Of a stretch of DNA of 64,000 bases, positions 1-64,000 are shown one piece after another. This DNA comes from Chitinophagaceae bacterium (lineage in GTDB: Bacteria > Bacteroidota > Bacteroidia > Chitinophagales > Chitinophagaceae): positions 1 to 64,000 of the forward strand of contig JAHBTL010000024.1 of NCBI GenBank assembly GCA_019638615.1, read 5' to 3'. Under the pieces are notes generated by a model, which saw nothing but the letters and a program-made list of their open reading frames with translations, had not been told where the DNA came from and searched no databases. Positions within the stretch are counted from its first letter, which is position 1. Each line of letters begins with the position of its first letter. The position numbers were made by a program, and so were the translations under genes.

Positions 1-414
1 GAACTGAATAATATGTATTGGCATTGCGCAACACGAAGACTATACTGTAATCGCTTTTACGCGCGGGAGAACTTTTCTCACCGAAGGTAAATCTGCCGGG
101 CTTGGGTACTATTGCTCAACATTTCACTACTGCCTAACAGATTTCTCAGGCATGCAAAAGCTCGTTCAAGCAACCTACGGTGCCATCGAAATGACGGAAG
201 AAAATTACTGTCTTTGCGAGTCCGGTGAATCAAAATTAAATCATCAATTGCTTTCACGGCGGCGAAGCAATCCTCGCAGAAAAAAACGGTTGCCCTAATG
301 CGGACTGCTTCTCCCGCGCCAACATATCATTAATTTAATGCAACCCTATAGCGGTATCGCAGTGACCTTCGTTAGTTTCTTCCTTTTAAACTGCAAGGGC
401 TACAAGATGGAAAT
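1..414. repeat. Gene-free left edge with degenerate module A repeats
   Basis: No convincing coding region. Positions 300-366 carry a copy of the dispersed module called A here: a ctgcttctcccgc core, an AT-rich middle and a right part ending in tcgcagtgacc. Just before it, near 257-282, lies a reverse-oriented partial copy (gcggcgaagcaatcctcgca). Similar copies lie at 8951-9053, 14441-14545, 37448-37515 and, reversed, near 52943-52975. The rest is unassigned. Confidence 0.55.
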
Positions 415-2571
415 TTACGATGCCTGCCTGTGCTCCAGGAAGCCCGGCGACGATGTATAGAACATAATTTTTTTATGCAGCTCCTCGGGCTTGAAGGGTT
501 TGGGCACATAATCATTAAACCCTTTGTCCAGTAAATCCTGCCGGATATTTTCGTAAGTAGCTGCCGTAAAAGCGATGATGGGTATATCCTTATGCGTTTT
601 ACGTATGGCCGCTACCGTTTGGGCGCCATCCATTTCAGGCATTTCAAGGTCTATTAATAACAGATCCGGCTTATGCTGGTAAAACAACTCTACGGCTTTT
701 AACCCGTTTTCTGCTTCTAACACCTGTATATTCCATTTCTGCAAAAAACGTTTGGCTACGATCATATTGATGGGGTTGTCCTCCGCCAGCAGTATTTTCA
801 CTCCATCCAAACCGGTTAGTTGCTTCAGCTTATCCTCATCTACATACGACTTCTGTTGCTTTGTAATTTCAAAATTCAGCGTAAAATAAAAATTGCTGCC
901 CGTTCCCGGGGTACTTTCAACCTGCAGGTTTCCTCCCATCTGCTCAATGATCCTTTTGCTGATAGCCAGTCCCAGCCCGGTACCCCCGAACTTACGGGTT
1001 GTTTCAATATCCGCCTGTGTAAAGCTTTCAAAAATCTGCCGTATTTTATTCGGGGGAATACCGATCCCCGTATCAGACACAGCAAAACGCACATCTGTAC
1101 TATTGCTCTTCCGGTTCAATATTTTCACTTCGAGCGATATGGTACCGCTTTCCGTAAATTTGATAGCGTTGGCAAGCAGGTTATTCATCACCTGGTTGAG
1201 GCGGGTTTCATCACCAAAAACTTCCATATCCGTACGATCGTCAATGGCAATTTTAAGCGCCAGGTTTTTAGCCGCTACGGGCGCGGTAAAAGAAGTAACC
1301 ACTTTCTGCAGGAAAGACCTTATGTTAAAAGGAACCTTTTCCAGCTCCATTTTACCCGCTTCAATTTTACTGAAATCGAGAATATCATTTACCAATTGCA
1401 TCATGTGCTCCGAAGAATACTTAAGCACTTCAAAGCTTTGCCTTTGGCTGGGCAAATACTCTTCATGCAATATGATGTTGGTTGTGCCGATGATAGCATT
1501 TAACGGAGTACGCAACTCGTGGCTCATATTCGACAGGAACCTCGATTTTACCTGCGCTGCTTTTTCCGCTTTTTCTTTCGCGTTTATAATTTCAAATTCG
1601 GCAATTTTTATTTCAGTAATATCCAGTATACTGATTTTGCAATAGCTGACGTCGCTGTGCAGGAAAGGAACAATATTTACGTACGCATAAAAAGGTGTAT
1701 CATCCTTTTTCATAAAATCCATGTTGCCATACCAGGGAGATTTCTTTTCAAACGACTGCTTGCCCTGTACCACAATATGCTCTTCCATTTTTTCGCCTAA
1801 AAGCTCCCGTGCAGACAATTTAGTTACAGCCTCTTTGCCATTGATTCCAAAAATTTCAAGCGCGCGCCGGTTACAATCCGTTATCATCAGGCTGTTGGTA
1901 TCAACAATGAACACGGCGTCAAGCGATGTGTCATAAATAGTATCCTTATACTTCTTTTCTTCCAGGATCTTATCTTCATTCCTTTCCAGGGTCTTCAAAA
2001 TATAATAAGTAAACAAAGCGGTTATTACCAGTGAAAGACTGAGGTTAGAACTGAACAGCGCGCTATACAGCTCTGTACTTATATTTTGTACACTACTCAC
2101 ATACGGAGCCATAATAAAAATCATGGCGGCAGTAATAAATGTAACGATGGAGGTCATTATAAGCTCATCGTAGCTATTGCGGAGATCAATTACAAAAATC
2201 AACGCGAGCAAAAAAGGAAAGTAAAACATGTGCTCGCCCGCACGCAATCCCTCTGCATAGCTAATGGCAAACAGGTAAAGGTTGATGGTAATTATCCCCA
2301 ACGCTTTGGCAAAAACCAACCTGCCGTCTTTATTCAAAAAATAACAGACTGAAAGAAGAAGAATAGAAGTAAGATTAATTGAAACGCTCAGGTACAGTTC
2401 GTGCAGGCAGTTAAGCAAGGCTGAAATCAGGTTTACACCTATCCCGAAAAAAATAAATATAATAAGCCTTTGTATGTTTTTGTTCTCTTCGTGTCCCTTG
2501 CCCGGGTCAATCCCATTATTCAAAATACCATAACAAAAAGATACTAATTTGTCTAATATGTTCGTTTTCAT
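415..2571 (-). CDS. Hybrid sensor histidine kinase/response regulator
   Basis: Membrane-bound hybrid kinase of about 718 residues. The N-terminal third holds about six hydrophobic helices (residues 35-195) and no recognisable periplasmic sensor domain. A PAS domain follows (about 205-325), then a HisKA dimerisation domain with phospho-acceptor His351 in SNMSHELRTPLNAIIG. The HATPase domain shows the N box (NNLLANAIKF) and the G boxes DTGIGIP and GGTGLGLAISKRI. The C-terminal receiver contains LLAEDNP and the acceptor Asp in LLIDLEMPEMDG. The reading frame extends to a TTG at 2613, but the ATG at 2571 begins MKTNILDK and is preferred. It diverges from the Hpt and LytTR genes about 80 bp away, which suggests a kinase-Hpt-regulator phosphorelay. 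The signal sensed is unknown. Confidence 0.93.
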   Translation of the reverse strand: MKTNILDKLVSFCYGILNNGIDPGKGHEENKNIQRLIIFIFFGIGVNLISALLNCLHELYLSVSINLTSILLLSVCYFLNKDGRLVFAKALGIITINLYLFAISYAEGLRAGEHMFYFPFLLALIFVIDLRNSYDELIMTSIVTFITAAMIFIMAPYVSSVQNISTELYSALFSSNLSLSLVITALFTYYILKTLERNEDKILEEKKYKDTIYDTSLDAVFIVDTNSLMITDCNRRALEIFGINGKEAVTKLSARELLGEKMEEHIVVQGKQSFEKKSPWYGNMDFMKKDDTPFYAYVNIVPFLHSDVSYCKISILDITEIKIAEFEIINAKEKAEKAAQVKSRFLSNMSHELRTPLNAIIGTTNIILHEEYLPSQRQSFEVLKYSSEHMMQLVNDILDFSKIEAGKMELEKVPFNIRSFLQKVVTSFTAPVAAKNLALKIAIDDRTDMEVFGDETRLNQVMNNLLANAIKFTESGTISLEVKILNRKSNSTDVRFAVSDTGIGIPPNKIRQIFESFTQADIETTRKFGGTGLGLAISKRIIEQMGGNLQVESTPGTGSNFYFTLNFEITKQQKSYVDEDKLKQLTGLDGVKILLAEDNPINMIVAKRFLQKWNIQVLEAENGLKAVELFYQHKPDLLLIDLEMPEMDGAQTVAAIRKTHKDIPIIAFTAATYENIRQDLLDKGFNDYVPKPFKPEELHKKIMFYTSSPGFLEHRQAS

Positions 2572-2653
2572 AACCTGGGATGAAATATTTAGTCCTTGGA
2601 AACACTTATACAATGCACATTATATAACGTCTTATTGAAATATAAATTGTGAT

Positions 2654-3058
2654 ATGCATAACGAAGCACATAAAATATTATTCGCTTTTTCTCCTGATCT
2701 GGACAGTGATTTTCTGAAGGACTTATATGGAGAAGACCTGCAGCAGGCAGAAGCTGTATTTGAGTCATCGGTTCAGCAGTTGCGCAACGAGCTTTTATTG
2801 GCCCAGGCCCGGTTTCATGCCGGAGATACCGCCGGACTGAAAAAAGTAGTTCATAAAATGAAGCCCCTGTTCGGGTATATTGGGCTGAACGAAATAATGC
2901 AGCAGTTCGCAGCGTTTGAAGAAGTGTGTGTAAAGGCAACCAGCATTACAGAAACAGAAAAAGGCTTTAATGATATTACAAGCATAACCGAACAGGCGAT
3001 CCAGAAAATTGAGAAAGAAACCAGGCGCCTGAAACAATTCAATACCCAATATCTATGA
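2654..3058 (+). CDS. Hpt-domain histidine phosphotransfer protein
   Basis: A 134-residue all-helical protein. The segment GLKKVVHKMKPLFGYIGL (residues 61-78) matches the Hpt phospho-acceptor signature, with His67 as the probable acceptor; the family usually has HxLKG, here HKMKP. It has no catalytic domain, so it would carry phosphate between the receiver of the divergent hybrid kinase and the receiver of the next gene. Its stop overlaps the start of the LytTR gene (ATGA), which indicates translational coupling. The start is the ATG directly after the short divergent promoter region. Confidence 0.85.
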   Translation: MHNEAHKILFAFSPDLDSDFLKDLYGEDLQQAEAVFESSVQQLRNELLLAQARFHAGDTAGLKKVVHKMKPLFGYIGLNEIMQQFAAFEEVCVKATSITETEKGFNDITSITEQAIQKIEKETRRLKQFNTQYL

Positions 3059-3744
3059 AGTATCAGAGCATTATTGTTGAAGACCTGCAGGTAGCTGCAG
3101 AATTCCTTAAAAGATTTTGCGAAAAAAGCGGCGTGATTGACGTTATCAATCATTTTCTTAACGCGGAAGACGCATTGCAATTTTTAAAGGACAATGTAGT
3201 GGATGTTATTTTCCTTGACGTTGAGATGCCCGGCGCGAGCGGGTTTGAGCTGCTCGATCAACTGGTGTATACGCCGCAGGTGATCCTTACTACTTCTAAA
3301 ACCGAATACGCATACGATGCGTTCCAGTATAATGTTACCGATTATCTCAAGAAACCTTTTACCTATCAACGTTTCCTGGAAGCCGTTCAAAAAGTAAGTA
3401 AGAAAACAGAACAGCAGAATGGCAATTCCGATATGGATCATATGTTCATCAAATCAGACGGGAAGCTGATCCGCCTGCACAACGACGACATCCTTTTCAT
3501 TGAAAGCATGGGCGACTATGTAAAGTTCATAACCCCTGCTAAAAAATACATTACACACAACACCATCAAAAACCTCGAAACAAAAGTAAATCCGCAGGTT
3601 TTTATGAAAGTGCATCGTTCCTATATCGTCAATTTTACCAAGATCAACGACATACAGGAAAACGTGCTTTTCATTAACGGCAATATGATCCCTATCAGCA
3701 AAACACATAAATCAGGGGTGATGCAAAAAATAAACATCCTGTAA
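3055..3744 (+). CDS. LytTR-family response regulator
   Basis: A 229-residue two-domain regulator. The N-terminal receiver has the acidic pair near ED (residues 9-10), acceptor Asp55 in FLDVEMPGASG and conserved Lys100 in YLKKPF. The C-terminal LytTR DNA-binding domain begins near residue 127 (DHMFIKSDGK) and contains IESMGDYVKF and MKVHRSYIVN, which are typical of the family. The gene overlaps the Hpt gene by four bases, so the two are one operon. LytTR regulators bind paired direct repeats upstream of targets; no target site is evident here. Confidence 0.93.
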   Translation: MKYQSIIVEDLQVAAEFLKRFCEKSGVIDVINHFLNAEDALQFLKDNVVDVIFLDVEMPGASGFELLDQLVYTPQVILTTSKTEYAYDAFQYNVTDYLKKPFTYQRFLEAVQKVSKKTEQQNGNSDMDHMFIKSDGKLIRLHNDDILFIESMGDYVKFITPAKKYITHNTIKNLETKVNPQVFMKVHRSYIVNFTKINDIQENVLFINGNMIPISKTHKSGVMQKINIL

Positions 3745-4224
3745 AACAACAAACCTCATTCTTTTTTAGCCTCGTGTAAGACTGTTGTTATCATAAGATA
3801 ATTGCCATAAGCATCTTCTTTTTCCATTCAACGATGGAACGATCCCGAAAATCGATGAATACCCTGCTTCAGCCGAAATAAATTCTATCTGCCCGCAATA
3901 CATTGCATCTTTGTATTGTCATCGCCGATGATATCCATCCTTCGAAAAACAATGCCCGGGTAACACCCAATGCTTACTGAAAAACACATACAATGCACGC
4001 TAATCTTAGAAAACACAAAGCGCTGACCAGGAAAACCAACCCATCCAATACCAATGAAGAAGCAGCCATGAAAACACGAGATCGGTCAGTACCCTCCTTT
4101 AGTTCTCTCTGTTAACCCTTGAGCCACTAACCTCTGACAAGATTTCAAAACATTTAAGCCACGTGTAAAAGCGTGGCTTTTTACTTCGATATACCTCTGC
4201 AAATACCCGGGATTGTCTATTCAA
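3745..4224. other. 480-bp gap without a recognisable gene
   Basis: No ORF with family features was found. The gap contains only very short ORFs, for example a 15-codon one starting at ATG near 4068. A possible -7 word CATCTTTG is at 3906-3913, with no good -33 word. It ends with a good intrinsic terminator on the plus strand (4156-4183). This is either the long 3' untranslated region of the LytTR operon or a short non-coding transcript. Confidence 0.4.
4156..4183 (+). terminator. Intrinsic terminator, plus strand
   Basis: An eight-base-pair stem, aagccacg (4156-4163) with cgtggctt (4172-4179), encloses an eight-base loop and is followed by a T run. It would stop plus-strand transcription before the convergent PdeM-like gene. 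Confidence 0.7.
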
Positions 4225-4884
4225 TTACACCTGCAATACTTTATCTTCCACGATCGCGAACACCCTGTCTGTTTTATTCCTCCGTATACTTATCAATCCT
4301 GTAAAACGGCTGAACGCCGGGAGCGTGCACAAGTGATCGCCAAAGTGAAAACAAGGGAATGACAGGGTTTGCCTGCCCGGGCCTTTTACGCGAACGCCGG
4401 GATGTATATGTCCTGCAAACAAATATTTGCCTGCAGTATCATTTTGAGTTACCGGCTGGTATTCATGCTGAAAAATAAAATTGCCGATTGCCAGTGTGTC
4501 ATGATGGATTTTAATGCCGGCTGCCATATACCATTCGGGTTTGAGTATATCATGATTGCCTTTTATAAGATGTACCTGCAGCGCCGGGAAATCATTTCTC
4601 CAACGGCTGAACAGATCCATTTCCTTATTGGCATGGCTGTGAAACATGTCTCCCACTACTATCAGCCTGGCCGGTTTGAAGAATTGCAGCAAATTTACCA
4701 GCCGCAACATATCTTCTTTGAATACTGTTTGAGGAATGCCTATCCCTGACTTCCGGAAATGACCCGATTTACCCAAATGCAGATCGGCCACGATCAACGA
4801 CCGGTCTTCCTCCCAGTAAACAACCCTGTGCGCGGAAAGCCAAAATGTATTACCGGCAATGATATGTTTTACAGGAGGCTGCAT
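4225..4884 (-). CDS. pdeM: PdeM-like metallophosphoesterase
   Basis: A 219-residue calcineurin-type phosphoesterase of the ligase-associated DNA damage response endonuclease (PdeM) family. The metal-binding motifs appear in order: VADLHLGKSGHFRKSG (residues 32-47), VGDMFHS (77-83), KGNHD (108-112) and FAGHIHPG (157-164). Elsewhere pdeM lies with an ATP-dependent ligase, an exonuclease and an Lhr-like helicase; none of these is adjacent here, so the DNA-repair role rests on family membership. It sits 18 bp downstream of the MurU-like gene on the same strand and could be cotranscribed with it. Confidence 0.85.
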   Translation of the reverse strand: MQPPVKHIIAGNTFWLSAHRVVYWEEDRSLIVADLHLGKSGHFRKSGIGIPQTVFKEDMLRLVNLLQFFKPARLIVVGDMFHSHANKEMDLFSRWRNDFPALQVHLIKGNHDILKPEWYMAAGIKIHHDTLAIGNFIFQHEYQPVTQNDTAGKYLFAGHIHPGVRVKGPGRQTLSFPCFHFGDHLCTLPAFSRFTGLISIRRNKTDRVFAIVEDKVLQV

Positions 4885-4902
4885 ACTATCATCAGCAAAA
4901 AA

Positions 4903-5619
4903 TTAATGAAAATATTGTTCGGCAACAGCAATGGATTCCGGCTTTCCCACATCTATCAAAATACCGCCCGAATGATCATACCCTAATATCCTGTATTCTT
5001 TTGCCAGGCGAAGATATACATCTACCAGTGAGAACTTTCCTTCTTCTGTTAACAATGGAAAGATGGCAGCATCCATAATATGGATACCGCTGAAAGCCCT
5101 GGCAACCGTATGTGCAGCAGGTACTGATATTCTTTCGGCACCGGTTTGCAAATTCTTCCAGCCGCATAAAGCGTGTTCGTTATTGAACAAAAAAGCCCGG
5201 GAACTTTGCCTGTTGGTTACAGCCAATGTAACCAGCGGCGCATGCTGCCTGTGAAATGCCAGCATTTCCCCCAGGTCAAGATCTGTAAGAATATCTGCAT
5301 TCATTACTACAAAAGGGTTACTGCCCGTCAGGAATGCAGCCGCATTTTTCAACCCTCCTCCTGTTTCCAGCGGCTCACCCACTTCGTGAGAAATGGCAAT
5401 GTTGCAGCCAAATTGTTGTTGCTGTTCTAAAAAGGTTATTACCTGCTCAGCAAAATGATGCACATTGATGACGAAATCGCTGATACCATATTTTTTCAGG
5501 TACTCAATATTTCTTTGCAATAAAGGTTTTCCGTTTACCGGTGCTAATGCTTTAGGATGATGATCGGTCCAGGGTTTGAGGCGCGTACCCAGTCCCGCTG
5601 CAAAGATCATTGCCTTCAT
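4903..5619 (-). CDS. Sugar-1-phosphate nucleotidyltransferase, MurU-like
   Basis: A 239-residue NTP transferase. It starts MKAMIFAAGLGTRLKPWT, the nucleotide-binding signature, followed by HPKAL and VNGKPLLQ; VVMNADILTDLD carries the metal-binding Asp. Size and motifs fit N-acetylmuramate-1-phosphate uridylyltransferase (MurU), which makes UDP-MurNAc in peptidoglycan recycling. The upstream neighbour 47 bp away resembles AmgK, the kinase that makes the MurU substrate, and this supports the call. The ORF can be extended to a TTG at 5637, but the ATG at 5619 gives the normal family start. Another sugar-1-phosphate cannot be excluded. Confidence 0.8.
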   Translation of the reverse strand: MKAMIFAAGLGTRLKPWTDHHPKALAPVNGKPLLQRNIEYLKKYGISDFVINVHHFAEQVITFLEQQQQFGCNIAISHEVGEPLETGGGLKNAAAFLTGSNPFVVMNADILTDLDLGEMLAFHRQHAPLVTLAVTNRQSSRAFLFNNEHALCGWKNLQTGAERISVPAAHTVARAFSGIHIMDAAIFPLLTEEGKFSLVDVYLRLAKEYRILGYDHSGGILIDVGKPESIAVAEQYFH

Positions 5620-5666
5620 AGCATGTTTATTTTCCAATTTTCATACAATTTTTAATTCATACACGC

Positions 5667-7118
5667 TCACCCATTCACCCAGCTCTTCGCTTCCTGTTCC
5701 AGGTGATGCACCACCACTTTCACTCCAAACTTTTCCTGCAGATGCTTAGCCAGGCTATCGGCCGCAAACACACTGCGATGCTGCCCGCCCGTACATCCAA
5801 AATTTACGGATAAACTGCCGAAGCCACGCCTGATATAATCGGCTACGGAAATATCTACCAATCCATATACATACTGCAAAAAAGAAGGCATCTCGCTTTT
5901 GTGCAGCAAAAATTCCTGTACCTCTTTGTCGCGACCCGTCAGTTTTTTGTATTCTTCAAAACGACCAGGATTGAAAATCCCCCGGCAGTCAAAAACAAAG
6001 CCGCCGCCGTTCCCTTCTTTATCTTCGGGTATGCCTTTACGATAAGAAAAGCTGTTGATGCTTATCACCAACGGCGAGTCGGGCCCGGCCTTCACGGTTT
6101 CGTACCTGGCAATAATAGCATCATCTACGATCTGCCACAACACTTTTTGCAACTCAGGCAGCCGTATCGGGATTTTTTTATTTTCCAGGAACCATTTCAA
6201 TTGCTTTAATGCATATGGTATGCTGGCTATAAAATGCGGTTTCCTTTCGAACAGTCCCCTGAAGCCATAGGCGCCCAGTGTTTGCAGCATGCGTATCAGT
6301 ACAAAGCCATCGTAGCTGTCCAGGAAATCCTTCCTGTTAAGCCTGCCGCCAAGCAAGCCGTTTACGGTATCGAAATAATAATTTACCAGTTCCTCTTTCC
6401 ATTCGTGCGGCAACGCAGCGCGCGCCTGCCACAACATGGAGGCGACATCATATTGCAAAGCCCCCTGCATGCCTCCCTGGAAATCTATGAAGTATACTTC
6501 TTCATCCTTCACCATTACATTGCGGCTCTGGCAATCGCGGTGCATAAAATAACGGGCTTCTTCCTGCATGAGATAGCTGCTCAGCAGTTCAAAATCATTC
6601 AATAAAAGATTTTTGTCGTAAGGCAGATCCAAAGCCCGAATAAAATAATACAGGAAATACAACAGGTCGGAGTAAATCGCCTGCTTGTCGAAAGACTTGG
6701 TGGCAATGCAATTGTTATAGTCCAGCCCTTCTCCACCCTTTACCTGCAGCTTTGCCAACTGCTCAAATGCTTTTTTATATAATTTTTTTACTCTTTCACT
6801 GTACCCTTCTTCCTTAATAATATCAAAAAGCGACACATCGCCAAAATCGGTCTGCAGGTACATGGTTTTTTCTTTATCCGCAACCAGTATCTCAGGCACC
6901 GCCAGCTTTTTATTATAAAAATGCCTGGCAAACTCAATAAACGCATTGTTCTCCGGAACGTTATTGGGATTGTAGGTAACAATAAAAGAAGAATCTTTTG
7001 TACGCGCCCGGAAATATTGCCTGTTACTGCCTGCCTGCCTGAGCGTAACCACATGTTGCAAAGGTTTTGCAGACCAGTCTTCAAAAAAATGTTTTATTTC
7101 CTGCAATGTATCCGCCAT
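5667..7118 (-). CDS. AmgK-like sugar kinase fused to RapZ C-terminal domain
   Basis: A 483-residue fusion. Residues 1 to about 325 form an aminoglycoside-phosphotransferase-type kinase like AmgK (anomeric MurNAc/GlcNAc kinase), with the catalytic loop FMHRDCQSRNVMV (201-213) and the metal site FIDFQGG (220-226). Residues from about 348 to the end resemble the RapZ C-terminal domain: INSFSYRKG (354-362), FVFDCRGIFNPG (384-395) and GCTGGQHRSVFAADSLA (451-467). In Escherichia coli RapZ this domain binds glucosamine-6-phosphate. The N-terminal P-loop ATPase half of RapZ is absent. The MurU-like gene downstream supports a role in cell-wall sugar salvage. That the RapZ part senses an amino sugar to control the kinase is inference. 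Confidence 0.85.
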   Translation of the reverse strand: MADTLQEIKHFFEDWSAKPLQHVVTLRQAGSNRQYFRARTKDSSFIVTYNPNNVPENNAFIEFARHFYNKKLAVPEILVADKEKTMYLQTDFGDVSLFDIIKEEGYSERVKKLYKKAFEQLAKLQVKGGEGLDYNNCIATKSFDKQAIYSDLLYFLYYFIRALDLPYDKNLLLNDFELLSSYLMQEEARYFMHRDCQSRNVMVKDEEVYFIDFQGGMQGALQYDVASMLWQARAALPHEWKEELVNYYFDTVNGLLGGRLNRKDFLDSYDGFVLIRMLQTLGAYGFRGLFERKPHFIASIPYALKQLKWFLENKKIPIRLPELQKVLWQIVDDAIIARYETVKAGPDSPLVISINSFSYRKGIPEDKEGNGGGFVFDCRGIFNPGRFEEYKKLTGRDKEVQEFLLHKSEMPSFLQYVYGLVDISVADYIRRGFGSLSVNFGCTGGQHRSVFAADSLAKHLQEKFGVKVVVHHLEQEAKSWVNG

Positions 7119-7143
7119 AAAAGCATTTTTACAATTTATTGTT

Positions 7144-8073
7144 TTATTTATTATAAGCCGCCTGCTGCTGTATGCTGTTGCTGATAAAATCCCACAGTGC
7201 TGTTGTATTCAACGGCGAAAACCAATTTATATTTTCATCACGCCTGAACCAGGTCAGCTGTCTTTTTGCATACCGGCGCGTATTTTTTTTGATCTCTTCT
7301 ACCGCCTTATCCAAAGTACAGGCGCCATCTATGTAACTAAAAAGTTCCGTATACCCCACCGTTTGCAATGCATTCAGTTTACGGTATTCGTACAATCCTT
7401 TCGCTTCTTCCAGCAGGTCATCTCCCATCATTGTCTCTACTCTTTTATTGATATTGAAATACACTTCTTCACGGGATAATTCAATCCCTATTTTAAGGAT
7501 GTTAAAATCCCGCCTGGCCCGGGGGGAGGAATGCAGCTCCAGTATGGACTTCCCCGATGATAATTTTATTTCCAGCGCCCGCAGCATCCGCCGGGGATTC
7601 CGGAGTTCACCTTCTTCGTGGAACAGGGGATCGTGCTCTTTGATCATTTGCTGCAACCATTCCATGCCCCTGCTTTCATATTCTTTTCTTACATGCGCCC
7701 TTATTGTTTCATCTACTTCCGGCATGCTGTCTATTCCATTGCAAAAAGCTTTCACATACAAACCCGTGCCGCCGGCCATTACTGCAATATCCTTATTCAA
7801 AAAAATCTCCTTTGCGGCATTCAGGGCATAGGTTTCAAATATACCTGCATTTACCTCATCGTGTATCGAATGTGTATTGATGAAATAATGCCTGGTTCTT
7901 TGCAAATCTTCAACAGCAGGCTTTGCTACCCCGATATTTAATTCTTTATAGCACTGGCGGGAGTCGGCGGATATGATTGCAGTATGAAAGCGTTCCGCGA
8001 TCTTTAGTGATAAATCCGTTTTACCTGATGCAGTCGGGCCAACTATTATGATACAGGTTTTATGACCAGGCAT
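7144..8073 (-). CDS. miaA: tRNA dimethylallyltransferase
   Basis: A 309-residue MiaA, which transfers a dimethylallyl group to N6 of A37 in tRNAs that read UNN codons. It shows the P-loop GPTASGKTDLS, then SADSRQCYKELNIG, AVMAGGTGLYVKAFCNG, a C-terminal zone with LQTVGYTELF, and RRYAKRQLTWFRRD. The ORF runs on to 8241 and overlaps the next gene, but the extra 56 residues have no family similarity. The ATG at 8073 (MPGHKTCIIIVGPTASGK) is the natural start. Confidence 0.95.
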   Translation of the reverse strand: MPGHKTCIIIVGPTASGKTDLSLKIAERFHTAIISADSRQCYKELNIGVAKPAVEDLQRTRHYFINTHSIHDEVNAGIFETYALNAAKEIFLNKDIAVMAGGTGLYVKAFCNGIDSMPEVDETIRAHVRKEYESRGMEWLQQMIKEHDPLFHEEGELRNPRRMLRALEIKLSSGKSILELHSSPRARRDFNILKIGIELSREEVYFNINKRVETMMGDDLLEEAKGLYEYRKLNALQTVGYTELFSYIDGACTLDKAVEEIKKNTRRYAKRQLTWFRRDENINWFSPLNTTALWDFISNSIQQQAAYNK

Positions 8074-8125
8074 TGGATATGAATGATATGATATCTTGAC
8101 TATACACAGAAACAAGCGCCTTGCA

Positions 8126-8701
8126 TCAGCGCTCATCATCGCCTCCTTCCTCTGGCAATGCTTCATCTTCCAATCCTTCGTCGCTGTCGCCCTCTCCATC
8201 GCCTTCCGTACCAAATCCCTCAACGCCTTTAGACAGGTCATATTTCTCCTCTACATCCACAAAGCGGTCTCCCAGCATGCTTTTAGTGCCATACTGGCTT
8301 GGGGCAATGCCTTCACTGCGTACGGTTGCAGGATAAGTTATTTTCGAGCTTTCCTCTTTCGAAACATTAATCAGCTCCACCAGGAAAGTCCAGCCTTTCA
8401 CAAAATCGTATGTATATATAAATTTCTCGTTCGGGTTTTTTATCTCCGATCCTATGGTCGTATCCGCCATTATCAATGGCTCCGCTTTATATGCTTTATC
8501 ATATTTTTCAACACTGATTTCGCGGCCACGTGCCCAGTTATCGTTGCTGCGGTAAAAAGTTGCCTGGTGTTTGTTGTCGAACTCAAAGCTTTTTAAAATT
8601 GCCAGGTGCAGATCAAAAAACGATTGCGTATGCTTTATCACTACATCCCGGTATACACTGTCGTCCTCTTCAAAATATATCCTGAATTTTAAAATGGCCA
8701 T
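8126..8701 (-). CDS. PRiA4b ORF-3-like (IS1096 passenger-type) domain protein
   Basis: A 191-residue protein. The N-terminal 150 residues resemble the PRiA4_ORF3 family, first noted on a plasmid and in IS1096: MAILKFRIYFEEDDSVYRDV, then QSFFDLHLAILKSFEFD and a YTYDFVKGWTFLVEL segment. The C-terminal tail (about 160-191) is very acidic and disordered. The molecular function is unknown. It lies 52 bp upstream of miaA on the same strand and may be cotranscribed; its retention beside miaA argues for a cellular gene, not a mobile passenger. Confidence 0.75.
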   Translation of the reverse strand: MAILKFRIYFEEDDSVYRDVVIKHTQSFFDLHLAILKSFEFDNKHQATFYRSNDNWARGREISVEKYDKAYKAEPLIMADTTIGSEIKNPNEKFIYTYDFVKGWTFLVELINVSKEESSKITYPATVRSEGIAPSQYGTKSMLGDRFVDVEEKYDLSKGVEGFGTEGDGEGDSDEGLEDEALPEEGGDDER

Positions 8702-9240
8702 CTGTATCGTTTAAAAGTTGAAAATTCCTGAAAAATTTTTCAAATTTAATATAATTCCGGCAGTTATATATGCAAATAGTTATACAGGCTGCATTTCAAA
8801 TTTTCGCAAATCTTACATAGCGTGAAAATTATATATACCTGTATGGAAATTGCCGCAGATTCGCAGATTGAATCTGCGGCTACAAAAACCAAACACTTTT
8901 GCAGGTCCCTGCGATCCCCCTCGTATGAACATTTGAATTAAACAAATGTTTCGGCGGGACTCGCAGTAGGAAAATGCAGACCTGCGAGGATGGCTTCTCC
9001 CGCCATTATATTTTGTTTGAGTCGAGGCAAATGCAGCGGCGGGCTCACCATGACGGAGAAAAGGTTGATGACTCCGTAACTTTCACGATCATTCAGGTTT
9101 ACAAATAACCCAGTGTGATGACCTGCCGGTTACCAAGGCAGGAAGGTTCCAGAATTGCTTATTTCTGATTTTGCTGCAATGAAAGTAGTTCTCTACGAAG
9201 ATTTTCTCACCGCAGGTAAATTCGTCCCTTACACATCGGC
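8702..9240. repeat. Intergenic mosaic of repeat modules D, A and B
   Basis: No coding region. The gap is built from dispersed modules: D at about 8831-8888 (attatatata, then a gccgcagatt/aatctgcggc hairpin), A at 8951-9053 (ctgcgaggatggcttctccc core, gcgggctcaccatgac right end) and B at 9060-9112 (ggttgatgactccgtaac, then attcaggtttacaaataa). The same modules occur in other orders at 14441-14680 and 57798-58060. Confidence 0.75.
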
Positions 9241-10659
9241 TTATTTAACCGGTTCCAGGTTGAGCGCCCTGGCAGTTGTAAGCATGAAATCGTATGCCGC
9301 ATCATAATTGTTCTCTATATGGCCATCTAAAATGGCTTCCCTGATAGCGTTTTTAATATCGCCTACCTGTTTGCAGGGAGGCAGACCGAATATTTCCATG
9401 ATCATTTCACCGGTTACAGGAGGCTGCCAGTTACGGATACGATCGCTTTCTTCAACACTTTCGAGCCGATGACGAACCATTTCGAAATTATCGAGATAAC
9501 GTTTCACCTTTTGCTTGTTTTTAGACGTTATATCCGCTTTGCACAGGGTCATCAATGCATCAATATCATCTCCCGCATCAAACAATAACCTTCGGATGGC
9601 GGAATCTGTTATATTTTCTTTTGTAAGGCTGATAGGACGCAGGTGCAGCTCTACCAGCTTTTTCACGAACCGCATTTTATGATCCATCGGCAACCGGAAG
9701 CGGGCAAATATCTTAGGCACCATTCTTCCACCCACCACCTCATGTCCGTGAAACGTCCAGCCATGCCCTTCTTCAAAACGTTTGGTAGCAGGTTTACCAA
9801 TATCATGCAGCAGGGCTGCCCACCTGAGCCAGAGATCGTCTGTATGTTCAGCGATATTATCAACCACCTGCAGGGTATGGTAAAAATTATCCTTGTGTCC
9901 CATTCCATCTTTGTACTCCGCGCCTGCCAGGTCTATCATCTGCGGAAAAATGACATGCAATAATCCTGATTGATACAAGAGGTCAAGTCCGACAGAAGGC
10001 TTTTTGCTGAGAAGTATCTTATTCAGTTCATCGGTGATACGTTCCCGGGAGATGATGTGTATGCGCTCGATATTATTCTTTATCCCGTTCCATGTATTTT
10101 CGTCAATAGAAAACTGAAGCTGCGATGCAAACCGGATGGCGCGCATCATCCTTAAGGGATCATCGCTGAACGTTTGATCAGGATCGAGGGGTGTGCGTAT
10201 TATCTTTTCTTCCAGCGCTTTCATCCCTTCAAAAGGATCAATGAGCGCTCCGTAGTTTGCTTTGCTCAGGCTCACCGCTAAAGCATTGATGGTAAAATCC
10301 CTTCGTTTCTGATCATCTTCCAGCGTGCCGGGCATCACTTCGGGCTTACGTGAATGATAACGGTAGCTTTCTTTACGGGCGCCTACAAACTCTATGTCCA
10401 GGTCGTCTGCTTTTATGTGCGCCGTACCAAAATTCTTAAAAAACGAAACCTTAGGCGAAGGGGTGAACTGCCGGGCAACTGTATGCGCTAATTCAATACC
10501 ATCACCCAGGCAAACAATATCTGCGTCTTTGGTTTTACGTCCAAGTATTTTATCCCGTACAAACCCGCCGATGATGTAACATTCTGTTCCCAGCTGCTCC
10601 GCTGCATGAGCAATTTTCTTAAAAATAAAACGCTCTTTTTCCGAACAATCAATAAACAT
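9241..10659 (-). CDS. cca: CCA-adding tRNA nucleotidyltransferase with HD domain
   Basis: A class II nucleotidyltransferase of 472 residues with head motif IIGGFVRDKILGRKTKDADI, whose Asp pair binds metal, then RRDFTINALAV, RAIRFASQL and an HD domain with ALLHDIGKP. It builds or repairs the CCA 3' end of tRNA; a poly(A) polymerase role is less likely in this phylum. The frame extends to a TTG at 10668, but that codon lies inside a perfect -7 promoter word (TATTTTTG, minus strand, 10666-10673). The ATG at 10659 is therefore chosen, giving a transcript with almost no leader. Confidence 0.92.
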   Translation of the reverse strand: MFIDCSEKERFIFKKIAHAAEQLGTECYIIGGFVRDKILGRKTKDADIVCLGDGIELAHTVARQFTPSPKVSFFKNFGTAHIKADDLDIEFVGARKESYRYHSRKPEVMPGTLEDDQKRRDFTINALAVSLSKANYGALIDPFEGMKALEEKIIRTPLDPDQTFSDDPLRMMRAIRFASQLQFSIDENTWNGIKNNIERIHIISRERITDELNKILLSKKPSVGLDLLYQSGLLHVIFPQMIDLAGAEYKDGMGHKDNFYHTLQVVDNIAEHTDDLWLRWAALLHDIGKPATKRFEEGHGWTFHGHEVVGGRMVPKIFARFRLPMDHKMRFVKKLVELHLRPISLTKENITDSAIRRLLFDAGDDIDALMTLCKADITSKNKQKVKRYLDNFEMVRHRLESVEESDRIRNWQPPVTGEMIMEIFGLPPCKQVGDIKNAIREAILDGHIENNYDAAYDFMLTTARALNLEPVK

Positions 10660-10665
10660 AGGCGA

Positions 10666-10673
10666 CAAAAATA
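10666..10673 (-). promoter_or_regulatory. -7 promoter word of cca, near-leaderless
   Basis: The minus strand reads TATTTTTG, a perfect Bacteroidota TAnnTTTG word, six bases before the ATG at 10659. Transcription should begin at or next to the start codon. No clear -33 TTTG is present. Confidence 0.5.
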
Positions 10674-10794
10674 AGAAACGTTTGACCGGAAAAGAAGTTT
10701 CGTATGCAGCCGGGAGCTATGGTCAGAATAACATTTTTTTCATGCCGGGTCATAACGTATCTTTAAGGTGATTGTTAATTTTAAACACAATAAT

Positions 10795-11082
10795 ATGGAT
10801 GATAAAACAACTACCGGCGCGAATGAGCAGTCCGACTGGAAACAAAAATTAAGCGGCAGGGCGGAAGAGCTTAAAGACAAGGCAGAAGACGCATGGGAGA
10901 AAATAGAAGATAAGGCAGAGGATGTATGGGATGATGTAAAAGAAAAAGCGGAACAATGGAAAGACACTGCCGAAGACAAACTGGACGATTTGAAAGAAGG
11001 TGCCAAAAAATTATGGAACAAGGTAACTGATGCGTTTGATGGCGATGATGATAAAAAAAAGCCAGCGGATCCTAAAAGCTGA
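10795..11082 (+). CDS. Small highly charged helical protein (YtxH/LEA-like)
   Basis: A 95-residue protein made almost entirely of Lys, Glu, Asp and Ala, with heptad- or undecad-like units such as ELKDKAEDAWEKIEDKAED and DDVKEKAEQWKDTAEDKL. It has no cysteine, signal peptide or membrane segment. The pattern is that of LEA-like or YtxH/CsbD-type stress proteins, but no defined family could be fixed. The ORF could begin at 10768; the ATG at 10795 (MDDKTTTGANEQ) is preferred. A strong hairpin follows the stop. Confidence 0.7.
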   Translation: MDDKTTTGANEQSDWKQKLSGRAEELKDKAEDAWEKIEDKAEDVWDDVKEKAEQWKDTAEDKLDDLKEGAKKLWNKVTDAFDGDDDKKKPADPKS

Positions 11083-11100
11083 TAAGTACCTTTAAAAGCA

Positions 11101-11130
11101 AATTGCCGGTTCATGAACCGGCAATTTTAT
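11101..11130. terminator. Bidirectional terminator
   Basis: A perfect 26-bp inverted repeat at 11101-11126 (arms of 13 bp, aattgccggttca and its complement) with T-rich sequence on the plus side and A-rich sequence before it. It lies between two convergent genes and should terminate both. Confidence 0.8.
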
Positions 11131-11173
11131 TATGCTTACAAAATATATAATGATATCTACACGAAGAATTAAA

Positions 11174-11791
11174 TTACGATGCTGTACGCAGGTATGAATT
11201 ATTTAATCCAAAACTATTGTCTCTGTTTCTGAAACCTGAGCGGATGCGGCTAAGGCTTTCTTTGGTTATACCCAGGAATGAAGCCAGGTATGTTAACGGG
11301 ATGCGTTGCAAGGCTTCCGGCTGCTTTTGCGTGAAATAGTGATACCGGTCGGCAGCCTCCATAAAACGCGTTGCAAACAGGTTTTCCTGCATTTCCATAA
11401 TGAACACGCTCATAATGGTACGATGCAGCTTATCAACAGCAGCATACTGACGGCTGAGCTCGAGCAATGCATTATAAGGTATTACACCTATAACAGATTC
11501 CTCCAGGATGTGCATTGTTTCTCTTGCAGGCGTATTAAACAAAATGCTGTGCAGCGAAGAAATGATATGATCATCGTAGCCCAGCCAGGTGGTGTGTTCT
11601 TTTTGCGAGGTTTTGTGAAAAAGCCTGAAAGCTCCTTTCACAATCACAAAAATGTCTCCACAAAACTGGTCCTGCTCAAATACATGCTCATTCTTTCTGT
11701 ACTCCTTTAATGTAATAATACCCTGCAGCGCCTGCGCGCTGGCTTCGTCAAGCGGTGCATACTGCTGGCAAATGGATATTACTTTCTCCAT
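11174..11791 (-). CDS. Crp/Fnr-family transcriptional regulator
   Basis: About 205 residues. The N-terminal cyclic-nucleotide-binding-like beta-barrel contains YRKNEHVFEQDQFCGDIFVIV and KGAFRLFHK; the C-terminal winged helix includes IPLTYLASFLGITKESLSRIR, a recognition-helix pattern typical of Bacteroidota Crp-like regulators. The cAMP-contact motif of true Crp is not evident, so the ligand is unknown. The frame extends to a GTG at 11824; the ATG at 11791 (MEKVISICQQ) gives a standard start. Targets are not evident. Confidence 0.85.
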   Translation of the reverse strand: MEKVISICQQYAPLDEASAQALQGIITLKEYRKNEHVFEQDQFCGDIFVIVKGAFRLFHKTSQKEHTTWLGYDDHIISSLHSILFNTPARETMHILEESVIGVIPYNALLELSRQYAAVDKLHRTIMSVFIMEMQENLFATRFMEAADRYHYFTQKQPEALQRIPLTYLASFLGITKESLSRIRSGFRNRDNSFGLNNSYLRTAS

Positions 11792-12025
11792 TGTTTGGGG
11801 TTCAATTAATGATAGTTTTTTCACGTGGGTAGAAATTATTTTCGATAAAATTTTGGATTATCATACATTAAACGGGTACTCGCATCCTATTATTATAAGT
11901 TTATTGTTTTTTGGTCGTGGTTTACCGTATGCTAATCGAAAAAAAACAATATACCCGTCGCAATACGAGGAGGGAAAATTGAAAGTAAGAAAGGCAATAT
12001 GAAATATTACCTGAGAGACAATGGA

Positions 12026-12673
12026 TTATATATGTTTCAGGTTGTGAATGACCTTAAGGGGATCGGCCGCCCTGAAAACAGTGGTGCCGATCACCAGGGA
12101 ATGCGCTCCCGCCCGAACGACCTCTGCAGCATTTGCTTCGGTAATACCGCCATCTACTTCGATAATGGTTTTGAGCGCTAACTGGTCTACCCGCTGCCGC
12201 AGGGCCTGTATTTTAGTCAAAGAATGAGGAATAAAATCCTGCCCTCCAAAACCCGGGTTAACACTCATGATCAGCACAATGTCCACGTCAGCCAAAATAT
12301 CCTGCAATACCTGTACAGGCGTATGCGGATTAACGGCCACCCCTGCTTTCATGCCAAGATTTTTGATTTGCTGGATATTGCGATGCAGGTGCGGACAGGC
12401 TTCATAATGCACGGTAAGGTGATCTGCCCCGGCCAACTTAAAATCTGCAGCGTATTTCCCGGGTTCTTCTATCATCAGGTGAACATCAAACGGCTTTTCG
12501 GTCGCCTCCCTCATTTTGGCTATTACGGGCAGTCCGAAGCTGATATTGGGCACAAACCGCCCATCCATTACATCCAGGTGATACCAGTCCGCCTCACTTG
12601 CATTGAGCATATCGCATTCATCCTGCAGGCGAAGAAAATTACTGGCTAATAAAGAAGGAGCTATGATTGGCAT
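12026..12673 (-). CDS. rpe: Ribulose-phosphate 3-epimerase
   Basis: A 215-residue TIM-barrel enzyme that interconverts ribulose-5-phosphate and xylulose-5-phosphate in the pentose phosphate pathway. Motifs in order: IAPSLLASNFLRLQDEC, HLDVMDGRFVPNISFG (metal and catalytic residues), HLMIEEP, VHYEAC, IMSVNPGFGGQ and EVDGGITEAN. The length is normal. The minus strand upstream reads TATCTTCG four bases before the ATG, again a near-leaderless arrangement. Confidence 0.96.
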   Translation of the reverse strand: MPIIAPSLLASNFLRLQDECDMLNASEADWYHLDVMDGRFVPNISFGLPVIAKMREATEKPFDVHLMIEEPGKYAADFKLAGADHLTVHYEACPHLHRNIQQIKNLGMKAGVAVNPHTPVQVLQDILADVDIVLIMSVNPGFGGQDFIPHSLTKIQALRQRVDQLALKTIIEVDGGITEANAAEVVRAGAHSLVIGTTVFRAADPLKVIHNLKHI

Positions 12674-12982
12674 GCGACGAAGATAGGAAATTTGGAGTTT
12701 GGGGTTTATAGTTACAGGTTTCAGGTTACAAGTTCAGGTTCAACCATAAACTCCAAACTATAAACAAATAACATCATACCGCTTTCCGTCATTTCTCTGT
12801 CAGTTTTCGGTTTTCGTAAATGCATTTCCTTTATGCGATAATCAAATCGCTTTACTATCACGTATCTTTGCGGGCTGAATTGATTGCCTTCCATAGAATT
12901 TTTCCAACAATATTTAGGGAAACGACCCGTTTATTGCCATGAATATATTGGTTATAAGCGAGTTATGTTTAATATATAAGAA
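12674..12982. repeat. Divergent gap with a W word-repeat tract
   Basis: Positions 12694-12770 are built from words that recur across the window (gtttatagttacaggtttca, ggttacaagttcaggtt, then accataaactccaaactata). Its two halves are partly complementary, so the tract could fold. The rest carries the probable promoter of the ferredoxin reductase gene. No gene was seen. Confidence 0.65.
12863..12870 (+). promoter_or_regulatory. -7 promoter word upstream of ferredoxin reductase
   Basis: TATCTTTG matches the Bacteroidota -7 consensus TAnnTTTG exactly and would give a leader of roughly 110 bases before the ATG at 12983. A -33 TTTG word is not clear. Confidence 0.45.
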
Positions 12983-13987
12983 ATGTATACTACAGATATC
13001 TGCATTATAGGCGCCGGTCCGGTTGGACTGTTTGCTGTTTTTGAAGCCGGGCTGCTGAAGCTCCGCTGCCACGTTATGGATGTACTGCCGCAGCCGGGCG
13101 GCCAGCTTTCCGAAATTTACCCGCAAAAGCCCATTTATGATATACCGGGCCTTCCTGCTGTAAATGCCCAGGAGCTTGTAAATAACCTGATGCAGCAGAT
13201 TTCTCCTTTTAAGCCGGAATTCACCCTGGGAGAAAGGGTTGAGGAACTGGACCACCAGGAAGATGGCTCTTTTATTGTAACGACCAACGAAGGTACCAAA
13301 GTCCGCAGTAAGGCCGTAGTGATTGCCGCAGGACTTGGATGCTTTGAGCCTCGTAAACCGGCTATAGAACGCCTGGAGGATTTTGAAGGCAAAGGTGTTT
13401 CGTACATGGTAAAGGACCCTGAAAACTTCAGAAATAAAAAAGTGGTATTGGCAGGTGGAGGCGATTCTGCGCTGGACTGGGCATTGTACCTGGCCAATAT
13501 TGCTGAAAAAGTAACATTGATTCACCGGGGAGACAGTTTCAGGGGCGCTCCTGATTCTGCTGAAAAAGTGGTGCGCATGGCTGAAGAGGGTAAAATCAAC
13601 CTGTTGCTTAAATCAAATATTACAAAAATTGATGGCAACGGACATTTAAAAGAAGTGCTGGTTACCGGTCACGATAAAACGACCAACTCCATTGATGCAG
13701 ACCACCTGATTCCGCTGTTCGGCCTGAGCCCTAAACTGGGTCCTATAGCCAACTGGGGATTGAATATTGATAAATCCGCCATTGAGGTAAATACTTACGA
13801 CTATTCTACCAATGTAAAAGGTATTTACGCTATCGGGGATATTAATACTTACCCGGGCAAGCTGAAATTAATTCTTTGCGGTTTTCATGAAGCGGCGCTT
13901 ATGGCGCACAGCGCATTTAAATACATCTATCCCGATAAGCACCTGAGTTTTAAATACACCACCGTTAATGGAGTGAATGCGTTTTAA
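12983..13987 (+). CDS. Ferredoxin-NADP+ reductase, thioredoxin-reductase-like
   Basis: A 334-residue flavoprotein of the YumC/TrxR-like FNR type. It has the FAD dinucleotide motif IIGAGPVGLFAVFEAG, the NADPH motif GGGDSALDWALYLANIAEKV and the C-terminal FAD motif YAIGDINTYPGKLKL. The CxxC active site of thioredoxin reductase is absent, which separates it from TrxB. It would pass electrons between NADPH and ferredoxin; the 2Fe-2S ferredoxin gene 76 bp downstream is the likely partner. Cytosolic. Confidence 0.92.
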   Translation: MYTTDICIIGAGPVGLFAVFEAGLLKLRCHVMDVLPQPGGQLSEIYPQKPIYDIPGLPAVNAQELVNNLMQQISPFKPEFTLGERVEELDHQEDGSFIVTTNEGTKVRSKAVVIAAGLGCFEPRKPAIERLEDFEGKGVSYMVKDPENFRNKKVVLAGGGDSALDWALYLANIAEKVTLIHRGDSFRGAPDSAEKVVRMAEEGKINLLLKSNITKIDGNGHLKEVLVTGHDKTTNSIDADHLIPLFGLSPKLGPIANWGLNIDKSAIEVNTYDYSTNVKGIYAIGDINTYPGKLKLILCGFHEAALMAHSAFKYIYPDKHLSFKYTTVNGVNAF

Positions 13988-14063
13988 GTGGCAAGGTGAA
14001 AGGTTTTGGGTTTAGGGTTGATCTAAAAACAATAAACTCCAAATATCTCAAATTTCAGATCTT

Positions 14064-14390
14064 ATGGACTTCATCAATATAACAGTTGAAAACAGGAATG
14101 GGGAGAGGCAGGAACTGGAATTGCCTACAGATATGGGATTAAGCCTGATGGAAGCATTAAAGGCGAATGAATACAATATTCTTGCTACCTGCGGCGGCAT
14201 GGCGCTTTGCGCTACCTGTCATGTGGAAGTGCTGCAAGGAGGTGAAAAGCTGGGCTCTATGTCTGATGCAGAACTGGATATGCTGGATACCTTACCCGAT
14301 GCCGGTCCGGACAGCAGGCTTGCCTGCCAGTTGCGGATCAACGATGCCATGCATGAGGCAGTGTTTAAGATCAGGGGAGAAGAAGAATAA
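14064..14390 (+). CDS. 2Fe-2S ferredoxin
   Basis: A 108-residue adrenodoxin-like ferredoxin. Cluster ligands appear in ATCGGMALCATCHVEV (spacing C-x5-C-x2-C) and in SRLACQL near the C terminus. It lies directly downstream of the ferredoxin reductase on the same strand and is probably its redox partner. The acceptor of these electrons is not encoded nearby. Confidence 0.93.
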   Translation: MDFINITVENRNGERQELELPTDMGLSLMEALKANEYNILATCGGMALCATCHVEVLQGGEKLGSMSDAELDMLDTLPDAGPDSRLACQLRINDAMHEAVFKIRGEEE

Positions 14391-14440
14391 ACAATTAAAC
14401 AGTTCTATACACACATAGTCGTCAAAAGGAATAATACTCT

Positions 14441-14680
14441 ACTGAACGGAGAGGCTCGCAATGGGAAAATGCAGCCCCACGAGGATGGCTTCTCCCGCAA
14501 AACAATCTGATATTTCAAGGTTAGTTTAAGCGGGCTCGCCATGACTGTAAAGAGTTGATGGATTTACAACTTTCGCGTTCATTCAAGTTTACAAATAATC
14601 CATTCTCCCGCCAACCCGCAAAGGTATATCCCATAGTTCTGCAGGCGTGCCTGCTTTGCTAATTTTGGAATACACCCAGG
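14441..14680. repeat. Intergenic mosaic of repeat modules A, B and C
   Basis: Module A at 14441-14545 shares gggaaaatgcag and gaggatggcttctcccgc with the copy at 8951-9053. Module B is at 14551-14605 and module C at 14621-14680 (ggtatatccc, then gctaattttggaatacaccc). It fills the gap between the convergent ferredoxin and polA genes. No gene was seen. Confidence 0.75.
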
Positions 14681-14687
14681 AAGGCCT

Positions 14688-17552
14688 CTAATGCGCTTCC
14701 AGCCAGTTTTCCCCCTCGCCTACTTCCGCAACAACCGGTACATTATTGGGCAAAGCCAGCGCGGTTTGCATGCTGTCTATAATTAAAGCTTTCAATGCTT
14801 CGGCTTCGGCTTTAAGCGCATCAAATATCAGCTCGTCATGTACCTGCAGTATCATTTTGCTTTGCAGGTTCGCCTTTTTCATGGCTGCATGTACTTTGCT
14901 CATGGCCAGCTTGATCATATCGGCGGCACTGCCCTGTATGGGCGAATTGATGGCATTCCGCTCAGCAAATCCGCGCACGGTAAAGTTGGATGAATTGATA
15001 TCGCGCAGCCAGCGTTTCCTTCCCATCAGCGTTTGTACATACCCGTGCTCACGTGCAAAGTTGATGGTATCGTCCATATAACGCGAAATAGACGAAAACT
15101 CTTTTTTGTAGTTATCAATGATCTCTTTGGCTTCTGTCCGGCTTATGCCCAGGTTATCTGCCAGCCCAAAGGCGCCCTGCCCATAAATGATACCAAAGTT
15201 TACACTCTTGGCCTTATAGCGTTGTTCCTTGGTCACCGCGGTTTCCTCTACTTTATATACCCTGGCCGCTGTTGCCGCATGAATGTCTTTACCATGCCTG
15301 AAAGCATCGCACATGGCAGGATCACCACTGATGGCTGCAACAATCCTGAGCTCAATTTGCGAGTAGTCTGCCGATAAAAGCACATGGTCTTTGTCACGGG
15401 GTATGAATGCTTTTCGTATCTCACGCCCTTTTGCCGTTCTTACCGGGATATTCTGGAGGTTGGGGTTGTTGCTCGCCAGCCTGCCGGTTACGGCTACCGC
15501 CTGCCCGTAAGTAGTATGTACCCTGCCGGTTTTTTTATTTACCATCAGCGGCAGCGCGTCTATATAAGTAGATTTCAGCTTGGTAAGCTCCCGGAAAGTG
15601 AGAATATCTTCCACTATTTTATTCTGATGTGAAAGCTTCAGCAGCACATCTTCGCCGGTAGCATATTGCCCGGTTTTTGTTTTTTTAGCCTTGGGATCCA
15701 GGCGTAACTTTTCAAACAACACTTCACCCAATTGTTTGGGTGAAGCCAGGTTAAAACGTACGCCTGCCTGCATATATACATTTCCCTCCGCCTCTCTGGC
15801 CTCTTTTTCCAGCTCCAGCGAGTAGTGTTTCAGGAACTCCGTATCTACTTTTACCCCTTCATACTCCATATCGGCCAATACTTTTACCAAAGGATTTTCC
15901 ACTTCATAAAAAACCCGCTCTACCGATTTTGCCTTTAATTCGGGCAATAATGTATGCTTTAACTGCAATGTTATATCCGCATCTTCCGCTGCATAGTCTT
16001 TGATCTTTTCCAGCTCAACATCCCGCATATTGCCCTGTGTTTTTCCTTTTTTGCCTATAAGCTCTTCAATATGCACTGGCTCATAGCCAAGATATTGCGC
16101 GCTCAGCATATCCATTCCTCTTTTGCCATCCGGCTCAATTACATAATGAGCCAGCATGGTGTCAAACAGCTCCCCCGCTATTTCAATTCCATACCATTTC
16201 AGCACCAGCATATCAAATTTTATATTCTGACCGATCCAGGTAACAGCAGGGTTGTTGAATACGGGAATGAATTTTTTTAATATCGCAAGCGTTTGCTCTT
16301 TTTCGGGTGGGCAGGGAATATAGTAGGCTTCTCCCGGCACCCACGAAAAGCTCATGCCCACCAGTTCAGTATCATTGGCATCCAGCCCGGTTGTTTCTGT
16401 ATCAAAACAAATTTCAGGCTGAGCCATTAACCGTTGGGCAAATGTTACCAGATCTTTTTCTTCGGTAATAGCTGTATATGTATGAGGTGTATTATGAATA
16501 TTTTTTGCGGCGGATACAACGGACGGGGCTTCCGTTTCTTCAACCGGTTCGCCTGTCTGTTCCGCCACAGGTTTTGACTGCTTTCTGGGCGCCGGCTGCA
16601 CCACTGTATTGCCGAACAGATCTGTTTGCACTACAGAGCCTGTTGTTTTTTCTGCCGTATTTCTTGCTGCTACGGAAATGGCTTCGCCCAGCAGGCGCTG
16701 AGCAATGGTCCTGAATTCAAGCTCCGTAAAAATTTCCTTCAGTAAATCCCTGTTCCATTCTTTCAGCTTAAAGTCCTCTTCATGAAATTCAACAGGCACA
16801 TTGGTAATGATGGTAGCCAGCTTTTTGCTCATCACAGCGGTTTCCCTGCCATTTCTTATTTTTTCGCCTAACGCCCCTTTAATACCATCCGCTTTCTCTA
16901 AAATATTCTCAAGTGTGCCATATTCGGCCAGCAGCTTGGCCGCTGTTTTTTCGCCTACTCCCGCTATGCCCGGGATATTGTCTACTGCATCCCCCATCAG
17001 TCCTAAAACATCCACCACCTGGTCTATGCTTTTAATATTCCATTTGGCACATACTTCCGCCGGCCCCATTATTTCCACGTCTCCGCCCTGGTATCCAGGT
17101 TTGTATATTTTAATGGTGTCGCTCACCAATTGCCCATAATCTTTATCCGGTGTAACCATAAACACTTCATACCCTTCCACCGCCGCTTTTTTACTTAATG
17201 TACCAATAATATCATCCGCCTCGTATCCATCTATTTCAATCACCGGGATATTAAATCCTTTGATGATCTTCTTTATATCGGGCAACGCGCTCAAAAGGTC
17301 TTCAGGCGCTTCCTGCCGGTTGGCTTTATAATCGGCAAAATCCGTATGTCTTTCGGTGGGTGCGGCCGTATCAAAGCATACAGCCATGTGAGAAGGCTTC
17401 TGGTTGTTCATCAATTCCACCAGCGTGTTGGTAAATCCAAACTGGGCATTGGTATTATATCCTTTTGATGTGATCCGGGGATTGCGTATCAGCGCGTAAT
17501 ATGCGCGAAAAACCAGCGCCATCGCATCCAGCAAAAAAAGCTTTTTACTCAT
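14688..17552 (-). CDS. polA: DNA polymerase I
   Basis: A 954-residue PolA. The N-terminal 5'-3' exonuclease begins KKLFLLDAMALVFRAYYAL and has IDGYEADDIIGT and the helix-hairpin-helix region DNIPGIAGVGEKTAAKLL. The central 3'-5' exonuclease has its first catalytic motif intact (CFDTETTGLDANDTELVGMS), unlike proofreading-dead family members. The polymerase domain has LLSADYSQIELRIVA (motif A) and LQVHDELIF (motif C). A Glu/Pro/Thr-rich linker lies between the first two domains. The frame can be extended by 20 residues to 17612, but MSKKLFLLD at 17552 is the family start. It serves repair and Okazaki fragment maturation. Confidence 0.97.
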   Translation of the reverse strand: MSKKLFLLDAMALVFRAYYALIRNPRITSKGYNTNAQFGFTNTLVELMNNQKPSHMAVCFDTAAPTERHTDFADYKANRQEAPEDLLSALPDIKKIIKGFNIPVIEIDGYEADDIIGTLSKKAAVEGYEVFMVTPDKDYGQLVSDTIKIYKPGYQGGDVEIMGPAEVCAKWNIKSIDQVVDVLGLMGDAVDNIPGIAGVGEKTAAKLLAEYGTLENILEKADGIKGALGEKIRNGRETAVMSKKLATIITNVPVEFHEEDFKLKEWNRDLLKEIFTELEFRTIAQRLLGEAISVAARNTAEKTTGSVVQTDLFGNTVVQPAPRKQSKPVAEQTGEPVEETEAPSVVSAAKNIHNTPHTYTAITEEKDLVTFAQRLMAQPEICFDTETTGLDANDTELVGMSFSWVPGEAYYIPCPPEKEQTLAILKKFIPVFNNPAVTWIGQNIKFDMLVLKWYGIEIAGELFDTMLAHYVIEPDGKRGMDMLSAQYLGYEPVHIEELIGKKGKTQGNMRDVELEKIKDYAAEDADITLQLKHTLLPELKAKSVERVFYEVENPLVKVLADMEYEGVKVDTEFLKHYSLELEKEAREAEGNVYMQAGVRFNLASPKQLGEVLFEKLRLDPKAKKTKTGQYATGEDVLLKLSHQNKIVEDILTFRELTKLKSTYIDALPLMVNKKTGRVHTTYGQAVAVTGRLASNNPNLQNIPVRTAKGREIRKAFIPRDKDHVLLSADYSQIELRIVAAISGDPAMCDAFRHGKDIHAATAARVYKVEETAVTKEQRYKAKSVNFGIIYGQGAFGLADNLGISRTEAKEIIDNYKKEFSSISRYMDDTINFAREHGYVQTLMGRKRWLRDINSSNFTVRGFAERNAINSPIQGSAADMIKLAMSKVHAAMKKANLQSKMILQVHDELIFDALKAEAEALKALIIDSMQTALALPNNVPVVAEVGEGENWLEAH

Positions 17553-18011
17553 GGCGCTAAGGTAGCAATTTGAGGGGAAAATAAGGGAAGAGGAGGATGG
17601 AGGAGCAAACACATCTAAACTGGTGTATGCTTATTCACAGGGTTATACTTTCGCTTTTCCGGCAGGTGAAGACACCATAGCGTCAACTTAAGGAATTTAT
17701 GCGTACAAATACCACGAATGGGGTTTCATTTAAATAGCCATCGGCGCAACTGGTAGTATATTGGCGGCAATTTTACATTGAACCCCTGCGGGGTCCAACA
17801 AAAGCTTCGACATTTTTACCCCCAACTTTGGTTGAGGGCTATTCACATTCAAGCCCTCCGGGCTTAAGTTGACGGCTATAGTGAAGAGGAGACACATCCC
17901 GGGGCAGCCACCATATTACTGCTATTAAAGTACACGTTGGGCATCTGCCTTTTGCTGTGCTTGAACAGCATAAACTTTTATGCAGTTATAATTTGCCTTG
18001 AAAGGGTTTGC
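17553..18011. repeat. 460-bp gap with palindromic repeat elements
   Basis: No gene was recognised. Two short palindromes are visible: acccctgcggggt at 17782-17794 and aagccctccgggctt at 17850-17864, separated by ttacccccaactttggttga-type sequence. They look like a dispersed Bacteroidota intergenic element. The remainder is unassigned. Confidence 0.5.
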
Positions 18012-19010
18012 TTATAATGCAAAATCCACCAGTACCGGAAGGTGATCACTCAAAGCAAAGCCTTTGGGATCTTCATTATTTACTCGGAAACTGCCCTCAA
18101 ATAATGACATGTAGTGCTTTATTTGTTTAGAAAGGGTTCCCGCCGCGTATATATAGTCAATTCTCCTGGTTGGTTTAATCGAATCGAAGGTATATCCGTC
18201 ACCGGAGACATTTTTTATAACTGTATCTACCAGTCCTGCATGCTGTAAGCTGTTATACTCCGGCATGTCCGGCGTATGGTTCAGGTCTCCCTGGAGTAAA
18301 ACGGAGTCGGAACCGTTTGCCAGGTCATATTTTATGGAAGCTATCATCTCTTTAATCTCAGCTAATCTCAGCCGGGTATCATTCTCTTCCTTTGTGAAGG
18401 GCCAAAGATGCGCTGAGTGAACAGTGATCGCTTTTCCATCCGGCAACCGCAGCTTCACTTTACCCCAATGCCGCGTAAATAATTCCTTAGGGTTGTTGCG
18501 GTCTTTATTTTGGAAAGGCCTGTTTTCAGCACTTATAATTTCGTAAGTAGTTAAAACAGCGCCCGGAAAACCTCCGGAAAAATAGGCATAGTTCAAATCC
18601 AGCATTTTTGCCATTTTTGCTACTACCTCCTCACCCGGACCTTCGGAAAAGCTAATAATATTGGGGTTATACAATGCCAGCTCCAGCATGATCCGTTGGG
18701 GGATCTGTCCCATATCCCTGACAGCCTTAACCAACTCACTATTCTCACCTGGAGGTAATTCTCTGCCGTTGATACCTTTATAGCCTATGCAGCCGTTAAA
18801 AACATTGTATGTAATCGACCTTAACCTTTTTTCCCCATTACCATCATTATCCTTCTCAGTCCATCCCGGATGGTTGCTGCCGGCATGCGAAGAGGCGCCA
18901 AAAGGAAGTAAACTTAGTCCCAAAAGAGATAAAGAGGATTGTTTCAAAAACGCTTTTCTTGTAACCTGGGCATGAGCGTTAACCTGAGTAATACTTGTAT
19001 TCCCCGACAT
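18012..19010 (-). CDS. Exported endonuclease/exonuclease/phosphatase-family protein
   Basis: About 332 residues. The N terminus after the ATG at 19010 contains TRKAFLKQSSLSLLGLSLLPF, a signal segment of the Tat-like or twin-basic kind, though with one Arg-Lys in place of Arg-Arg. The mature part has EEP-fold motifs: ITYNVFNGCIG, SFSEGPGEE, VHSAHLWPF, LLQGDLNHTPDMPEYN and ALSDHLPVLVDF (metal and catalytic Asp/His). The substrate is unknown; phosphodiesters or phospholipid headgroups are possible. A GTG at 19049 would add 13 residues. Confidence 0.82.
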   Translation of the reverse strand: MSGNTSITQVNAHAQVTRKAFLKQSSLSLLGLSLLPFGASSHAGSNHPGWTEKDNDGNGEKRLRSITYNVFNGCIGYKGINGRELPPGENSELVKAVRDMGQIPQRIMLELALYNPNIISFSEGPGEEVVAKMAKMLDLNYAYFSGGFPGAVLTTYEIISAENRPFQNKDRNNPKELFTRHWGKVKLRLPDGKAITVHSAHLWPFTKEENDTRLRLAEIKEMIASIKYDLANGSDSVLLQGDLNHTPDMPEYNSLQHAGLVDTVIKNVSGDGYTFDSIKPTRRIDYIYAAGTLSKQIKHYMSLFEGSFRVNNEDPKGFALSDHLPVLVDFAL

Positions 19011-19228
19011 TGTATTGAATGATTTTAAAATGGCATGACTGTCTGACACGAACTATTTAAACAGATTTTTATATAAATGGTGAAATTACATAATACTGGC
19101 TATCTGTCGCACGATGGGCAACCTTCAAAGATTCTTTCCAATATCTGATCACTTTGCCTGTAATGGGAGCGCTTACAGCAAAATTCAGTACGATCACATT
19201 CTCCCCGGGGCTACGCTAAGAACATCTG

Positions 19229-19957
19229 TTAAAATCTTGAACCAATAAAGTGCGGCAACATTTTTCTCCAGGTAGGCCAATCATGTGTTACATCCTCTCC
19301 CCAAATATCCAGCTCATGCCAAATGCCTTTATTCCATAACACTTCTGAAAATCTTCGATTGGCCTGAGGATCTTCGTGAGCACCGCTGCCTGTAGCAATA
19401 ATTATTTTACCATTGCGGATATGGTTCAAATACCATTCATCAGTAAGGTTGGGAATATAATGAATGGGCGAGTTATAATATACCTGCTCATCATAATAAC
19501 CTTTGGTATATTCCGTAAGATCGTATACACCGCTCATGGCAATGGTGCCGTTAATAAGATCGGGACGTTTTAAAAAAAGATTCATTGAATGTAACGCTCC
19601 AAAAGAGGCCCCGCTGATAATAACAGGCGTTTCGCCGGAGGTATTGTTTTTTATAAACGGGATCACCTCGTTAAAAACATATTCATTGAACTGGTTCTGG
19701 CGAATGGCCTTATGCGCCCCTTCCATTTCATTATTCATCCAGCTTTCGGTATTGATGCTGTTAATGGAAAACACTTTTATTTTTCCATCATTGATGAAGG
19801 GAGCAACGGCGTCTATCAACTGGAAACGTTCATATTCCAGGTAATCTGCTGCAGCAGTAGGTATCAGCAGCAGTGCAAAACCATAATGCCCGTAAGTTAC
19901 CATCGGCATTTCCTTTCCCAAAGCCGGACTGTGCCACGAAGTGAGCTGTCTTTGCAT
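19229..19957 (-). CDS. Putative esterase (alpha/beta hydrolase)
   Basis: A 242-residue protein of the esterase D/Fes-like group. The nucleophile elbow is ISGASFGALHSMN (GxSxG with Ser). A late HDWPTWRKMLPHF segment supplies the likely catalytic His, and an acidic partner is probably in GSGAHEDPQANRRF. No signal peptide is visible, so it should be cytosolic. The substrate cannot be inferred. It is on the same strand as the EEP protein but separated by about 220 bp. Confidence 0.8.
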   Translation of the reverse strand: MQRQLTSWHSPALGKEMPMVTYGHYGFALLLIPTAAADYLEYERFQLIDAVAPFINDGKIKVFSINSINTESWMNNEMEGAHKAIRQNQFNEYVFNEVIPFIKNNTSGETPVIISGASFGALHSMNLFLKRPDLINGTIAMSGVYDLTEYTKGYYDEQVYYNSPIHYIPNLTDEWYLNHIRNGKIIIATGSGAHEDPQANRRFSEVLWNKGIWHELDIWGEDVTHDWPTWRKMLPHFIGSRF

Positions 19958-20083
19958 ACTGCAGATGTTTATAATAATTTCATGTTCAAGCTAATATTTC
20001 ACGCAAAGCGACAAAGTAAGCAAAGGCGCAAAGCCATATTTCCACATTGTCTTCAATTTTCAAATTGTCTCATTTTCAAATTC

Positions 20084-20827
20084 CTACTCCAGCACACCTT
20101 CTTTTATTTCTGTCCACAGATCACGGTAGCATTGAGCGGCATAACTGCCCGGCGCGAACTCCTCCAGGGGTGCGCGATGCACTCCCATCTTCTCCACATC
20201 AGAAAGGTAAGGTATATAGTTTTGAAAAAAACGTTTGTCTTTGTATAAAGTATCCATGATCTCGTTGTGCATATTTTTACGCAGGTCGGCCATTGTAAAA
20301 AAGCACATCATTTTAGATGCATCCAGCTCTTTTTCCCTGAAATAATCTTTTACCATATTGTAGGTACGAATGGAAAGCGTGGTAGGTATTACCGGCATTA
20401 AAACAATATCAGCCGCGTGAAACACATTTTCAGAAAGTACGGAAAAACCGGGCGGACAATCCATAAACACGAAGTCATACTCCGCTGAAAAAGCGCTGAG
20501 GATGGTTTTGATCCTCTTTTTTGAAGATTTCATTTCCTCCACCATGATGTCGAAGCTTTTAGCGGAAACATCGGCAGGAATGATATCAAGATTTTCGTAC
20601 CCGGTCGACATCACCGCTTCTTCTATATCGGCTCCTTTCTCAATCAGTTTTTTTATCCCTCCTTTGGGCCTGGCTTTTACCTGGTAATAAAAGCTGGAAG
20701 AGCCTTGCGGGTCGATATCCCACAACAATGTTCTGTACCCGTCCTTGGCCGCCAGGTAAGCAAAATTTACGCAGGAGGCAGTTTTTCCCACCCCGCCTTT
20801 TAAATTGTATAGTGCTACTGATACCAT
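20084..20827 (-). CDS. ParA-family ATPase
   Basis: A 247-residue Walker-type ATPase with the deviant Walker A motif NLKGGVGKTASCVNFAYLAA, Walker A' LLWDIDPQGSSSFYY and Walker B FVFMDCPPGFSVLSENV. No parB or centromere-like repeats are adjacent, so this is an orphan ParA/MinD-like protein; chromosome or protein-complex positioning is possible but not shown. It lies 33 bp upstream of uvrB on the same strand... in fact just after uvrB in transcription order, with uvrB starting at 22900 and ending at 20861. Confidence 0.88.
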   Translation of the reverse strand: MVSVALYNLKGGVGKTASCVNFAYLAAKDGYRTLLWDIDPQGSSSFYYQVKARPKGGIKKLIEKGADIEEAVMSTGYENLDIIPADVSAKSFDIMVEEMKSSKKRIKTILSAFSAEYDFVFMDCPPGFSVLSENVFHAADIVLMPVIPTTLSIRTYNMVKDYFREKELDASKMMCFFTMADLRKNMHNEIMDTLYKDKRFFQNYIPYLSDVEKMGVHRAPLEEFAPGSYAAQCYRDLWTEIKEGVLE

Positions 20828-20860
20828 ACAATGAATATATAAATAATTTATTATAGCTTG

Positions 20861-22900
20861 TTATTTTTTCATTTCATCCAGCTTTTTCCGCATCGAAAAC
20901 ATTTCATCCCTCAAACGGGCCGCTTCCATAAAATCCAGATCACGGGCGGCTTTTTCCATTTCTTTTTTAATTTTTGAAATGGCTTTTTCCATCTTTGGAA
21001 CGGTGTTGTATTCTTCCTGTTCTTCCGCGGCAATCGTTACCAGGTCTTCATCAGGAGCTACAGCGTATGGTTTGCCCGCATCGTATCCTTTGATGTCAAG
21101 CACCGAAGTTTGCGCAAATACCTGCTCTTTCGATTTTTTAACAGTCCTGGGCGTTATGTGGTGCTCTATATTATAGGCGACCTGCTTTTCCCGGCGCCTG
21201 TTGGTTTCATCGATCGTGCGCTGCATGCTTTCCGTCATGCTATCCGCATAAAAAATCACCAACCCATCCACGTTCCTCGCGGCACGCCCTGCCGTTTGCG
21301 TTAAAGAGCGTTCATTTCTTAAAAAGCCTTCTTTATCCGCATCCAGTATCGCCACCAGTGATACCTCAGGAAGATCCAGTCCTTCGCGCAACAGGTTTAC
21401 GCCCACCAGCACATCAATTTCTCCCAGCCGCAACTGGCGTAGTATTTCAACCCTGTCTAAAGTATCTACTTCGCTGTGTATGTATTTTGATTTGATGTTG
21501 ATGCGGTGGAGATATTTGTCCATTTCTTCGGCCATGCGTTTGGTCAAGGTTGTCACCAATACGCGATCGCCTTTTTGTATACGCCTGTCTATTTCATCCA
21601 GCAGGTCATCAATCTGGTTCACGCTGGGGCGGATCTCTATCGGCGGATCCAGCAGCCCGGTAGGGCGTACCACCTGTTCTACTACCACGCCACCCGTCTT
21701 TTCCAGCTCATATTCGCCCGGTGTGGCAGATACATAGATGGTCTGATTCAGCATCGACTCAAACTCATGGAAGTTCAGCGGACGGTTGTCCAATGCAGAA
21801 GGCAGCCTGAAGCCATAATCTACCAGCACCAGCTTCCTGCTCCTGTCGCCGCCATACATTCCACTCACCTGCGGGATGGTTTGATGGCTTTCATCAATCA
21901 CACACAAAAAGTCTTTCGGAAAATAGTCCAGCAGGCAAAACGGCCTTGTACCCGGTTCGCGCCGGTCAAAAAACCTGGAATAGTTTTCTATGCCGTTGCA
22001 AAAACCCAGTTCCCGGATCATTTCCATGTCATAATTCACCCTCTCGCTTAAGCGTTGCGCCTCTATGTATTTTCCCGTTGTTTTAAAATATTCCACCTGC
22101 CGGCTCATCTCATCCTGTATTTCATGCATCACCTGCTGCAGCATGTCTTTGGGCGCCAGGTACAAATTGGCAGGAAATATCGCGGCATTATCAACAGACG
22201 CTATTCGTTTCCCCGAGCTGATCTCCAGCGTATCTATGGATTCAATTTCATCACCAAAAAAGCTTACGCGGTAACCATAATCCATATAAGGAAGGTTGAT
22301 ATCTACCGTATCGCCCTTTACCCGAAAAGTGCCGCGTGTAAAATCGCCCTGGCTGCGTGAGTACAGCGAGTTGACAAGAGAATGCAGGAATCCCTGCCTG
22401 CTGATGACCTGTCCCACGTGAACCCGGATTACTCCATTGGCAAACTCAGTCGGGTTGCCAATACCATAAATGCAGCTTACGGATGCCACCACAATAATAT
22501 CGCGCCTGCCGCTTAACAATTGAGCTGTAGCCTGCAAACGCAGCTTGTCCAGCTCTTCATTTATGGCAAGATCCTTTTCTATATAAGTATCACTTACCGG
22601 TAAGTAAGCCTCGGGCTGGTAATAATCATAGTAAGAAACAAAATATCCTACCGCATTCTCGGGAAAGAACTGCCTGAACTCACCATACAACTGCGCTACC
22701 AGGGTTTTGTTATGCGTAAGTACCAGGGTAGGGCGTTGTACATTTTGTATTACATTGGCAATAGTAAAGGTTTTACCGGAGCCGGTAACGCCCAGCAATG
22801 TCTGGTCTTTTTCCCCCTGCAGTATGCCTTCGGTCAGTTGACGGATGGCTTCCGGCTGATCGCCGGCGGGCGTATATGAGGAATGAATTTTAAATGGCAT
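20861..22900 (-). CDS. uvrB: Excinuclease ABC subunit B
   Basis: A 679-residue UvrB, the damage-verification helicase of nucleotide excision repair. It shows Walker A LLGVTGSGKTFTIANVI, the beta-hairpin region YYDYYQPEAYLPVSDTYIEK, DEXX-type VIDESHQT, helicase motifs LREGLDLPEVSLVAILDADK and TAGRAARN, and a C-terminal UVR motif (EKAARDLDFMEAARLRDEM) for UvrC/UvrA contact. Full length. The orphan ParA gene begins 33 bp downstream. Confidence 0.98.
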   Translation of the reverse strand: MPFKIHSSYTPAGDQPEAIRQLTEGILQGEKDQTLLGVTGSGKTFTIANVIQNVQRPTLVLTHNKTLVAQLYGEFRQFFPENAVGYFVSYYDYYQPEAYLPVSDTYIEKDLAINEELDKLRLQATAQLLSGRRDIIVVASVSCIYGIGNPTEFANGVIRVHVGQVISRQGFLHSLVNSLYSRSQGDFTRGTFRVKGDTVDINLPYMDYGYRVSFFGDEIESIDTLEISSGKRIASVDNAAIFPANLYLAPKDMLQQVMHEIQDEMSRQVEYFKTTGKYIEAQRLSERVNYDMEMIRELGFCNGIENYSRFFDRREPGTRPFCLLDYFPKDFLCVIDESHQTIPQVSGMYGGDRSRKLVLVDYGFRLPSALDNRPLNFHEFESMLNQTIYVSATPGEYELEKTGGVVVEQVVRPTGLLDPPIEIRPSVNQIDDLLDEIDRRIQKGDRVLVTTLTKRMAEEMDKYLHRINIKSKYIHSEVDTLDRVEILRQLRLGEIDVLVGVNLLREGLDLPEVSLVAILDADKEGFLRNERSLTQTAGRAARNVDGLVIFYADSMTESMQRTIDETNRRREKQVAYNIEHHITPRTVKKSKEQVFAQTSVLDIKGYDAGKPYAVAPDEDLVTIAAEEQEEYNTVPKMEKAISKIKKEMEKAARDLDFMEAARLRDEMFSMRKKLDEMKK

Positions 22901-22995
22901 AAGAATGTAAAATTACGGAAATTCGGCATGGAGTTTCCGGCTGAATAAGGATGAATATCCCCGTCATTTTGACCGAGCCAATGCGGATCCTGTCG

Positions 22996-23184
22996 TTAAA
23001 TCATTTTGCGCGAAGAAAAAATCTGAAGCATATTTTTTGCCGTCTGCAGCTTCAAATTTGAGTTATACGATTTTTTCGTACACTGACTTCCCTCTTTAAC
23101 CGGCTTCTTTTTTAAGTCGCTCCAATGCCTTTTAGGGATACTACTTCCCGTGAGTATTTCAATTACGTCTATTATAAAAAAATC
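22996..23184 (-). pseudogene. Remnant of a BRO-family/antirepressor-like gene
   Basis: The translation reads DFFIIDVIEILTGSSIPKRH, then WSDLKKKPVKEGSQ. This resembles the N-terminal domain of BRO-type antirepressor-like proteins, which have a VIDV-E-LT-S--PRKYW--LKKRL-EGS pattern. Further on, a frame change restores the family words QAADGKKYASD before similarity ends. The upstream N terminus and everything after this are missing. It is a decayed, probably phage- or island-derived gene. Confidence 0.6.
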
Positions 23185-23265
23185 CATCCCGAAGAATCGG
23201 GACGGATTGTGTAGGTTTATGTTCCTAACCGTCCTAATTAAAAATATCTTGAGGCTTAAAAGATA

Positions 23266-23440
23266 TACGAAGGTTAATGAAAGCGGGATTGCCTGGAAAC
23301 ATATCCCTGCTGCAAGGGTTGGCGGCCCGGATACGAGCACCTTCGGGGCTGGTATGCCATTCATTTATGGTGGTATCGTATTGGGTACCCGGGTCTGCAC
23401 AACGCCATGCTGCAAACGCAATATGGTTCAGCAGCTCAAG
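23266..23440 (-). pseudogene. Remnant of B12-dependent ribonucleotide reductase (nrdJ)
   Basis: On the minus strand one frame reads LELLNHIAFAAWRCADPG, TQYDTTINEWHTSPEGAR and IRAANPCSRDMF. This is close to the class II ribonucleotide reductase segment around the active-site Cys, which the family shows as ACADPGLQYDTTINEWHTCP followed by RASNPCSEYMFLD. The frame is blocked by a stop just upstream, and the residues after NPCS have decayed before a stop at 23234-23236. Only about 58 codons remain of a gene of more than 800. Confidence 0.75.
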
Positions 23441-23832
23441 CCTTCGCTAAATCTTTTCCTGTTTATCATGTAATTCGGATTCAGGGTTTTTTTAAATAGC
23501 TATCATAGGATAAGAAAGCGAAAGTATCAGGCTAAATTGTGTTGTCAAACCTGTAAATATCAACAATGTGTGGATAAATGCCGGATAGGCAATACAGCAG
23601 GGTATTAGCTGTTTTTTGCACATGTATAATGGATAAAAAAATTTGGTTTTCCGGGTGATTTGTTTTAAATAGTATAAGCCCTTTCGTAGTTTCCCCGGGG
23701 CAATGCAGCATTTACGAATAATATCCCAGCGTCAGCTACCTACCGGTGCTCCAATGACAGGAAGCATACATGGGTGAAAAAATTGAAATATATCCCTGAA
23801 TAATTAAAAGCGTTGACTATTAAACTTTTTTG

Positions 23833-23840
23833 CATTTTTG
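23833..23840 (+). promoter_or_regulatory. -7 promoter word of the prenylglyceryl phosphate synthase gene
   Basis: CATTTTTG, seven of eight matches to TAnnTTTG, with ttgac about 20 bases upstream (23813). Transcription would start around 23847, about 20 bases before the ATG. Confidence 0.35.
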
Positions 23841-23867
23841 CAGATAGGGAAACAATACCTGACAGCA

Positions 23868-24626
23868 ATGATGAGCGACCGCATTTATCAATCCATAACT
23901 GAAAAAAAGAAAGCCGGGAAAAAATCCTTTGCGGTGCTCATAGATCCCGATAAGGTGAGCGAAAGACAGATCGGCGAGCTGATGGAATTAACTGCCGAGG
24001 CAAAAGTAGACTACCTGTTGGTCGGCGGAAGCCTGGTGGTCAGCAATCACCTGGACGAAGTAGTAATCCTGATCAAAAAGCTGAGCAATATCCCCGTCAT
24101 ACTTTTCCCGGGCACACCATCGCAGGTAAGCCGGTATGCCGATGCCTTGCTTTACCTTTCGCTTATTTCCGGCAGGAACCCCGAGCTTTTGATTGGACAG
24201 CATGTTATTTCTGCTCCGGCAGTAAAGCAAAGCGGGCTGGAGCTTATGCCAACCGGCTATATGGTCATTGACGGAGGCGCTCCTACTACCGTTTCTTATA
24301 TCAGCAATGCTATTCCTATCCCTGCCAATAAAAATGAAATTGCCATGTGTACCGCCATGGCAGGCGAAATGCTGGGCATGAGGCTCATTTACATGGACGC
24401 CGGCAGCGGAGCTGAAAAAGCCATTACCGAGTCAATGATCCATAGCGTATCGAAAGTAATTGACGTGCCGCTGATAGTGGGCGGCGGCATAAACACGCCG
24501 GAGAAAGCTTACCTGAACTGCAAAGCCGGCGCCGACATCATTGTGGTGGGAAATGCCATCGAAAAAGACCCTCTCCTGGTCAGGGATATGAGCGCCGCTG
24601 TTCACAGCATCCCCCTGCGCGTTTGA
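23868..24626 (+). CDS. Geranylgeranylglyceryl/heptaprenylglyceryl phosphate synthase
   Basis: About 252 residues, PcrB/GGGPS-type TIM barrel. Motifs: KKSFAVLIDPDKVSE, LLVGGSLVVSN, VILFPGTPSQVSRYADALLY, YMVIDGGAPTTVSY, RLIYMDAGSGA, IVGGGINTPEKA and VVGNAIEKDP. It joins a prenyl diphosphate to sn-glycerol-1-phosphate, giving an ether lipid of archaeal stereochemistry; Bacteroidota carry such enzymes. The product chain length cannot be read from the sequence. The frame extends to a TTG at 23838, but that codon lies in the probable promoter word; the ATG at 23868 (or the adjacent one at 23871) is preferred. Confidence 0.9.
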   Translation: MMSDRIYQSITEKKKAGKKSFAVLIDPDKVSERQIGELMELTAEAKVDYLLVGGSLVVSNHLDEVVILIKKLSNIPVILFPGTPSQVSRYADALLYLSLISGRNPELLIGQHVISAPAVKQSGLELMPTGYMVIDGGAPTTVSYISNAIPIPANKNEIAMCTAMAGEMLGMRLIYMDAGSGAEKAITESMIHSVSKVIDVPLIVGGGINTPEKAYLNCKAGADIIVVGNAIEKDPLLVRDMSAAVHSIPLRV

Positions 24627-24985
24627 TTTTTACATTTGATTATCAAAAATTCGTATAAAAAAACGCCCTGCATATAAAAAATGTGCTTTCTTTGCAAAGT
24701 CAAAAGCTTTATTCAAAGTATATCTCTTACTACAATGCAAAAAAATCACTCCACGACAATGACCGAAGGGTTCGCCGGAACGAACGCTTCTTTGCGTGGG
24801 ATTTTTCCTGTTCTTCCGGGAGCAGTTTTTTTCTGTCGCCCAACTCCCTTCCGGGTGCGACGTTGATACTCCCTCCTGACATAGTACACCTATTCTTATC
24901 AAACAGGAACTATGATCCGGTAAAATAACCGGGCTAATAACGCTTTACATTTATTTATGGCGCTTATCAAGTATTTAAAAAGAAA
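24627..24985 (+). other. Leader region of the arginine operon
   Basis: A 360-bp gap upstream of the first arginine gene. A -7-like word TTTCTTTG occurs near 24689-24696. A small ORF at 24735-24866 (43 codons, ATG start) ends in PTPFRVRR, with three Arg codons in its last four residues. GC-rich, partly self-complementary sequence surrounds its end (ttccgggagcag and cccttccgggtgcga). It may be a leader peptide with attenuation by arginyl-tRNA, or it may be chance; no clean terminator/antiterminator pair was drawn. Confidence 0.35.
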
Positions 24986-25702
24986 ATGAAAACCCAGGAA
25001 CAATATCAGGTATTGGTTGCAAATGAAAGCCACTTCGGCTTTGCGCAGATTATATGCGATGAAATGGCTTCTTCGGCAAAAGCCCGCGGAACAGGCATAG
25101 CCAAAAGAAGCCCTGAATATATACAGCAGAAAATGAAAGAAGGCAAGGCGGTGATCGCTTTTAGCCACGACGGCATTTGGGCAGGCTTTTGCTATATAGA
25201 AACCTGGAGCCATGGACAGTATGTGGCTAACTCAGGACTGATCGTAGCCCCCGCTTTCCGCAAGGGCGGACTGGCAAGAGCTATTAAAAGAAAAATCTTT
25301 GAGCTGAGCAGGAAGTTATATCCTGAATCGAAAATATTCGGGCTTACCACAGGGCTGGCAGTGATGAAAATAAACTCGGAACTGGGATATGAACCTGTAA
25401 CCTACTCAGAGCTTACCCAGGACGAAGCTTTTTGGGCCGGCTGTAAAAGCTGCGTGAACTATGATATACTGATGAGCAAGGAAAGAAAGAATTGTTTTTG
25501 CACAGCAATGCTGTATGATCCAAAAGACCATTACGAGCCCGAGGAAACCAAAGAGGATTTCCGGCAGCACTCTAAATTATACGAACGCTTTATGCGTATA
25601 AAAAAATGGAAATTGCTGCAACCCTTCCTGAAAAAAGACAAGGAGGAAAAATCTTCTAAAAAAAACATGAAAGCAGTGCTGCATTATTTTTTTAACCTGT
25701 AA
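24986..25702 (+). CDS. GNAT-family N-acyltransferase of the arginine cluster
   Basis: A 238-residue GNAT-fold protein. The acyl-CoA-binding segment is VAPAFRKGGLARAIKRKI, where the family pattern is Q/RxxGxG/A. It also has three closely spaced Cys (ctKSCVNYD and NCFCTAM) of unknown role. It is the first gene of the arginine operon, 45 bp before argG, the position at which Bacteroidota keep a GNAT gene in place of a classical argA. The likely role is N-acylation of glutamate (acetyl or succinyl), the first step of the pathway. The acyl donor is inferred only from the transcarbamylase downstream. Confidence 0.75.
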   Translation: MKTQEQYQVLVANESHFGFAQIICDEMASSAKARGTGIAKRSPEYIQQKMKEGKAVIAFSHDGIWAGFCYIETWSHGQYVANSGLIVAPAFRKGGLARAIKRKIFELSRKLYPESKIFGLTTGLAVMKINSELGYEPVTYSELTQDEAFWAGCKSCVNYDILMSKERKNCFCTAMLYDPKDHYEPEETKEDFRQHSKLYERFMRIKKWKLLQPFLKKDKEEKSSKKNMKAVLHYFFNL

Positions 25703-25747
25703 TGGATAGGGGATCTCCATCACATCTTATAAACCAACTACACAACG

Positions 25748-26947
25748 ATGAAAAAGATAGTTCTTGGCTTTAGCGGCGGATTGGATACTTCTTATTGCGT
25801 AAAATATTTAAGCGAGGACAAGGGATATGAAGTACATTCCGTTATCGTAAATACCGGTGGTTTCAGTGAAGATGAATTAAAGAAAATTGAAGAACACGCT
25901 TACAGGCTGGGCGTTAAAACACATGCTACGGTGAATGCCGTAAAGTCTTATTACGACAGCATCATAAAATACCTGGTGTATGGGAATATATTAAAGAACA
26001 ATACTTATCCCTTAAGCGTAAGCGCAGAAAGATTAAGCCAGGCGCTGCACATTGCAGAACATGTTAAGAAATTAAATGCCGATGCTGTTGCGCACGGCAG
26101 CACCGGCGCAGGTAACGACCAGGTGCGCTTTGATATGATCTTTCATATAATGATCCCCGGCGTTGAGATCATTACGCCGATACGAGACTTAAAATTAAGC
26201 CGCGAGCAGGAAATTGAATACCTGAAAAGCAAGGACGTGGAAATGAATTTCGAGAAAGCGGTATATTCTATCAATAAAGGTTTGTGGGGAACAAGTGTCG
26301 GGGGTAAAGAAACATTGTCTTCCAAAGGCATTTTACCGGAAGAAGCCTGGCCAACGCAGGTAACAGCTACGGATAGCCGCGAAGTAAAGCTGAGCTTTGT
26401 GAAAGGGGAATTGAAAGGAGTGGATGGCAAAAATCTTAACCATCCTACGGAAGCTATTCAATACCTGCAAAGCATAGCCGGCCCTTATGGCATTGGCCGC
26501 GATATACATGTGGGAGATACCATCATCGGCATTAAAGGCCGCGTTGGTTTTGAAGCCGCGGCTCCGATGGTCATCCTTAAAGCGCATCATGCGCTGGAAA
26601 AACATGTGCTCACCAAATGGCAGTTGAACTGGAAAGACCAGTTGGCGCAGTTTTACGGTAACTGGCTGCATGAAGGGCAGATACTCGATCCTGTAATGCG
26701 CGATATTGAAGCATATCTTATCAACTCCCAACAGCATGTAACCGGCGATGTATTTGTACAACTGCAGCCTTATCGTTTCCAGGTAATTGGTATAGAATCT
26801 GTATATGATTTAATGAACAGCAGGTTTGGCAAATATGGTGAAATGAATACCGGCTTTACCGGCGAGGATGTGAGAGGATTCAGTAAGATATTCGGCAATC
26901 AAACATCCATCTATCAACTGGTAAAGCAGGATGCGAACGGTAAGTAA
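25748..26947 (+). CDS. argG: Argininosuccinate synthase
   Basis: A 399-residue ArgG that condenses citrulline and aspartate with ATP. The PP-loop is VLGFSGGLDTSYCVKYL; it also has AHGSTGAGNDQVRFD and NKGLWGTSVGG. Its C-terminal half differs from the Escherichia coli type but fits the ArgG group found in Bacteroidota arginine operons. It ends 14 bp before argC, clearly cotranscribed. Confidence 0.96.
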   Translation: MKKIVLGFSGGLDTSYCVKYLSEDKGYEVHSVIVNTGGFSEDELKKIEEHAYRLGVKTHATVNAVKSYYDSIIKYLVYGNILKNNTYPLSVSAERLSQALHIAEHVKKLNADAVAHGSTGAGNDQVRFDMIFHIMIPGVEIITPIRDLKLSREQEIEYLKSKDVEMNFEKAVYSINKGLWGTSVGGKETLSSKGILPEEAWPTQVTATDSREVKLSFVKGELKGVDGKNLNHPTEAIQYLQSIAGPYGIGRDIHVGDTIIGIKGRVGFEAAAPMVILKAHHALEKHVLTKWQLNWKDQLAQFYGNWLHEGQILDPVMRDIEAYLINSQQHVTGDVFVQLQPYRFQVIGIESVYDLMNSRFGKYGEMNTGFTGEDVRGFSKIFGNQTSIYQLVKQDANGK

Positions 26948-26961
26948 ATATATCATTTGAC

Positions 26962-27951
26962 ATGCAAAAAATTAAAGTTGGAATAATAGGCGGAGCAGGA
27001 TATACCGGCGGGGAATTGATCAGGCTTCTCATCAACCATCCTGCTGCCGATATTGTTTTTATCAACAGCCGCAGTAATGCAGGCAAGCCGGTTTCGGATA
27101 TTCACCAGGATCTACTCGGCGAAACCAATCTTGCTTTTACCGAAGATCTTTCGGGGTTGAATGGCGGCATTGATGTATTGTTTTTATGTCTCGGTCATGG
27201 AGAGTCCAAGAAATTTTTAACTGAAAATAAAGTCGCTGATCCAATAAGGATCATTGACCTGGCCAATGATTTCCGCCTGAACAAACAATCGGCTATTGGT
27301 AACCGGAAGTTTGTATACGGGTTGCCGGAGTTAAATAAAGAAGAAATAAAGAAAGCGAGGAATATTGCCAATCCCGGCTGCTTTGCAACTACCATACAAT
27401 TGGGATTGCTGCCTTTGGCAAAAGCAGGTTTGCTGGAAGAAGTCTATACCACCGGTATCACCGGCAGCACAGGTGCCGGACAAAGCCCTTCCGCCACCTC
27501 TCATTTCAGCTGGCGTGCCAACAATATACAGGCGTATAAAACACTAACACATCAGCATCTTGGCGAAATCGGCGAATCCTTATTGCAATTACAACCCAAA
27601 GGAGCGATTGACTTAAACTTCGTGCCCTGGCGCGGTGATTTTACCAGGGGGATCTTTATCAGCTCTACTGTACACTGTAATCTGAGCGCTGAAGAACTGA
27701 AAATACTATATAAAGATTTTTATAAAGACGCTGCTTTCACGTTTGTAAGCGACCAGCCTATATTTTTGAAGCAGGTTGTAAATACAAATAAAGCGATCAT
27801 TCAACCGGAAAAAGTAGGCAGCAAGCTGGTGATACATTCAATAGCAGACAACTTATTAAAAGGCGCGAGCGGCCAGGCTGTACAAAATATGAACCTGATG
27901 TTCGGGGTGGATGAGAAAGTGGGGCTGAGGCTGAAGACGGCGGGATTCTGA
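26962..27951 (+). CDS. argC: N-acyl-gamma-glutamyl-phosphate reductase
   Basis: A 329-residue ArgC. The NADP-binding motif is GIIGGAGYTGGELIRLL; the active-site Cys lies in ANPGCFATTIQLGLLP; GSTGAGQSP follows. It reduces the acylated glutamyl phosphate to the semialdehyde. The segment NKQSAIGNRKFVYGLPEL (about 110-130) is spelled partly by repeat-like DNA (tcggctattggtaa). After its stop comes a W repeat tract and an unrelated passenger gene before argD. Confidence 0.95.
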   Translation: MQKIKVGIIGGAGYTGGELIRLLINHPAADIVFINSRSNAGKPVSDIHQDLLGETNLAFTEDLSGLNGGIDVLFLCLGHGESKKFLTENKVADPIRIIDLANDFRLNKQSAIGNRKFVYGLPELNKEEIKKARNIANPGCFATTIQLGLLPLAKAGLLEEVYTTGITGSTGAGQSPSATSHFSWRANNIQAYKTLTHQHLGEIGESLLQLQPKGAIDLNFVPWRGDFTRGIFISSTVHCNLSAEELKILYKDFYKDAAFTFVSDQPIFLKQVVNTNKAIIQPEKVGSKLVIHSIADNLLKGASGQAVQNMNLMFGVDEKVGLRLKTAGF

Positions 27952-27954
27952 GAA

Positions 27955-28080
27955 GGGTGGAAGGTGTAGGGCATAAGGATGAAGATGAAAGAGACCGTTT
28001 GATAAGTTGGTAGCATGTAACCCGCGACATGCAACTTGAAACCTGTAACTTGTGACCGATACACATATTTGCTTACTATT
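27955..28080. repeat. W word-repeat tract between argC and the passenger gene
   Basis: Words such as gggtggaaggtgtagggcat, then gcatgtaacccgcgacatgc and aacttgaaacctgtaacttg. The same vocabulary recurs at 12694-12770, 33141-33412, 34717-34820, 39475-39610 and 60545-60702. Confidence 0.7.
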
Positions 28081-28092
28081 AAAAACACCGGC

Positions 28093-28446
28093 ATGCGCGA
28101 TTGCAAAAAACGTGAAGTTTGGAGTAAATCCCATCAACTTTATTTGTACATAAAAAAAGAGGTTGTAGTGAAATTTCCGAAAGAAGAGAAATACGAATTG
28201 GCTTCGCAATTGCAAAGAGCGGCATTGTCGGTTCCTTTAAATATAACAGAAGGTTGCGGCAAGCATACAGACAAAGATTTTACTCATTTTCTTGATAACG
28301 CATTAGGGTCATTAAATGAAACTGATTACTGCTGTTTTGCAGCATCTGAACTAAATTATATACATAGAGAGGAGTACTGTGTAGTAAATAAATTAATAAA
28401 TGAAACAAGAGCAATGTTGATCGCTTTTATAAAATTTTTACGATGA
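28093..28446 (+). CDS. Four-helix bundle protein (23S rRNA IVS type)
   Basis: A 117-residue helical protein beginning MRDCKKREVWSKSHQLYLYI. It belongs to the four-helix bundle family often called S23 or intervening-sequence protein: FPKEEKYELASQLQRAALSVP, then NITEGCGKHTDKDFTHFLDNA and GSLNETDYC are typical. The function is unknown; members occur in 23S rRNA intervening sequences and scattered in Bacteroidota genomes. Here it lies between argC and argD, flanked on both sides by W repeats, so it looks like an inserted passenger with no arginine role. The in-frame upstream extension to 28036 is translated repeat sequence and is rejected. Confidence 0.88.
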   Translation: MRDCKKREVWSKSHQLYLYIKKEVVVKFPKEEKYELASQLQRAALSVPLNITEGCGKHTDKDFTHFLDNALGSLNETDYCCFAASELNYIHREEYCVVNKLINETRAMLIAFIKFLR

Positions 28447-28521
28447 TGAACATCCTCTACGCCCTTTACCCTACACCTTACACCTCATTAACGAACTAAC
28501 GAACTTAAACAAACTTATAAA
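28446..28521 (+). repeat. Short W tract before argD
   Basis: ctacgccctttaccctacac and related words directly precede the argD leader. The same words return at 29700-29755. Confidence 0.6.
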
Positions 28522-29667
28522 ATGAACTTATTCGACGTATATCCGATCAACAATATCGCCATCGTAAAGGCAAAAGGCTCTTATGTTTGGGACGATAAAG
28601 GTGAACAGTATCTTGACCTGTATGGCGGTCATGCGGTAATTTCTATCGGTCATACACACCCGCACTGGGTACAACGGATAGAAGACCAACTAAAGAAAAT
28701 TGCGTTCTACAGCAATTCCATAAAAATTCCTTTGCAGGAAGAGCTGGCAGCAAAGCTCGGTAAATTATCAGGCAAAGAAGACTACCAGTTATTTTTATGC
28801 AACAGCGGCGCTGAAGCCAATGAAAATGCATTGAAGCTGGCATCTTTTCATAATGGAAGGAAAAAGGTAATTGCATTCAGCAAAGCTTTTCACGGAAGAA
28901 CATCGTTAGCAGTATCTGCAACTGATAATAAAAATTATGTGGCGCCGGTAAATGAAACCGAGAATGTCGTTTTTCTTCCTTTTAATGACGAACAGGCGCT
29001 GGAAGATTATTTTTCAAAAAACGGGGATCAGGTTTCTTCTGTTATTATTGAGGGCATACAGGGCGTTGGCGGCATCAATGTAGCAAGTGATGATTTTCTG
29101 AAAACGATCAGGGCGCTTTGCGATAAGCACGGCGCGGTATACATTGCCGACAGTGTACAGTGTGGCTACGGCAGAACCGGAAAATTCTTCAGTCATGATT
29201 TTGCAGGCGTGAAAGCTGATATATACACCATGGCAAAAGGCATGGGCAATGGATTTCCCGTTGCGGGACTTATTATCGCGCCCCATATCAAACCCAAACA
29301 TTTTCAGTTAGGCACTACTTTCGGGGGCAATCACCTTGCCTGCGCGGCAGCCATTGCCGTGCTTGAAGTATTGGAAGCGGAAAAACTTTTAGGCAACGCG
29401 GTTATGGTGGGTAAATACCTGAAAGAAGCGCTGAATGAAATACCACAGATAAAAAATGTAAGAGGCAGGGGATTGATGATCGGATTTGACGTGCCGGAAG
29501 AATTAAAAGACCTGAAGAAAAACCTGCTGGTAAATCAAAAAATATTTACGGGAGAAGCCAAACCCAATGTAATAAGGCTACTGCCTTCTCTTGCATTAAA
29601 AAGAAGAGATGCAGAAGATTTTATCGAGGCGCTGAAAGAAGAAATTGGCGTACTTGAAACGGTGTAA
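28522..29667 (+). CDS. argD: N-acylornithine aminotransferase
   Basis: A 381-residue class III PLP aminotransferase. Motifs: GGHAVISIGHTHP, CNSGAEANENALKLA, AFHGRT, ADSVQCGYGRTGKFF and the PLP Lys in TMAKGMGNGFPVAG; GTTFGGNHLACAAA closes the active site. It converts the acylated glutamate semialdehyde to N-acylornithine. The usual Glu of the DEVQ motif is Ser here (DSVQ). It is followed within about 100 bp by the transcarbamylase gene, with a repeat tract between. Confidence 0.93.
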   Translation: MNLFDVYPINNIAIVKAKGSYVWDDKGEQYLDLYGGHAVISIGHTHPHWVQRIEDQLKKIAFYSNSIKIPLQEELAAKLGKLSGKEDYQLFLCNSGAEANENALKLASFHNGRKKVIAFSKAFHGRTSLAVSATDNKNYVAPVNETENVVFLPFNDEQALEDYFSKNGDQVSSVIIEGIQGVGGINVASDDFLKTIRALCDKHGAVYIADSVQCGYGRTGKFFSHDFAGVKADIYTMAKGMGNGFPVAGLIIAPHIKPKHFQLGTTFGGNHLACAAAIAVLEVLEAEKLLGNAVMVGKYLKEALNEIPQIKNVRGRGLMIGFDVPEELKDLKKNLLVNQKIFTGEAKPNVIRLLPSLALKRRDAEDFIEALKEEIGVLETV

Positions 29668-29758
29668 AAGGTATAAGGTATGAGGCGTAAGGTAAAAGGC
29701 CTTCCACCCTACACCCTATACCTTCCACCCTTTACCTTTCACCCTACACCTTTTAAAC
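29665..29758 (+). repeat. Self-complementary W tract between argD and the transcarbamylase
   Basis: The left half (aaaaggtataaggtatgagg, then cgtaaggtaaaagg) and right half (ccttccaccctttacc and tttcaccctacacctttt) are largely complementary and could form a long imperfect hairpin. Read through, it adds an artefactual N-terminal extension to the next gene. Confidence 0.7.
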
Positions 29759-29766
29759 CAACTACT

Positions 29767-30735
29767 TTGAAACAGTTTATTTCTGCAAATGACGTGAACG
29801 ATATCAATGCTTTTGTAAAAAAGGCGTTGGATTACAAAGCCAATCCGCTTAAGGATAAAGCACTCGGCGCCAATAAACGCATTGGATTGTTATTCCTGAA
29901 CCCCAGCATGCGAACCCGCTTGAGCACACAAATAGCAGCACAGAACCTGGGCATAGAACCCATCGTATTCAACGTGGGCAGCGAAGGCTGGGCTTTGGAG
30001 TTTGAAGAAGAAGCCATCATGAGCGGCAGTAAAGTGGAGCACGTAAAAGACGCGGCGCCCATCATGGGAAAATATTTTGATATACTCTGCATACGCACCT
30101 TCCCCTCTTTGCAAAACCGCGAAGATGATTACAGCGAGCTGTACATAAAGCAGTTTATCAAATATTCAGGTATACCGGTGGTTAGCCTGGAAAGCGCTAC
30201 CCGCCATCCATTGCAAAGCTTTACGGATATTATCACTATTACCGAAGTTTTACAAAACAATAAACCAAAAACCAAAAACCAAAAACCAAAAATCGCTCTC
30301 ACCTGGGCGCCCCATGTAAAAGCGTTGCCGCAGTGTGTAGCCAACAGCTTTGCCGAATGGATCAACGCGTGGGGGCAGGCGGATTTTACCATTACGCACC
30401 CCGAAGATTATGAGCTGGATGAACAGTTTACAAAAGGAGCAGCCATCACCCATAACCAGGAAGAAGCATTGAAAGATGCAGACTTTGTATACGTGAAAAA
30501 CTGGAGCACTTACAACGACTATGGAAAGATTTATTGCAACGATCCTGAGTGGATGCTTACCAATGAAAAGCTGAAGCTGACCAATAATGCTAAAGTAATG
30601 CACTGCTTACCGGTAAGAAGAAATGTGGAATTGAGCGATGAAATACTGGACGGTCCGAACAGCATTATTACCCGGCAGGCTTCCAATAGAGTTTGGGCCG
30701 CACAAACCATTTTATCTGAAATTCTCAGCTCCTAA
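29767..30735 (+). CDS. argF': N-succinyl/acetyl-ornithine carbamoyltransferase
   Basis: A 322-residue transcarbamylase, close in layout to the Bacteroides fragilis N-succinylornithine enzyme. The carbamoyl-phosphate loop is FLNPSMRTRLSTQ (residues 43-55); SATRHPLQSF (EATRHPLQSF in the relative) and MHCLPVRRNVEL are the other active-site motifs. At the position that discriminates acetyl from succinyl substrates, Val90 stands in SGSKVEH, where the acetyl enzyme has Glu and the B. fragilis enzyme Pro; this favours succinylornithine. The ATG at 29680 adds 29 residues encoded by repeat DNA, so the TTG at 29767 (reads KQFISANDVND) is chosen. The segment NNKPKTKNQKPKIA is an in-frame repeat insertion. 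The stop codon lies in a palindromic repeat. Confidence 0.9.
   Translation: MKQFISANDVNDINAFVKKALDYKANPLKDKALGANKRIGLLFLNPSMRTRLSTQIAAQNLGIEPIVFNVGSEGWALEFEEEAIMSGSKVEHVKDAAPIMGKYFDILCIRTFPSLQNREDDYSELYIKQFIKYSGIPVVSLESATRHPLQSFTDIITITEVLQNNKPKTKNQKPKIALTWAPHVKALPQCVANSFAEWINAWGQADFTITHPEDYELDEQFTKGAAITHNQEEALKDADFVYVKNWSTYNDYGKIYCNDPEWMLTNEKLKLTNNAKVMHCLPVRRNVELSDEILDGPNSIITRQASNRVWAAQTILSEILSS
30254..30295 (+). repeat. Repeat tract inside the transcarbamylase coding sequence
   Basis: About four units of accaaaa occur in tandem within the coding frame and encode NKPKTKNQKPK. The same aaccaaaaacc vocabulary occurs in the W tracts of the gaps. Relatives lack a Lys/Pro/Asn-rich insert here. 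Confidence 0.7.
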
Positions 30736-30747
30736 CCCCTGAAGGGG
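30731..30747 (+). repeat. Palindromic repeat, left copy
   Basis: cctaacccctgaagggg, with a cccct/agggg-type palindrome. Its taa is the stop codon of the transcarbamylase. An inverted 17-bp exact match lies at 31345-31361 inside the argB coding sequence. Confidence 0.85.
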
Positions 30748-30794
30748 AACTATGCCTTTTCTTAAATTTAGCTAACCAGTTTAAATAACCTAAT

Positions 30795-32060
30795 ATGAAT
30801 GCACCTTTTGCAAATAAGCAATTTTATTCGCCACTTGCTGATGGAAATGAAAAACAAAATATGTTTTATGGTGCGAGCAGCCTCATATTTGAAAGAGCCA
30901 AAGAGTTAAGAAACAGGATGACGCCTGCGGAAGAATTGCTTTGGAAACACATTCACATCAATGAATGGAAAGTAAAATTCAGAAGGCAGCATCCTATTGC
31001 TAACTATATTGTAGATTTTTATTGTCATTTAGTTAAACTTGTCATAGAATTAGATGGCGGGATACATGAAGATGAGCAGGTAAAAACGAAGGATAAGATC
31101 AGGGAGGATCATTTAAAAAGTTTAGGATTACACGTAATAAGATTTAAGAACGAATATATAATCCAAAATTTAGGAACCACATTGGCAACTATTTCAAAAG
31201 CTATTGAAACCATTAAGAGTAATCAGGCTAAGGCAAACGAAAAGCCTTCTCTTTTTGTAGTAAAGGTCGGTGGCAATATCATTGATGATGAAGCCAAATT
31301 ATCAGCTTTTCTTCAATCTTTTGCCCAACTCGCTGCTACCAATCCCCCTTCAGGGGTTAGGGGCAGGGGTCTTGTATTAGTACATGGCGGAGGGAAGTTG
31401 GCCACGCGCCTTGCGGAGAAAATGGGCGTGGAACAGCAGATGGTGGATGGCAGGAGAATTACAGATGCTGAGACATTGAAAATTGTAACAATGGTATACG
31501 CCGGCCATATCAATAAAAATATAGTGGCACAATTACAGGCAAACGGCTGCAACGCTATAGGGCTAAGCGGTGCGGACGGAAATACTATACTGGCACACAA
31601 GCGTATCAGTAAAAACAACATTGATTATGGTTTTGCCGGCGATATTGACGCGGTAAATGCAACCCTGCTTACACAATTGCTGGAACAGGGTATGACAGTA
31701 GTGCTGGCTCCCATTACACACAACGGAAAAGGACAACTGCTGAACACGAATGCCGATACCATTGCCCAGGAAACCGCCAAAGCACTGTCTAAGCACTATG
31801 CTGTATCATTGATCTATTCATTTGAAAAAAGCGGCGTATTGCTTGACGCGAATGACGACACTACTGTAATCCCCGAAATTAACCCGGCTTCATACGAGCA
31901 ACTGAAAAAGGAACAGAAGATCTTTGCAGGTATGATCCCCAAGCTCGACAATGCGTTTGCCGCGCTGAACAGCGGCGTAAAAAAAGTAATCATCGGGAAA
32001 GCCGAAGCATTGAGATCATTGCTGGATGGCAGGTCGGGAACAACTATAATCAATGAGTAA
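30795..32060 (+). CDS. argB: DUF559 nuclease-like domain fused in frame to N-acylglutamate kinase
   Basis: A 421-residue fusion. Residues 33-137 are a complete DUF559 domain (Vsr-like endonuclease fold): RNRMTPAEELLWKHI, KFRRQHPIANYIVDFYC, LVIELDGGIHEDEQ and LGLHVIRFKNE, with the Asp of VDF and the ExD of ELD intact. Residues from about 153 form the amino-acid kinase ArgB: VVKVGGN, LVHGGGKLATRLA, LSGADGNTI and IPKLDNA. No start codon lies between the two parts, so one polypeptide is expected. The stretch TNPPSGVRGRG (182-192) is an insertion encoded by a palindromic repeat just before the conserved GGGK. The gene overlaps the next one by eight bases. The kinase phosphorylates N-acylglutamate. 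The DUF559 part has no known arginine role. Confidence 0.88.
   Translation: MNAPFANKQFYSPLADGNEKQNMFYGASSLIFERAKELRNRMTPAEELLWKHIHINEWKVKFRRQHPIANYIVDFYCHLVKLVIELDGGIHEDEQVKTKDKIREDHLKSLGLHVIRFKNEYIIQNLGTTLATISKAIETIKSNQAKANEKPSLFVVKVGGNIIDDEAKLSAFLQSFAQLAATNPPSGVRGRGLVLVHGGGKLATRLAEKMGVEQQMVDGRRITDAETLKIVTMVYAGHINKNIVAQLQANGCNAIGLSGADGNTILAHKRISKNNIDYGFAGDIDAVNATLLTQLLEQGMTVVLAPITHNGKGQLLNTNADTIAQETAKALSKHYAVSLIYSFEKSGVLLDANDDTTVIPEINPASYEQLKKEQKIFAGMIPKLDNAFAALNSGVKKVIIGKAEALRSLLDGRSGTTIINE
31345..31363 (+). repeat. Palindromic repeat, right copy, inside argB
   Basis: ccccttcaggggttagggg. Its first 17 bases are the exact reverse complement of 30731-30747. It is translated in frame as part of the kinase (PSGVRG). 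Confidence 0.85.
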
Positions 32061-33141
32061 AGATTTTTCCATATTAACAACTGAGTCAATTGCTTTGCTG
32101 AAAGAACTGATTGCGGTTCCGTCCTTCAGCAAAGAAGAAGATCAAACTGCCGGTATACTATGTTTATTCTTTGCAAAAAAAGGCATACCACATTTCCGCA
32201 TCGGCAATAATGTATATGCCTCCAATAAATTTTTTGATGAAAGCAAACTCACGGTACTGCTCAATTCTCATCATGATACGGTAAAACCCAATAAAGGCTA
32301 CACGCTCGACCCGTTCAATCCGGCTGAAAAGGATGGAAAATTGTATGGATTGGGCAGCAATGATGCGGGAGGAGCGCTGGTTTCACTCATTGCCACATTC
32401 CTGTTCTATTACGAAGAACAAGACCTTTCATACAATATTATATTTGCAGCCAGCGCGGAAGAAGAGATCTCGGGTAAGAACGGAATTGAATTGCTGCTGC
32501 AAAACAGCGCTTTTAATCCGCCTGGCAGGAACTGGGCTTTCGCGATAGTGGGCGAGCCGACGAAAATGCAGATGGCTGTTGCTGAAAAGGGTTTATTGGT
32601 ACTGGATTGCATTGCAAATGGCAGGGCGGGGCATGCGGCGAGAGAAGAAGGCGACAATGCCATATACAAAGCCATTAAAGATATAGAATGGTTCAGCAGC
32701 TTTCGTTTTCCGAAAGTATCTGATCTGTTGGGGCCGGTAAAGATGAGCGTAACGGTGATCAACACAGAAAACAAAGCGCATAATGTGGTGCCCTCTCAAT
32801 GCAGCTTTGTGGTAGACATACGGGTGAATGAGCTGTATACTTTTGAAGAACTCCTGGATATTATTAAAAGCAATACGCATGTAGACGTACAGCCGCGGAG
32901 CCTGAGAATGCGCTCTTCCTCTATCCCTCTTACTCACCCTATCGTAAAAGCAGGACTGGAATTAGGAAGGACATATTACGGTTCGCCCACCACTTCCGAC
33001 AAAGCGTTGATGCCTTTTCTTTCTTTGAAAATAGGCCCGGGCGATTCTGCCAGGAGCCACACGGCAGATGAATATATTTTTACAGACGAGATAAGGGAAG
33101 GGATTGAGTTGTATGTGGGGTTGTTGGGAAAGATAATGTAA
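32053..33141 (+). CDS. M20-family N-acylornithine/N-acylcitrulline deacylase
   Basis: A 362-residue zinc-dependent M20 peptidase-type enzyme. Metal and catalytic motifs: LLNSHHDTVKPNKGYTLDPF, LGSNDAGGALVSL, AASAEEEISGKNG and VGEPTKMQMAVAEKG. In this operon it should remove the acyl group after carbamoylation, releasing citrulline for ArgG. Its start overlaps the argB stop (ATGAGTAA), so translation is coupled. Specificity for the acetyl or succinyl group is not readable from the sequence. Confidence 0.9.
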   Translation: MSKDFSILTTESIALLKELIAVPSFSKEEDQTAGILCLFFAKKGIPHFRIGNNVYASNKFFDESKLTVLLNSHHDTVKPNKGYTLDPFNPAEKDGKLYGLGSNDAGGALVSLIATFLFYYEEQDLSYNIIFAASAEEEISGKNGIELLLQNSAFNPPGRNWAFAIVGEPTKMQMAVAEKGLLVLDCIANGRAGHAAREEGDNAIYKAIKDIEWFSSFRFPKVSDLLGPVKMSVTVINTENKAHNVVPSQCSFVVDIRVNELYTFEELLDIIKSNTHVDVQPRSLRMRSSSIPLTHPIVKAGLELGRTYYGSPTTSDKALMPFLSLKIGPGDSARSHTADEYIFTDEIREGIELYVGLLGKIM

Positions 33142-33412
33142 GTTTATAGTTTGGGGCTTGGAGTTTATGGTTGCTGGTGAGAGGATTTGAGATTTGATGG
33201 CAGTTGAAGGTTTGAATTTCTGATTTCTGATTTGTTGATTTCTGATTTAGGGATTCCTAATACCTGATCGCTCCTGGCTCAAAGCCCATAACTGGATAAC
33301 TATTCAAGTTACAGGTTCCAATTTTTGTAAACCATAAACCAATAACAAAAAACTACAAACTATACTTGTACCTGAAACCCCTAACTTGCAACCTGTAACC
33401 TGCAATTTATCA
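33141..33412. repeat. Long W word-repeat tract before argH
   Basis: 270 bp made of repeated words: gtttatagtttggggcttgg, tttctgatttctgatttgtt, accataaaccaataac and cttgcaacctgtaacctgc. The beginning and end are partly complementary. No gene was seen. Confidence 0.8.
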
Positions 33413-33415
33413 AAC

Positions 33416-34717
33416 ATGAAACTCTGGCAAAAAGACAATTCTTCGGTAAATGAGCTGATTGAAAAATTTACGGTAGGAAGGGACAAGGAATTTGACCTCC
33501 TGCTGGCGCAGTATGATGTGCAGGGTTCGATAGCGCATGTTAAGATGCTAAAGGAAGTAGGCTTAATGAGCGAACAGGATGCATCGGACGCGGTAAAAGG
33601 GCTGAAAAACATTCTGCAGGATATACTGGATTCAAAATTTACGATCGAAGAAGGCATTGAGGATGTACACTCCCAGGTTGAATATTTACTAACGCAACAT
33701 ATAGGCGAAGCCGGCAAAAAGATACACAGCGGCAGAAGCAGGAACGACCAGGTAGCGGTTGACCTGAAACTATACCTGCGCGCTGAAGTGCTTTCGATAA
33801 AAGATGAGGTAAATTCTCTTTTTGATCTCCTTATCAGCCAGAGCGAAAAATTCAAAGACAAGTTATTGCCGGGTTATACGCATTTACAGATCGCTATGCC
33901 CTCATCGTTCGGATTATGGTTTGGCGCATACGCCGAAAGTCTTACCGATGATATGGAACTGCTGGCAGCGGCTTACCAGGTAGCCAACAAAAACCCATTG
34001 GGCAGCGGTGCAGGTTATGGTTCCTCTTTTCCTTTGAACAGGACGCTTACCACTGAGCTGCTGCAATTTGGTTCGCTGAATTACAATTCGGTATATGCGC
34101 AAATGAGCCGCGGCAAAACCGAAAGGATCGTTGCTATCGGCATCAGCAGCGTTGCGGCAACACTCAGCAAGCTGGCAATGGATGCCTGCCTGTACATCAA
34201 CCAGAATTTCGGCTTTATTTCATTCCCTAATGAACTGACAACAGGCAGCAGCATTATGCCGCATAAAAAGAACCCGGATGTATTTGAACTGATCCGTGGC
34301 AAATGCAACCGCATACAGGCTACCCCTAATGAACTTACCTTGCTCATCAATAACCTGCCGTCGGGCTATCACCGGGATATGCAGCTGACCAAAGAAATTT
34401 TATTTCCTGCTATAAAAGAGCTGAAAGCGTGTATACAAATGACAAAGCTGATGCTGGAAAACATCAGCATTAAGGATAATATACTGGACGATGAAAAATA
34501 CAAATACCTGTTTAGTGTAGAGGCTGTAAATGAACTGGTAAACAAAGGTATTTCGTTCCGTGATGCTTACCGGCAGGTTGGCAATGATATTGAACAGGGA
34601 AAATTCAATTTCGATTATAAAAATCAACTGCATCACACGCACGAAGGCAGTTTGGGTAATTTAAGCAACGATGGTATTGTTGCCCAGATGGAAAAAGTGT
34701 TGAGGAAGTTTGAATAG
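33416..34717 (+). CDS. argH: Argininosuccinate lyase
   Basis: A 433-residue ArgH, last step of arginine synthesis, splitting argininosuccinate to arginine and fumarate. Motifs: EDVHSQVEYLLT, HSGRSRNDQVAVDLKLYLR, GYTHLQIAMPSSFG, GSGAGYGSSFPLNR and the signature GSSIMPHKKNPDVFELIR. The start at ATG 33416 (MKLWQKDNSS) is the normal one; the ten upstream in-frame residues come from repeat DNA. A 270-bp repeat tract separates it from the deacylase gene, so it may have its own promoter. Confidence 0.96.
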   Translation: MKLWQKDNSSVNELIEKFTVGRDKEFDLLLAQYDVQGSIAHVKMLKEVGLMSEQDASDAVKGLKNILQDILDSKFTIEEGIEDVHSQVEYLLTQHIGEAGKKIHSGRSRNDQVAVDLKLYLRAEVLSIKDEVNSLFDLLISQSEKFKDKLLPGYTHLQIAMPSSFGLWFGAYAESLTDDMELLAAAYQVANKNPLGSGAGYGSSFPLNRTLTTELLQFGSLNYNSVYAQMSRGKTERIVAIGISSVAATLSKLAMDACLYINQNFGFISFPNELTTGSSIMPHKKNPDVFELIRGKCNRIQATPNELTLLINNLPSGYHRDMQLTKEILFPAIKELKACIQMTKLMLENISIKDNILDDEKYKYLFSVEAVNELVNKGISFRDAYRQVGNDIEQGKFNFDYKNQLHHTHEGSLGNLSNDGIVAQMEKVLRKFE

Positions 34718-34818
34718 CTGTTAGCAGTCAGCGATCAGCTTTCAGCGTTTATGGTTTGTGGTTTTTTGTTTATGGTTACGAAACCTGGAACTTGAAACTT
34801 GTAACCTGCAACCCGTAA
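34717..34818. repeat. W tract between argH and the HAD phosphatase gene
   Basis: Words gctgttagcagtcagcgatc, tttatggtttgtggtt and gaaacctggaacttgaaac lie between two convergent genes. No separate terminator was seen; the tract itself may serve. Confidence 0.65.
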
Positions 34819-35514
34819 CTAAAAAATCTCCCTTAGCTCCTTCAGCGAGCCAACTGTATAGGTAGCCTCTACCGGGTCCGGAATGTTTTTATGATTGATA
34901 AATACCTGGTCGATGCCCGCGTTCCTTGCACCAACAATATCCGCCTCTACATCATCACCCAGCATAATACTTTCCACCGGAGCCGCCCCGGTTTTTCTGA
35001 AGGCAAAATCAAATATCTCCTTATTGGGTTTAAGACTGTTGCTTCCCTCGGACGTAATAACATTGCCAAAAAAACCGGTAAGTCCTGAATACTTCAGCTT
35101 GTTGTGCTGTACACTCTCAAAGCCATTTGTTATGAGATGTAATGCGTAGCCTTTATCCCGGAGATACCCGAGTATTTCAAGCGTATCGGGGAATAACAAT
35201 GTACGCATAGGCAATTGATCGAGGAATTGCGTATCCATGGTGCGTGCCAGGCTTTCGTTGCCTATCTTAAAATCAAGCAGGGTAAGCCGCATCCGTTTCA
35301 GCCTCAGTTCTTCCCTTTTAATAAACCCTTTACGATATCGCTCCCATAGTCTTGTATTGTGATAAATATATCTTTCATAAAAAGCCTCAAAATTTTCTAC
35401 ACCGTATGAAGCCAATTGTAATGTATGATGAAGTTCCTGCAGCGTAAGCTTAGCGTTCGATTCAAAGTCCCACAACGTATGATCCAGATCAAAAAACAAA
35501 TGTTTGTATTTCAT
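34819..35514 (-). CDS. YjjG-family HAD nucleotidase
   Basis: A 231-residue haloacid dehalogenase phosphatase. Motif I is HLFFDLDHTLWDFE, motif II LITNGFESVQ, motif III with Lys in SLKPNKEIFDFA and motif IV MLGDDVEADIVGARNAGID. It is of the YjjG/YfnB type, which dephosphorylates pyrimidine nucleotides including non-canonical ones. The frame extends to a TTG at 35523; the ATG at 35514 is preferred because the minus strand carries TTATTTTG six bases upstream, a probable -7 word. Confidence 0.87.
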   Translation of the reverse strand: MKYKHLFFDLDHTLWDFESNAKLTLQELHHTLQLASYGVENFEAFYERYIYHNTRLWERYRKGFIKREELRLKRMRLTLLDFKIGNESLARTMDTQFLDQLPMRTLLFPDTLEILGYLRDKGYALHLITNGFESVQHNKLKYSGLTGFFGNVITSEGSNSLKPNKEIFDFAFRKTGAAPVESIMLGDDVEADIVGARNAGIDQVFINHKNIPDPVEATYTVGSLKELREIF

Positions 35515-35538
35515 TACCGTCAAAATAAAAGGGATATA

Positions 35539-35612
35539 CCCTGTTTTTTTAGCCGCAGACCTGTCTGCCGTAGGCAGATACGCAGATTAATCTGTGCATC
35601 CGCGGCATTTTA
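35539..35612. repeat. Repeat module D
   Basis: Imperfect palindrome: gcagacctgtctgccg, then gcagatacgcagattaatct and gtgcatccgcggc. Near-identical sequence is at 57939-57992, and a shortened form at 8831-8888. It lies in the short divergent gap upstream of the SDR gene. Confidence 0.75.
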
Positions 35613-35695
35613 ACTGCGCTCAAATAAAAGCAAAAGTACACTGTTTCGTATAAGTATGTAGCTTTGAGCCAATCACTCAACCGTATTGTTATTGT

Positions 35696-36397
35696 ATGAA
35701 TGTTGTTATTACCGGCGCTTCCAAAGGATTGGGAAAGTCTATAGCGAAAATATTTGCTTCCAACGGACATAATATTTACATGTGCTCGCGCACCGAAACC
35801 ACGTTGTACAAAACACTCGAGGAGCTAATGACAGGTTTTCCTGAAAGCATTGTAAAAGCCCGACCCTTCGACATCAGCAAAAAAGAAGAAGCGCAGGCTT
35901 TCGGGAAGTGGATACTAAGCCTGGATATACCAATAGATATACTGGTGAACAATGCCGGTTCCTTTGAACCCGGAAGCGTATACAACGAGCCCGATAACAC
36001 ACTTGAAAATATGATGGCGGTCAATCTTTACAGCGCCTATCATCTTACCAGGACATTATTGCCCAAAATGATGGAACAAAAGAACGGGCATATTTTCAAT
36101 ATTTGTTCTATCGCGTCGCTGCAGGCTTATCCTAACGGTGGCGCCTACAGCATCAGCAAGTTTGCTTTAGCCGGATTCTCAAAAAATTTACGGGAGGAAA
36201 TGAAATCCTATAACATTAAGGTAACCACGGTATATCCTGGCGCCGCCTATACCGATTCATGGGCCGGCAGCAGCGTGAATCCAAAGCGCCTTATGAAAGC
36301 TGCCGACATAGCGAAAATGATCTATACCGCTTCACAATTATCGGCACAGGCCTGCGTGGAAGAGATTATTCTTCGTCCGCAACCGGGAGATTTATAA
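35696..36397 (+). CDS. Short-chain dehydrogenase/reductase
   Basis: A 233-residue SDR. The NAD(P)-binding motif is TGASKGLGKSIAKIFA and the NNAG motif VNNAGSFEPG; the catalytic Ser (ICSIASLQAY) and YSISKFALAGFSK complete the tetrad. It is of the classical 3-oxoacyl-ACP-reductase-like type. The substrate cannot be inferred. It is a single gene, convergent with the sugar isomerase-like gene 14 bp away. Confidence 0.9.
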   Translation: MNVVITGASKGLGKSIAKIFASNGHNIYMCSRTETTLYKTLEELMTGFPESIVKARPFDISKKEEAQAFGKWILSLDIPIDILVNNAGSFEPGSVYNEPDNTLENMMAVNLYSAYHLTRTLLPKMMEQKNGHIFNICSIASLQAYPNGGAYSISKFALAGFSKNLREEMKSYNIKVTTVYPGAAYTDSWAGSSVNPKRLMKAADIAKMIYTASQLSAQACVEEIILRPQPGDL

Positions 36398-36411
36398 TAT
36401 CGCTGTTGCTT

Positions 36412-37257
36412 TTATTTCAGACTTTTTAAATACATCAGGCTTTGCGGCACCTGCTCCAGGGAACGCGACGATTCGTCTTCTATAAAATAATGCTTAACAC
36501 CGGCTTTCTTTGCCGCTTTCATTACCGCCGCTATACCAACATCCCCTGAACCCAGCACTACGTTGGTTTCCACATCGGCCTGTCCTTTCTGGTTACCTTC
36601 CGTACCGGGATTCCGATCTTTGAGGTGCATCAATGGAAACCGCCCGGGATATTTTTGCAGCAATGCTACAGGATCATGCCCCGGGTGTTTCACCCAAAAA
36701 ACATCCATTTCAAAGTTGGCGTACGCAGGATTCATATGCTTTGCCATATAATCGAAAATAGTCCCGTCCTCATATGGCAGGAACTCATAGCCATGCGCGT
36801 GATAACAAAGATTGATATCATTCTCTTTTAATATTTTACCTGTCCTGTTAAATACTTCCACCGCTTTTTTAGCATCATCAATAGTAAAAGTTTCACCGTG
36901 GGGTATCCACGCAACCATTACATATTTCGCGCCGTATTGCTTTGCAAGGTCAACAGAAGCCTGCGGATCCTCTGCCAGTTTTTTAAAATCCGCGCCCACA
37001 CTTATTACTTTCAGGTTGTTCTTCTTCAGCAACGCCTTAAAATCTTCCACGGGCATTCCATAGCTACCTCCGCCTTCCAGTTCTCTGATGCCCATTTTGC
37101 TTATTTTTTCAAGCATACCCGGAATATCTTTTGGTATCTGGTTACGGAAAGAATACAACTGCACTCCTATCTCCTGACAAAAAGCAGGTAGGGTAATAAA
37201 TACAACAACACATAATAGCACCATACGTTTAAGCAAAGCGAACTTTAAAGCATTCAT
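36412..37257 (-). CDS. Exported sugar phosphate isomerase/epimerase-like protein
   Basis: About 281 residues with an N-terminal signal peptide (LLCVVVFITLPAFCQ, cleavage after it). The rest is an AP-endonuclease-2/xylose-isomerase-like TIM barrel: GVQLYSFRNQIPKD, LNLCYHAHGYEFLPY (INLCYHAHGYEF in the gene), FEMDVFWVKHPGHDP, MHLKDRNP and HYFIEDES supply metal and catalytic residues. Such periplasmic proteins in Bacteroidota often act with Gfo/Idh/MocA and ThuA proteins in sugar breakdown; one such pair lies at 58-60 kb. The ATG at 37257 is used; a longer ORF start at 37293 would break the signal peptide. Confidence 0.85.
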   Translation of the reverse strand: MNALKFALLKRMVLLCVVVFITLPAFCQEIGVQLYSFRNQIPKDIPGMLEKISKMGIRELEGGGSYGMPVEDFKALLKKNNLKVISVGADFKKLAEDPQASVDLAKQYGAKYVMVAWIPHGETFTIDDAKKAVEVFNRTGKILKENDINLCYHAHGYEFLPYEDGTIFDYMAKHMNPAYANFEMDVFWVKHPGHDPVALLQKYPGRFPLMHLKDRNPGTEGNQKGQADVETNVVLGSGDVGIAAVMKAAKKAGVKHYFIEDESSRSLEQVPQSLMYLKSLK

Positions 37258-37293
37258 AATATATCGTTTTACGGTTGAATGAATATACAACAT

Positions 37294-37830
37294 TCATGCT
37301 AAAAGAACGGGGCTACCTCCGGTGCCCTTTTGCGAAAAAGAAATCTAATTATTGAGTTCCTGTTGGCTCTGTCGAAATGACGGAACCTCACAACCGTATT
37401 ACGACCCCGACCAAAGGTTGGGAGAAGCACTCCCCGTACATAAAGGCTATGCTCTGCTGGGACTGCTTCTCCCGCCGTAACATCCGTTCAATTCGAACCT
37501 TATATTGGCGGGATCGCAGTAACCGAAAAAATGGTTAGGGCTGTTTCTCCCTGTCACAGCATTCATTTAACTCAAGCTCTTATACTGTCGGTACCCCAAT
37601 GACCTTTTTTACCAACCCCAAAATGCTGCAAAATTTTGAACTTAAAAAAAGAGGGCGCCTTCCTAATTATCGCTGCATATTTAGCTTGCCTCACCCTTTT
37701 TATTCCCTCTCCGCGCATCTGTAAGGAAAAGTGGTTCGACAATTTGGAAAACACCCAAGAAGAAATAGCTCTATTTCAAAAATTAAAGTAATTTAAATTC
37801 CCGTTCATATATTTCATAATTTGCCATTGT
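37294..37830. repeat. 540-bp gap with two module A repeats
   Basis: Copies of module A at 37448-37515 (ggactgcttctcccgccgta, ending gcgggatcgcagtaacc) and, weaker, at about 37536-37606 (gggctgtttctccctgtc, ending ggtaccccaatgacc). A ctgtcgaaatgacggaa word at 37370 also occurs in similar form near 186-198. No gene was seen. Confidence 0.65.
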
Positions 37831-37851
37831 TTGCGTATTAAAACAATAGTT

Positions 37852-38322
37852 ATGCAAAATGCAACACCAGAGGAAAAGTTAAAGCAACTGGAATTGATAT
37901 TACCGCCGGCACCCAGGCCCAAGGGTGTTTACAAACCTTGTCTTATTGACGGAAAATATTTATACCTGTCAGGACATGGGCCTGTTCAAAACGATCAATC
38001 GCTTATGAAAGGACGCATAGGGCGCGATATGGATGAAGAGCAGGGAAAGCTTGCAGCAAGGCAGGTAGGTCTTACCATGCTTGCCACCATTAAAGCGCAT
38101 ATAGGCAGTCTTGATAATATTCAAAGAGTGATTAAAGTGCTGGGCATGGTGAACTGCACCCCCGATTTTGAAAAGCACCCGTATGTAATAAACGGCTGCA
38201 GCGAACTGTTTGCCGCTATATGGGGCGAAGAAAACGGCGTGGGCGTAAGAAGCGCGGTAGGATTTGGATCGTTACCGGAAAATATACCTGTAGAAATTGA
38301 AGCATTATTTGAACTGGCATAA
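37852..38322 (+). CDS. RidA/YjgF-family protein
   Basis: A 156-residue YjgF-like protein of the longer subgroup: YLYLSGHGPVQND, RQVGLTMLATIKAHIGSLD, VLGMVNCTPDF and GVGVRSAVGFGSLPENIPVEIEA. The Arg of RSAVG corresponds to the catalytic Arg of enamine/imine deaminases. It would clear reactive 2-aminoacrylate-type products of PLP enzymes. The next gene, 13 bp downstream, is such a PLP enzyme. The start ATG 37852 is chosen over 37831. Confidence 0.87.
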   Translation: MQNATPEEKLKQLELILPPAPRPKGVYKPCLIDGKYLYLSGHGPVQNDQSLMKGRIGRDMDEEQGKLAARQVGLTMLATIKAHIGSLDNIQRVIKVLGMVNCTPDFEKHPYVINGCSELFAAIWGEENGVGVRSAVGFGSLPENIPVEIEALFELA

Positions 38323-38335
38323 GCATTTATAAGTA

Positions 38336-39460
38336 ATGAGCTATTTAAAAGATACATCGCAGGAGTGGTACAATATCTCCAATATTCAAACCATCGACTC
38401 CCCGGCATTGATAGTATATAAAGAAAGGGTGGTACAAAATATAAAGCTTGCCACCGGCATAGTAAAGAACATTTCGCTGTTACGGCCACATATTAAAACG
38501 CATAAAATGCGGGAAGTAGCGCAGATGCAGCTACAGGCGGGCATTACCAAATTCAAGTGCGCTACCATTTCAGAAGCGGAAATGCTGGCTTTGGCAGGAG
38601 CCCCGGATGTGTTGCTGGCCTATCAACCCGTTGGCCCCAAGATAGAAAGATTCATCAACCTTCTTAAAGCATATCCCAACACGCATTTTTCCTGTCTTAC
38701 CGACAATACAACCTCCGCAAAGGCCATCGCGGAAAAAGCAAGCACTCATAATATGGTGATTGATGTTTACATTGATCTGAATACCGGCATGAACCGGACG
38801 GGCATTCCCGCTTCGAAAGCCATGCCGCTGATCGATGAGCTGCGGCTCCTGGAGGGCATACGGCTGGTTGGGCTACACGCCTACGATGGTCATATAAGAG
38901 CTATTGACCTGGCAGCAAGAAAAAAGAACAGCGATGAAGGATTTGCCCCTGTGGCAGCATTGCAAAAACAGGTGCAGGAAAAATACAGGCAGTCACTCAA
39001 CATTGTAACCTCGGGCACGCCTACCTTTCCGACGCATGCCGTGCGCGAAAATGTAGAATGCAGTCCCGGCACTTTTGTGTTCAGCGACTGGGGATACAAG
39101 CACGGCATTCCCGACGAGCCCTTTGAATATGCGGCACTCGTCATTACAAGAATAATATCAATAGTAGACAAAAATACGGTGTGTACCGACCTGGGGCATA
39201 AATCCGTAGCCGCGGAAAACCCGCTGCCGAGAGTTCATTTTTTGAACGCACCGGACGTTACGCCGGTGGGGCAAAGCGAGGAACACCTGGTATTAAAAGT
39301 GGAAGACAGCTCGGTATTTACACCAGGCGATGTTTTATACGGGGTGCCGGTGCATATTTGTCCTACCGTTGCGCTGTACGATAAAGCATACGTGGTAGAA
39401 AATAACGCGGTAACTACCGAATGGCAGGTGGTGGCGAGGAACAGGTTTATTAATTTTTGA
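38336..39460 (+). CDS. D-threonine aldolase-type PLP enzyme
   Basis: A 374-residue fold-type III (alanine-racemase-like) PLP protein of the D-TA family. It opens with DSPALIVYKERV, then RPHIKTHKM with the PLP Lys, CATISEAEMLALAG, VYIDLNTGMNRTGIP, GLHAYDGHIR and VTSGTPTFP. The C-terminal metal-binding part has CPTVALYDKAYV, whose family pattern is HxCxx. It should cleave or dehydrate D-beta-hydroxy amino acids. Cotranscribed with the RidA-like gene, which fits removal of its enamine by-products. Confidence 0.88.
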   Translation: MSYLKDTSQEWYNISNIQTIDSPALIVYKERVVQNIKLATGIVKNISLLRPHIKTHKMREVAQMQLQAGITKFKCATISEAEMLALAGAPDVLLAYQPVGPKIERFINLLKAYPNTHFSCLTDNTTSAKAIAEKASTHNMVIDVYIDLNTGMNRTGIPASKAMPLIDELRLLEGIRLVGLHAYDGHIRAIDLAARKKNSDEGFAPVAALQKQVQEKYRQSLNIVTSGTPTFPTHAVRENVECSPGTFVFSDWGYKHGIPDEPFEYAALVITRIISIVDKNTVCTDLGHKSVAAENPLPRVHFLNAPDVTPVGQSEEHLVLKVEDSSVFTPGDVLYGVPVHICPTVALYDKAYVVENNAVTTEWQVVARNRFINF

Positions 39461-39474
39461 AAGGTAGCTATAAG

Positions 39475-39610
39475 CAGGTTGCAAGTTGCGGGTTACAGGT
39501 AGTTTATGGTTTGTGGTTATAGTTTATGAATGCTTATTGCCCACAGCTCACAGCCGATAACTCATTACCAATACCAGAAACAACAAACTCCAAACCCTTA
39601 CACTCCATAC
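39475..39610. repeat. W tract in the 440-bp gap before the MauE-like gene
   Basis: Words gcaggttgcaagttgcgggt, tttatggtttgtggttatag, gataactcattaccaatacc and caaactccaaacc. The remaining 39611-39904 stretch has no recognised feature except a likely promoter zone. Confidence 0.65.
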
Positions 39611-39904
39611 CATATACCTTTGTTGCATCCTGATCTCAAATCCTGCATCCATCCATCTATCAAACAAAAATCATGTTTTATCCGTGGCAATGTTTTCAGT
39701 TACTTTTATACAGCTTTAATAGTATTATAACCGATCAGGAAATATCCTCCTGCCAATAGGGAAAAATTTAAACGGATAGCGTTACTTCTGAAGACATGAG
39801 GCGAAAATAAATCCCGGTTGCAAAACTTTTAGCACGCATTGCAAACTAAATAAAACGGATAATGAAGAGATCATTGCCGAAATTTATGCTTCAATGTTTC
39901 CAAC

Positions 39905-40366
39905 ATGAGCATAATCGTGAAACACACCAAAATAATAAATATCGCATCCGGTATTTTCATTATCCTGTTCACTTATACTGCCATAAACAAGCTTATAGAT
40001 TATCCAACATTCAGGATTGCATTGATACAATCCCCTGTTCTGGAACACTATGCAGATATTGCAGCAATAGCGGTACCGGCTGCAGAGCTGATAATAGTTG
40101 CAATGCTGGTTATTTCTGTAACCCGTAAGACGGGGCTCATCGCTTCTTTGCTGCTAATGGTTGTATTTACTACCTACATAGGTTACCTTCTGCTTTTTGC
40201 CAACGATCTTCCCTGCAACTGTGGAGGGATATTAAAAGCCTTATCATGGAAATCGCATCTGGCAGTGAACATTTTATTAGTAGCCCTTGCGGGAGGGGCG
40301 TTATTTGATTTAAGAAAGCACAAAATTACTATTGCAATAGCCGGGAACAGCCGAACACCTGTATAA
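39905..40366 (+). CDS. MauE/DoxX-family redox membrane protein
   Basis: A 153-residue membrane protein with four hydrophobic segments (about 10-28, 50-71, 78-99 and 118-134) and a CNCGG motif (Cys104, Cys106) in the loop before the last helix. It resembles the MauE group (the membrane protein of methylamine dehydrogenase maturation), which is thought to supply disulfide-forming redox equivalents across the membrane. Two small secreted two-cysteine proteins follow directly and a TlpA-like protein is convergent, so disulfide handling of those proteins is a reasonable inference. Confidence 0.8.
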   Translation: MSIIVKHTKIINIASGIFIILFTYTAINKLIDYPTFRIALIQSPVLEHYADIAAIAVPAAELIIVAMLVISVTRKTGLIASLLLMVVFTTYIGYLLLFANDLPCNCGGILKALSWKSHLAVNILLVALAGGALFDLRKHKITIAIAGNSRTPV

Positions 40367-40406
40367 AAAAAGTAGGCAATTATTTAATCAGTCAAAATGA
40401 ATAATT

Positions 40407-40685
40407 ATGAAAAAGTTTCGTTTTGCATTGCTGGCACTGGGAGTGGCAGCAATTACGTTTGCGTTTACACCAGCACAATCTCCTTCAAAAACACCTGCTG
40501 CAATGATGTATGTATTTAACGCTTCTGGAGTTTTAATTGGAACCGCCCCAAGCACTGAGATATTAAAAACCGTTCTCTGTCCTGGATCAGATCAAATTTT
40601 CTGCGCTCAGATTTGGACTTCAAAGACTATCGATAATCATCCAGCAGGTATACGTGTAGCAGATATAAAAAAAACATTACCATAA
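40407..40685 (+). CDS. Small secreted two-cysteine protein, copy 1
   Basis: A 92-residue protein with a clear signal peptide (MKKFRFALLALGVAAITFAF) and a mature part of about 70 residues with exactly two cysteines, Cys58 and Cys66, in LCPGSDQIFCAQIWT. It resembles DUF6520-type small proteins by size, signal and Cys pair, but this is not certain. Its function is unknown. Paralogue of the next gene: the signal peptides are nearly identical, the middle is divergent and the Cys motif conserved. It lies 40 bp after the MauE-like gene, so likely cotranscribed. Confidence 0.78.
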   Translation: MKKFRFALLALGVAAITFAFTPAQSPSKTPAAMMYVFNASGVLIGTAPSTEILKTVLCPGSDQIFCAQIWTSKTIDNHPAGIRVADIKKTLP

Positions 40686-40835
40686 TATAGTACCATATGT
40701 GCAGCGATTTGAACAAGTAAAACAAAACAAAATTAACCTGTAGGAATAAAGCTTAGCGATATTAAAAAGCCATCATACTCGGCAAGCAGGGTTACCTAAT
40801 GAAATTTTGCTTCGCTTTTAATTAAAAATATTATT

Positions 40836-40908
40836 GCAATAAACAGGAATAGCCGAACACCTGTACAAAAGAGTAGGCATGAATATTTAAACTTAAAACT
40901 AAAACATC
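40836..40908 (+). repeat. Duplicated MauE 3' end and leader
   Basis: attattgcaataaacaggaa, then tagccgaacacctgta, repeats the last codons of the MauE-like gene and its spacer (40330-40380). This shows that copy 2 of the small gene arose by a tandem duplication whose left end lies inside the MauE gene. Confidence 0.75.
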
Positions 40909-41184
40909 ATGAAAAAGTTCCGTTTTGCATTGCTGGCGTTGGGAGTGGCAGCAGTTACGTTTGCATTTACACCAACATCATCTTCAAAAAAAGCTCCTAC
41001 TGCGACTGTTTATGCGTTCAGTAATACAGGCATGTATCTGGGATCTGCGACTGATACTACTTCATTAAAAAATACTCTTTGCCCTGGCGCAAACGAGATT
41101 TTTTGCGCGCAGGTTTGGACTCAAAAAACCGCACAAGATAAACCCGCTGGAACGCGGTTACCTGATATTAAAAAACCACACTAG
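40909..41184 (+). CDS. Small secreted two-cysteine protein, copy 2
   Basis: A 91-residue paralogue of the preceding gene: same signal peptide (MKKFRFALLALGVAAVTFAF) and same Cys positions 58 and 66 in LCPGANEIFCAQVWT, with a different sequence between residues 22 and 55. The spared Cys motif and variable middle suggest selection on a disulfide-bounded loop. It ends before a strong bidirectional terminator. Function unknown. Confidence 0.78.
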   Translation: MKKFRFALLALGVAAVTFAFTPTSSSKKAPTATVYAFSNTGMYLGSATDTTSLKNTLCPGANEIFCAQVWTQKTAQDKPAGTRLPDIKKPH

Positions 41185-41198
41185 AGCAGGGGATGTAA

Positions 41199-41237
41199 AA
41201 AAAGAGGCTAACTTTAGGAATAAAGTGGCCTCTTTTT
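41199..41237. terminator. Bidirectional terminator
   Basis: Stem aaaaagaggc (41199-41208) with gcctcttttt (41228-41237), extended inside by acttta/taaagt around a ggaa loop. It lies between the convergent small-protein and TlpA-like genes. Confidence 0.85.
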
Positions 41238-41289
41238 CAAAACATGAGAAAAAATCAAAGTGAATTAGCAATAAATTTCATCAGATAGC

Positions 41290-42570
41290 TCACAGTTTGT
41301 CATTGTCTTTTATAACAACAACCTCAAACCATCTTTCCTCAAAGGCAATTTCAAGATCAAAATCTTTAAGGAAATAATTAACATGTTTAAGATCTTCAAA
41401 TTTTCCGGGTAGCCGAATAGTTACTTTTTCATCATATCCAGTTTCATCAAGGAACTGAAAAGGAGACCAGGCATGCCTTCCGTAATTCAATATAGTTTCC
41501 ACAGGATATTTTAAATATACGTTATCAAGGCAAAGCGTATCTTTTTTATAATAAGCTTCTTCCCTTCCTTCCGTAGCCGTTGATATAAATCGTTTTTTTG
41601 TACCTTTTTGCCTGAGAACGATACAAGGGATTTTTCTTATTTCCAAATAACTCTTTAGATTAAAAAAATGATCGAGCTCATTTTGCATTTCAGTACAGGC
41701 GTTAATTCTTGACGTATCTTTCCACCAACTATCATAGCAAAAAGTATTTCGTCCGTTTTCAGCTTCTTGAAGGCGCTGCATTACGCTGCTATCAATAATC
41801 AATCTTCCATAATTAAAGCCCTTGCTCCATTGGTTATAAGCCATTACATACAGGCTTTGAAAATCAACATTTGTAGCCTGCGCTCTTAAAAAACCATTGT
41901 CAGGATGGATATACATACCATCGGAAGCAGGCAACCCCGGTTGATTCGATGAAATTATATTGTACTTGAACATTCTATCAAGTTCCATATTTTTCACAAG
42001 TGGATCAAAAAGAGAGTATTCCATGTTATCTTTCTTGATTGGTAGTTTTAGATCCTTCCCATCTATTAATAATTTTATGTTGTCCCGGTTAATGGAGGTA
42101 TGATCTGTTATAGCTTTAATTTTTCTATCCTTACCAATCCATATTTCATGTGGCGCAGTAGTGTGCGGAAATATAAGGTGCATCAATGTATCCGCCACTA
42201 CAGAGGGTAGCTTTACATGGCTTATTCTCTTTAAAGTGCTGAAAGTTTTAAGCACTTTTTCTTTACTTTCAAAAGTAACCAGCAAAATATTCAGGTCATC
42301 TTTAAACTCTTTTTGGATGGAGTCCAGCTTTGGGAAGCTTTCAATGCAGGAAGCACAGGCCGTAAACCAAAAATCAACCAGCAGCGCTTTATTATTCGCA
42401 AAGTCCGTTAACCGGGCCTTCCCTGGGGTATAGTTGAGCATTTGTTTCAGCTCAAAATCTGAAATTCGGTCACCCACCAGCATTCCCTGCGATTGAGTAG
42501 TGGCTATTGATAAGAGTAGTACATTTATGATGAAGACACGTACCTCCACTTTATATTTTGTAAATATCAT
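41290..42570 (-). CDS. TlpA-like thioredoxin-fold protein
   Basis: A 426-residue exported protein. An N-terminal hydrophobic signal (VFIINVLLLSIATTQSQG) is followed by a redoxin domain (residues 31 to about 170) with the active site WFTACASC (Cys72, Cys75) and DFELKQML. The C-terminal 250 residues form an additional domain with no recognised family, common in TlpA-like proteins of SusCD loci. It probably acts in the periplasm as a disulfide reductase. It lies 25 bp downstream of the susD-like gene on the same strand, in one operon. Confidence 0.82.
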   Translation of the reverse strand: MIFTKYKVEVRVFIINVLLLSIATTQSQGMLVGDRISDFELKQMLNYTPGKARLTDFANNKALLVDFWFTACASCIESFPKLDSIQKEFKDDLNILLVTFESKEKVLKTFSTLKRISHVKLPSVVADTLMHLIFPHTTAPHEIWIGKDRKIKAITDHTSINRDNIKLLIDGKDLKLPIKKDNMEYSLFDPLVKNMELDRMFKYNIISSNQPGLPASDGMYIHPDNGFLRAQATNVDFQSLYVMAYNQWSKGFNYGRLIIDSSVMQRLQEAENGRNTFCYDSWWKDTSRINACTEMQNELDHFFNLKSYLEIRKIPCIVLRQKGTKKRFISTATEGREEAYYKKDTLCLDNVYLKYPVETILNYGRHAWSPFQFLDETGYDEKVTIRLPGKFEDLKHVNYFLKDFDLEIAFEERWFEVVVIKDNDKL

Positions 42571-42595
42571 TTCTGCTGAGTTTAATAGTTATCAT

Positions 42596-43975
42596 TCAAT
42601 ATCCTTCATTTTGCGTTAAAAAGGGGTTTCGCAGTATTTGCTCAGAAGGGATAGGAAACAATGTATCTGTTGGCTGCCAACCTGGTTTTAGTGGCGCTAA
42701 AACTTCTGTTGTCTTTTGAGTTCGTTTCAAATCAAACCAGCGGTGTCCCCATTCTGCAAAAAGTTCGACGCGCCTTTCACGGGCAATAGCAAATAATAGT
42801 CCGTCAGAAGTATTTGCATTTGCAGGAGGTAAACCGGCTCGTTCTCTTATCAAATCCAGGTCATTCTTTGACTCCTCAATTTTTCCCTGACGGGCATAAC
42901 ATTCTGCTCTAATGAGGTATTGCTCTGCCAGCCTAAAAATCATATAGTACTCTGTTAAAGGTTGACCATATTCACCAATCTTGTATTTGTACGGGTAATA
43001 ATAAGTTTGTCCTTGCACCGTTTTCGATGCTACCCAACTGTCTTTTCTAAGGTCTCCTGCTTCAAATGAACTCATCAAATAAGCTGTTAAAGGAAAAGTG
43101 GGCGGGCCGGAAGACCAACTTAACGGTATAAAATTTGCACCTTCTGTAGTATTGTATCCATTTATCACAGGCATAATTTGCCAGATAGCTTCTTTGCTTG
43201 AAGTAAGAAAAACATTGTCAAGATCGGGGTCAAGAGCATAATTTTCGTTGTTAATAATAGATGAGGATTCCTGTTCAGCTAATGACCAATTTCCTACTGT
43301 CAAATACACCCTTGCCAGCAATGCAGTAGCAACCCATTTGTTAGGGCGTACTCGTTCATCTGTAGGATAAGAAGTATCCAAAAGCGTCCATGCATTTTTA
43401 AGATCAGCAATGATCTGTTCATACACTGTGGCAGATGGTGTTCTTGCTGCTTTCTGATTTTCAAGGTAGTCAGTCTTTAGCAGTAAGGGAACATCACCAA
43501 AAAGATTTACGAAATAATAGTAAATGAATGCCCGGCACAAATATGCCTCACCCAGTAGCTGATCTCTTATTGACAAAGGCAGATAGGTATTACTTTCAAG
43601 TCCTTCTATACAGGCATTCGCATGGTAGATAATATTAAATCCCTTCTGCCAAAAATCACTTAAAATAATCGTGTTACTCTTTGATACTGCATTGCTATTA
43701 AATTCAGACTGAGATGCGTTTCCAACATTTGAATTGTACAATTCGTCAGAAGCTAATCCGGTGTAGATCGTCACTCCGCCTGAGGAGATGACAGGGTATA
43801 TAACCATCATATTTGCATAAATACCTACAACAGCCGAAGTTGCAGTTTCCACATCTGTAAAAACAAGCTCAGAGTCTAATTTATCTATAGGCGATTCTAC
43901 TTCAACAAACTTTCTGCATGATGAGGTTGAATTTAGAAATAATACTAAAAGTATAATGTATCTAATATGTTTCAT
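42596..43975 (-). CDS. SusD/RagB-family outer-membrane lipoprotein
   Basis: A 459-residue protein. Lipoprotein signal: LVLFLNSTSSCRKF, with the lipidated Cys after SS. SusD-type TPR helices and family words GEAYLCRAFIYYYFVNLFGDVPLL, split as GEAYLCRAF and VNLFGDVPL, with C-terminal LAEQYLIRAECYAR, ERRVELFAEWGHRWFDLKR and LFPIPSEQI. It forms the lid of the SusC channel and binds the cargo outside the cell. The cargo is not a glycan by any local evidence, since no glycoside hydrolase is nearby. Confidence 0.95.
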   Translation of the reverse strand: MKHIRYIILLVLFLNSTSSCRKFVEVESPIDKLDSELVFTDVETATSAVVGIYANMMVIYPVISSGGVTIYTGLASDELYNSNVGNASQSEFNSNAVSKSNTIILSDFWQKGFNIIYHANACIEGLESNTYLPLSIRDQLLGEAYLCRAFIYYYFVNLFGDVPLLLKTDYLENQKAARTPSATVYEQIIADLKNAWTLLDTSYPTDERVRPNKWVATALLARVYLTVGNWSLAEQESSSIINNENYALDPDLDNVFLTSSKEAIWQIMPVINGYNTTEGANFIPLSWSSGPPTFPLTAYLMSSFEAGDLRKDSWVASKTVQGQTYYYPYKYKIGEYGQPLTEYYMIFRLAEQYLIRAECYARQGKIEESKNDLDLIRERAGLPPANANTSDGLLFAIARERRVELFAEWGHRWFDLKRTQKTTEVLAPLKPGWQPTDTLFPIPSEQILRNPFLTQNEGY

Positions 43976-43988
43976 TTTTCATCCAGCT

Positions 43989-46900
43989 TTAAAGGTTTAA
44001 GCTAATGCCCGCTGCTATAGTCCTTAAAGGGGGCAAAGCATAATAATTTTGTATTTCCGGATCTGTACCTTTGTAATTGGAGATGGTAAGGAGGTTTTGA
44101 CCAGTAAGAAATATTTTTGAATTGTAGGTTTTTATAACCTTAAAGATGACCGCCGGCAGTTGCCATGATATTGAGGCTGTTTTCAATCGTACGAATGATG
44201 CATCACTATAAACTCCATTTGAATACCTTAATGTTTCTTTAGCTGCATATACATCATTGTAAGTGATCGTAGTGAATTTCTGAACCTCTGATATATCACC
44301 ATTCTTTTGCCAACGTTCAAGCACATATTTGGGTTGGTTGGCAGAGAAACCAGGGATACTAAAATTGCTGTATATTGAATACAGGTAATTAATACCTGTC
44401 TGCTTCTTAAAATCAATAAAAAAATCTAACTCAATTTTTTTAAACGATAGTGTATTCCTGATACCGCCGTAGTAGCTTGGGTCTGCATCTCCCTTAACAA
44501 TAAAATCCTCGGGAATTGAAACAGCATTATCCTTATTAATATCGTCAAAATCAAACACTCCAGTGGAAGGGTTAGTGCCTAAGGAATTAAGTTTATATAT
44601 TACACTTAGCGGTTTCCCTTCAATATAAGAAGTGGAATAACCCGAAGTACTTAGTCCTTCGAAACGAACTAATTTATTGGATGGAAGGCTGATACTAGCT
44701 GAAACCGACCAGTTGAAGCTATTTGATTGAACGGGACTTGCTGAAAGTTCAAACTCAAATCCTTGATTCTGTACCAGTGCAGGAAAATTACTTATAATAC
44801 CTCCAAATCCCGTTTGAAGAGCAAGAGCATATTGAACCAGTTGATTGCCACTTCTGTTATTAAAATAAGCAGTAGAAAGATAAATACGATCTTTTAAGAA
44901 ACCAAGTTCCAATGCAGTCTCGAATTTTCTATTCGTTTCCCAACTGTAAAGGGGATTATACAAAGCTGAAGGATATAGCGCAGATGTACCCTGATAACTA
45001 TAATAATTAATAGTCCAGGTATCTAAATATTGATAATTACCAATTTGATCATTTCCGGTAAGCCCATAGCTTGTACGAATTTTCCCGTGACTTAGAAAAG
45101 GCAGTATTTTTTGTATAAAGCGTTCTTCTTTAAACAGCCATGCCGCTCCAAAAGCGCCAAAGTTTGCAAAGCGCCTTTTCGGTCCAAATCGGCTTGAGCC
45201 ATCTCTTCTGCCCGTCAGATTCAGTATGTATTTCTGATCCAAGTTATAGTTTACCCTTCCGAACAAGGCGGTATATTTATAATCGGAAAAAATATTAGAA
45301 GTATAAGTTGCTGAGGCTGCACTGAGCGAGTTTAAAAGATTATCGCTTTTATAGCCTGAGGCATCTACCAAGAGCGCATTTTGCCTGTTTTGTGAAAAGG
45401 TGGTTCCGACAAGTATATTCAGCCTCCCTTTTCCTATTAGTTTTTCATACTCAGCCTGCGGCTCGATTATCCAGTTTTTGTAAAGGTTTTGCGAAATGCT
45501 CAAACTCCCAGTAGGATTATAAATTGGCAACTGTGCTGATATAGGAACAGTCGATTTTTCTGATAACTGCATCGAGTTATATCCGAAACTGCTTCGAATG
45601 GATAAACCATTTGCTATTCTGTACTCAACCTGCAGGTTACTGAGAAGATTATCTGTTATGGTAGCATACTTAAAATCCAAATATGCAGCAGGGTTATCGA
45701 AATAATACCCCCCTTCTTCCCAATTCAGTTTTCCATCTTCTGTATAAAGCGGAGGAGCATTCGGTGGTATGGAAAGAAAGGATGAAATGGATGTATTAAA
45801 AAGATTGCTCCTGGCATTGGAATAGCTTGATGCCAGCCTTGCCGTAAACTTTTTATCCCTGCTTGTGTAGCTGATATTATTAGTGAAGAATATTTTGCTT
45901 ACCCCCATATCACCCGGAAATACAGTGCCTTCCTTATTGTAGCCTGCGCTTAAAAAAAGCTGGAGATTTTCATTGCCACCGGAAAGCCCTACCTGACCAT
46001 TATATGAATGGGAGATATTACCAAGCATCATTTTACTGAAATCAGTATTTCTTGTAGTATCCCAAATTAATATATCGGGAGCGTAGCCCTCTGCCCAGGG
46101 ATCAGCAGAAGGTGTAAATCCATCATTTGCAAGCGCCTCCCTTCGCATCTCCATATATTCAGCAGTATTTAGCATGTCCGGCAGTTTTGGAGCTCTGCTC
46201 CAACCCGTGTAAAAATTTGCAAATACCCTGGTTTTCCCTGCAGTGCCTTTTTTTGTTGTTATCAAAACAACCCCGTTAGCGCCTCTACTGCCATATATGG
46301 CGGTAGCGTCAGCATCTTTTAGTATTTCTATGCTTTCTATATCAAGCGGGTTAATATTGGCAATAGGGCTGAGTCCTGAAATACCACTGCTGGTAGTAAG
46401 GATTGAATATTGGTTATTGATGGGTTGGTTATTTGCTGCAAGCGGTACACCATCCACAATGATCAATGGTTCCGAACGTTGGCTAAGAGAATTTTGTCCC
46501 CGTACCTGAATACTTATACTTCCTCCTGGCACTCCACTTGATTGTGTTACTACCAGCCCGGGCACCTTCCCGTGAAGAGTTGCCAATGGATCGCTTACCG
46601 GCTGCTGGGCTATTTCCTCGCTACTAATTTTGCCGATACTGCCTGTATTAAATCTGCGGGATGTTTTTCCATATGCCATTACTACTGTTTCATCAAGCAT
46701 GCTTATGGATTGTTTCATAGTAACTGTAATAAAAGATTGTTTGCTTACAGTGACCTCTTCTTTATTATATCCCACGCTTGTAAATACCAAAACTTCATTT
46801 ACAGGAATATCCCCCAAAGTGAACCCGCCTTTTTCGTTTGTATAAGTCCCTTTTTTCGATTTAACTGCCGTAACTGATACGCTAAGCAACCCTACGCCAT

Positions 46901-47303
46901 TTTCCCCAACAACTTTTCCCGACACTGTTATTGTCGTATCAAGCGCTGGAATACTTTTGTCATGTTTATCAAGCACAACAACATATTTATCTTCAATGAT
47001 GTAAGAGAGTGGCTGGTTCAGGAAGCAAGTGCTGAGCGCCTCATTTAGCGATACGCTTTTTAGCTGAACTGTGATGCTGATCGTATGCTTTAGCTGCGCT
47101 CGGGTGTAGATAAAAGAATATCCAGTCTGGCTGGTTATTTCTTTAAGGGCCTTCTCCAAGGGCTCATTGCTTAAGCTGAGCGTAACTGTTGTTTGTCCAT
47201 ATCCCAGGCCAGAAGCCTGGAGACAGGTAAGCAGCATTATCATAGAAATCAGCCTCATAAGCAGTAAGGTTAGGTACTTTCGGACACAAATGTGTATTTC
47301 CAT
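43989..47303 (-). CDS. SusC/RagA TonB-dependent transporter with STN signalling domain
   Basis: An 1104-residue TonB-linked outer-membrane transporter. Signal peptide to about residue 37 (ending LGYGQ), then an STN/secretin-TonB domain (about 40-110: LSNEPLEKALKEITSQTGYSF) that signals to FecR, a carboxypeptidase-regulatory-like domain (about 128-205: VSGKVVGENGVGLLSVSV) and a plug with VQVRGQNSLSQR (IQVRGQNSLSQRSEPLIIVDG in the gene) and KDADATAIYGSRGANGV. A long beta-barrel ends with the typical aromatic C terminus. It lies 13 bp upstream of susD. The STN domain links transport to FecR upstream, so the operon is probably cargo-induced. Confidence 0.96.
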   Translation of the reverse strand: MEIHICVRKYLTLLLMRLISMIMLLTCLQASGLGYGQTTVTLSLSNEPLEKALKEITSQTGYSFIYTRAQLKHTISITVQLKSVSLNEALSTCFLNQPLSYIIEDKYVVVLDKHDKSIPALDTTITVSGKVVGENGVGLLSVSVTAVKSKKGTYTNEKGGFTLGDIPVNEVLVFTSVGYNKEEVTVSKQSFITVTMKQSISMLDETVVMAYGKTSRRFNTGSIGKISSEEIAQQPVSDPLATLHGKVPGLVVTQSSGVPGGSISIQVRGQNSLSQRSEPLIIVDGVPLAANNQPINNQYSILTTSSGISGLSPIANINPLDIESIEILKDADATAIYGSRGANGVVLITTKKGTAGKTRVFANFYTGWSRAPKLPDMLNTAEYMEMRREALANDGFTPSADPWAEGYAPDILIWDTTRNTDFSKMMLGNISHSYNGQVGLSGGNENLQLFLSAGYNKEGTVFPGDMGVSKIFFTNNISYTSRDKKFTARLASSYSNARSNLFNTSISSFLSIPPNAPPLYTEDGKLNWEEGGYYFDNPAAYLDFKYATITDNLLSNLQVEYRIANGLSIRSSFGYNSMQLSEKSTVPISAQLPIYNPTGSLSISQNLYKNWIIEPQAEYEKLIGKGRLNILVGTTFSQNRQNALLVDASGYKSDNLLNSLSAASATYTSNIFSDYKYTALFGRVNYNLDQKYILNLTGRRDGSSRFGPKRRFANFGAFGAAWLFKEERFIQKILPFLSHGKIRTSYGLTGNDQIGNYQYLDTWTINYYSYQGTSALYPSALYNPLYSWETNRKFETALELGFLKDRIYLSTAYFNNRSGNQLVQYALALQTGFGGIISNFPALVQNQGFEFELSASPVQSNSFNWSVSASISLPSNKLVRFEGLSTSGYSTSYIEGKPLSVIYKLNSLGTNPSTGVFDFDDINKDNAVSIPEDFIVKGDADPSYYGGIRNTLSFKKIELDFFIDFKKQTGINYLYSIYSNFSIPGFSANQPKYVLERWQKNGDISEVQKFTTITYNDVYAAKETLRYSNGVYSDASFVRLKTASISWQLPAVIFKVIKTYNSKIFLTGQNLLTISNYKGTDPEIQNYYALPPLRTIAAGISLNL

Positions 47304-47373
47304 ACTTTTGCATTGTTGGGTTTATTAAATACAGTTGTTTGCGCAATTGATTTTGGGTTGACCCAACATTCCG

Positions 47374-47398
47374 CCGGAAGTGCTCGCAACACTTCCGG
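47374..47398. terminator. Hairpin between fecR and susC
   Basis: A nine-base-pair stem, ccggaagtg (47374-47382) with cacttccgg (47390-47398). The T run follows on the plus strand only; on the minus strand, the direction of the operon, it is followed by aatgttggg, so it is more likely a processing or attenuation hairpin than a terminator for fecR. Confidence 0.55.
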
Positions 47399-47432
47399 TT
47401 TTTACTGGTATCAACCGGTGTAAGCTCAGCCG

Positions 47433-48632
47433 TCAGGGTAATACATAAATGATATTATTTTCAGTTTTAAATTTTACATAGCCATTTAATTGCAGTAGAC
47501 GCAGCAACTTTTCTAATGGCTCACCTCTGCTTATAGTAGCATTAAACTGTTGTTTAAAATCACCCTGATAAACAATTTTTGCATTGTACCACCTTGCCAC
47601 CTGGGTCATTATTTGTTCAATAGGCGCATCGTGAAAAACGAATAAACCTTCTTTCCAGCCGGTTGCTTCCTCTATATCAATATTGGTGGCTGTGGCTATT
47701 GTATCATCCTGTATAACCGCCTGCATTCCCGGAGCTAAAACTGCTTTATGCCTGTCATTTTGAACAAGCACTTTTCCCTCAACAAGCGTTATCGTCTTTT
47801 CTTTCTCTTTAGGATAAGCCTGCACATTGAAATGAGTGCCCAATACTGCCACCGTATCGCTATCTGCCAATACAACCTTAAAAGGAGCTTTTGCATTATG
47901 AGCAACTTCAAAATAGGCTTCACCCGATAGCTCAACCCTGCGTTCATTACTATGGAAAGCTGCCGGGTAGCGCAGGGTACTTTCTGCATTCAGCCACACT
48001 TTAGTGTTATCATTCAGTGTTACCTGAAACTGGCCACCCACGGGAGTAGTAAGCATATGTATAGCCTCTACATTTTTACCATCACTTTCTTGCGGGTATA
48101 TTAAAACTTCATCATCTTGTTTTGATATATTAAGTGCTGCGGCAGTTGGCAGCGGGCCGTTTTTGGCATCGGCAAGATCAATAATGGAGCCATCGGGTAA
48201 AGTGAGCGTGGCTTTATTTCCTCCCGGTTGCAGTATATCTCTTTTCACTATTGGCGGTTTTTTGTTTGGGGAGGAAGACGAATTGGCGGTACGCCATACC
48301 GCAAATACGACCAATAAAATAATAAACATTGCTGCGGCAGACATCCATACCAACCCCATTTTCCTCCTTTTTGGTTTTTCAAACCGGCCACCTTGTTGCA
48401 GTTCCCGGAAAATTTGTTCAGACTGTGTTCTTTCCATCATCGCCAGGTTAGCTTCAATATTCTTTTCATCTGTCAGGTCTTCAAACAGTTTCATGTTTCT
48501 ATCGTTTGCATTTACCCAATCATCCAGTTCTACATGTTCAGCATTACTAAGGGTATTGCGGATATACCCGGCAATAAGGTAGGCTACGCGATGGGCTTCC
48601 TTGTCCATATGGCTGTATGGATTGTTATTCAT
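47433..48632 (-). CDS. FecR-family anti-sigma factor
   Basis: A 399-residue inner-membrane protein. Cytoplasmic N-terminal part of about 85 residues (HRVAYLIAGYIRNTLSNAEH and NDRNMKLFEDLTDEKN), one membrane helix (MSAAAMFIILLVVFAVW, about 94-111), then the periplasmic FecR domain (TTPVGGQFQVTLNDNTKVWL, LSGEAYFEVAHNAKAPFKV, VLGTHFNVQAYP) and a C-terminal DUF4974-like domain (LEKLLRLLQLNGYVKF). It would receive a signal from the SusC STN domain and free a sigma factor. No sigma gene is adjacent; the nearest is at 53.2 kb and has its own partner. Confidence 0.93.
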   Translation of the reverse strand: MNNNPYSHMDKEAHRVAYLIAGYIRNTLSNAEHVELDDWVNANDRNMKLFEDLTDEKNIEANLAMMERTQSEQIFRELQQGGRFEKPKRRKMGLVWMSAAAMFIILLVVFAVWRTANSSSSPNKKPPIVKRDILQPGGNKATLTLPDGSIIDLADAKNGPLPTAAALNISKQDDEVLIYPQESDGKNVEAIHMLTTPVGGQFQVTLNDNTKVWLNAESTLRYPAAFHSNERRVELSGEAYFEVAHNAKAPFKVVLADSDTVAVLGTHFNVQAYPKEKEKTITLVEGKVLVQNDRHKAVLAPGMQAVIQDDTIATATNIDIEEATGWKEGLFVFHDAPIEQIMTQVARWYNAKIVYQGDFKQQFNATISRGEPLEKLLRLLQLNGYVKFKTENNIIYVLP

Positions 48633-48870
48633 AATATTAAATTAGCACATGCTTCTTATAAGAAAGTACGCAAATGAGGAAACACACTACAAAGTTGAAA
48701 AGAAAATTTTTACCAGAAGACAATTTTTGCAATGCGGAGTAAGCAGCCGATAGGTCTCTGCCCTTACTAAAAGTCCAAAAAAAGATACTAAATGTAAATT
48801 TATATATACTTATTGTTATTTTTTGCTTACCCCACGTTTCCATGGCTGTAACTTTTCGTTTTATGATTTT
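48633..48870. promoter_or_regulatory. Divergent promoter region of fecR and the HTH gene
   Basis: A 238-bp AT-rich region between two divergent genes. On the plus strand tattttttg near 48817-48826 resembles a -7 word 45 bp before the HTH gene. No sigma factor gene or remnant was found in it. Confidence 0.4.
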
Positions 48871-49158
48871 ATGGCCAGGGAAGAAAATGAAACGCAATAC
48901 AAGGTAGTACGTTTAATGTTTCAAAGCAACAATATTAAGCGTATGAAGGATATTGAAAAGCTCTATCCGACAATGATTGCAAAAGCACTTGGTATTAATC
49001 ACAGTAGGTACATTCAAAAATTATATAAGCCCGAAGAGTTTTCAGTTAAACAAATTGTAGAATTAGCAAATTTACTTGACATAAACGCACAGTTGATTAT
49101 AGATGTCATTCTCAAACAATTAAATTCCTCTAATAGAATAAAAAAGAAACCGGTATAA
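48871..49158 (+). CDS. Small helix-turn-helix (Cro/C1-like) protein
   Basis: A 95-residue protein, MAREENETQYKVVRLMFQ at the start. The middle reads YPTMIAKALGINHSRYIQKL and FSVKQIVELANLLDINAQLI, an XRE-type helix-turn-helix pattern. It ends in a basic tail (NRIKKKPV). It stands divergent from fecR, where an ECF sigma gene is usually found, and may regulate that operon. The ORF could begin at 48823, but the ATG at 48871 gives a compact domain. Confidence 0.72.
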   Translation: MAREENETQYKVVRLMFQSNNIKRMKDIEKLYPTMIAKALGINHSRYIQKLYKPEEFSVKQIVELANLLDINAQLIIDVILKQLNSSNRIKKKPV

Positions 49159-49261
49159 AAAACGTCAATAAATTGTTGATCTTCGACCCCACATCAGACA
49201 AGCACCGGAACGTCAATTCAAACGATTCTTTGAAACGTTTACTGGATTTGAAGCAAACCAG

Positions 49262-51577
49262 TTATTTACTGCCTGCTTTTTGCATGGCGTTGCCGCCTGT
49301 GCTGGCGCCACGCATGGCGCGGTGACCTTCTTTGAACAACTGGAACCGGCTGGGCAATTCTTTTACCGGCCACCCATTGTTCGATTCATCAATGTCGGCT
49401 GTTTCCCGGTAAGGATCTATTTTGATGGCGGTTGCTTCCTTATCCTTAATAAATACCTTGCTGAAATTGTATTCATTCAACCGCCAAACGGATACAGGCA
49501 CACGATCTGTTTCTTTGGTACCGTCTTTAAATGTCCATTCAATGATTACGGGCATCAGCATGCCGCCCTTATTGGAAAAGTTCAGCTCGTAAAAATTTTT
49601 TCCCACCCAGGTGCTCCTGTTCACTTCATCCGGCACTACCATCGCATCCTTTTGCTGCTGTCTCATTTTTTCGTCAGCCTGTCTGTTGAAATAATAAAAA
49701 TCCCGCAGGGAAGTATCGGTATCGGTATAAAACTGAATGCTTTTATCGTTTTTGTTACGCTCCTGCCCTATATGAATAAAAGGTTGTTTTGCCAGCGCCT
49801 GCGCATTATGGGGATCATCCATCTTAAACCATTTCACGCTGTCCAATGCTATATCAACAGGCTCCGTTCCAAACCACCATCCGCGCCAGAACCAGTCGAG
49901 ATCCACACCGCTTGCGTCTTCCATGGTACGGAAAAGATCGGCAGGCGTGGGATGCCTGAAAGCCCAGCGGCGGGCATACTGCTTAAACGCGTAATCGAAC
50001 AGCTCCCTTCCCATGATGGTTTCACGCAAAATATTAAGTCCTGTCGCGGCTTTTGCATATGCGTTCCAGCCTATGCTCACCAGGTTATCGCCCATTGTCA
50101 TAATGGGTTCCATATCATTTTTAGGCTGACGGGTATAGTCTGTGATCAAATAAGCAGGTCCTCGCTTGGAAGGATAATTGTTATCAAACTCCTGCTCTGT
50201 TAAAAACTGGCAGAAAGTATTCAGTCCTTCATCCATCCACCACCACTGGCGCTCATCGCTGTTCACGATCATCGGGAAAAAATTATGTCCCACTTCGTGA
50301 ATGATCACGCTGATCATACCATACTTTACCGCCTCGCTGTAAGTGCCGTCTTTTTCGGTGCGGCCATAGTTAAAGCAGATCATGGGATATTCCATACCGC
50401 TGGATGCTTCCACGGAAATAGCTACCGGGTAAGGATAGGGTATGGTATACTTTGAATAGGTTTTAATGGTATGCGCTACTACCTTGGTGGAATATTTGCT
50501 GTACAAATTATATGCTTCCTTAGGATAATAGCTCATGGCCATTACTTTTTTTCCTTCCACCTGCACCGGCATCGCGTCCCATACGAATTTCCGCGATGAA
50601 GTCCATGCAAAATCCCTTACATTCTCCGCTTCGTATATCCATGTTTTGGTGGCGGTTGTTTTGTCTTTTTCGTTGGCAACCGCTTCCTCCAGCGTCACCA
50701 CTTCCAAAGGGTCTTTCGCTGTTTGCGTCTGCTGCCATTTTTTATATTGTGCAGGCGTTAATACCGCATTGTAATTTTTGCATTCGCCCGTAGAGCCTAC
50801 TATATGATCAGCGGGTACGGTCATCTTCACCTTAAAATTCCCGAACGTAAGCGCAAACTCAGCACCTCCTTTAAACTGCAGGTTCTGCCATCCCTGGAAA
50901 TCGGAATACACCGCCAGCCTGGGGTACCACTGGCTCATGGTAAAAACGTGATTGCCGTCCTCTTCAAAAAACTCGTACCCTCCCCTGCCCATGTGGTAAT
51001 ACCTGTCAGGGATCTTATAATTCCAGTCGATGCTGAAAATGAACTTCTGCCCCGGCTGCAATGTAGCCGGCAGGTCGATGCGCATCATCGTTTGATTGAT
51101 GGTATATGAAAGATTCTTCCCTGCAGATACCAGCCTGGTGATCTTTACCCCGTAGTCCTGCATTTTCCGCCAGTCTTCCAGGTCCATGATCTCATTGTGG
51201 TTCATCAGCGGCTTCATTTCCGAACGTGTATCACGGTTGTTGTCGCTGTTGGGGTCGTGGATGTTTTCATCCAGTTGCAACCATATATACTGGAGCGCGT
51301 CGGGAGAATTGTTATAATACGTAATGGTTTCCGAGCCGGTGAGCTTCAGGTTGGCTTCATCCAGCGTGCAGGTAATATCGTAATCGGCACGCTGCTGCCA
51401 GTATTTCGCTCCCGGGGCTCCGCTGGCTGTTCTGTACTCATTGGGAGTGGGCAGCAGGTAGCTCAACTGCTCAAAGCGGTTACCATGGTTGGAGCCGGGG
51501 TTGTTGAGATGCTGGGCTTTTACGCTCAAACAGGTTGTTAATAAAACAACGAAAAAAAATATACGTGTTTGCAACAT
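49262..51577 (-). CDS. M1-family zinc aminopeptidase-like protein, exported
   Basis: A 771-residue protein with signal peptide (IFFFVVLLTTCLSVKAQ). The gluzincin motif is intact: VIIHEVGHNFFPMIVNSDER, then WWWMDEGLNTF supplies the third zinc ligand. A substrate-binding motif EASSGMEYPMICFNYG replaces the GAMEN of classical M1 enzymes. It probably digests peptides in the periplasm or outside. It lies 20 bp downstream of the hupE gene, in one transcription unit. Confidence 0.92.
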   Translation of the reverse strand: MLQTRIFFFVVLLTTCLSVKAQHLNNPGSNHGNRFEQLSYLLPTPNEYRTASGAPGAKYWQQRADYDITCTLDEANLKLTGSETITYYNNSPDALQYIWLQLDENIHDPNSDNNRDTRSEMKPLMNHNEIMDLEDWRKMQDYGVKITRLVSAGKNLSYTINQTMMRIDLPATLQPGQKFIFSIDWNYKIPDRYYHMGRGGYEFFEEDGNHVFTMSQWYPRLAVYSDFQGWQNLQFKGGAEFALTFGNFKVKMTVPADHIVGSTGECKNYNAVLTPAQYKKWQQTQTAKDPLEVVTLEEAVANEKDKTTATKTWIYEAENVRDFAWTSSRKFVWDAMPVQVEGKKVMAMSYYPKEAYNLYSKYSTKVVAHTIKTYSKYTIPYPYPVAISVEASSGMEYPMICFNYGRTEKDGTYSEAVKYGMISVIIHEVGHNFFPMIVNSDERQWWWMDEGLNTFCQFLTEQEFDNNYPSKRGPAYLITDYTRQPKNDMEPIMTMGDNLVSIGWNAYAKAATGLNILRETIMGRELFDYAFKQYARRWAFRHPTPADLFRTMEDASGVDLDWFWRGWWFGTEPVDIALDSVKWFKMDDPHNAQALAKQPFIHIGQERNKNDKSIQFYTDTDTSLRDFYYFNRQADEKMRQQQKDAMVVPDEVNRSTWVGKNFYELNFSNKGGMLMPVIIEWTFKDGTKETDRVPVSVWRLNEYNFSKVFIKDKEATAIKIDPYRETADIDESNNGWPVKELPSRFQLFKEGHRAMRGASTGGNAMQKAGSK

Positions 51578-51597
51578 ATCTGTTTTTTAAAATTATC

Positions 51598-52179
51598 CTA
51601 TAATTCCGCCAGTCTTTCCAGTGCCATCACCAGTGCAATGGAGAAAATACCTCCTGAAATAAACAATATCCATTCCCGGCGGGGTGTTTTAAAAACAGGT
51701 ACAAATATAAAACCCAGCAGCATTACAGCCAGTACTATTAACAGTTGTCCCAGCTCCAGCCCTATATTAAAGGCCAGCAACTGTGTTACGATCTGCTCAT
51801 TTTTGCCCATCATGCTGCGGAGGTAGTTCGAAAATCCCATGCCATGTATCAGCCCAAAAACCAACGCGGCGGCATACTTCCATTTTATTTTTTCTACATC
51901 GAACTTTTTTACCCACACGTTCTGCAAGGCTGTGATCATAATGGTAACAGGGATCAGGAATTCTATCCAGTTGCTGGATAGAAGTATTTTATTGTAAATG
52001 CTCAATGCCAGCGTTACGGAATGACCGATGGTAAAAGCCGTAACCAGCAGCAATACTTTCTTCCAGTCGCCCGGCAAATAGGGAAGGCAAAGCGCCACCA
52101 CGAACAATATGTGATCGTAGCCTCTTATATCGGTTATATGATACAGGCCTTCCCGCAGGAAAAATGTAAAATCGTTCAT
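51598..52179 (-). CDS. HupE/UreJ-like membrane protein
   Basis: About 193 residues and six membrane helices. Family words: HITDIRGYDHILFVVALCLP, TAFTIGHSVTLALSIY, FGLIHGMGFSNYLR and LAFNIGLELGQLLIVLAVML, with the His/Asp/Glu residues of HupE-type nickel or cobalt transporters. In Bacteroidota it is commonly found with an M1 peptidase and a DUF6702 protein, as here, and its role in that setting is unknown. Start at ATG 52179; the eight upstream residues are optional. Confidence 0.85.
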   Translation of the reverse strand: MNDFTFFLREGLYHITDIRGYDHILFVVALCLPYLPGDWKKVLLLVTAFTIGHSVTLALSIYNKILLSSNWIEFLIPVTIMITALQNVWVKKFDVEKIKWKYAAALVFGLIHGMGFSNYLRSMMGKNEQIVTQLLAFNIGLELGQLLIVLAVMLLGFIFVPVFKTPRREWILFISGGIFSIALVMALERLAEL

Positions 52180-52215
52180 AGAAGAAAGATTAGATTGGTG
52201 CATTTCAAACTTTCG

Positions 52216-52301
52216 CAGGCGGGTGATGACACCCGCCTGTAGGGCTCACTACCGGTCGGTGCCCGCCTGAATGACGTAGTCGGGCAGGTCCCACCGACCG
52301 G
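52216..52301. repeat. Pair of hairpins in the hupE/DUF6702 divergent region
   Basis: Hairpin 1: caggcgggt (52216-52224) with acccgcctg (52231-52239), six-base loop. Hairpin 2: ccggtcggt (52252-52260) with accgaccgg (52293-52301), enclosing a second gcccg/cgggc pair (52261-52265, 52281-52285). The phrase gcccgcctgaatgacg partly repeats hairpin 1, which suggests a REP-like element. Confidence 0.7.
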
Positions 52302-52395
52302 AAAATTTGCATAATACGAAAACTTGAAATACGCCCCCATCAGATTGAAAAAGTTTAAAATAAATCAGACTTTTGTAACTGCAAAATTTGTTTGG

Positions 52396-52902
52396 ATGGT
52401 TCGTTCTGTTGTCCCGGTGATGCTCCTTTTGTTATCCTGCCTGTCGTTCAGGGAAGAGAATAAACATCCCTATTATGTAAGCGTAACCGAAATAGAATAC
52501 ATCCAGACAAATAAAGAAATAGGGATTGCCTGTAAAATTTTTGCCGACGATTTTGAGCAGGCGTTAAAAGAAATGTATCACACGAAAATAGACCTGTACA
52601 ACACAAAAGATACCGCTTTAACAGGCAAACAGATAGCTGGTTATATTAGTAAACATTTACAACTGCTTGCCGACGGAAAGCCTGTACCGCTTCAATACCT
52701 GGGCTTTGAAATAGAGGGGGAAGCCGCCTGGTGCTACTTTTCATCCGCCAACATTGCTCCTTTTCAACAGATACAGGTTTTTAATGATCTTTTATACGAA
52801 TACAAAAAAGAACAGGTAAACCTGATGCATGTAAAGGTGAACAGCAACCGGAAAAGCGGCAGGCTCACTTCGCCCGACAACAGGCTGAGCTTTGATTTTT
52901 AG
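52396..52902 (+). CDS. DUF6702-like exported protein
   Basis: About 168 residues with an N-terminal signal (VVPVMLLLLSCLSF), possibly a lipoprotein (LLSC). The mature part begins HPYYVSVTEIEYIQTNKE, typical of DUF6702 proteins, with EIGIACKIFADDFEQAL and a C-terminal VNLMHVKVNSNRKSG. Function unknown. Divergent from hupE and the M1 peptidase, its habitual neighbours. The ATG at 52396 is chosen because the upstream extension has no signal character. Confidence 0.78.
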   Translation: MVRSVVPVMLLLLSCLSFREENKHPYYVSVTEIEYIQTNKEIGIACKIFADDFEQALKEMYHTKIDLYNTKDTALTGKQIAGYISKHLQLLADGKPVPLQYLGFEIEGEAAWCYFSSANIAPFQQIQVFNDLLYEYKKEQVNLMHVKVNSNRKSGRLTSPDNRLSFDF

Positions 52903-53207
52903 TCATTGGCAGCCCGCCACCATCTTCGCGCCGGTTGGGATTAAATATTATGGCGGGAGAAGCCACCCTCGCAGAAAAAGAGCCAATTGTCATCAAAACA
53001 GCCTGGCTTACAATCTCCCCAACCACCGCGCTTTTGTTTTCGTATACTATGCTGTAAATACCACATGTTTAAATAGTGTTATAATCGTATGAAAACAGGT
53101 CGATATATGTGGTAAACGGAATAATAATTTTTAACTTACCCGTTAAACAGCATTAAGCTGCCGGCGGAGAAGGACAGAGGGCGGTACCAAAATACAATTG
53201 ATAGTAA
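52903..53207. other. 305-bp gap with a reversed module A fragment
   Basis: Near 52943-52975 ggcgggagaagccaccctcg, then cagaaaaagagcc, is a reverse-oriented part of repeat module A. The rest is the leader of the ECF sigma gene; no gene was seen. Confidence 0.55.
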
Positions 53208-53753
53208 TTGAGTCGGAACCCTGCAGATATTGACCTTATAAGCGGATGCATCAACAACGACCGTCAGGCACAGGAACGTTTGTATAAACAGTTCTATGTG
53301 TCTATGACCTCTATTTGCATGCGGTATACACGCAACGAGCACGACGCCATAGAGGTATTACACAATGGCTTTTTAAAAGTATTCAAGCATATTCACCAGT
53401 TCGACCAGGTGAAAGCCAGCTTGTATACGTGGATAAGAACCATTATGGTAAATACCGCCATTGACTTTGTTCGGCAACATCATAAGCACGCGAGGCAGCT
53501 TGAGCTGGATCAGGCAAACGAACCCTATATTGACAGCGAGGCGCTGCAAAAGCTGGACGCGGGTGAGCTGTTGCATCTTGTACGCAAGCTTCCGCCGGCT
53601 ACACAAACTGTCTTCAACCTGTATGTAATAGAAGGATATACTCATAAAGAAATAGGTATTAAAATGGGCATCAGCGAAGGCACAAGCAAGTGGCATTTAA
53701 GCGAAGCACGGAAGTTATTGCAGAAATCACTCAAAACATTATATGTAGTATAA
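53208..53753 (+). CDS. ECF-type RNA polymerase sigma factor
   Basis: A 181-residue sigma-70 family protein. Region 2: AQERLYKQFYVSMTSICMRY and FLKVFKHIHQFDQVKASLYTW, with IMVNTAIDFVRQH. Region 4: LPPATQTVFNLYVIEGYTHK and EIGIKMGISEGTSKWHLSEA, a clear helix-turn-helix. A TAA stop lies directly before the TTG at 53208 and no ATG precedes region 2, so TTG is the start. The next gene begins within the stop codon (TAATG), so the two are translationally coupled; its product carries the likely anti-sigma segment. Confidence 0.92.
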   Translation: MSRNPADIDLISGCINNDRQAQERLYKQFYVSMTSICMRYTRNEHDAIEVLHNGFLKVFKHIHQFDQVKASLYTWIRTIMVNTAIDFVRQHHKHARQLELDQANEPYIDSEALQKLDAGELLHLVRKLPPATQTVFNLYVIEGYTHKEIGIKMGISEGTSKWHLSEARKLLQKSLKTLYVV

Positions 53754-55408
53754 TGAACCAGAAACTACCATACGAGAAACTGATCGCGGAAAAGATGCAG
53801 GAGCTTCCTGTGCTGGATGTCAACACATCGTGGCAGCAAATGAAGCGCCGGCTGGACGAAGAAATGCCTTTAGAAGGCGGCTCCAAAAAACGCCCCGGCG
53901 GTGGCTGGTGGTGGAAAAGCGGGCTGGTGATACTGGTAACAACCGCTGTTGGGACATACTTTTTTTACAATACCCGCGATGGCGCGAAAAATAGCATTGT
54001 GAAAACAATCCCGCAGGAACAAACCATCCATATTGCAGAACAAAACGAAACAATCACTCCTATAGATCAAACCTTTACACCTTCAGTAACTAATAGAAAC
54101 AATAAGTCTGAAACCGGTATACCTGGCGCCAATACTGTTGATCCGGATGATTTAGCCGGTATCACCTCAGCTATTGAATCAACTACCGGGAACAAAAAAC
54201 CGGTATCAAAAAACAGTACAGCTACATTCAAAAAGTCCGGAACAAATACAACCGGGTTTGAAAAGCAGGCACCCATCGCGACTGGCATTATAAAATCGCG
54301 GGACTACGCAGAAAAGACTTTTACCAATACCCCGAACACCCGGACTGATAATACACCTGATAATAAAAGCAGACATCTCAACACTTCAACGGCAATCAAT
54401 GAAGCGCCTGTTGATGCTGCCACAAACAACAATGATCCGGATGGCTATAGCGGTTCCGCAGACAATGCTACCAGGCCAAATAACTACTCTGCCCCGGCAT
54501 TAACCGGAACAACAGCCAACAGCGAAAATTATATGATGGCATCCGTACCCAGTGAAAACATTTCTTACAGCAACCACCTGCTATCAACCGTTGCGGATAG
54601 TCTTGCCGTACCCGCCACCGTATGGCAGCTTCCGGATGTTACCGCGCAGAAAAAAGCCATCCTGAAGGAAATGCGCAAACAGGAAAAAAAGCAGGAAAGG
54701 GAATTGGCTAAGTCGTACCGTTCCAACAGCTCATTCTGGGGCGAACAGCCCGACCGCTGGTTCGCGGCAGGACTTGCCCCCTATCAAAACGTTTCTATTG
54801 GCAGCCAGCAAACCTATAACTATAATTCGGCAGGCAATAAAAACATTGTTGCAGATTATATACCGGCGCCTTACCTGCAACTGCATATCACTAACAAGGT
54901 ATATGTTTTGAGTGAATTCCAGTTTAACGCACCTCAGTCAACGCCATCGCTGCTGCTGTCGCAAAAGCAACTAACCGTGCCTATGAATACCATTGGCTAT
55001 ACAGAGAGCACCTACCTCCGCAAGCTGTATTATTTCAATATGCCGGTAAGCTTCTATTACAGTCCTGTAAAGAATTTTTACATCGGCAGCGGCATGCAGT
55101 TCTCTTCCTTTAACAGCGGGCTCGCATATATGGAACAACGCGCTGCTGATAACAGTCTTGTACGGTCGGAAAATATTAAGATCAAAGATGATTCGTTGTC
55201 TTCTAAAATTACTTCATCGGAATGGCGCTACCTGTTTGATGCCAACTACTATGTCAACCGTTTTATGTTTGGCTTCAGGTACAACCAGGCGTTAAACGAT
55301 TTTATGAATATAAGAATAAACAATTCCTCTACTCCGGTGCATGCACGCAACCAGTCGTTCCAGCTTTACCTGAGATACAATATCATTGTAAGCGACAGGA
55401 GAAAATAG
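53753..55408 (+). CDS. Anti-sigma-like protein with Asn/Thr-rich linker and outer-membrane barrel-like domain
   Basis: A 551-residue protein. Cytoplasmic N terminus of about 55 residues (MNQKLPYEKLIAEKMQELPV, VNTSWQQMKRRLDEEMP), one membrane helix (KSGLVILVTTAVGTYFFY, 55-72), then about 190 residues rich in Asn, Thr, Ser and Gly (low complexity, spanning length), a helical EMRKQEKKQERELAKSYRSN segment and a C-terminal beta-rich region of about 200 residues (FAAGLAPYQNVSIGSQQTYN, KLYYFNMPVSFYYSPVKNFY, YRLYLRYNIIV-like end) similar to outer-membrane beta-barrel domains. It overlaps the sigma gene. It could tether a sigma factor while spanning the periplasm; the mechanism is inference. Confidence 0.75.
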   Translation: MNQKLPYEKLIAEKMQELPVLDVNTSWQQMKRRLDEEMPLEGGSKKRPGGGWWWKSGLVILVTTAVGTYFFYNTRDGAKNSIVKTIPQEQTIHIAEQNETITPIDQTFTPSVTNRNNKSETGIPGANTVDPDDLAGITSAIESTTGNKKPVSKNSTATFKKSGTNTTGFEKQAPIATGIIKSRDYAEKTFTNTPNTRTDNTPDNKSRHLNTSTAINEAPVDAATNNNDPDGYSGSADNATRPNNYSAPALTGTTANSENYMMASVPSENISYSNHLLSTVADSLAVPATVWQLPDVTAQKKAILKEMRKQEKKQERELAKSYRSNSSFWGEQPDRWFAAGLAPYQNVSIGSQQTYNYNSAGNKNIVADYIPAPYLQLHITNKVYVLSEFQFNAPQSTPSLLLSQKQLTVPMNTIGYTESTYLRKLYYFNMPVSFYYSPVKNFYIGSGMQFSSFNSGLAYMEQRAADNSLVRSENIKIKDDSLSSKITSSEWRYLFDANYYVNRFMFGFRYNQALNDFMNIRINNSSTPVHARNQSFQLYLRYNIIVSDRRK

Positions 55409-55509
55409 CCCCCTATTCTGAATGGTTTATTTTTTCCTGAATACGAATGTTAATGCAATATTTAATATTGGTTTGCAGTTGAATAGCTTACTTATATGTA
55501 AGTTTATTC

Positions 55510-56460
55510 ATGAAAAGGAAGGGAATTTTTTTATTGAAGCTTGTGTGTATTATTTGCGGGTTGTTCGTTGCCGGGTTGCTGGTAGCTGACCGTTTTATTC
55601 AGTTCCGCATGAACGACCAGGAATTCAGGGAATATTTTTCACAGAAGGGGCTTCACCCAACGCTTGGCTACTACGAAAAACTGAGCAGGAAAATGCGTTA
55701 TGCTTCTATTGGAAGTGATACCACCGCTACCTTATTCTATATTCATGGCGCGCCCAGTTCTCTCAGCTACTACAAGGATTACCTGAGCGACAGCCTGCTG
55801 CTGCGAAAAGCTTCTATGTTCGCGGTAGACAGGGCGGGATACGGGTTTTCAGGATTAGGACAGCCTGAAACTTCTATTGAAAAACAGGTACAACTGATCA
55901 CACCCATCCTCGACAGCCTCAATCAAGTACATCACCCGGTTATTGTAGTCGCCGCTTCTTACGGTACTTCCATTGCATGCCGGCTTACGATGGACCGCCC
56001 CGACCTGGTAGACGGATTGGTTTTGCTGGCTCCCGCGCTTGCACCCGGTGAGGAAAAGGTATACTGGTTTTCGCATTTGATCGAATCGCCTGCGCTGAAA
56101 TGGTTTATTCCACGAATGCTGCAAACAGCCAACGCGGAAAAAATACATCATAGGGAAGAGCTTACTAAAATGCTGCCCTACTGGAGCAACATCAGGGTTC
56201 CGGTAATCTATATGCAAGGTGATAAAGACGGGTTGATATATACTACCAACGCAGACTTCGCCAAGAAACACTTAACCGGCGCCCCATACCTGGATGTTCA
56301 AATGATCCCTGACAGGGGGCACCTGATCGCTTTCTCAGAAAAAGAAACGATCAAAAATAAAATTGTGGAAATGATTGACCTTGCGAAAATGAACAAAGAA
56401 GGAAGGTTAAGCGCCGTGCACCCCGCCGATGGCACAAGCAGCAACAGCAATGTTCAATAG
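55510..56460 (+). CDS. Membrane-anchored alpha/beta hydrolase
   Basis: A 316-residue protein with an N-terminal anchor or uncleaved signal (LLKLVCIICGLFVAGLLVAD). Alpha/beta fold motifs: LFYIHGAPSSLSYYKDYL (oxyanion), FAVDRAGYGFSG, nucleophile Ser in VAASYGTSIACRL, Asp in MQGDKDGLIY and His in PDRGHLIAFSEKE. Substrate unknown. It stands alone between the barrel-like gene and the symporter gene, separated by about 100 bp on each side. Confidence 0.85.
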   Translation: MKRKGIFLLKLVCIICGLFVAGLLVADRFIQFRMNDQEFREYFSQKGLHPTLGYYEKLSRKMRYASIGSDTTATLFYIHGAPSSLSYYKDYLSDSLLLRKASMFAVDRAGYGFSGLGQPETSIEKQVQLITPILDSLNQVHHPVIVVAASYGTSIACRLTMDRPDLVDGLVLLAPALAPGEEKVYWFSHLIESPALKWFIPRMLQTANAEKIHHREELTKMLPYWSNIRVPVIYMQGDKDGLIYTTNADFAKKHLTGAPYLDVQMIPDRGHLIAFSEKETIKNKIVEMIDLAKMNKEGRLSAVHPADGTSSNSNVQ

Positions 56461-56571
56461 TACCAGGAATTTTTCCTTAGCCTAAAGTTGCTTAATAAGT
56501 TTGAGTATATTGTAGCAAGAGGAAGCTCAGTTACTTAACTGGTATTATTTCAACGCCTAAACCTGTTTGTC

Positions 56572-57450
56572 ATGAATTCCGGAATTATCTCTACGGTCCT
56601 TTTACCGCTTGCGCTGGCCATCATCATGTTCGGACTCGGACTGTCGTTGCAAATTGTAGACTTTAAAAGAATTTTCAAATACCCCAAAGCCGTTCTTACC
56701 GGTTCGTTTACCCAGTTGGTGCTGTTGCCAGTACTGGGTTTCACCATAGCAGCTTTGCTGTTATCCAATAACCCGGAGCTGGCAATTGGTTTGATCATTC
56801 TCGCCATGTGCCCAGGCGGACCCACTGCCAACCTGATAACACATCTTGCCAACGGCGATACCGCCTTGTGTATATCACTGACCGCTATTTCCAGCATCGT
56901 AAAAATTTTTACTATCCCGCTAATGGTAAATTATGCCATACAGCAATACATGGGCAACTCACCTGGTCTTCACCTGGATGTTGTAAGTTCAATATTAAAG
57001 ATTGTTACCATCACTATTATTCCCGCCACCATAGGCATGCTGGTAAAAGCAAAATTCGTGGGCTTTGCAAAAGCAGCACAAAAGCCGGTAAAAATTTTGT
57101 CGGCCATATTTTTAGTGCTGGTCATTATCGCCGCTATCGCCCAGGAAAAAGATAGTATTGTTCAATCGTTTTCTATTGCCGGATCCGCAGCTCTTTTGCT
57201 GAATATTTCGGGCATGACCCTTGGATATTTTATTCCCAAAATCTTACAGCTTCCTGTCTCCCAAAGGGTGACCATCAGCATTGAAACAAGCATACAGAAC
57301 GGCACTTTAGCGATTGCCATAGCCAGCAGTCCGCTAATGCTCAACAATTCAACCATGGCCATTCCTGCGGTTGTGTACAGCATCATCATGTTTATAACCG
57401 CCGGGATTTTTGTGAGCTTTGTCAGCAGGAAAAGTAAGGCGGCGCAGTAA
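56572..57450 (+). CDS. Bile acid:sodium symporter family transporter
   Basis: A 292-residue protein with eight to nine hydrophobic helices: LPLALAIIMFGLGLSLQIVD, AMCPGGPTANLITHLANGD, ALCISLTAISSIVKIFTIP and VSQRVTISIETSIQNGTLAI. The GGPTAN and the SIETSIQNGTLA segments match the sodium-binding and crossover regions of the BASS family. The actual substrate in bacteria is often a carboxylate or steroid-like anion and is not predictable here. Confidence 0.9.
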   Translation: MNSGIISTVLLPLALAIIMFGLGLSLQIVDFKRIFKYPKAVLTGSFTQLVLLPVLGFTIAALLLSNNPELAIGLIILAMCPGGPTANLITHLANGDTALCISLTAISSIVKIFTIPLMVNYAIQQYMGNSPGLHLDVVSSILKIVTITIIPATIGMLVKAKFVGFAKAAQKPVKILSAIFLVLVIIAAIAQEKDSIVQSFSIAGSAALLLNISGMTLGYFIPKILQLPVSQRVTISIETSIQNGTLAIAIASSPLMLNNSTMAIPAVVYSIIMFITAGIFVSFVSRKSKAAQ

Positions 57451-57534
57451 GAGATATCAACGTAGAATACCTACCTTCTTTTTCTGCGAGTTCGCCGCCG
57501 TGAACTCGCTTTCCTTTTAACTATAAAGCCTAGT

Positions 57535-57660
57535 GCTAGTTTTTTTGTTACTTTTTGCGGAAAAAAGTAACGCAAAAAGCCACCCGAAATCCCTGCCAGC
57601 CGGCAGGCTGGGACTACGGCCGATTTCGGGTCCCGCAAATGCGGGATCGATTAAGCTTTG
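57535..57660. repeat. Structured intergenic element
   Basis: About 110 bp with nested hairpins: gttacttttt (57547-57556) with aaaaagtaac (57562-57571); cccgaaatc (57583-57591) with a gatttcggg complement near 57622-57630, enclosing ctgcc/ggcag; and cccgc/gcggg just after. Such gttactttttgcgg elements recur in Bacteroidota genomes as far as I recall. Function unknown. Confidence 0.6.
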
Positions 57661-57797
57661 GTACTACTGTGGACTCAGCAACAGAAACCTGATACTTTTT
57701 CTCCGAACCAGGGCATATACAAAAACTGCAAAATACGAATACAACATGTCACGGCTCAATGATTGAGCACACTAATCGTTTACTCGCAATGACCTAT

Positions 57798-58060
57798 AAG
57801 AGGTTGATGACTCCATAAGCTTCACGATCATTCAGTTTTACAAATAATCCATTCTCGTGCTGATACCCAGAGTACATCCTTTGTTTTGCGGGCTTGTGCT
57901 TACAGAGCTAATTATATATACCCCATATAGAAATTGCAGCAGACCTGTCCGCCGCAGGCAGATGCGCAGATTTAATCTGTGCATCTGCGGCTAAAAAATC
58001 CGGGGTATATCCTATTTTTTTGCGGGCCCGCCCCGCTGGGCTAATTTGGAATGCACCCAT
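57798..58060. repeat. Intergenic mosaic of repeat modules B, D and C
   Basis: Module B at 57798-57855 (ggttgatgactccataagct, then attcagttttacaaataatc), module D at 57908-58000 (gcagacctgtccgccgcagg, gcgcagatttaatctgtgca) and module C at 58003-58060 (ggtatatcct, then ggctaatttggaatgcaccc). The gap 57451-58125 contains no gene. Confidence 0.75.
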
Positions 58061-58125
58061 GTCAGCACCCAATTGCATTTATTTCATTAATTTAACGCTT
58101 TCGGGCAGTTAATTCAATACAGTAC

Positions 58126-59253
58126 ATGCACAATCCTTTGCTCAACCGGCGCACGTTTATTAAAAACAGTTCAAAGCTGGCCGCAGGTCTGGCACTGGTA
58201 TCTTCCGTACCCAAAAGTTCCTTTGCTTTATTACGACATAAGCCCAAAATCAGGTTTTCTGTTATCGGCATCAATCATTCACATATATACGGAATGGCTG
58301 ATACGGTGATACGCGGAGGAGGAGAGCTGGTTTCTTTTTATGCGAAAGAACCGGAGCTTGTGTCGTCTTTTTCAAAAAAATATCCGCAGGCAAAATTGAG
58401 TCGCGGTCAAAAAGAGATACTCGAAGACGCGTCTACACAACTCATTCTCAGTTCCGGTATACCTGTTGAAAGAGCGCCGCTGGGGATTGAAGTGATGCAG
58501 CACGGAAAGGACTTTCTTGTGGATAAGCCCGGCATTACCACGCTGAAACAACTGGCAGCCGTTCGCCGGGTGCAGAAAGAAACCAGGCGTTCGTATACCA
58601 TATTCATTGAGCGGCTCGAAAGCAAGACGATCAGCAAAGCGGGGGCGCTGATAAAAGTCGGCGTCATCGGTAAAGTCATTCAAACGATGGGTACCGGGCC
58701 ACATCGCATTAACCCTTCTTCACGCGAGGCATGGTTTTTTGACAAGAAATATTTCGGGGGCATTATTACAGATCTCGGCTCTCATCAGTTTGACCAGTTT
58801 TTATATTTTACCGGTTCTTCCAAGGCAGAAGTTATTTCCGCGCAGGCGGGCAATGTTCATCATCCGCAATATCCTGCTTTCGAAGATTTTGGCGATGTAA
58901 TGTTAAGAGGCGACCAGGGCACAGGCTACTTCCGCGTGGATTGGTTCACGCCCGACGGATTGCAATCCTGGGGCGATGGCAGGATGACGATCCTCGGCAC
59001 CGATGGCTATATAGAATTGCGCAAAACGCTTGATATAGGCGGTCGTGAAGGCGGCAATCATTTGTTCCTGGTAAATCAGAAAGAAACCCGCTACATTAAC
59101 TGTAACAATGAACCATTGCCATTCAGCGAATTGTTTATAAGCGATGTGATCAACCGTACGGAAACGGCCATCAAACAGGAAGATTGCTTCCTGGCGGCGG
59201 AACTGGCATTGAAGGCACAGGCGAAAGCAAAGGAGTTGAGATTTGGGAAATGA
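58126..59253 (+). CDS. Exported Gfo/Idh/MocA-family oxidoreductase
   Basis: A 375-residue protein with a Tat-like signal (LLNRRTFIKNSSKLAAGLAL). The Rossmann domain begins KIRFSVIGINHSHIYGMA; the usual GxGxxG is degenerate (GINHSH), while EVMQHGKDFLVDKPGITT holds the conserved Lys-Pro and IITDLGSHQFDQFLYF the catalytic region. Family members oxidise sugars with NAD(P) or act as hydrolase-like glycosidases; the export signal suggests sugar or polyol processing in the periplasm. The ThuA gene 345 bp downstream on the same strand is a frequent partner. Confidence 0.87.
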   Translation: MHNPLLNRRTFIKNSSKLAAGLALVSSVPKSSFALLRHKPKIRFSVIGINHSHIYGMADTVIRGGGELVSFYAKEPELVSSFSKKYPQAKLSRGQKEILEDASTQLILSSGIPVERAPLGIEVMQHGKDFLVDKPGITTLKQLAAVRRVQKETRRSYTIFIERLESKTISKAGALIKVGVIGKVIQTMGTGPHRINPSSREAWFFDKKYFGGIITDLGSHQFDQFLYFTGSSKAEVISAQAGNVHHPQYPAFEDFGDVMLRGDQGTGYFRVDWFTPDGLQSWGDGRMTILGTDGYIELRKTLDIGGREGGNHLFLVNQKETRYINCNNEPLPFSELFISDVINRTETAIKQEDCFLAAELALKAQAKAKELRFGK

Positions 59254-59598
59254 AAATTGATCATTGTTCTCCGAATTCAGCACAGACTCTTCCTTCGTCA
59301 GAGTGACAATAAAAAAATAAAAATCAGCTATAATATAATTACACCACTATTTTCGTCTGCAAAATCATGCACAAATGCATAGCATTATTGATATAGCTGC
59401 TCCCATATACCACCGCTTGTTACGCTGAGGTACGAAGCGTCTGCTTACCAGGGCTGAAATAAGCAGGTGCTGTTATTTGCTCATTTCTTTCAATAACTGA
59501 TGCCACTCCTGCAAAAGCTTCAAACACGTCCCGCAGTATTCATTCATCTGCTTAAATTTTGTATTTTCACCTTCACTTACATTTCTAAACGATCGGTT
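59254..59598. other. 345-bp gap, nothing recognised
   Basis: No gene or clear repeat was seen apart from a gcttgttacgctgaggtacg word. It holds the leader of the ThuA gene; no promoter could be fixed. Confidence 0.4.
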
Positions 59599-60537
59599 AT
59601 GCCAAACAACAGACGCGATTTTCTTAAAGCTTCTTCCATGCTTGCCGCCGCAGGCATATTATCTCCGGATTCTTTGCTTGCCTCGCCATTACCTGAAAAA
59701 AAAATCAGGGTATTGGTTTGGGATGAAACAGGCGAAGCCCAAAAGCAGGCGTACGAAAATTTTCTCGGCAGGTACATCGCAGACCAGCTAAGCGCTCATC
59801 CCGCATTGACCGTAAGATCCGCCACACTCGATGATGCGGAGCAGGGCATAGGCACGGAAGCATTGAACAATACCGATGTATTGATCTGGTGGGGACATAT
59901 CAGGCATGGTGAAATACCAGTAGCTAAGGGACAGGAAATTGTGCAGCGCATAGCGTCGGGGGCATTGTCGTTTATCGGGCTGCATTCCGCGCACTGGTCT
60001 GTTCCCTTTATTGAAGCGATGAATGAAGTAACCAAACGAAAAACATTTACTGACTACTCCCTGAAAAAAGAGGATGTGGAATTTATCGCCCCGGAAGTAA
60101 GGAAGTCTTTACCGAAGAGAACAGACCGCATTTCTCCGTATGCAGATGTCCGTAAGTTCCCCGATGAAAGCAAAAAGCTGCGGGTACACCTGCCCAATTG
60201 CTGTTTCCCTGATGTGGCCAACGATGGCAAGCCAAGCACTATCAGCGTACTGCAAAAAAATCATCCCATTGTTAAAGGGCTTGCTCTCAAATTGCACCTG
60301 TCGCAGACCGAAATGTACAATGAACCATTCCATGTACCGCAACCCGACCATGTATTGCTGGAAGAATGCTGGGACAGCGGTGAGTGGTTTCGCTCGGGGA
60401 TGCTATGGCAACTGGGCAAGGGAAGGGTCTTTTATTTCCGGCCCGGACATGAAACCTACCCTATTTTCAGGGAAAAATGGGTCATGCAGCTGCTGACAAA
60501 CGCGGTGCTGTGGATGGCGGAATCAAAAAATGCATAA
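59599..60537 (+). CDS. Exported ThuA-domain protein
   Basis: A 312-residue protein with a twin-arginine signal (PNNRRDFLKASSMLAAAGIL). The glutamine-amidotransferase-like ThuA domain has RVLVWDETGEAQKQAYENFL, DVLIWWGHIRHGEI, SFIGLHSAHWSVPF and GRVFYFRPGHETYPIF. ThuA proteins take part in disaccharide and keto-sugar metabolism. With the upstream Gfo/Idh/MocA protein and the exported isomerase-like protein at 36.4 kb it fits periplasmic sugar breakdown. The ATG at 59599 is chosen; the ORF extension to 59500 lacks a signal. Confidence 0.9.
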   Translation: MPNNRRDFLKASSMLAAAGILSPDSLLASPLPEKKIRVLVWDETGEAQKQAYENFLGRYIADQLSAHPALTVRSATLDDAEQGIGTEALNNTDVLIWWGHIRHGEIPVAKGQEIVQRIASGALSFIGLHSAHWSVPFIEAMNEVTKRKTFTDYSLKKEDVEFIAPEVRKSLPKRTDRISPYADVRKFPDESKKLRVHLPNCCFPDVANDGKPSTISVLQKNHPIVKGLALKLHLSQTEMYNEPFHVPQPDHVLLEECWDSGEWFRSGMLWQLGKGRVFYFRPGHETYPIFREKWVMQLLTNAVLWMAESKNA

Positions 60538-60544
60538 GTGGCAG

Positions 60545-60702
60545 GAAAGGGTAGAGGATATTTAAAGTTGATGGTTTGTTGTTTGGGGTTGATGGTTTGA
60601 TGCTTATGGCCCAAACACACACCCAAACCATAAAACTATAAACTATAAATCCGAGACTATAAACTGCAAACAATAAACCTTGAACCCTGCAACTTGCAAG
60701 TT
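60545..60702. repeat. W tract at the left flank of the insertion sequence
   Basis: Words gttgatggtttgttgtttgg, aaaccataaaactataaac and ccctgcaacttgcaagtt. The same vocabulary continues on the right side of the IS (61964-62030), so the element inserted into one tract. Confidence 0.75.
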
Positions 60703-60703
60703 A

Positions 60704-61962
60704 CCACAAGCGTTGCGTTGTTGATTGAACTAGATCTTTGAAATTGTTGTCCGTATTGGTTTTGCCAGGAATCTAAAGTGGAAACGATTTGAAAATCATT
60801 TGAAAAGATTTCGTATAATTCTCTGATAATCAACTCACATGAATCAGGGAAAATACGTCTTTTCGCAAATAATGGCACAGATTTCACACAAAATGTTTTA
60901 TAACTGCGTAAAGCGGTATAACGGTGATTATAAAGTCAAACAGTTCTCTTGCTGGAAACAATTCCTTTGTATGGCATTCGGTCAACTTACTCATAGGAAA
61001 AGCTTATCGGATACCATTTTATGTTTAACTGCTAATGCTACCAGGTTGTATCATCTGGGTGTGGGTGAAGTGATTTCAAAATCAACTTTGTCCGGAGCGA
61101 ATGAACAAAGAAACTGGAAAATATATGCCGACCTGTGCCTGCTACTTATTCAGGAAGCCAAAAGTCTTTATTTGAATGAGGAGCATAGTTTGGAAGTGGA
61201 TATTGACAATGACATATTTGCTATAGATGCCACGATCATCGATGTGCCACTTTCGGCTTTTTACCGGGCTAAATACAAGCATACCAGAGGAGGGGTTAAA
61301 GTACATGCACAGCTGGACGTCAAGACCTCCATTCCAGAATTCATTGAGATTACTCCTGGCTCTGTTCATGAACTCAACGTACTGGATATGATCCAATTTG
61401 AAGCAGGCAGTTTTTATGTCGTAGACCGCGGCTATATTGACTTTGACAGGCTTTACCGAATCCATCGTTCTGATGCCTTTTTTATAACAAGAGCCAGAAG
61501 TGATTTTAGTTTTGTCAGAACAAAGTCTTATCCTGCTGCTAAAGAAAGTGGTGTTTTATGCGACCAGAGAGTACATGCTAATAAGCAGTCCAACTTCTAT
61601 GTATACAAGGATTACCCCGGGTGTTATAGAAGAATTAAGTTTTATGATATTGAGCAAGATAGAACCTTTGTCTTCCTTACCAATAACTTCGCTTTAAAGG
61701 CAACGGAAATAGCCACCTTATATAAACATAGATGGATCATAGAAGTCTTCTTTAAATGGATAAAACAGCACTTGAAAATAAAGTCATTCCGGGGCACTTC
61801 ACAGAATGCAGTGAAAACACAAATATTGCAAGTGATCAGTATTCCTATTTTTGAAAAAGCGCATATACATGAATTGTTCTCAAATCCAAAACAACAACAA
61901 AATTTCAAAGAACTAAATCATAAACAATTGAAAATCTTTGACTAAAGACGCAACGCTTGTGG
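60704..61962 (+). mobile_element. IS4-family insertion sequence
   Basis: Terminal inverted repeats: left 60704-60718 (ccacaagcgttgcgt) and right 61948-61962 (acgcaacgcttgtgg), 15 of 15 complementary. One transposase gene fills it. One base beyond each end, aagtt appears at 60698-60702 and 61964-61968, a possible 5-bp target duplication. Length about 1.26 kb. Confidence 0.88.
60839..61945 (+). CDS. IS4-family transposase (DUF4372 N terminus), shortened C-terminal region
   Basis: A 368-residue DDE transposase. N-terminal DUF4372-like part: FSQIMAQISHKMFYNCVKRY and FLCMAFGQLTHRKSLSDTI. The DDE core has Asp in FAIDATIIDVPLS, Asp in YVVDRGYIDFDRLY and Glu in YKHRWIIEVFFKWIKQHLKI (Y-x2-R-x3-E-x6-K). 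After NAVKTQI the family normally has about 25 hydrophobic residues (a YLLVAI-type segment) before LQVISISIFEK; here LQVISIPIFEK follows directly, an apparent in-frame deletion. The catalytic residues are intact. Whether it is still active is uncertain. Confidence 0.88.
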   Translation: MNQGKYVFSQIMAQISHKMFYNCVKRYNGDYKVKQFSCWKQFLCMAFGQLTHRKSLSDTILCLTANATRLYHLGVGEVISKSTLSGANEQRNWKIYADLCLLLIQEAKSLYLNEEHSLEVDIDNDIFAIDATIIDVPLSAFYRAKYKHTRGGVKVHAQLDVKTSIPEFIEITPGSVHELNVLDMIQFEAGSFYVVDRGYIDFDRLYRIHRSDAFFITRARSDFSFVRTKSYPAAKESGVLCDQRVHANKQSNFYVYKDYPGCYRRIKFYDIEQDRTFVFLTNNFALKATEIATLYKHRWIIEVFFKWIKQHLKIKSFRGTSQNAVKTQILQVISIPIFEKAHIHELFSNPKQQQNFKELNHKQLKIFD

Positions 61963-61963
61963 A

Positions 61964-62030
61964 AAGTTGCAACTTGCAACCTGAATAGCTTTCAGCGATC
62001 AGCTGTTAGCCCATAGCTGACAAATCATCC
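61964..62030. repeat. W tract at the right flank of the insertion sequence
   Basis: gttgcaacttgcaacctgaa, then gcgatcagctgttagccc, matching words at 34717-34760 and 60680-60702. Confidence 0.65.
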
Positions 62031-63413
62031 TTTCTTCCTCGTAAACCACCAGTAAAAAGGAATGCCTAATAAAATCAGGGTAAGTCCTATACCTGCTTCG
62101 CGGGGGCGTTCAAGAATGGTATTACCGATAAGCAGTACACAGAAAATGATAAAGATACCTGGTATAACAGGATATCCCCATGTTTTGTAAGGGCGTGGCG
62201 CATCAGGCATTCTCCTTCTTAAAATAAATACACCCAGCGTAGTGGCACCATAATAAATGAAGGCCGCAAATATCAGCATTTCGGTCAACTGGTCGAATGT
62301 GCCTGAAAGCACCAGCAGGCAGGCCCATACCCCCTGGTACCACAAAGCCCCGGCAGGAACCTGCGCACTGTTCAATTTGCCTACATTTGAAAAGAATACT
62401 CCCTCTTTCGCCATGGCATAATAGGTACGGGCATTGCTTAATATAGTGGCATGCGTGCAGCCCAGTGTGGATACCAATATCAGTATCGACATGAACATGA
62501 CGCCTCCCTGTCCCCAAAATACTTTTACCGCTTCTACCGCCGCAATGGAATTACCGGCGGCGTTTATTTGTTCCAGTTGCGGAATGGGCAACAGTGACAG
62601 GTATGCGATGTTGGCCAGCATATAAATGGTAATGACCAGCAGCAGGCCCAATATGATACTCATAGGAACGTTGCGGTGCGGGTTTTTGATCTCACCGCCC
62701 AGCAGCCCAACCGAATTCCAACCTTCGTATGCCCAAAAAGCGCCCAGCATGGCGGTGAAAACAGCACTGCCTGTGACAGCGGTATCATTGCTGGTAGAAA
62801 AGTCGAACGCAGCGCCTATATCGGACTGGCTGCTGCCCAGTCCGAATACAATGATAAGCGCAATCCCCGCCAGCAGCAGCAGCAATAGCGCGGTGCTGAT
62901 CCCCGCGCCTGTTTTAATGCCTGTGCTGTTCAACCAGGTAAGCACCACGATCAATACGATGGCAGTAAATTTTACATTAAAATCCGCAAAGGGATAAAAT
63001 ATGCCTGCTATATTAAAATCAGCCAGGGATGATAACATAGGCGGAAGATGAATAATGCTGTGAAGAGACTGGGCGAATACATAGGCAATGCTTGCTACCG
63101 CAGCGGTTTTAATGGCGGCAAAATTGGACCATCCGTACAGGAACGAAAAAAACTTGTTGTAGATCTTTTTATAGTATGCATACTCGCCGCCTGTATCGGC
63201 CAGCATACCGGCTATTTCAGCATTGCTCAGCGCTCCGAACAGGGTAATGATCCCACCCAGCAGCCAGCACACCAGCACCCAGCCGGGTGAGTGCAGCTCC
63301 GCAGCCATAGGCGCTACTTTTTTAAACACCCCCGAACCAATAATATTGCCAATTACCAATATAACAGCCAGTCGTAAACCAAGCGTGCGATTCAGTTGCG
63401 AAGAATTGTTCAT
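62025..63413 (-). CDS. APC-superfamily amino acid permease
   Basis: A 462-residue transporter with twelve hydrophobic helices. The first helix has RLAVILVIGNIIGSGVFKKV, the unwound Gly-rich substrate site; also GGIITLFGALSNAEIAGMLA, TGGEYAYYKKIY and AFWAYEGWNSVGLLGGEIKN. It is of the LAT/YfnA-like group. The substrate is an amino acid or a related compound, not specified by the sequence. It stands alone downstream of the LVIVD-protein gene. Confidence 0.93.
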   Translation of the reverse strand: MNNSSQLNRTLGLRLAVILVIGNIIGSGVFKKVAPMAAELHSPGWVLVCWLLGGIITLFGALSNAEIAGMLADTGGEYAYYKKIYNKFFSFLYGWSNFAAIKTAAVASIAYVFAQSLHSIIHLPPMLSSLADFNIAGIFYPFADFNVKFTAIVLIVVLTWLNSTGIKTGAGISTALLLLLLAGIALIIVFGLGSSQSDIGAAFDFSTSNDTAVTGSAVFTAMLGAFWAYEGWNSVGLLGGEIKNPHRNVPMSIILGLLLVITIYMLANIAYLSLLPIPQLEQINAAGNSIAAVEAVKVFWGQGGVMFMSILILVSTLGCTHATILSNARTYYAMAKEGVFFSNVGKLNSAQVPAGALWYQGVWACLLVLSGTFDQLTEMLIFAAFIYYGATTLGVFILRRRMPDAPRPYKTWGYPVIPGIFIIFCVLLIGNTILERPREAGIGLTLILLGIPFYWWFTRKKG

Positions 63414-63583
63414 GCAGTTAATTTATACAAATAAGCCTTTAAAATACGAAAATATTGTTGCCGGATGAGGAGAATGAACAGATTAATTTGCAGCACGATC
63501 AAACAGGAAGAAAACACCACAGGCACATAACAAAAAACCGGCAATAATGCCGGTTATAGATGGAAGACTATAGAAAATGAAAA

Positions 63584-64000
63584 TCAGTTATTGCTGATGG
63601 AATATACACTCAACAAACGGATATTGCCGGTATTACTGTAATCATATTGATACAAGCCATCTTTGGCAACCACAAGCGCTAAGCCATTGGCTGCTATGAC
63701 ATCGTAAGATTCATTTACTTCTATTTGCTTTAATTGCTTAAGGTCAGATACATCAGATGCGTCATATAATCTTACACCACTGGTACCATCACAAATAAAC
63801 AGCAGGTCACCGTCCTTACAAAGCCCGGTAGGCTTGGTTAAATCATATGTTTTTACAAGAACAGGGTTCATCAGGTCTTCGATGTCTACAATATTTAATT
63901 CGTTGGCAGTTCCCCCGCAGGAAGCGCCGGCATGCAGCGTTACATACGCGAATGAGCCATCGGTTACTACAGGGTCACAGGCACGGCCATGCGAAAACTC
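63584..64000 (-). CDS. LVIVD-repeat protein, C-terminal part (cut by window edge)
   Basis: The open frame runs from the window edge at 64000 to the stop at 63584, 138 codons, with no start needed inside the window. It contains GRACDPVVTDGSFAYVTLHA, LNIVDIEDLMNPVLVK and GLCKDGDLLFICDGTSGVRL, a beta-propeller pattern with LVIVD/YVTN-like repeats (lNIVDIeDLmnP). Such proteins are usually exported and of unknown function. The N terminus and signal lie outside the window. Confidence 0.85.
   Translation of the reverse strand, partial: EFSHGRACDPVVTDGSFAYVTLHAGASCGGTANELNIVDIEDLMNPVLVKTYDLTKPTGLCKDGDLLFICDGTSGVRLYDASDVSDLKQLKQIEVNESYDVIAANGLALVVAKDGLYQYDYSNTGNIRLLSVYSISNN

Follow-up and report, generated by a model that had tools for sequence, protein, structure and literature searches.

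DUF559 nuclease domains in frame within ArgB and other conserved enzymes: a putative homing-endonuclease-like cassette with palindromic ends

Introduction

Mobile nucleases usually leave the genes of their hosts intact, residing in introns, in inteins or between genes. As described in the available portions of PMC2988022 and PMC6083498, intronless homing, exemplified by mobE of phage T4, involves free-standing homing endonucleases encoded between conserved genes. The locus reported here resembles that arrangement, as far as those portions portray it, in that a nuclease gene lies at a gene junction, overlaps the upstream stop and is optionally present. It departs from it in that the DUF559 frame runs into the downstream enzyme or sits within a host protein, in that palindromes lie near the ends, and in that homing is putative. 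A profile of 18 DUF559 domains matched the chain 3r3p ('Mobile intron protein', E 1.3e-5), which we take to be I-Bth0305I, and is thereby related in sequence to a known homing endonuclease; unlike I-Bth0305I, the DUF559 cassettes that we checked have no intron or intein. The EDxHD family of homing endonucleases, in which I-Bth0305I is placed, is described in the available part of PMC3943268. Like inteins, DUF559 is carried in frame within conserved proteins. Unlike inteins, it is accompanied by no splicing domain among the Pfam matches of six hosts scanned (the ArgB fusion described below and five others), and its insert at site A of leucyl-tRNA synthetase (LeuRS) occupies what is, in genes lacking the cassette, a short variable turn before VYTTRPDT.

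The palindromes recall two further systems. Rickettsia palindromic elements, according to the available text of PMC10969869, are palindromic repeats that unrelated genes carry as translated, in-frame sequence. Palindrome-like peptides similarly occur in frame in our data, in three loops of ArgB in various genera and next to DUF559 elsewhere; the Rickettsia elements, however, are about 150 bp long and lack a nuclease gene, and here palindromes also flank DUF559. In REPtrons, as the available text of PMC3733652 presents them, short REP palindromes surround a RAYT transposase gene. Short palindromes surround the gene of a DNA enzyme here as well, but DUF559 belongs to another enzyme class and many copies lie inside coding frames. 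Among the open-licence papers searched, 14 name DUF559, and the titles and abstracts listed yielded no description of DUF559 cassettes of this kind. Below, the window denotes the whole stretch of 64,000 nucleotides that was analysed, and G and L numbers denote genomes and loci used for comparison.

Results

An original prediction, made by reading the window, held that a DUF559 domain is fused in frame to ArgB. This was confirmed by Pfam and NCBIfam matches along a single open frame of 421 codons with a predicted mass of 46.2 kDa. Features of the locus are as follows.

29680..30735, + strand: argF-type carbamoyltransferase, ending at the left junction of the cassette
30728..30747, + strand: left inverted repeat, hairpin CCCCTGAAGGGG, with the argF TAA stop (30733-30735) inside
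30795..32060, + strand: fused DUF559-argB frame of 421 codons, with an alternative start possible at codon 23 (MFYGA, 30861)
30891..31205, + strand: DUF559 nuclease domain, residues 33-137, with D76, E87, D89 and H93 present
31182..31184, + strand: in-frame TTG, codon 130, from which a separate ArgB (about 31 kDa) might be initiated
31206..31250, + strand: linker, residues 138-152, without ATG, GTG or TTG
31251..32060, + strand: ArgB (N-acylglutamate kinase), the only copy in the genome, its own start codon missing
31345..31364, + strand: right inverted palindrome copy, in frame within argB; a candidate cassette end or a solo copy

Pfam assigned residues 33-137 to DUF559 (PF04480; 106.5 bits against a curated cut-off of 20.6) and residues 153-401 to AA_kinase (138.2 bits), and the NCBIfam argB model TIGR00761 scored 196.8 bits against its cut-off of 151.3. 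Together with the score above the curated cut-off, the residue pattern shared by the family places the domain in DUF559, and its acidic residues are intact, as had been claimed. The fused frame was also rightly taken as the sole source of N-acylglutamate kinase, as no other ArgB match occurs in the 7.18-Mb genome (87 contigs). The domain had further been called Vsr-like, which is loose: the Pfam Vsr model was absent from matches at E ≤ 0.001 in the window protein and five other hosts, and the nearest solved chains were 3hrl ('Endonuclease-Like Protein', 6.7e-33 with the 18-domain profile) and 3r3p. Relatives have MKENMFYGA at the place of the second possible start.

The operon runs argC, a 23S-rRNA-IVP-type gene, argD, argF, DUF559-argB and a peptidase M20 gene, followed by what we recognized as, and presume to be, argH. 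The 23S-rRNA-IVP-type (four-helix) gene lies at 28036-28446, between argC and argD. ArgF itself holds translated short direct repeats (29700-29755 and 30248-30294), by eye one in an N-terminal extension and the other an in-frame AACCAAAAACC array that has an altered form in genus-mates.

Comparison within the genus revealed the same junction without the cassette, as the original prediction had proposed to look for. In 8 of 12 genus genomes, all cassette-free, the argF stop lies -8 to 13 bp from the argB ATG; the remaining four (the window genome, G005, G001 and G011) carry a cassette or its remnant there. The domain is complete in the window genome, reduced in G005 to a 57-residue remnant (88% identical) and broken into two fragments in G001, while G011 retains a DUF559 tail that was missed by tblastn and seen by eye. 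All three decayed remnants also continue in frame into ArgB. The ends are best displayed by G011, with CCCCCATCCCCTAAAGGGG at the argF end and an inverted copy before argB. The argB match of the genus-mate G004 (L015) contains one in-frame TAG.

Across the family, ArgB was matched in 191 of 244 genomes. Among the matches listed, all eight argB-linked DUF559 domains, from eight genera, lie in frame before ArgB, with argF just upstream in every case. Eight ArgB frames among those listed reached at least 340 residues, of which seven were DUF559 fusions and one (G109, 344 residues) was without DUF559; the eighth fusion (G239, L096) is truncated by a contig end. No DUF559 match was found at eight comparison argB loci (L166-L173), drawn from genus-mates of six fused genomes other than that of the window and including none of G048. 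By eye, the left palindrome contains or abuts the argF stop in the window, L091, L096 and L126. ArgB keeps its ATG behind a palindrome-coded peptide in L091, L099 and L111; as to linker start codons, L097 has GTG, L126 has TTG, and the window, L096 and L102 have none. The linker is palindrome-coded in several relatives (e.g., SPPLGDGG). G088 argB retains a palindrome-coded leader, and the three ArgB loops hold palindrome-like peptides without DUF559 in several genera.

The arrangement at argB is one of many. Of 150 DUF559 matches from the 244 family genomes, which were the best by score, so that family totals may be higher, 89 by hand count lay in frames of at least 250 residues, and the 87 frames concerned yielded 90 inserted domains. 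These were distributed over hosts as follows.

LeuRS: 24 of 90 domains at site A, 10 at site B
IcmF-like mutase: 10, plus 1 at another position
ArgB: 8
MetH: 8, plus 2 close to its start
AroC: 7
CinA: 4
MetRS: 4
Adenine deaminase: 3
Lhr-type helicase: 2
Single cases: 7

HsdR is also among the hosts with an in-frame DUF559. Names for LeuRS, AroC, MetH, CinA, adenine deaminase and HsdR derive from NCBIfam or Pfam matches of one or two members each, and those of the remaining hosts from recognition. For comparison, 35 standalone domains (34 loci) were sampled from 61 standalone matches listed. The window genome carries two DUF559 domains, the second in frame in the middle of LeuRS. Three LeuRS genes (L050, L052 and L055) carry two cassettes, at two different loops, and L216 LeuRS has only a palindrome-coded peptide at site A. 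Class-wide, DUF559 was present in 102 of 198 genomes, and 13 loci picked there for long frames include, by recognition, MetH (3), LeuRS (2) and HsdR (1).

These hosts bear on how the window protein is made. The claim that no start codon lies in frame between the two domains holds for the linker; codon 130, however, is a TTG just within the end of the DUF559 match. ArgB could thus be a separate product begun at this or another weak start, with no stable 46-kDa fusion. Besides the TTG at 31182 itself, such a reading gains from L102 and L096, with an ATG and a TTG, respectively, inside the DUF559 part, and from G005, which has ATG at the place of the window's TTG and whose DUF559 is truncated, so that its ArgB presumably starts near the codon-130 place. 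It is nonetheless weakened by LeuRS, AroC, CinA and other hosts, where the cassette interrupts one protein and read-through is therefore needed, and we regard it as improbable, if the most serious of the competing readings. DUF559-ArgB of the window is likely made as one fused polypeptide, as predicted from its frame.

The left and right palindromes of the window match at 19 of 20 bases. Only two hairpins of DUF559-type polarity occur in its 64 kb, at 30736-30747 and 31345-31356, on either side of DUF559. These emerged with arms of five bases, together with one hairpin of opposite polarity elsewhere; with arms of six, none of either polarity was found. The palindromes are accordingly not, in the window, merely a common repeat. 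The right copy encodes part of NPPSGVRGRG, an ArgB loop where some relatives have palindrome-like peptides. Its position inside argB is shared by the window, G005 and L097; a palindrome lies at the DUF559-ArgB joint in L010, L091, L099, L102 and L111, and at both positions in L096 and L126.

Beyond argB, flanks of the domain matched in inverted orientation (score of at least 14) for 51 of 84 domains, versus 58 of 400 mismatched pairs and none of 400 base shuffles. Across loci selected for DUF559, argB or LeuRS, 1.03 Mb in all, pyrimidine-purine hairpins numbered 218 and those of opposite polarity 2. Hairpins concentrate close to DUF559: of the 90 inserted copies, 40 have one on each side within 200 bp and 60 have one on at least a single side, the corresponding counts for opposite polarity being 0 and 2. 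The strict scan placed no hairpin within that distance of the other 30. A looser scan found both sides occupied in 42 of 90, against 6 of 90 for a reversed control. Standalone genes had hairpins on both sides in 10 of 35 cases and on at least one side in 19. Many inserted copies, though not all, thus end in inverted GC-rich palindromes. Tandem palindrome-like peptides were seen in L048 and L243, as NDIPNTSPKERG units in a LeuRS and as HPQGEVVENTT units before DUF559 elsewhere.

Genome-wide, CCCCTNNAGGGG occurred 1243 times in 117 genomes, versus 119 times for the reversed pattern. Of 50 genomes with a strong DUF559 match, 26 had at least 10 copies, as did 4 of the 67 that lack one (Fisher odds 17, p 1.5e-8, which is optimistic because genomes are related and cassettes bring their own palindromes), ten genomes with only weak matches (E above 1e-15) being classed as without. 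Three of the four palindrome-rich exceptions (G075, G088 and G095) are such weak-match genomes, and in G075 the reversed control exceeds the CCCCTNNAGGGG count. The window genome has 9 CCCCTNNAGGGG sites (reversed control, 3), of which 7 are off the cassette: 4 in one intergenic repeat, 1 otherwise intergenic and, by eye, 2 coding-like. In two other genomes solo palindromes were mostly intergenic; 5 of 25 lay deep within frames of 200 codons or more. Four intergenic copies of a repeat of about 70 bp (L227, L229, L230 and L231) were noted in the genome of the window, their arms resembling TATAAGGTTTGC...GCAAACCTTATA on either side of a CCCC/GGGG palindrome.

The palindromes might instead owe their movement to a different enzyme (a Y1 transposase of the REP type) or to recombination, the DUF559 gene lying between two of them as cargo. 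To judge from the available text of PMC3733652, RAYT genes surrounded by REPs form an established system; Y1 transposases were present in 89 of the 117 genomes, their number correlates with that of palindromes (rho 0.31), and G057 and G095 have 23 and 39 palindromes, respectively, with Y1 and no strong DUF559 match. With DUF559 held fixed, however, the Y1 correlation drops to 0.12, whereas that of DUF559 stays at 0.37. G023, G052 and G083, furthermore, hold 40-86 palindromes and DUF559 with no Y1 match, and the invariant nuclease residues described below are unexplained if the domain is mere cargo. Transport by such an enzyme is therefore rather unlikely, and a role of DUF559 itself is preferred.

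The DUF559 tree (125 domains, 113 columns) was poorly resolved, with 58 of 122 inner branches open. The eight argB copies form one group (SH-aLRT 95). Seventy-six of the 90 inserted copies group without any standalone gene (support 96); the other 14, argB included, are placed elsewhere, mostly with standalone genes. Site labels cluster imperfectly (29 changes versus 82.4 when shuffled). LeuRS A and B copies are not single clades (p-AU 0.021 and 0.031, modest values tested after the tree was seen), and the aroC copy L073 pairs with the LeuRS copy L093 (support 94).

At argB itself each data set rejects the topology of the other by AU, with p-AU 0.00017 for the ArgB data and 0.029 for the DUF559 data; by KH/SH the latter do not (0.055). 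These eight-row trees have mostly low supports, and ArgB of L096, cut by the contig end, is on a long branch. Host and domain identities at argB are uncorrelated (Mantel rho -0.28). At metH_C and icmF they correlate (rho 0.65 and 0.71), so that descent there looks largely vertical, and at LeuRS and aroC they do so weakly (0.18-0.37). Scattered presence with a phylogeny at odds with the host, as in homing endonucleases, is thus found at argB and is not general; vertical descent and transfer are mixed across sites.

The family ancestor could have carried DUF559 at argB already, with many losses since. Such old inheritance would account for the single group of argB copies and accords with the host-domain correlation at metH_C and icmF. 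The tree conflict at argB opposes it, as does L096: compared with the other seven, its ArgB shows 50-56% identity and its DUF559 63-72%, a gap that may reflect fast evolution of that ArgB. We consider this history doubtful, and transfer into argB remains the favoured one.

In the 90 inserted copies E48, W52, R66, Q67, D76, E87, H93, D102 and R105 are invariant, and D89 is conserved in 99%. Ka/Ks was 0.05-0.15 in eight of nine inserted pairs at least 76% identical, none of them argB pairs and four of the eight with Ks > 1; the ninth was saturated. Four standalone pairs gave 0.04-0.09. The conserved residues and low Ka/Ks of inserted copies would also suit a domesticated fusion, in which DUF559 is kept as useful to ArgB or the cell (regulation, repair or defence), and loss of the ArgB start codon commits the lineage to it. 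Nevertheless, at least eight fusions compare with 191 family genomes in which ArgB was matched, the cassette has decayed in three of the four genus genomes that bear it, host genes are functionally unrelated, and PADLOC returned only partial matches (best E 9e-8), so a known defence gene is not favoured. Domestication is accordingly quite improbable, and a selfish element is preferred.

A sequencing or assembly artefact is virtually excluded, including the frameshift near 31210-31250 that had been named as a possible refutation, since all eight argB-linked domains read into ArgB, the same fused frame recurring in genomes of seven other genera and three genus-mates carrying decayed remnants. 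An intein or intron was rejected, no splicing domain being present in the hosts scanned and no group I or II intron RNA being matched by Rfam at gathering scores in 7 sources. Cargo of phages or plasmids is not favoured: 2 of 50,697 phage records and 40 of 72,556 plasmid records matched, all below 60% identity.

Discussion

Collectively, these data argue that the DUF559 gene is probably a homing-endonuclease-like selfish cassette, translated and unspliced, with GC-rich palindromes near its ends. It would act like a free-standing homing endonuclease bearing inverted copies of a short palindrome near its ends. The nuclease is envisaged to cut cassette-free alleles or palindrome sites, repair then copying the cassette in, as in intronless homing. 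In coding regions only in-frame copies in tolerant loops would survive, because others break the host gene. At argB the cassette may first have settled between two genes with the argB ATG kept, as in L091, L099 and L111. Once that ATG was gone, as in the window, ArgB would need the frame of the cassette or a start within it. Absence of the argB start codon would thus make the fusion obligatory in the window, and loss of the cassette would have to be precise, favouring slow decay of the kind seen in genus-mates. Cleavage, movement and a stable fusion protein are, throughout, what the sequence comparisons lead us to expect.

The original prediction had viewed the domain as a mobile passenger captured by the operon. 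Inverted palindromic ends, empty junctions, remnants, presence in scattered genera and tree conflict fit that proposal. Its picture of a singular fusion did not hold, as in-frame cassettes sit in many other genes.

More tentatively, and with somewhat less than even confidence, we suggest that these cassettes constitute a distinct selfish element of Bacteroidia, a palindrome-ended DUF559 unit that homes into coding genes and persists in essential enzymes as a translated domain that is not spliced out; solo palindromes would be the traces it leaves or the sites where it lands. In many genomes DUF559 nucleases appear to be carried as extra domains of working enzymes such as LeuRS, chorismate synthase, methionine synthase and ArgB. 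If the proposal is right, it describes a recurrent path by which new domains enter conserved proteins, explains many odd DUF559 fusions in annotation and supplies a likely role for a family so far named just DUF559. In the HsdR of a type I restriction system (L046, frame starting at 2670), GIY-YIG and DUF559 both occur in frame; a second nuclease family may behave likewise.
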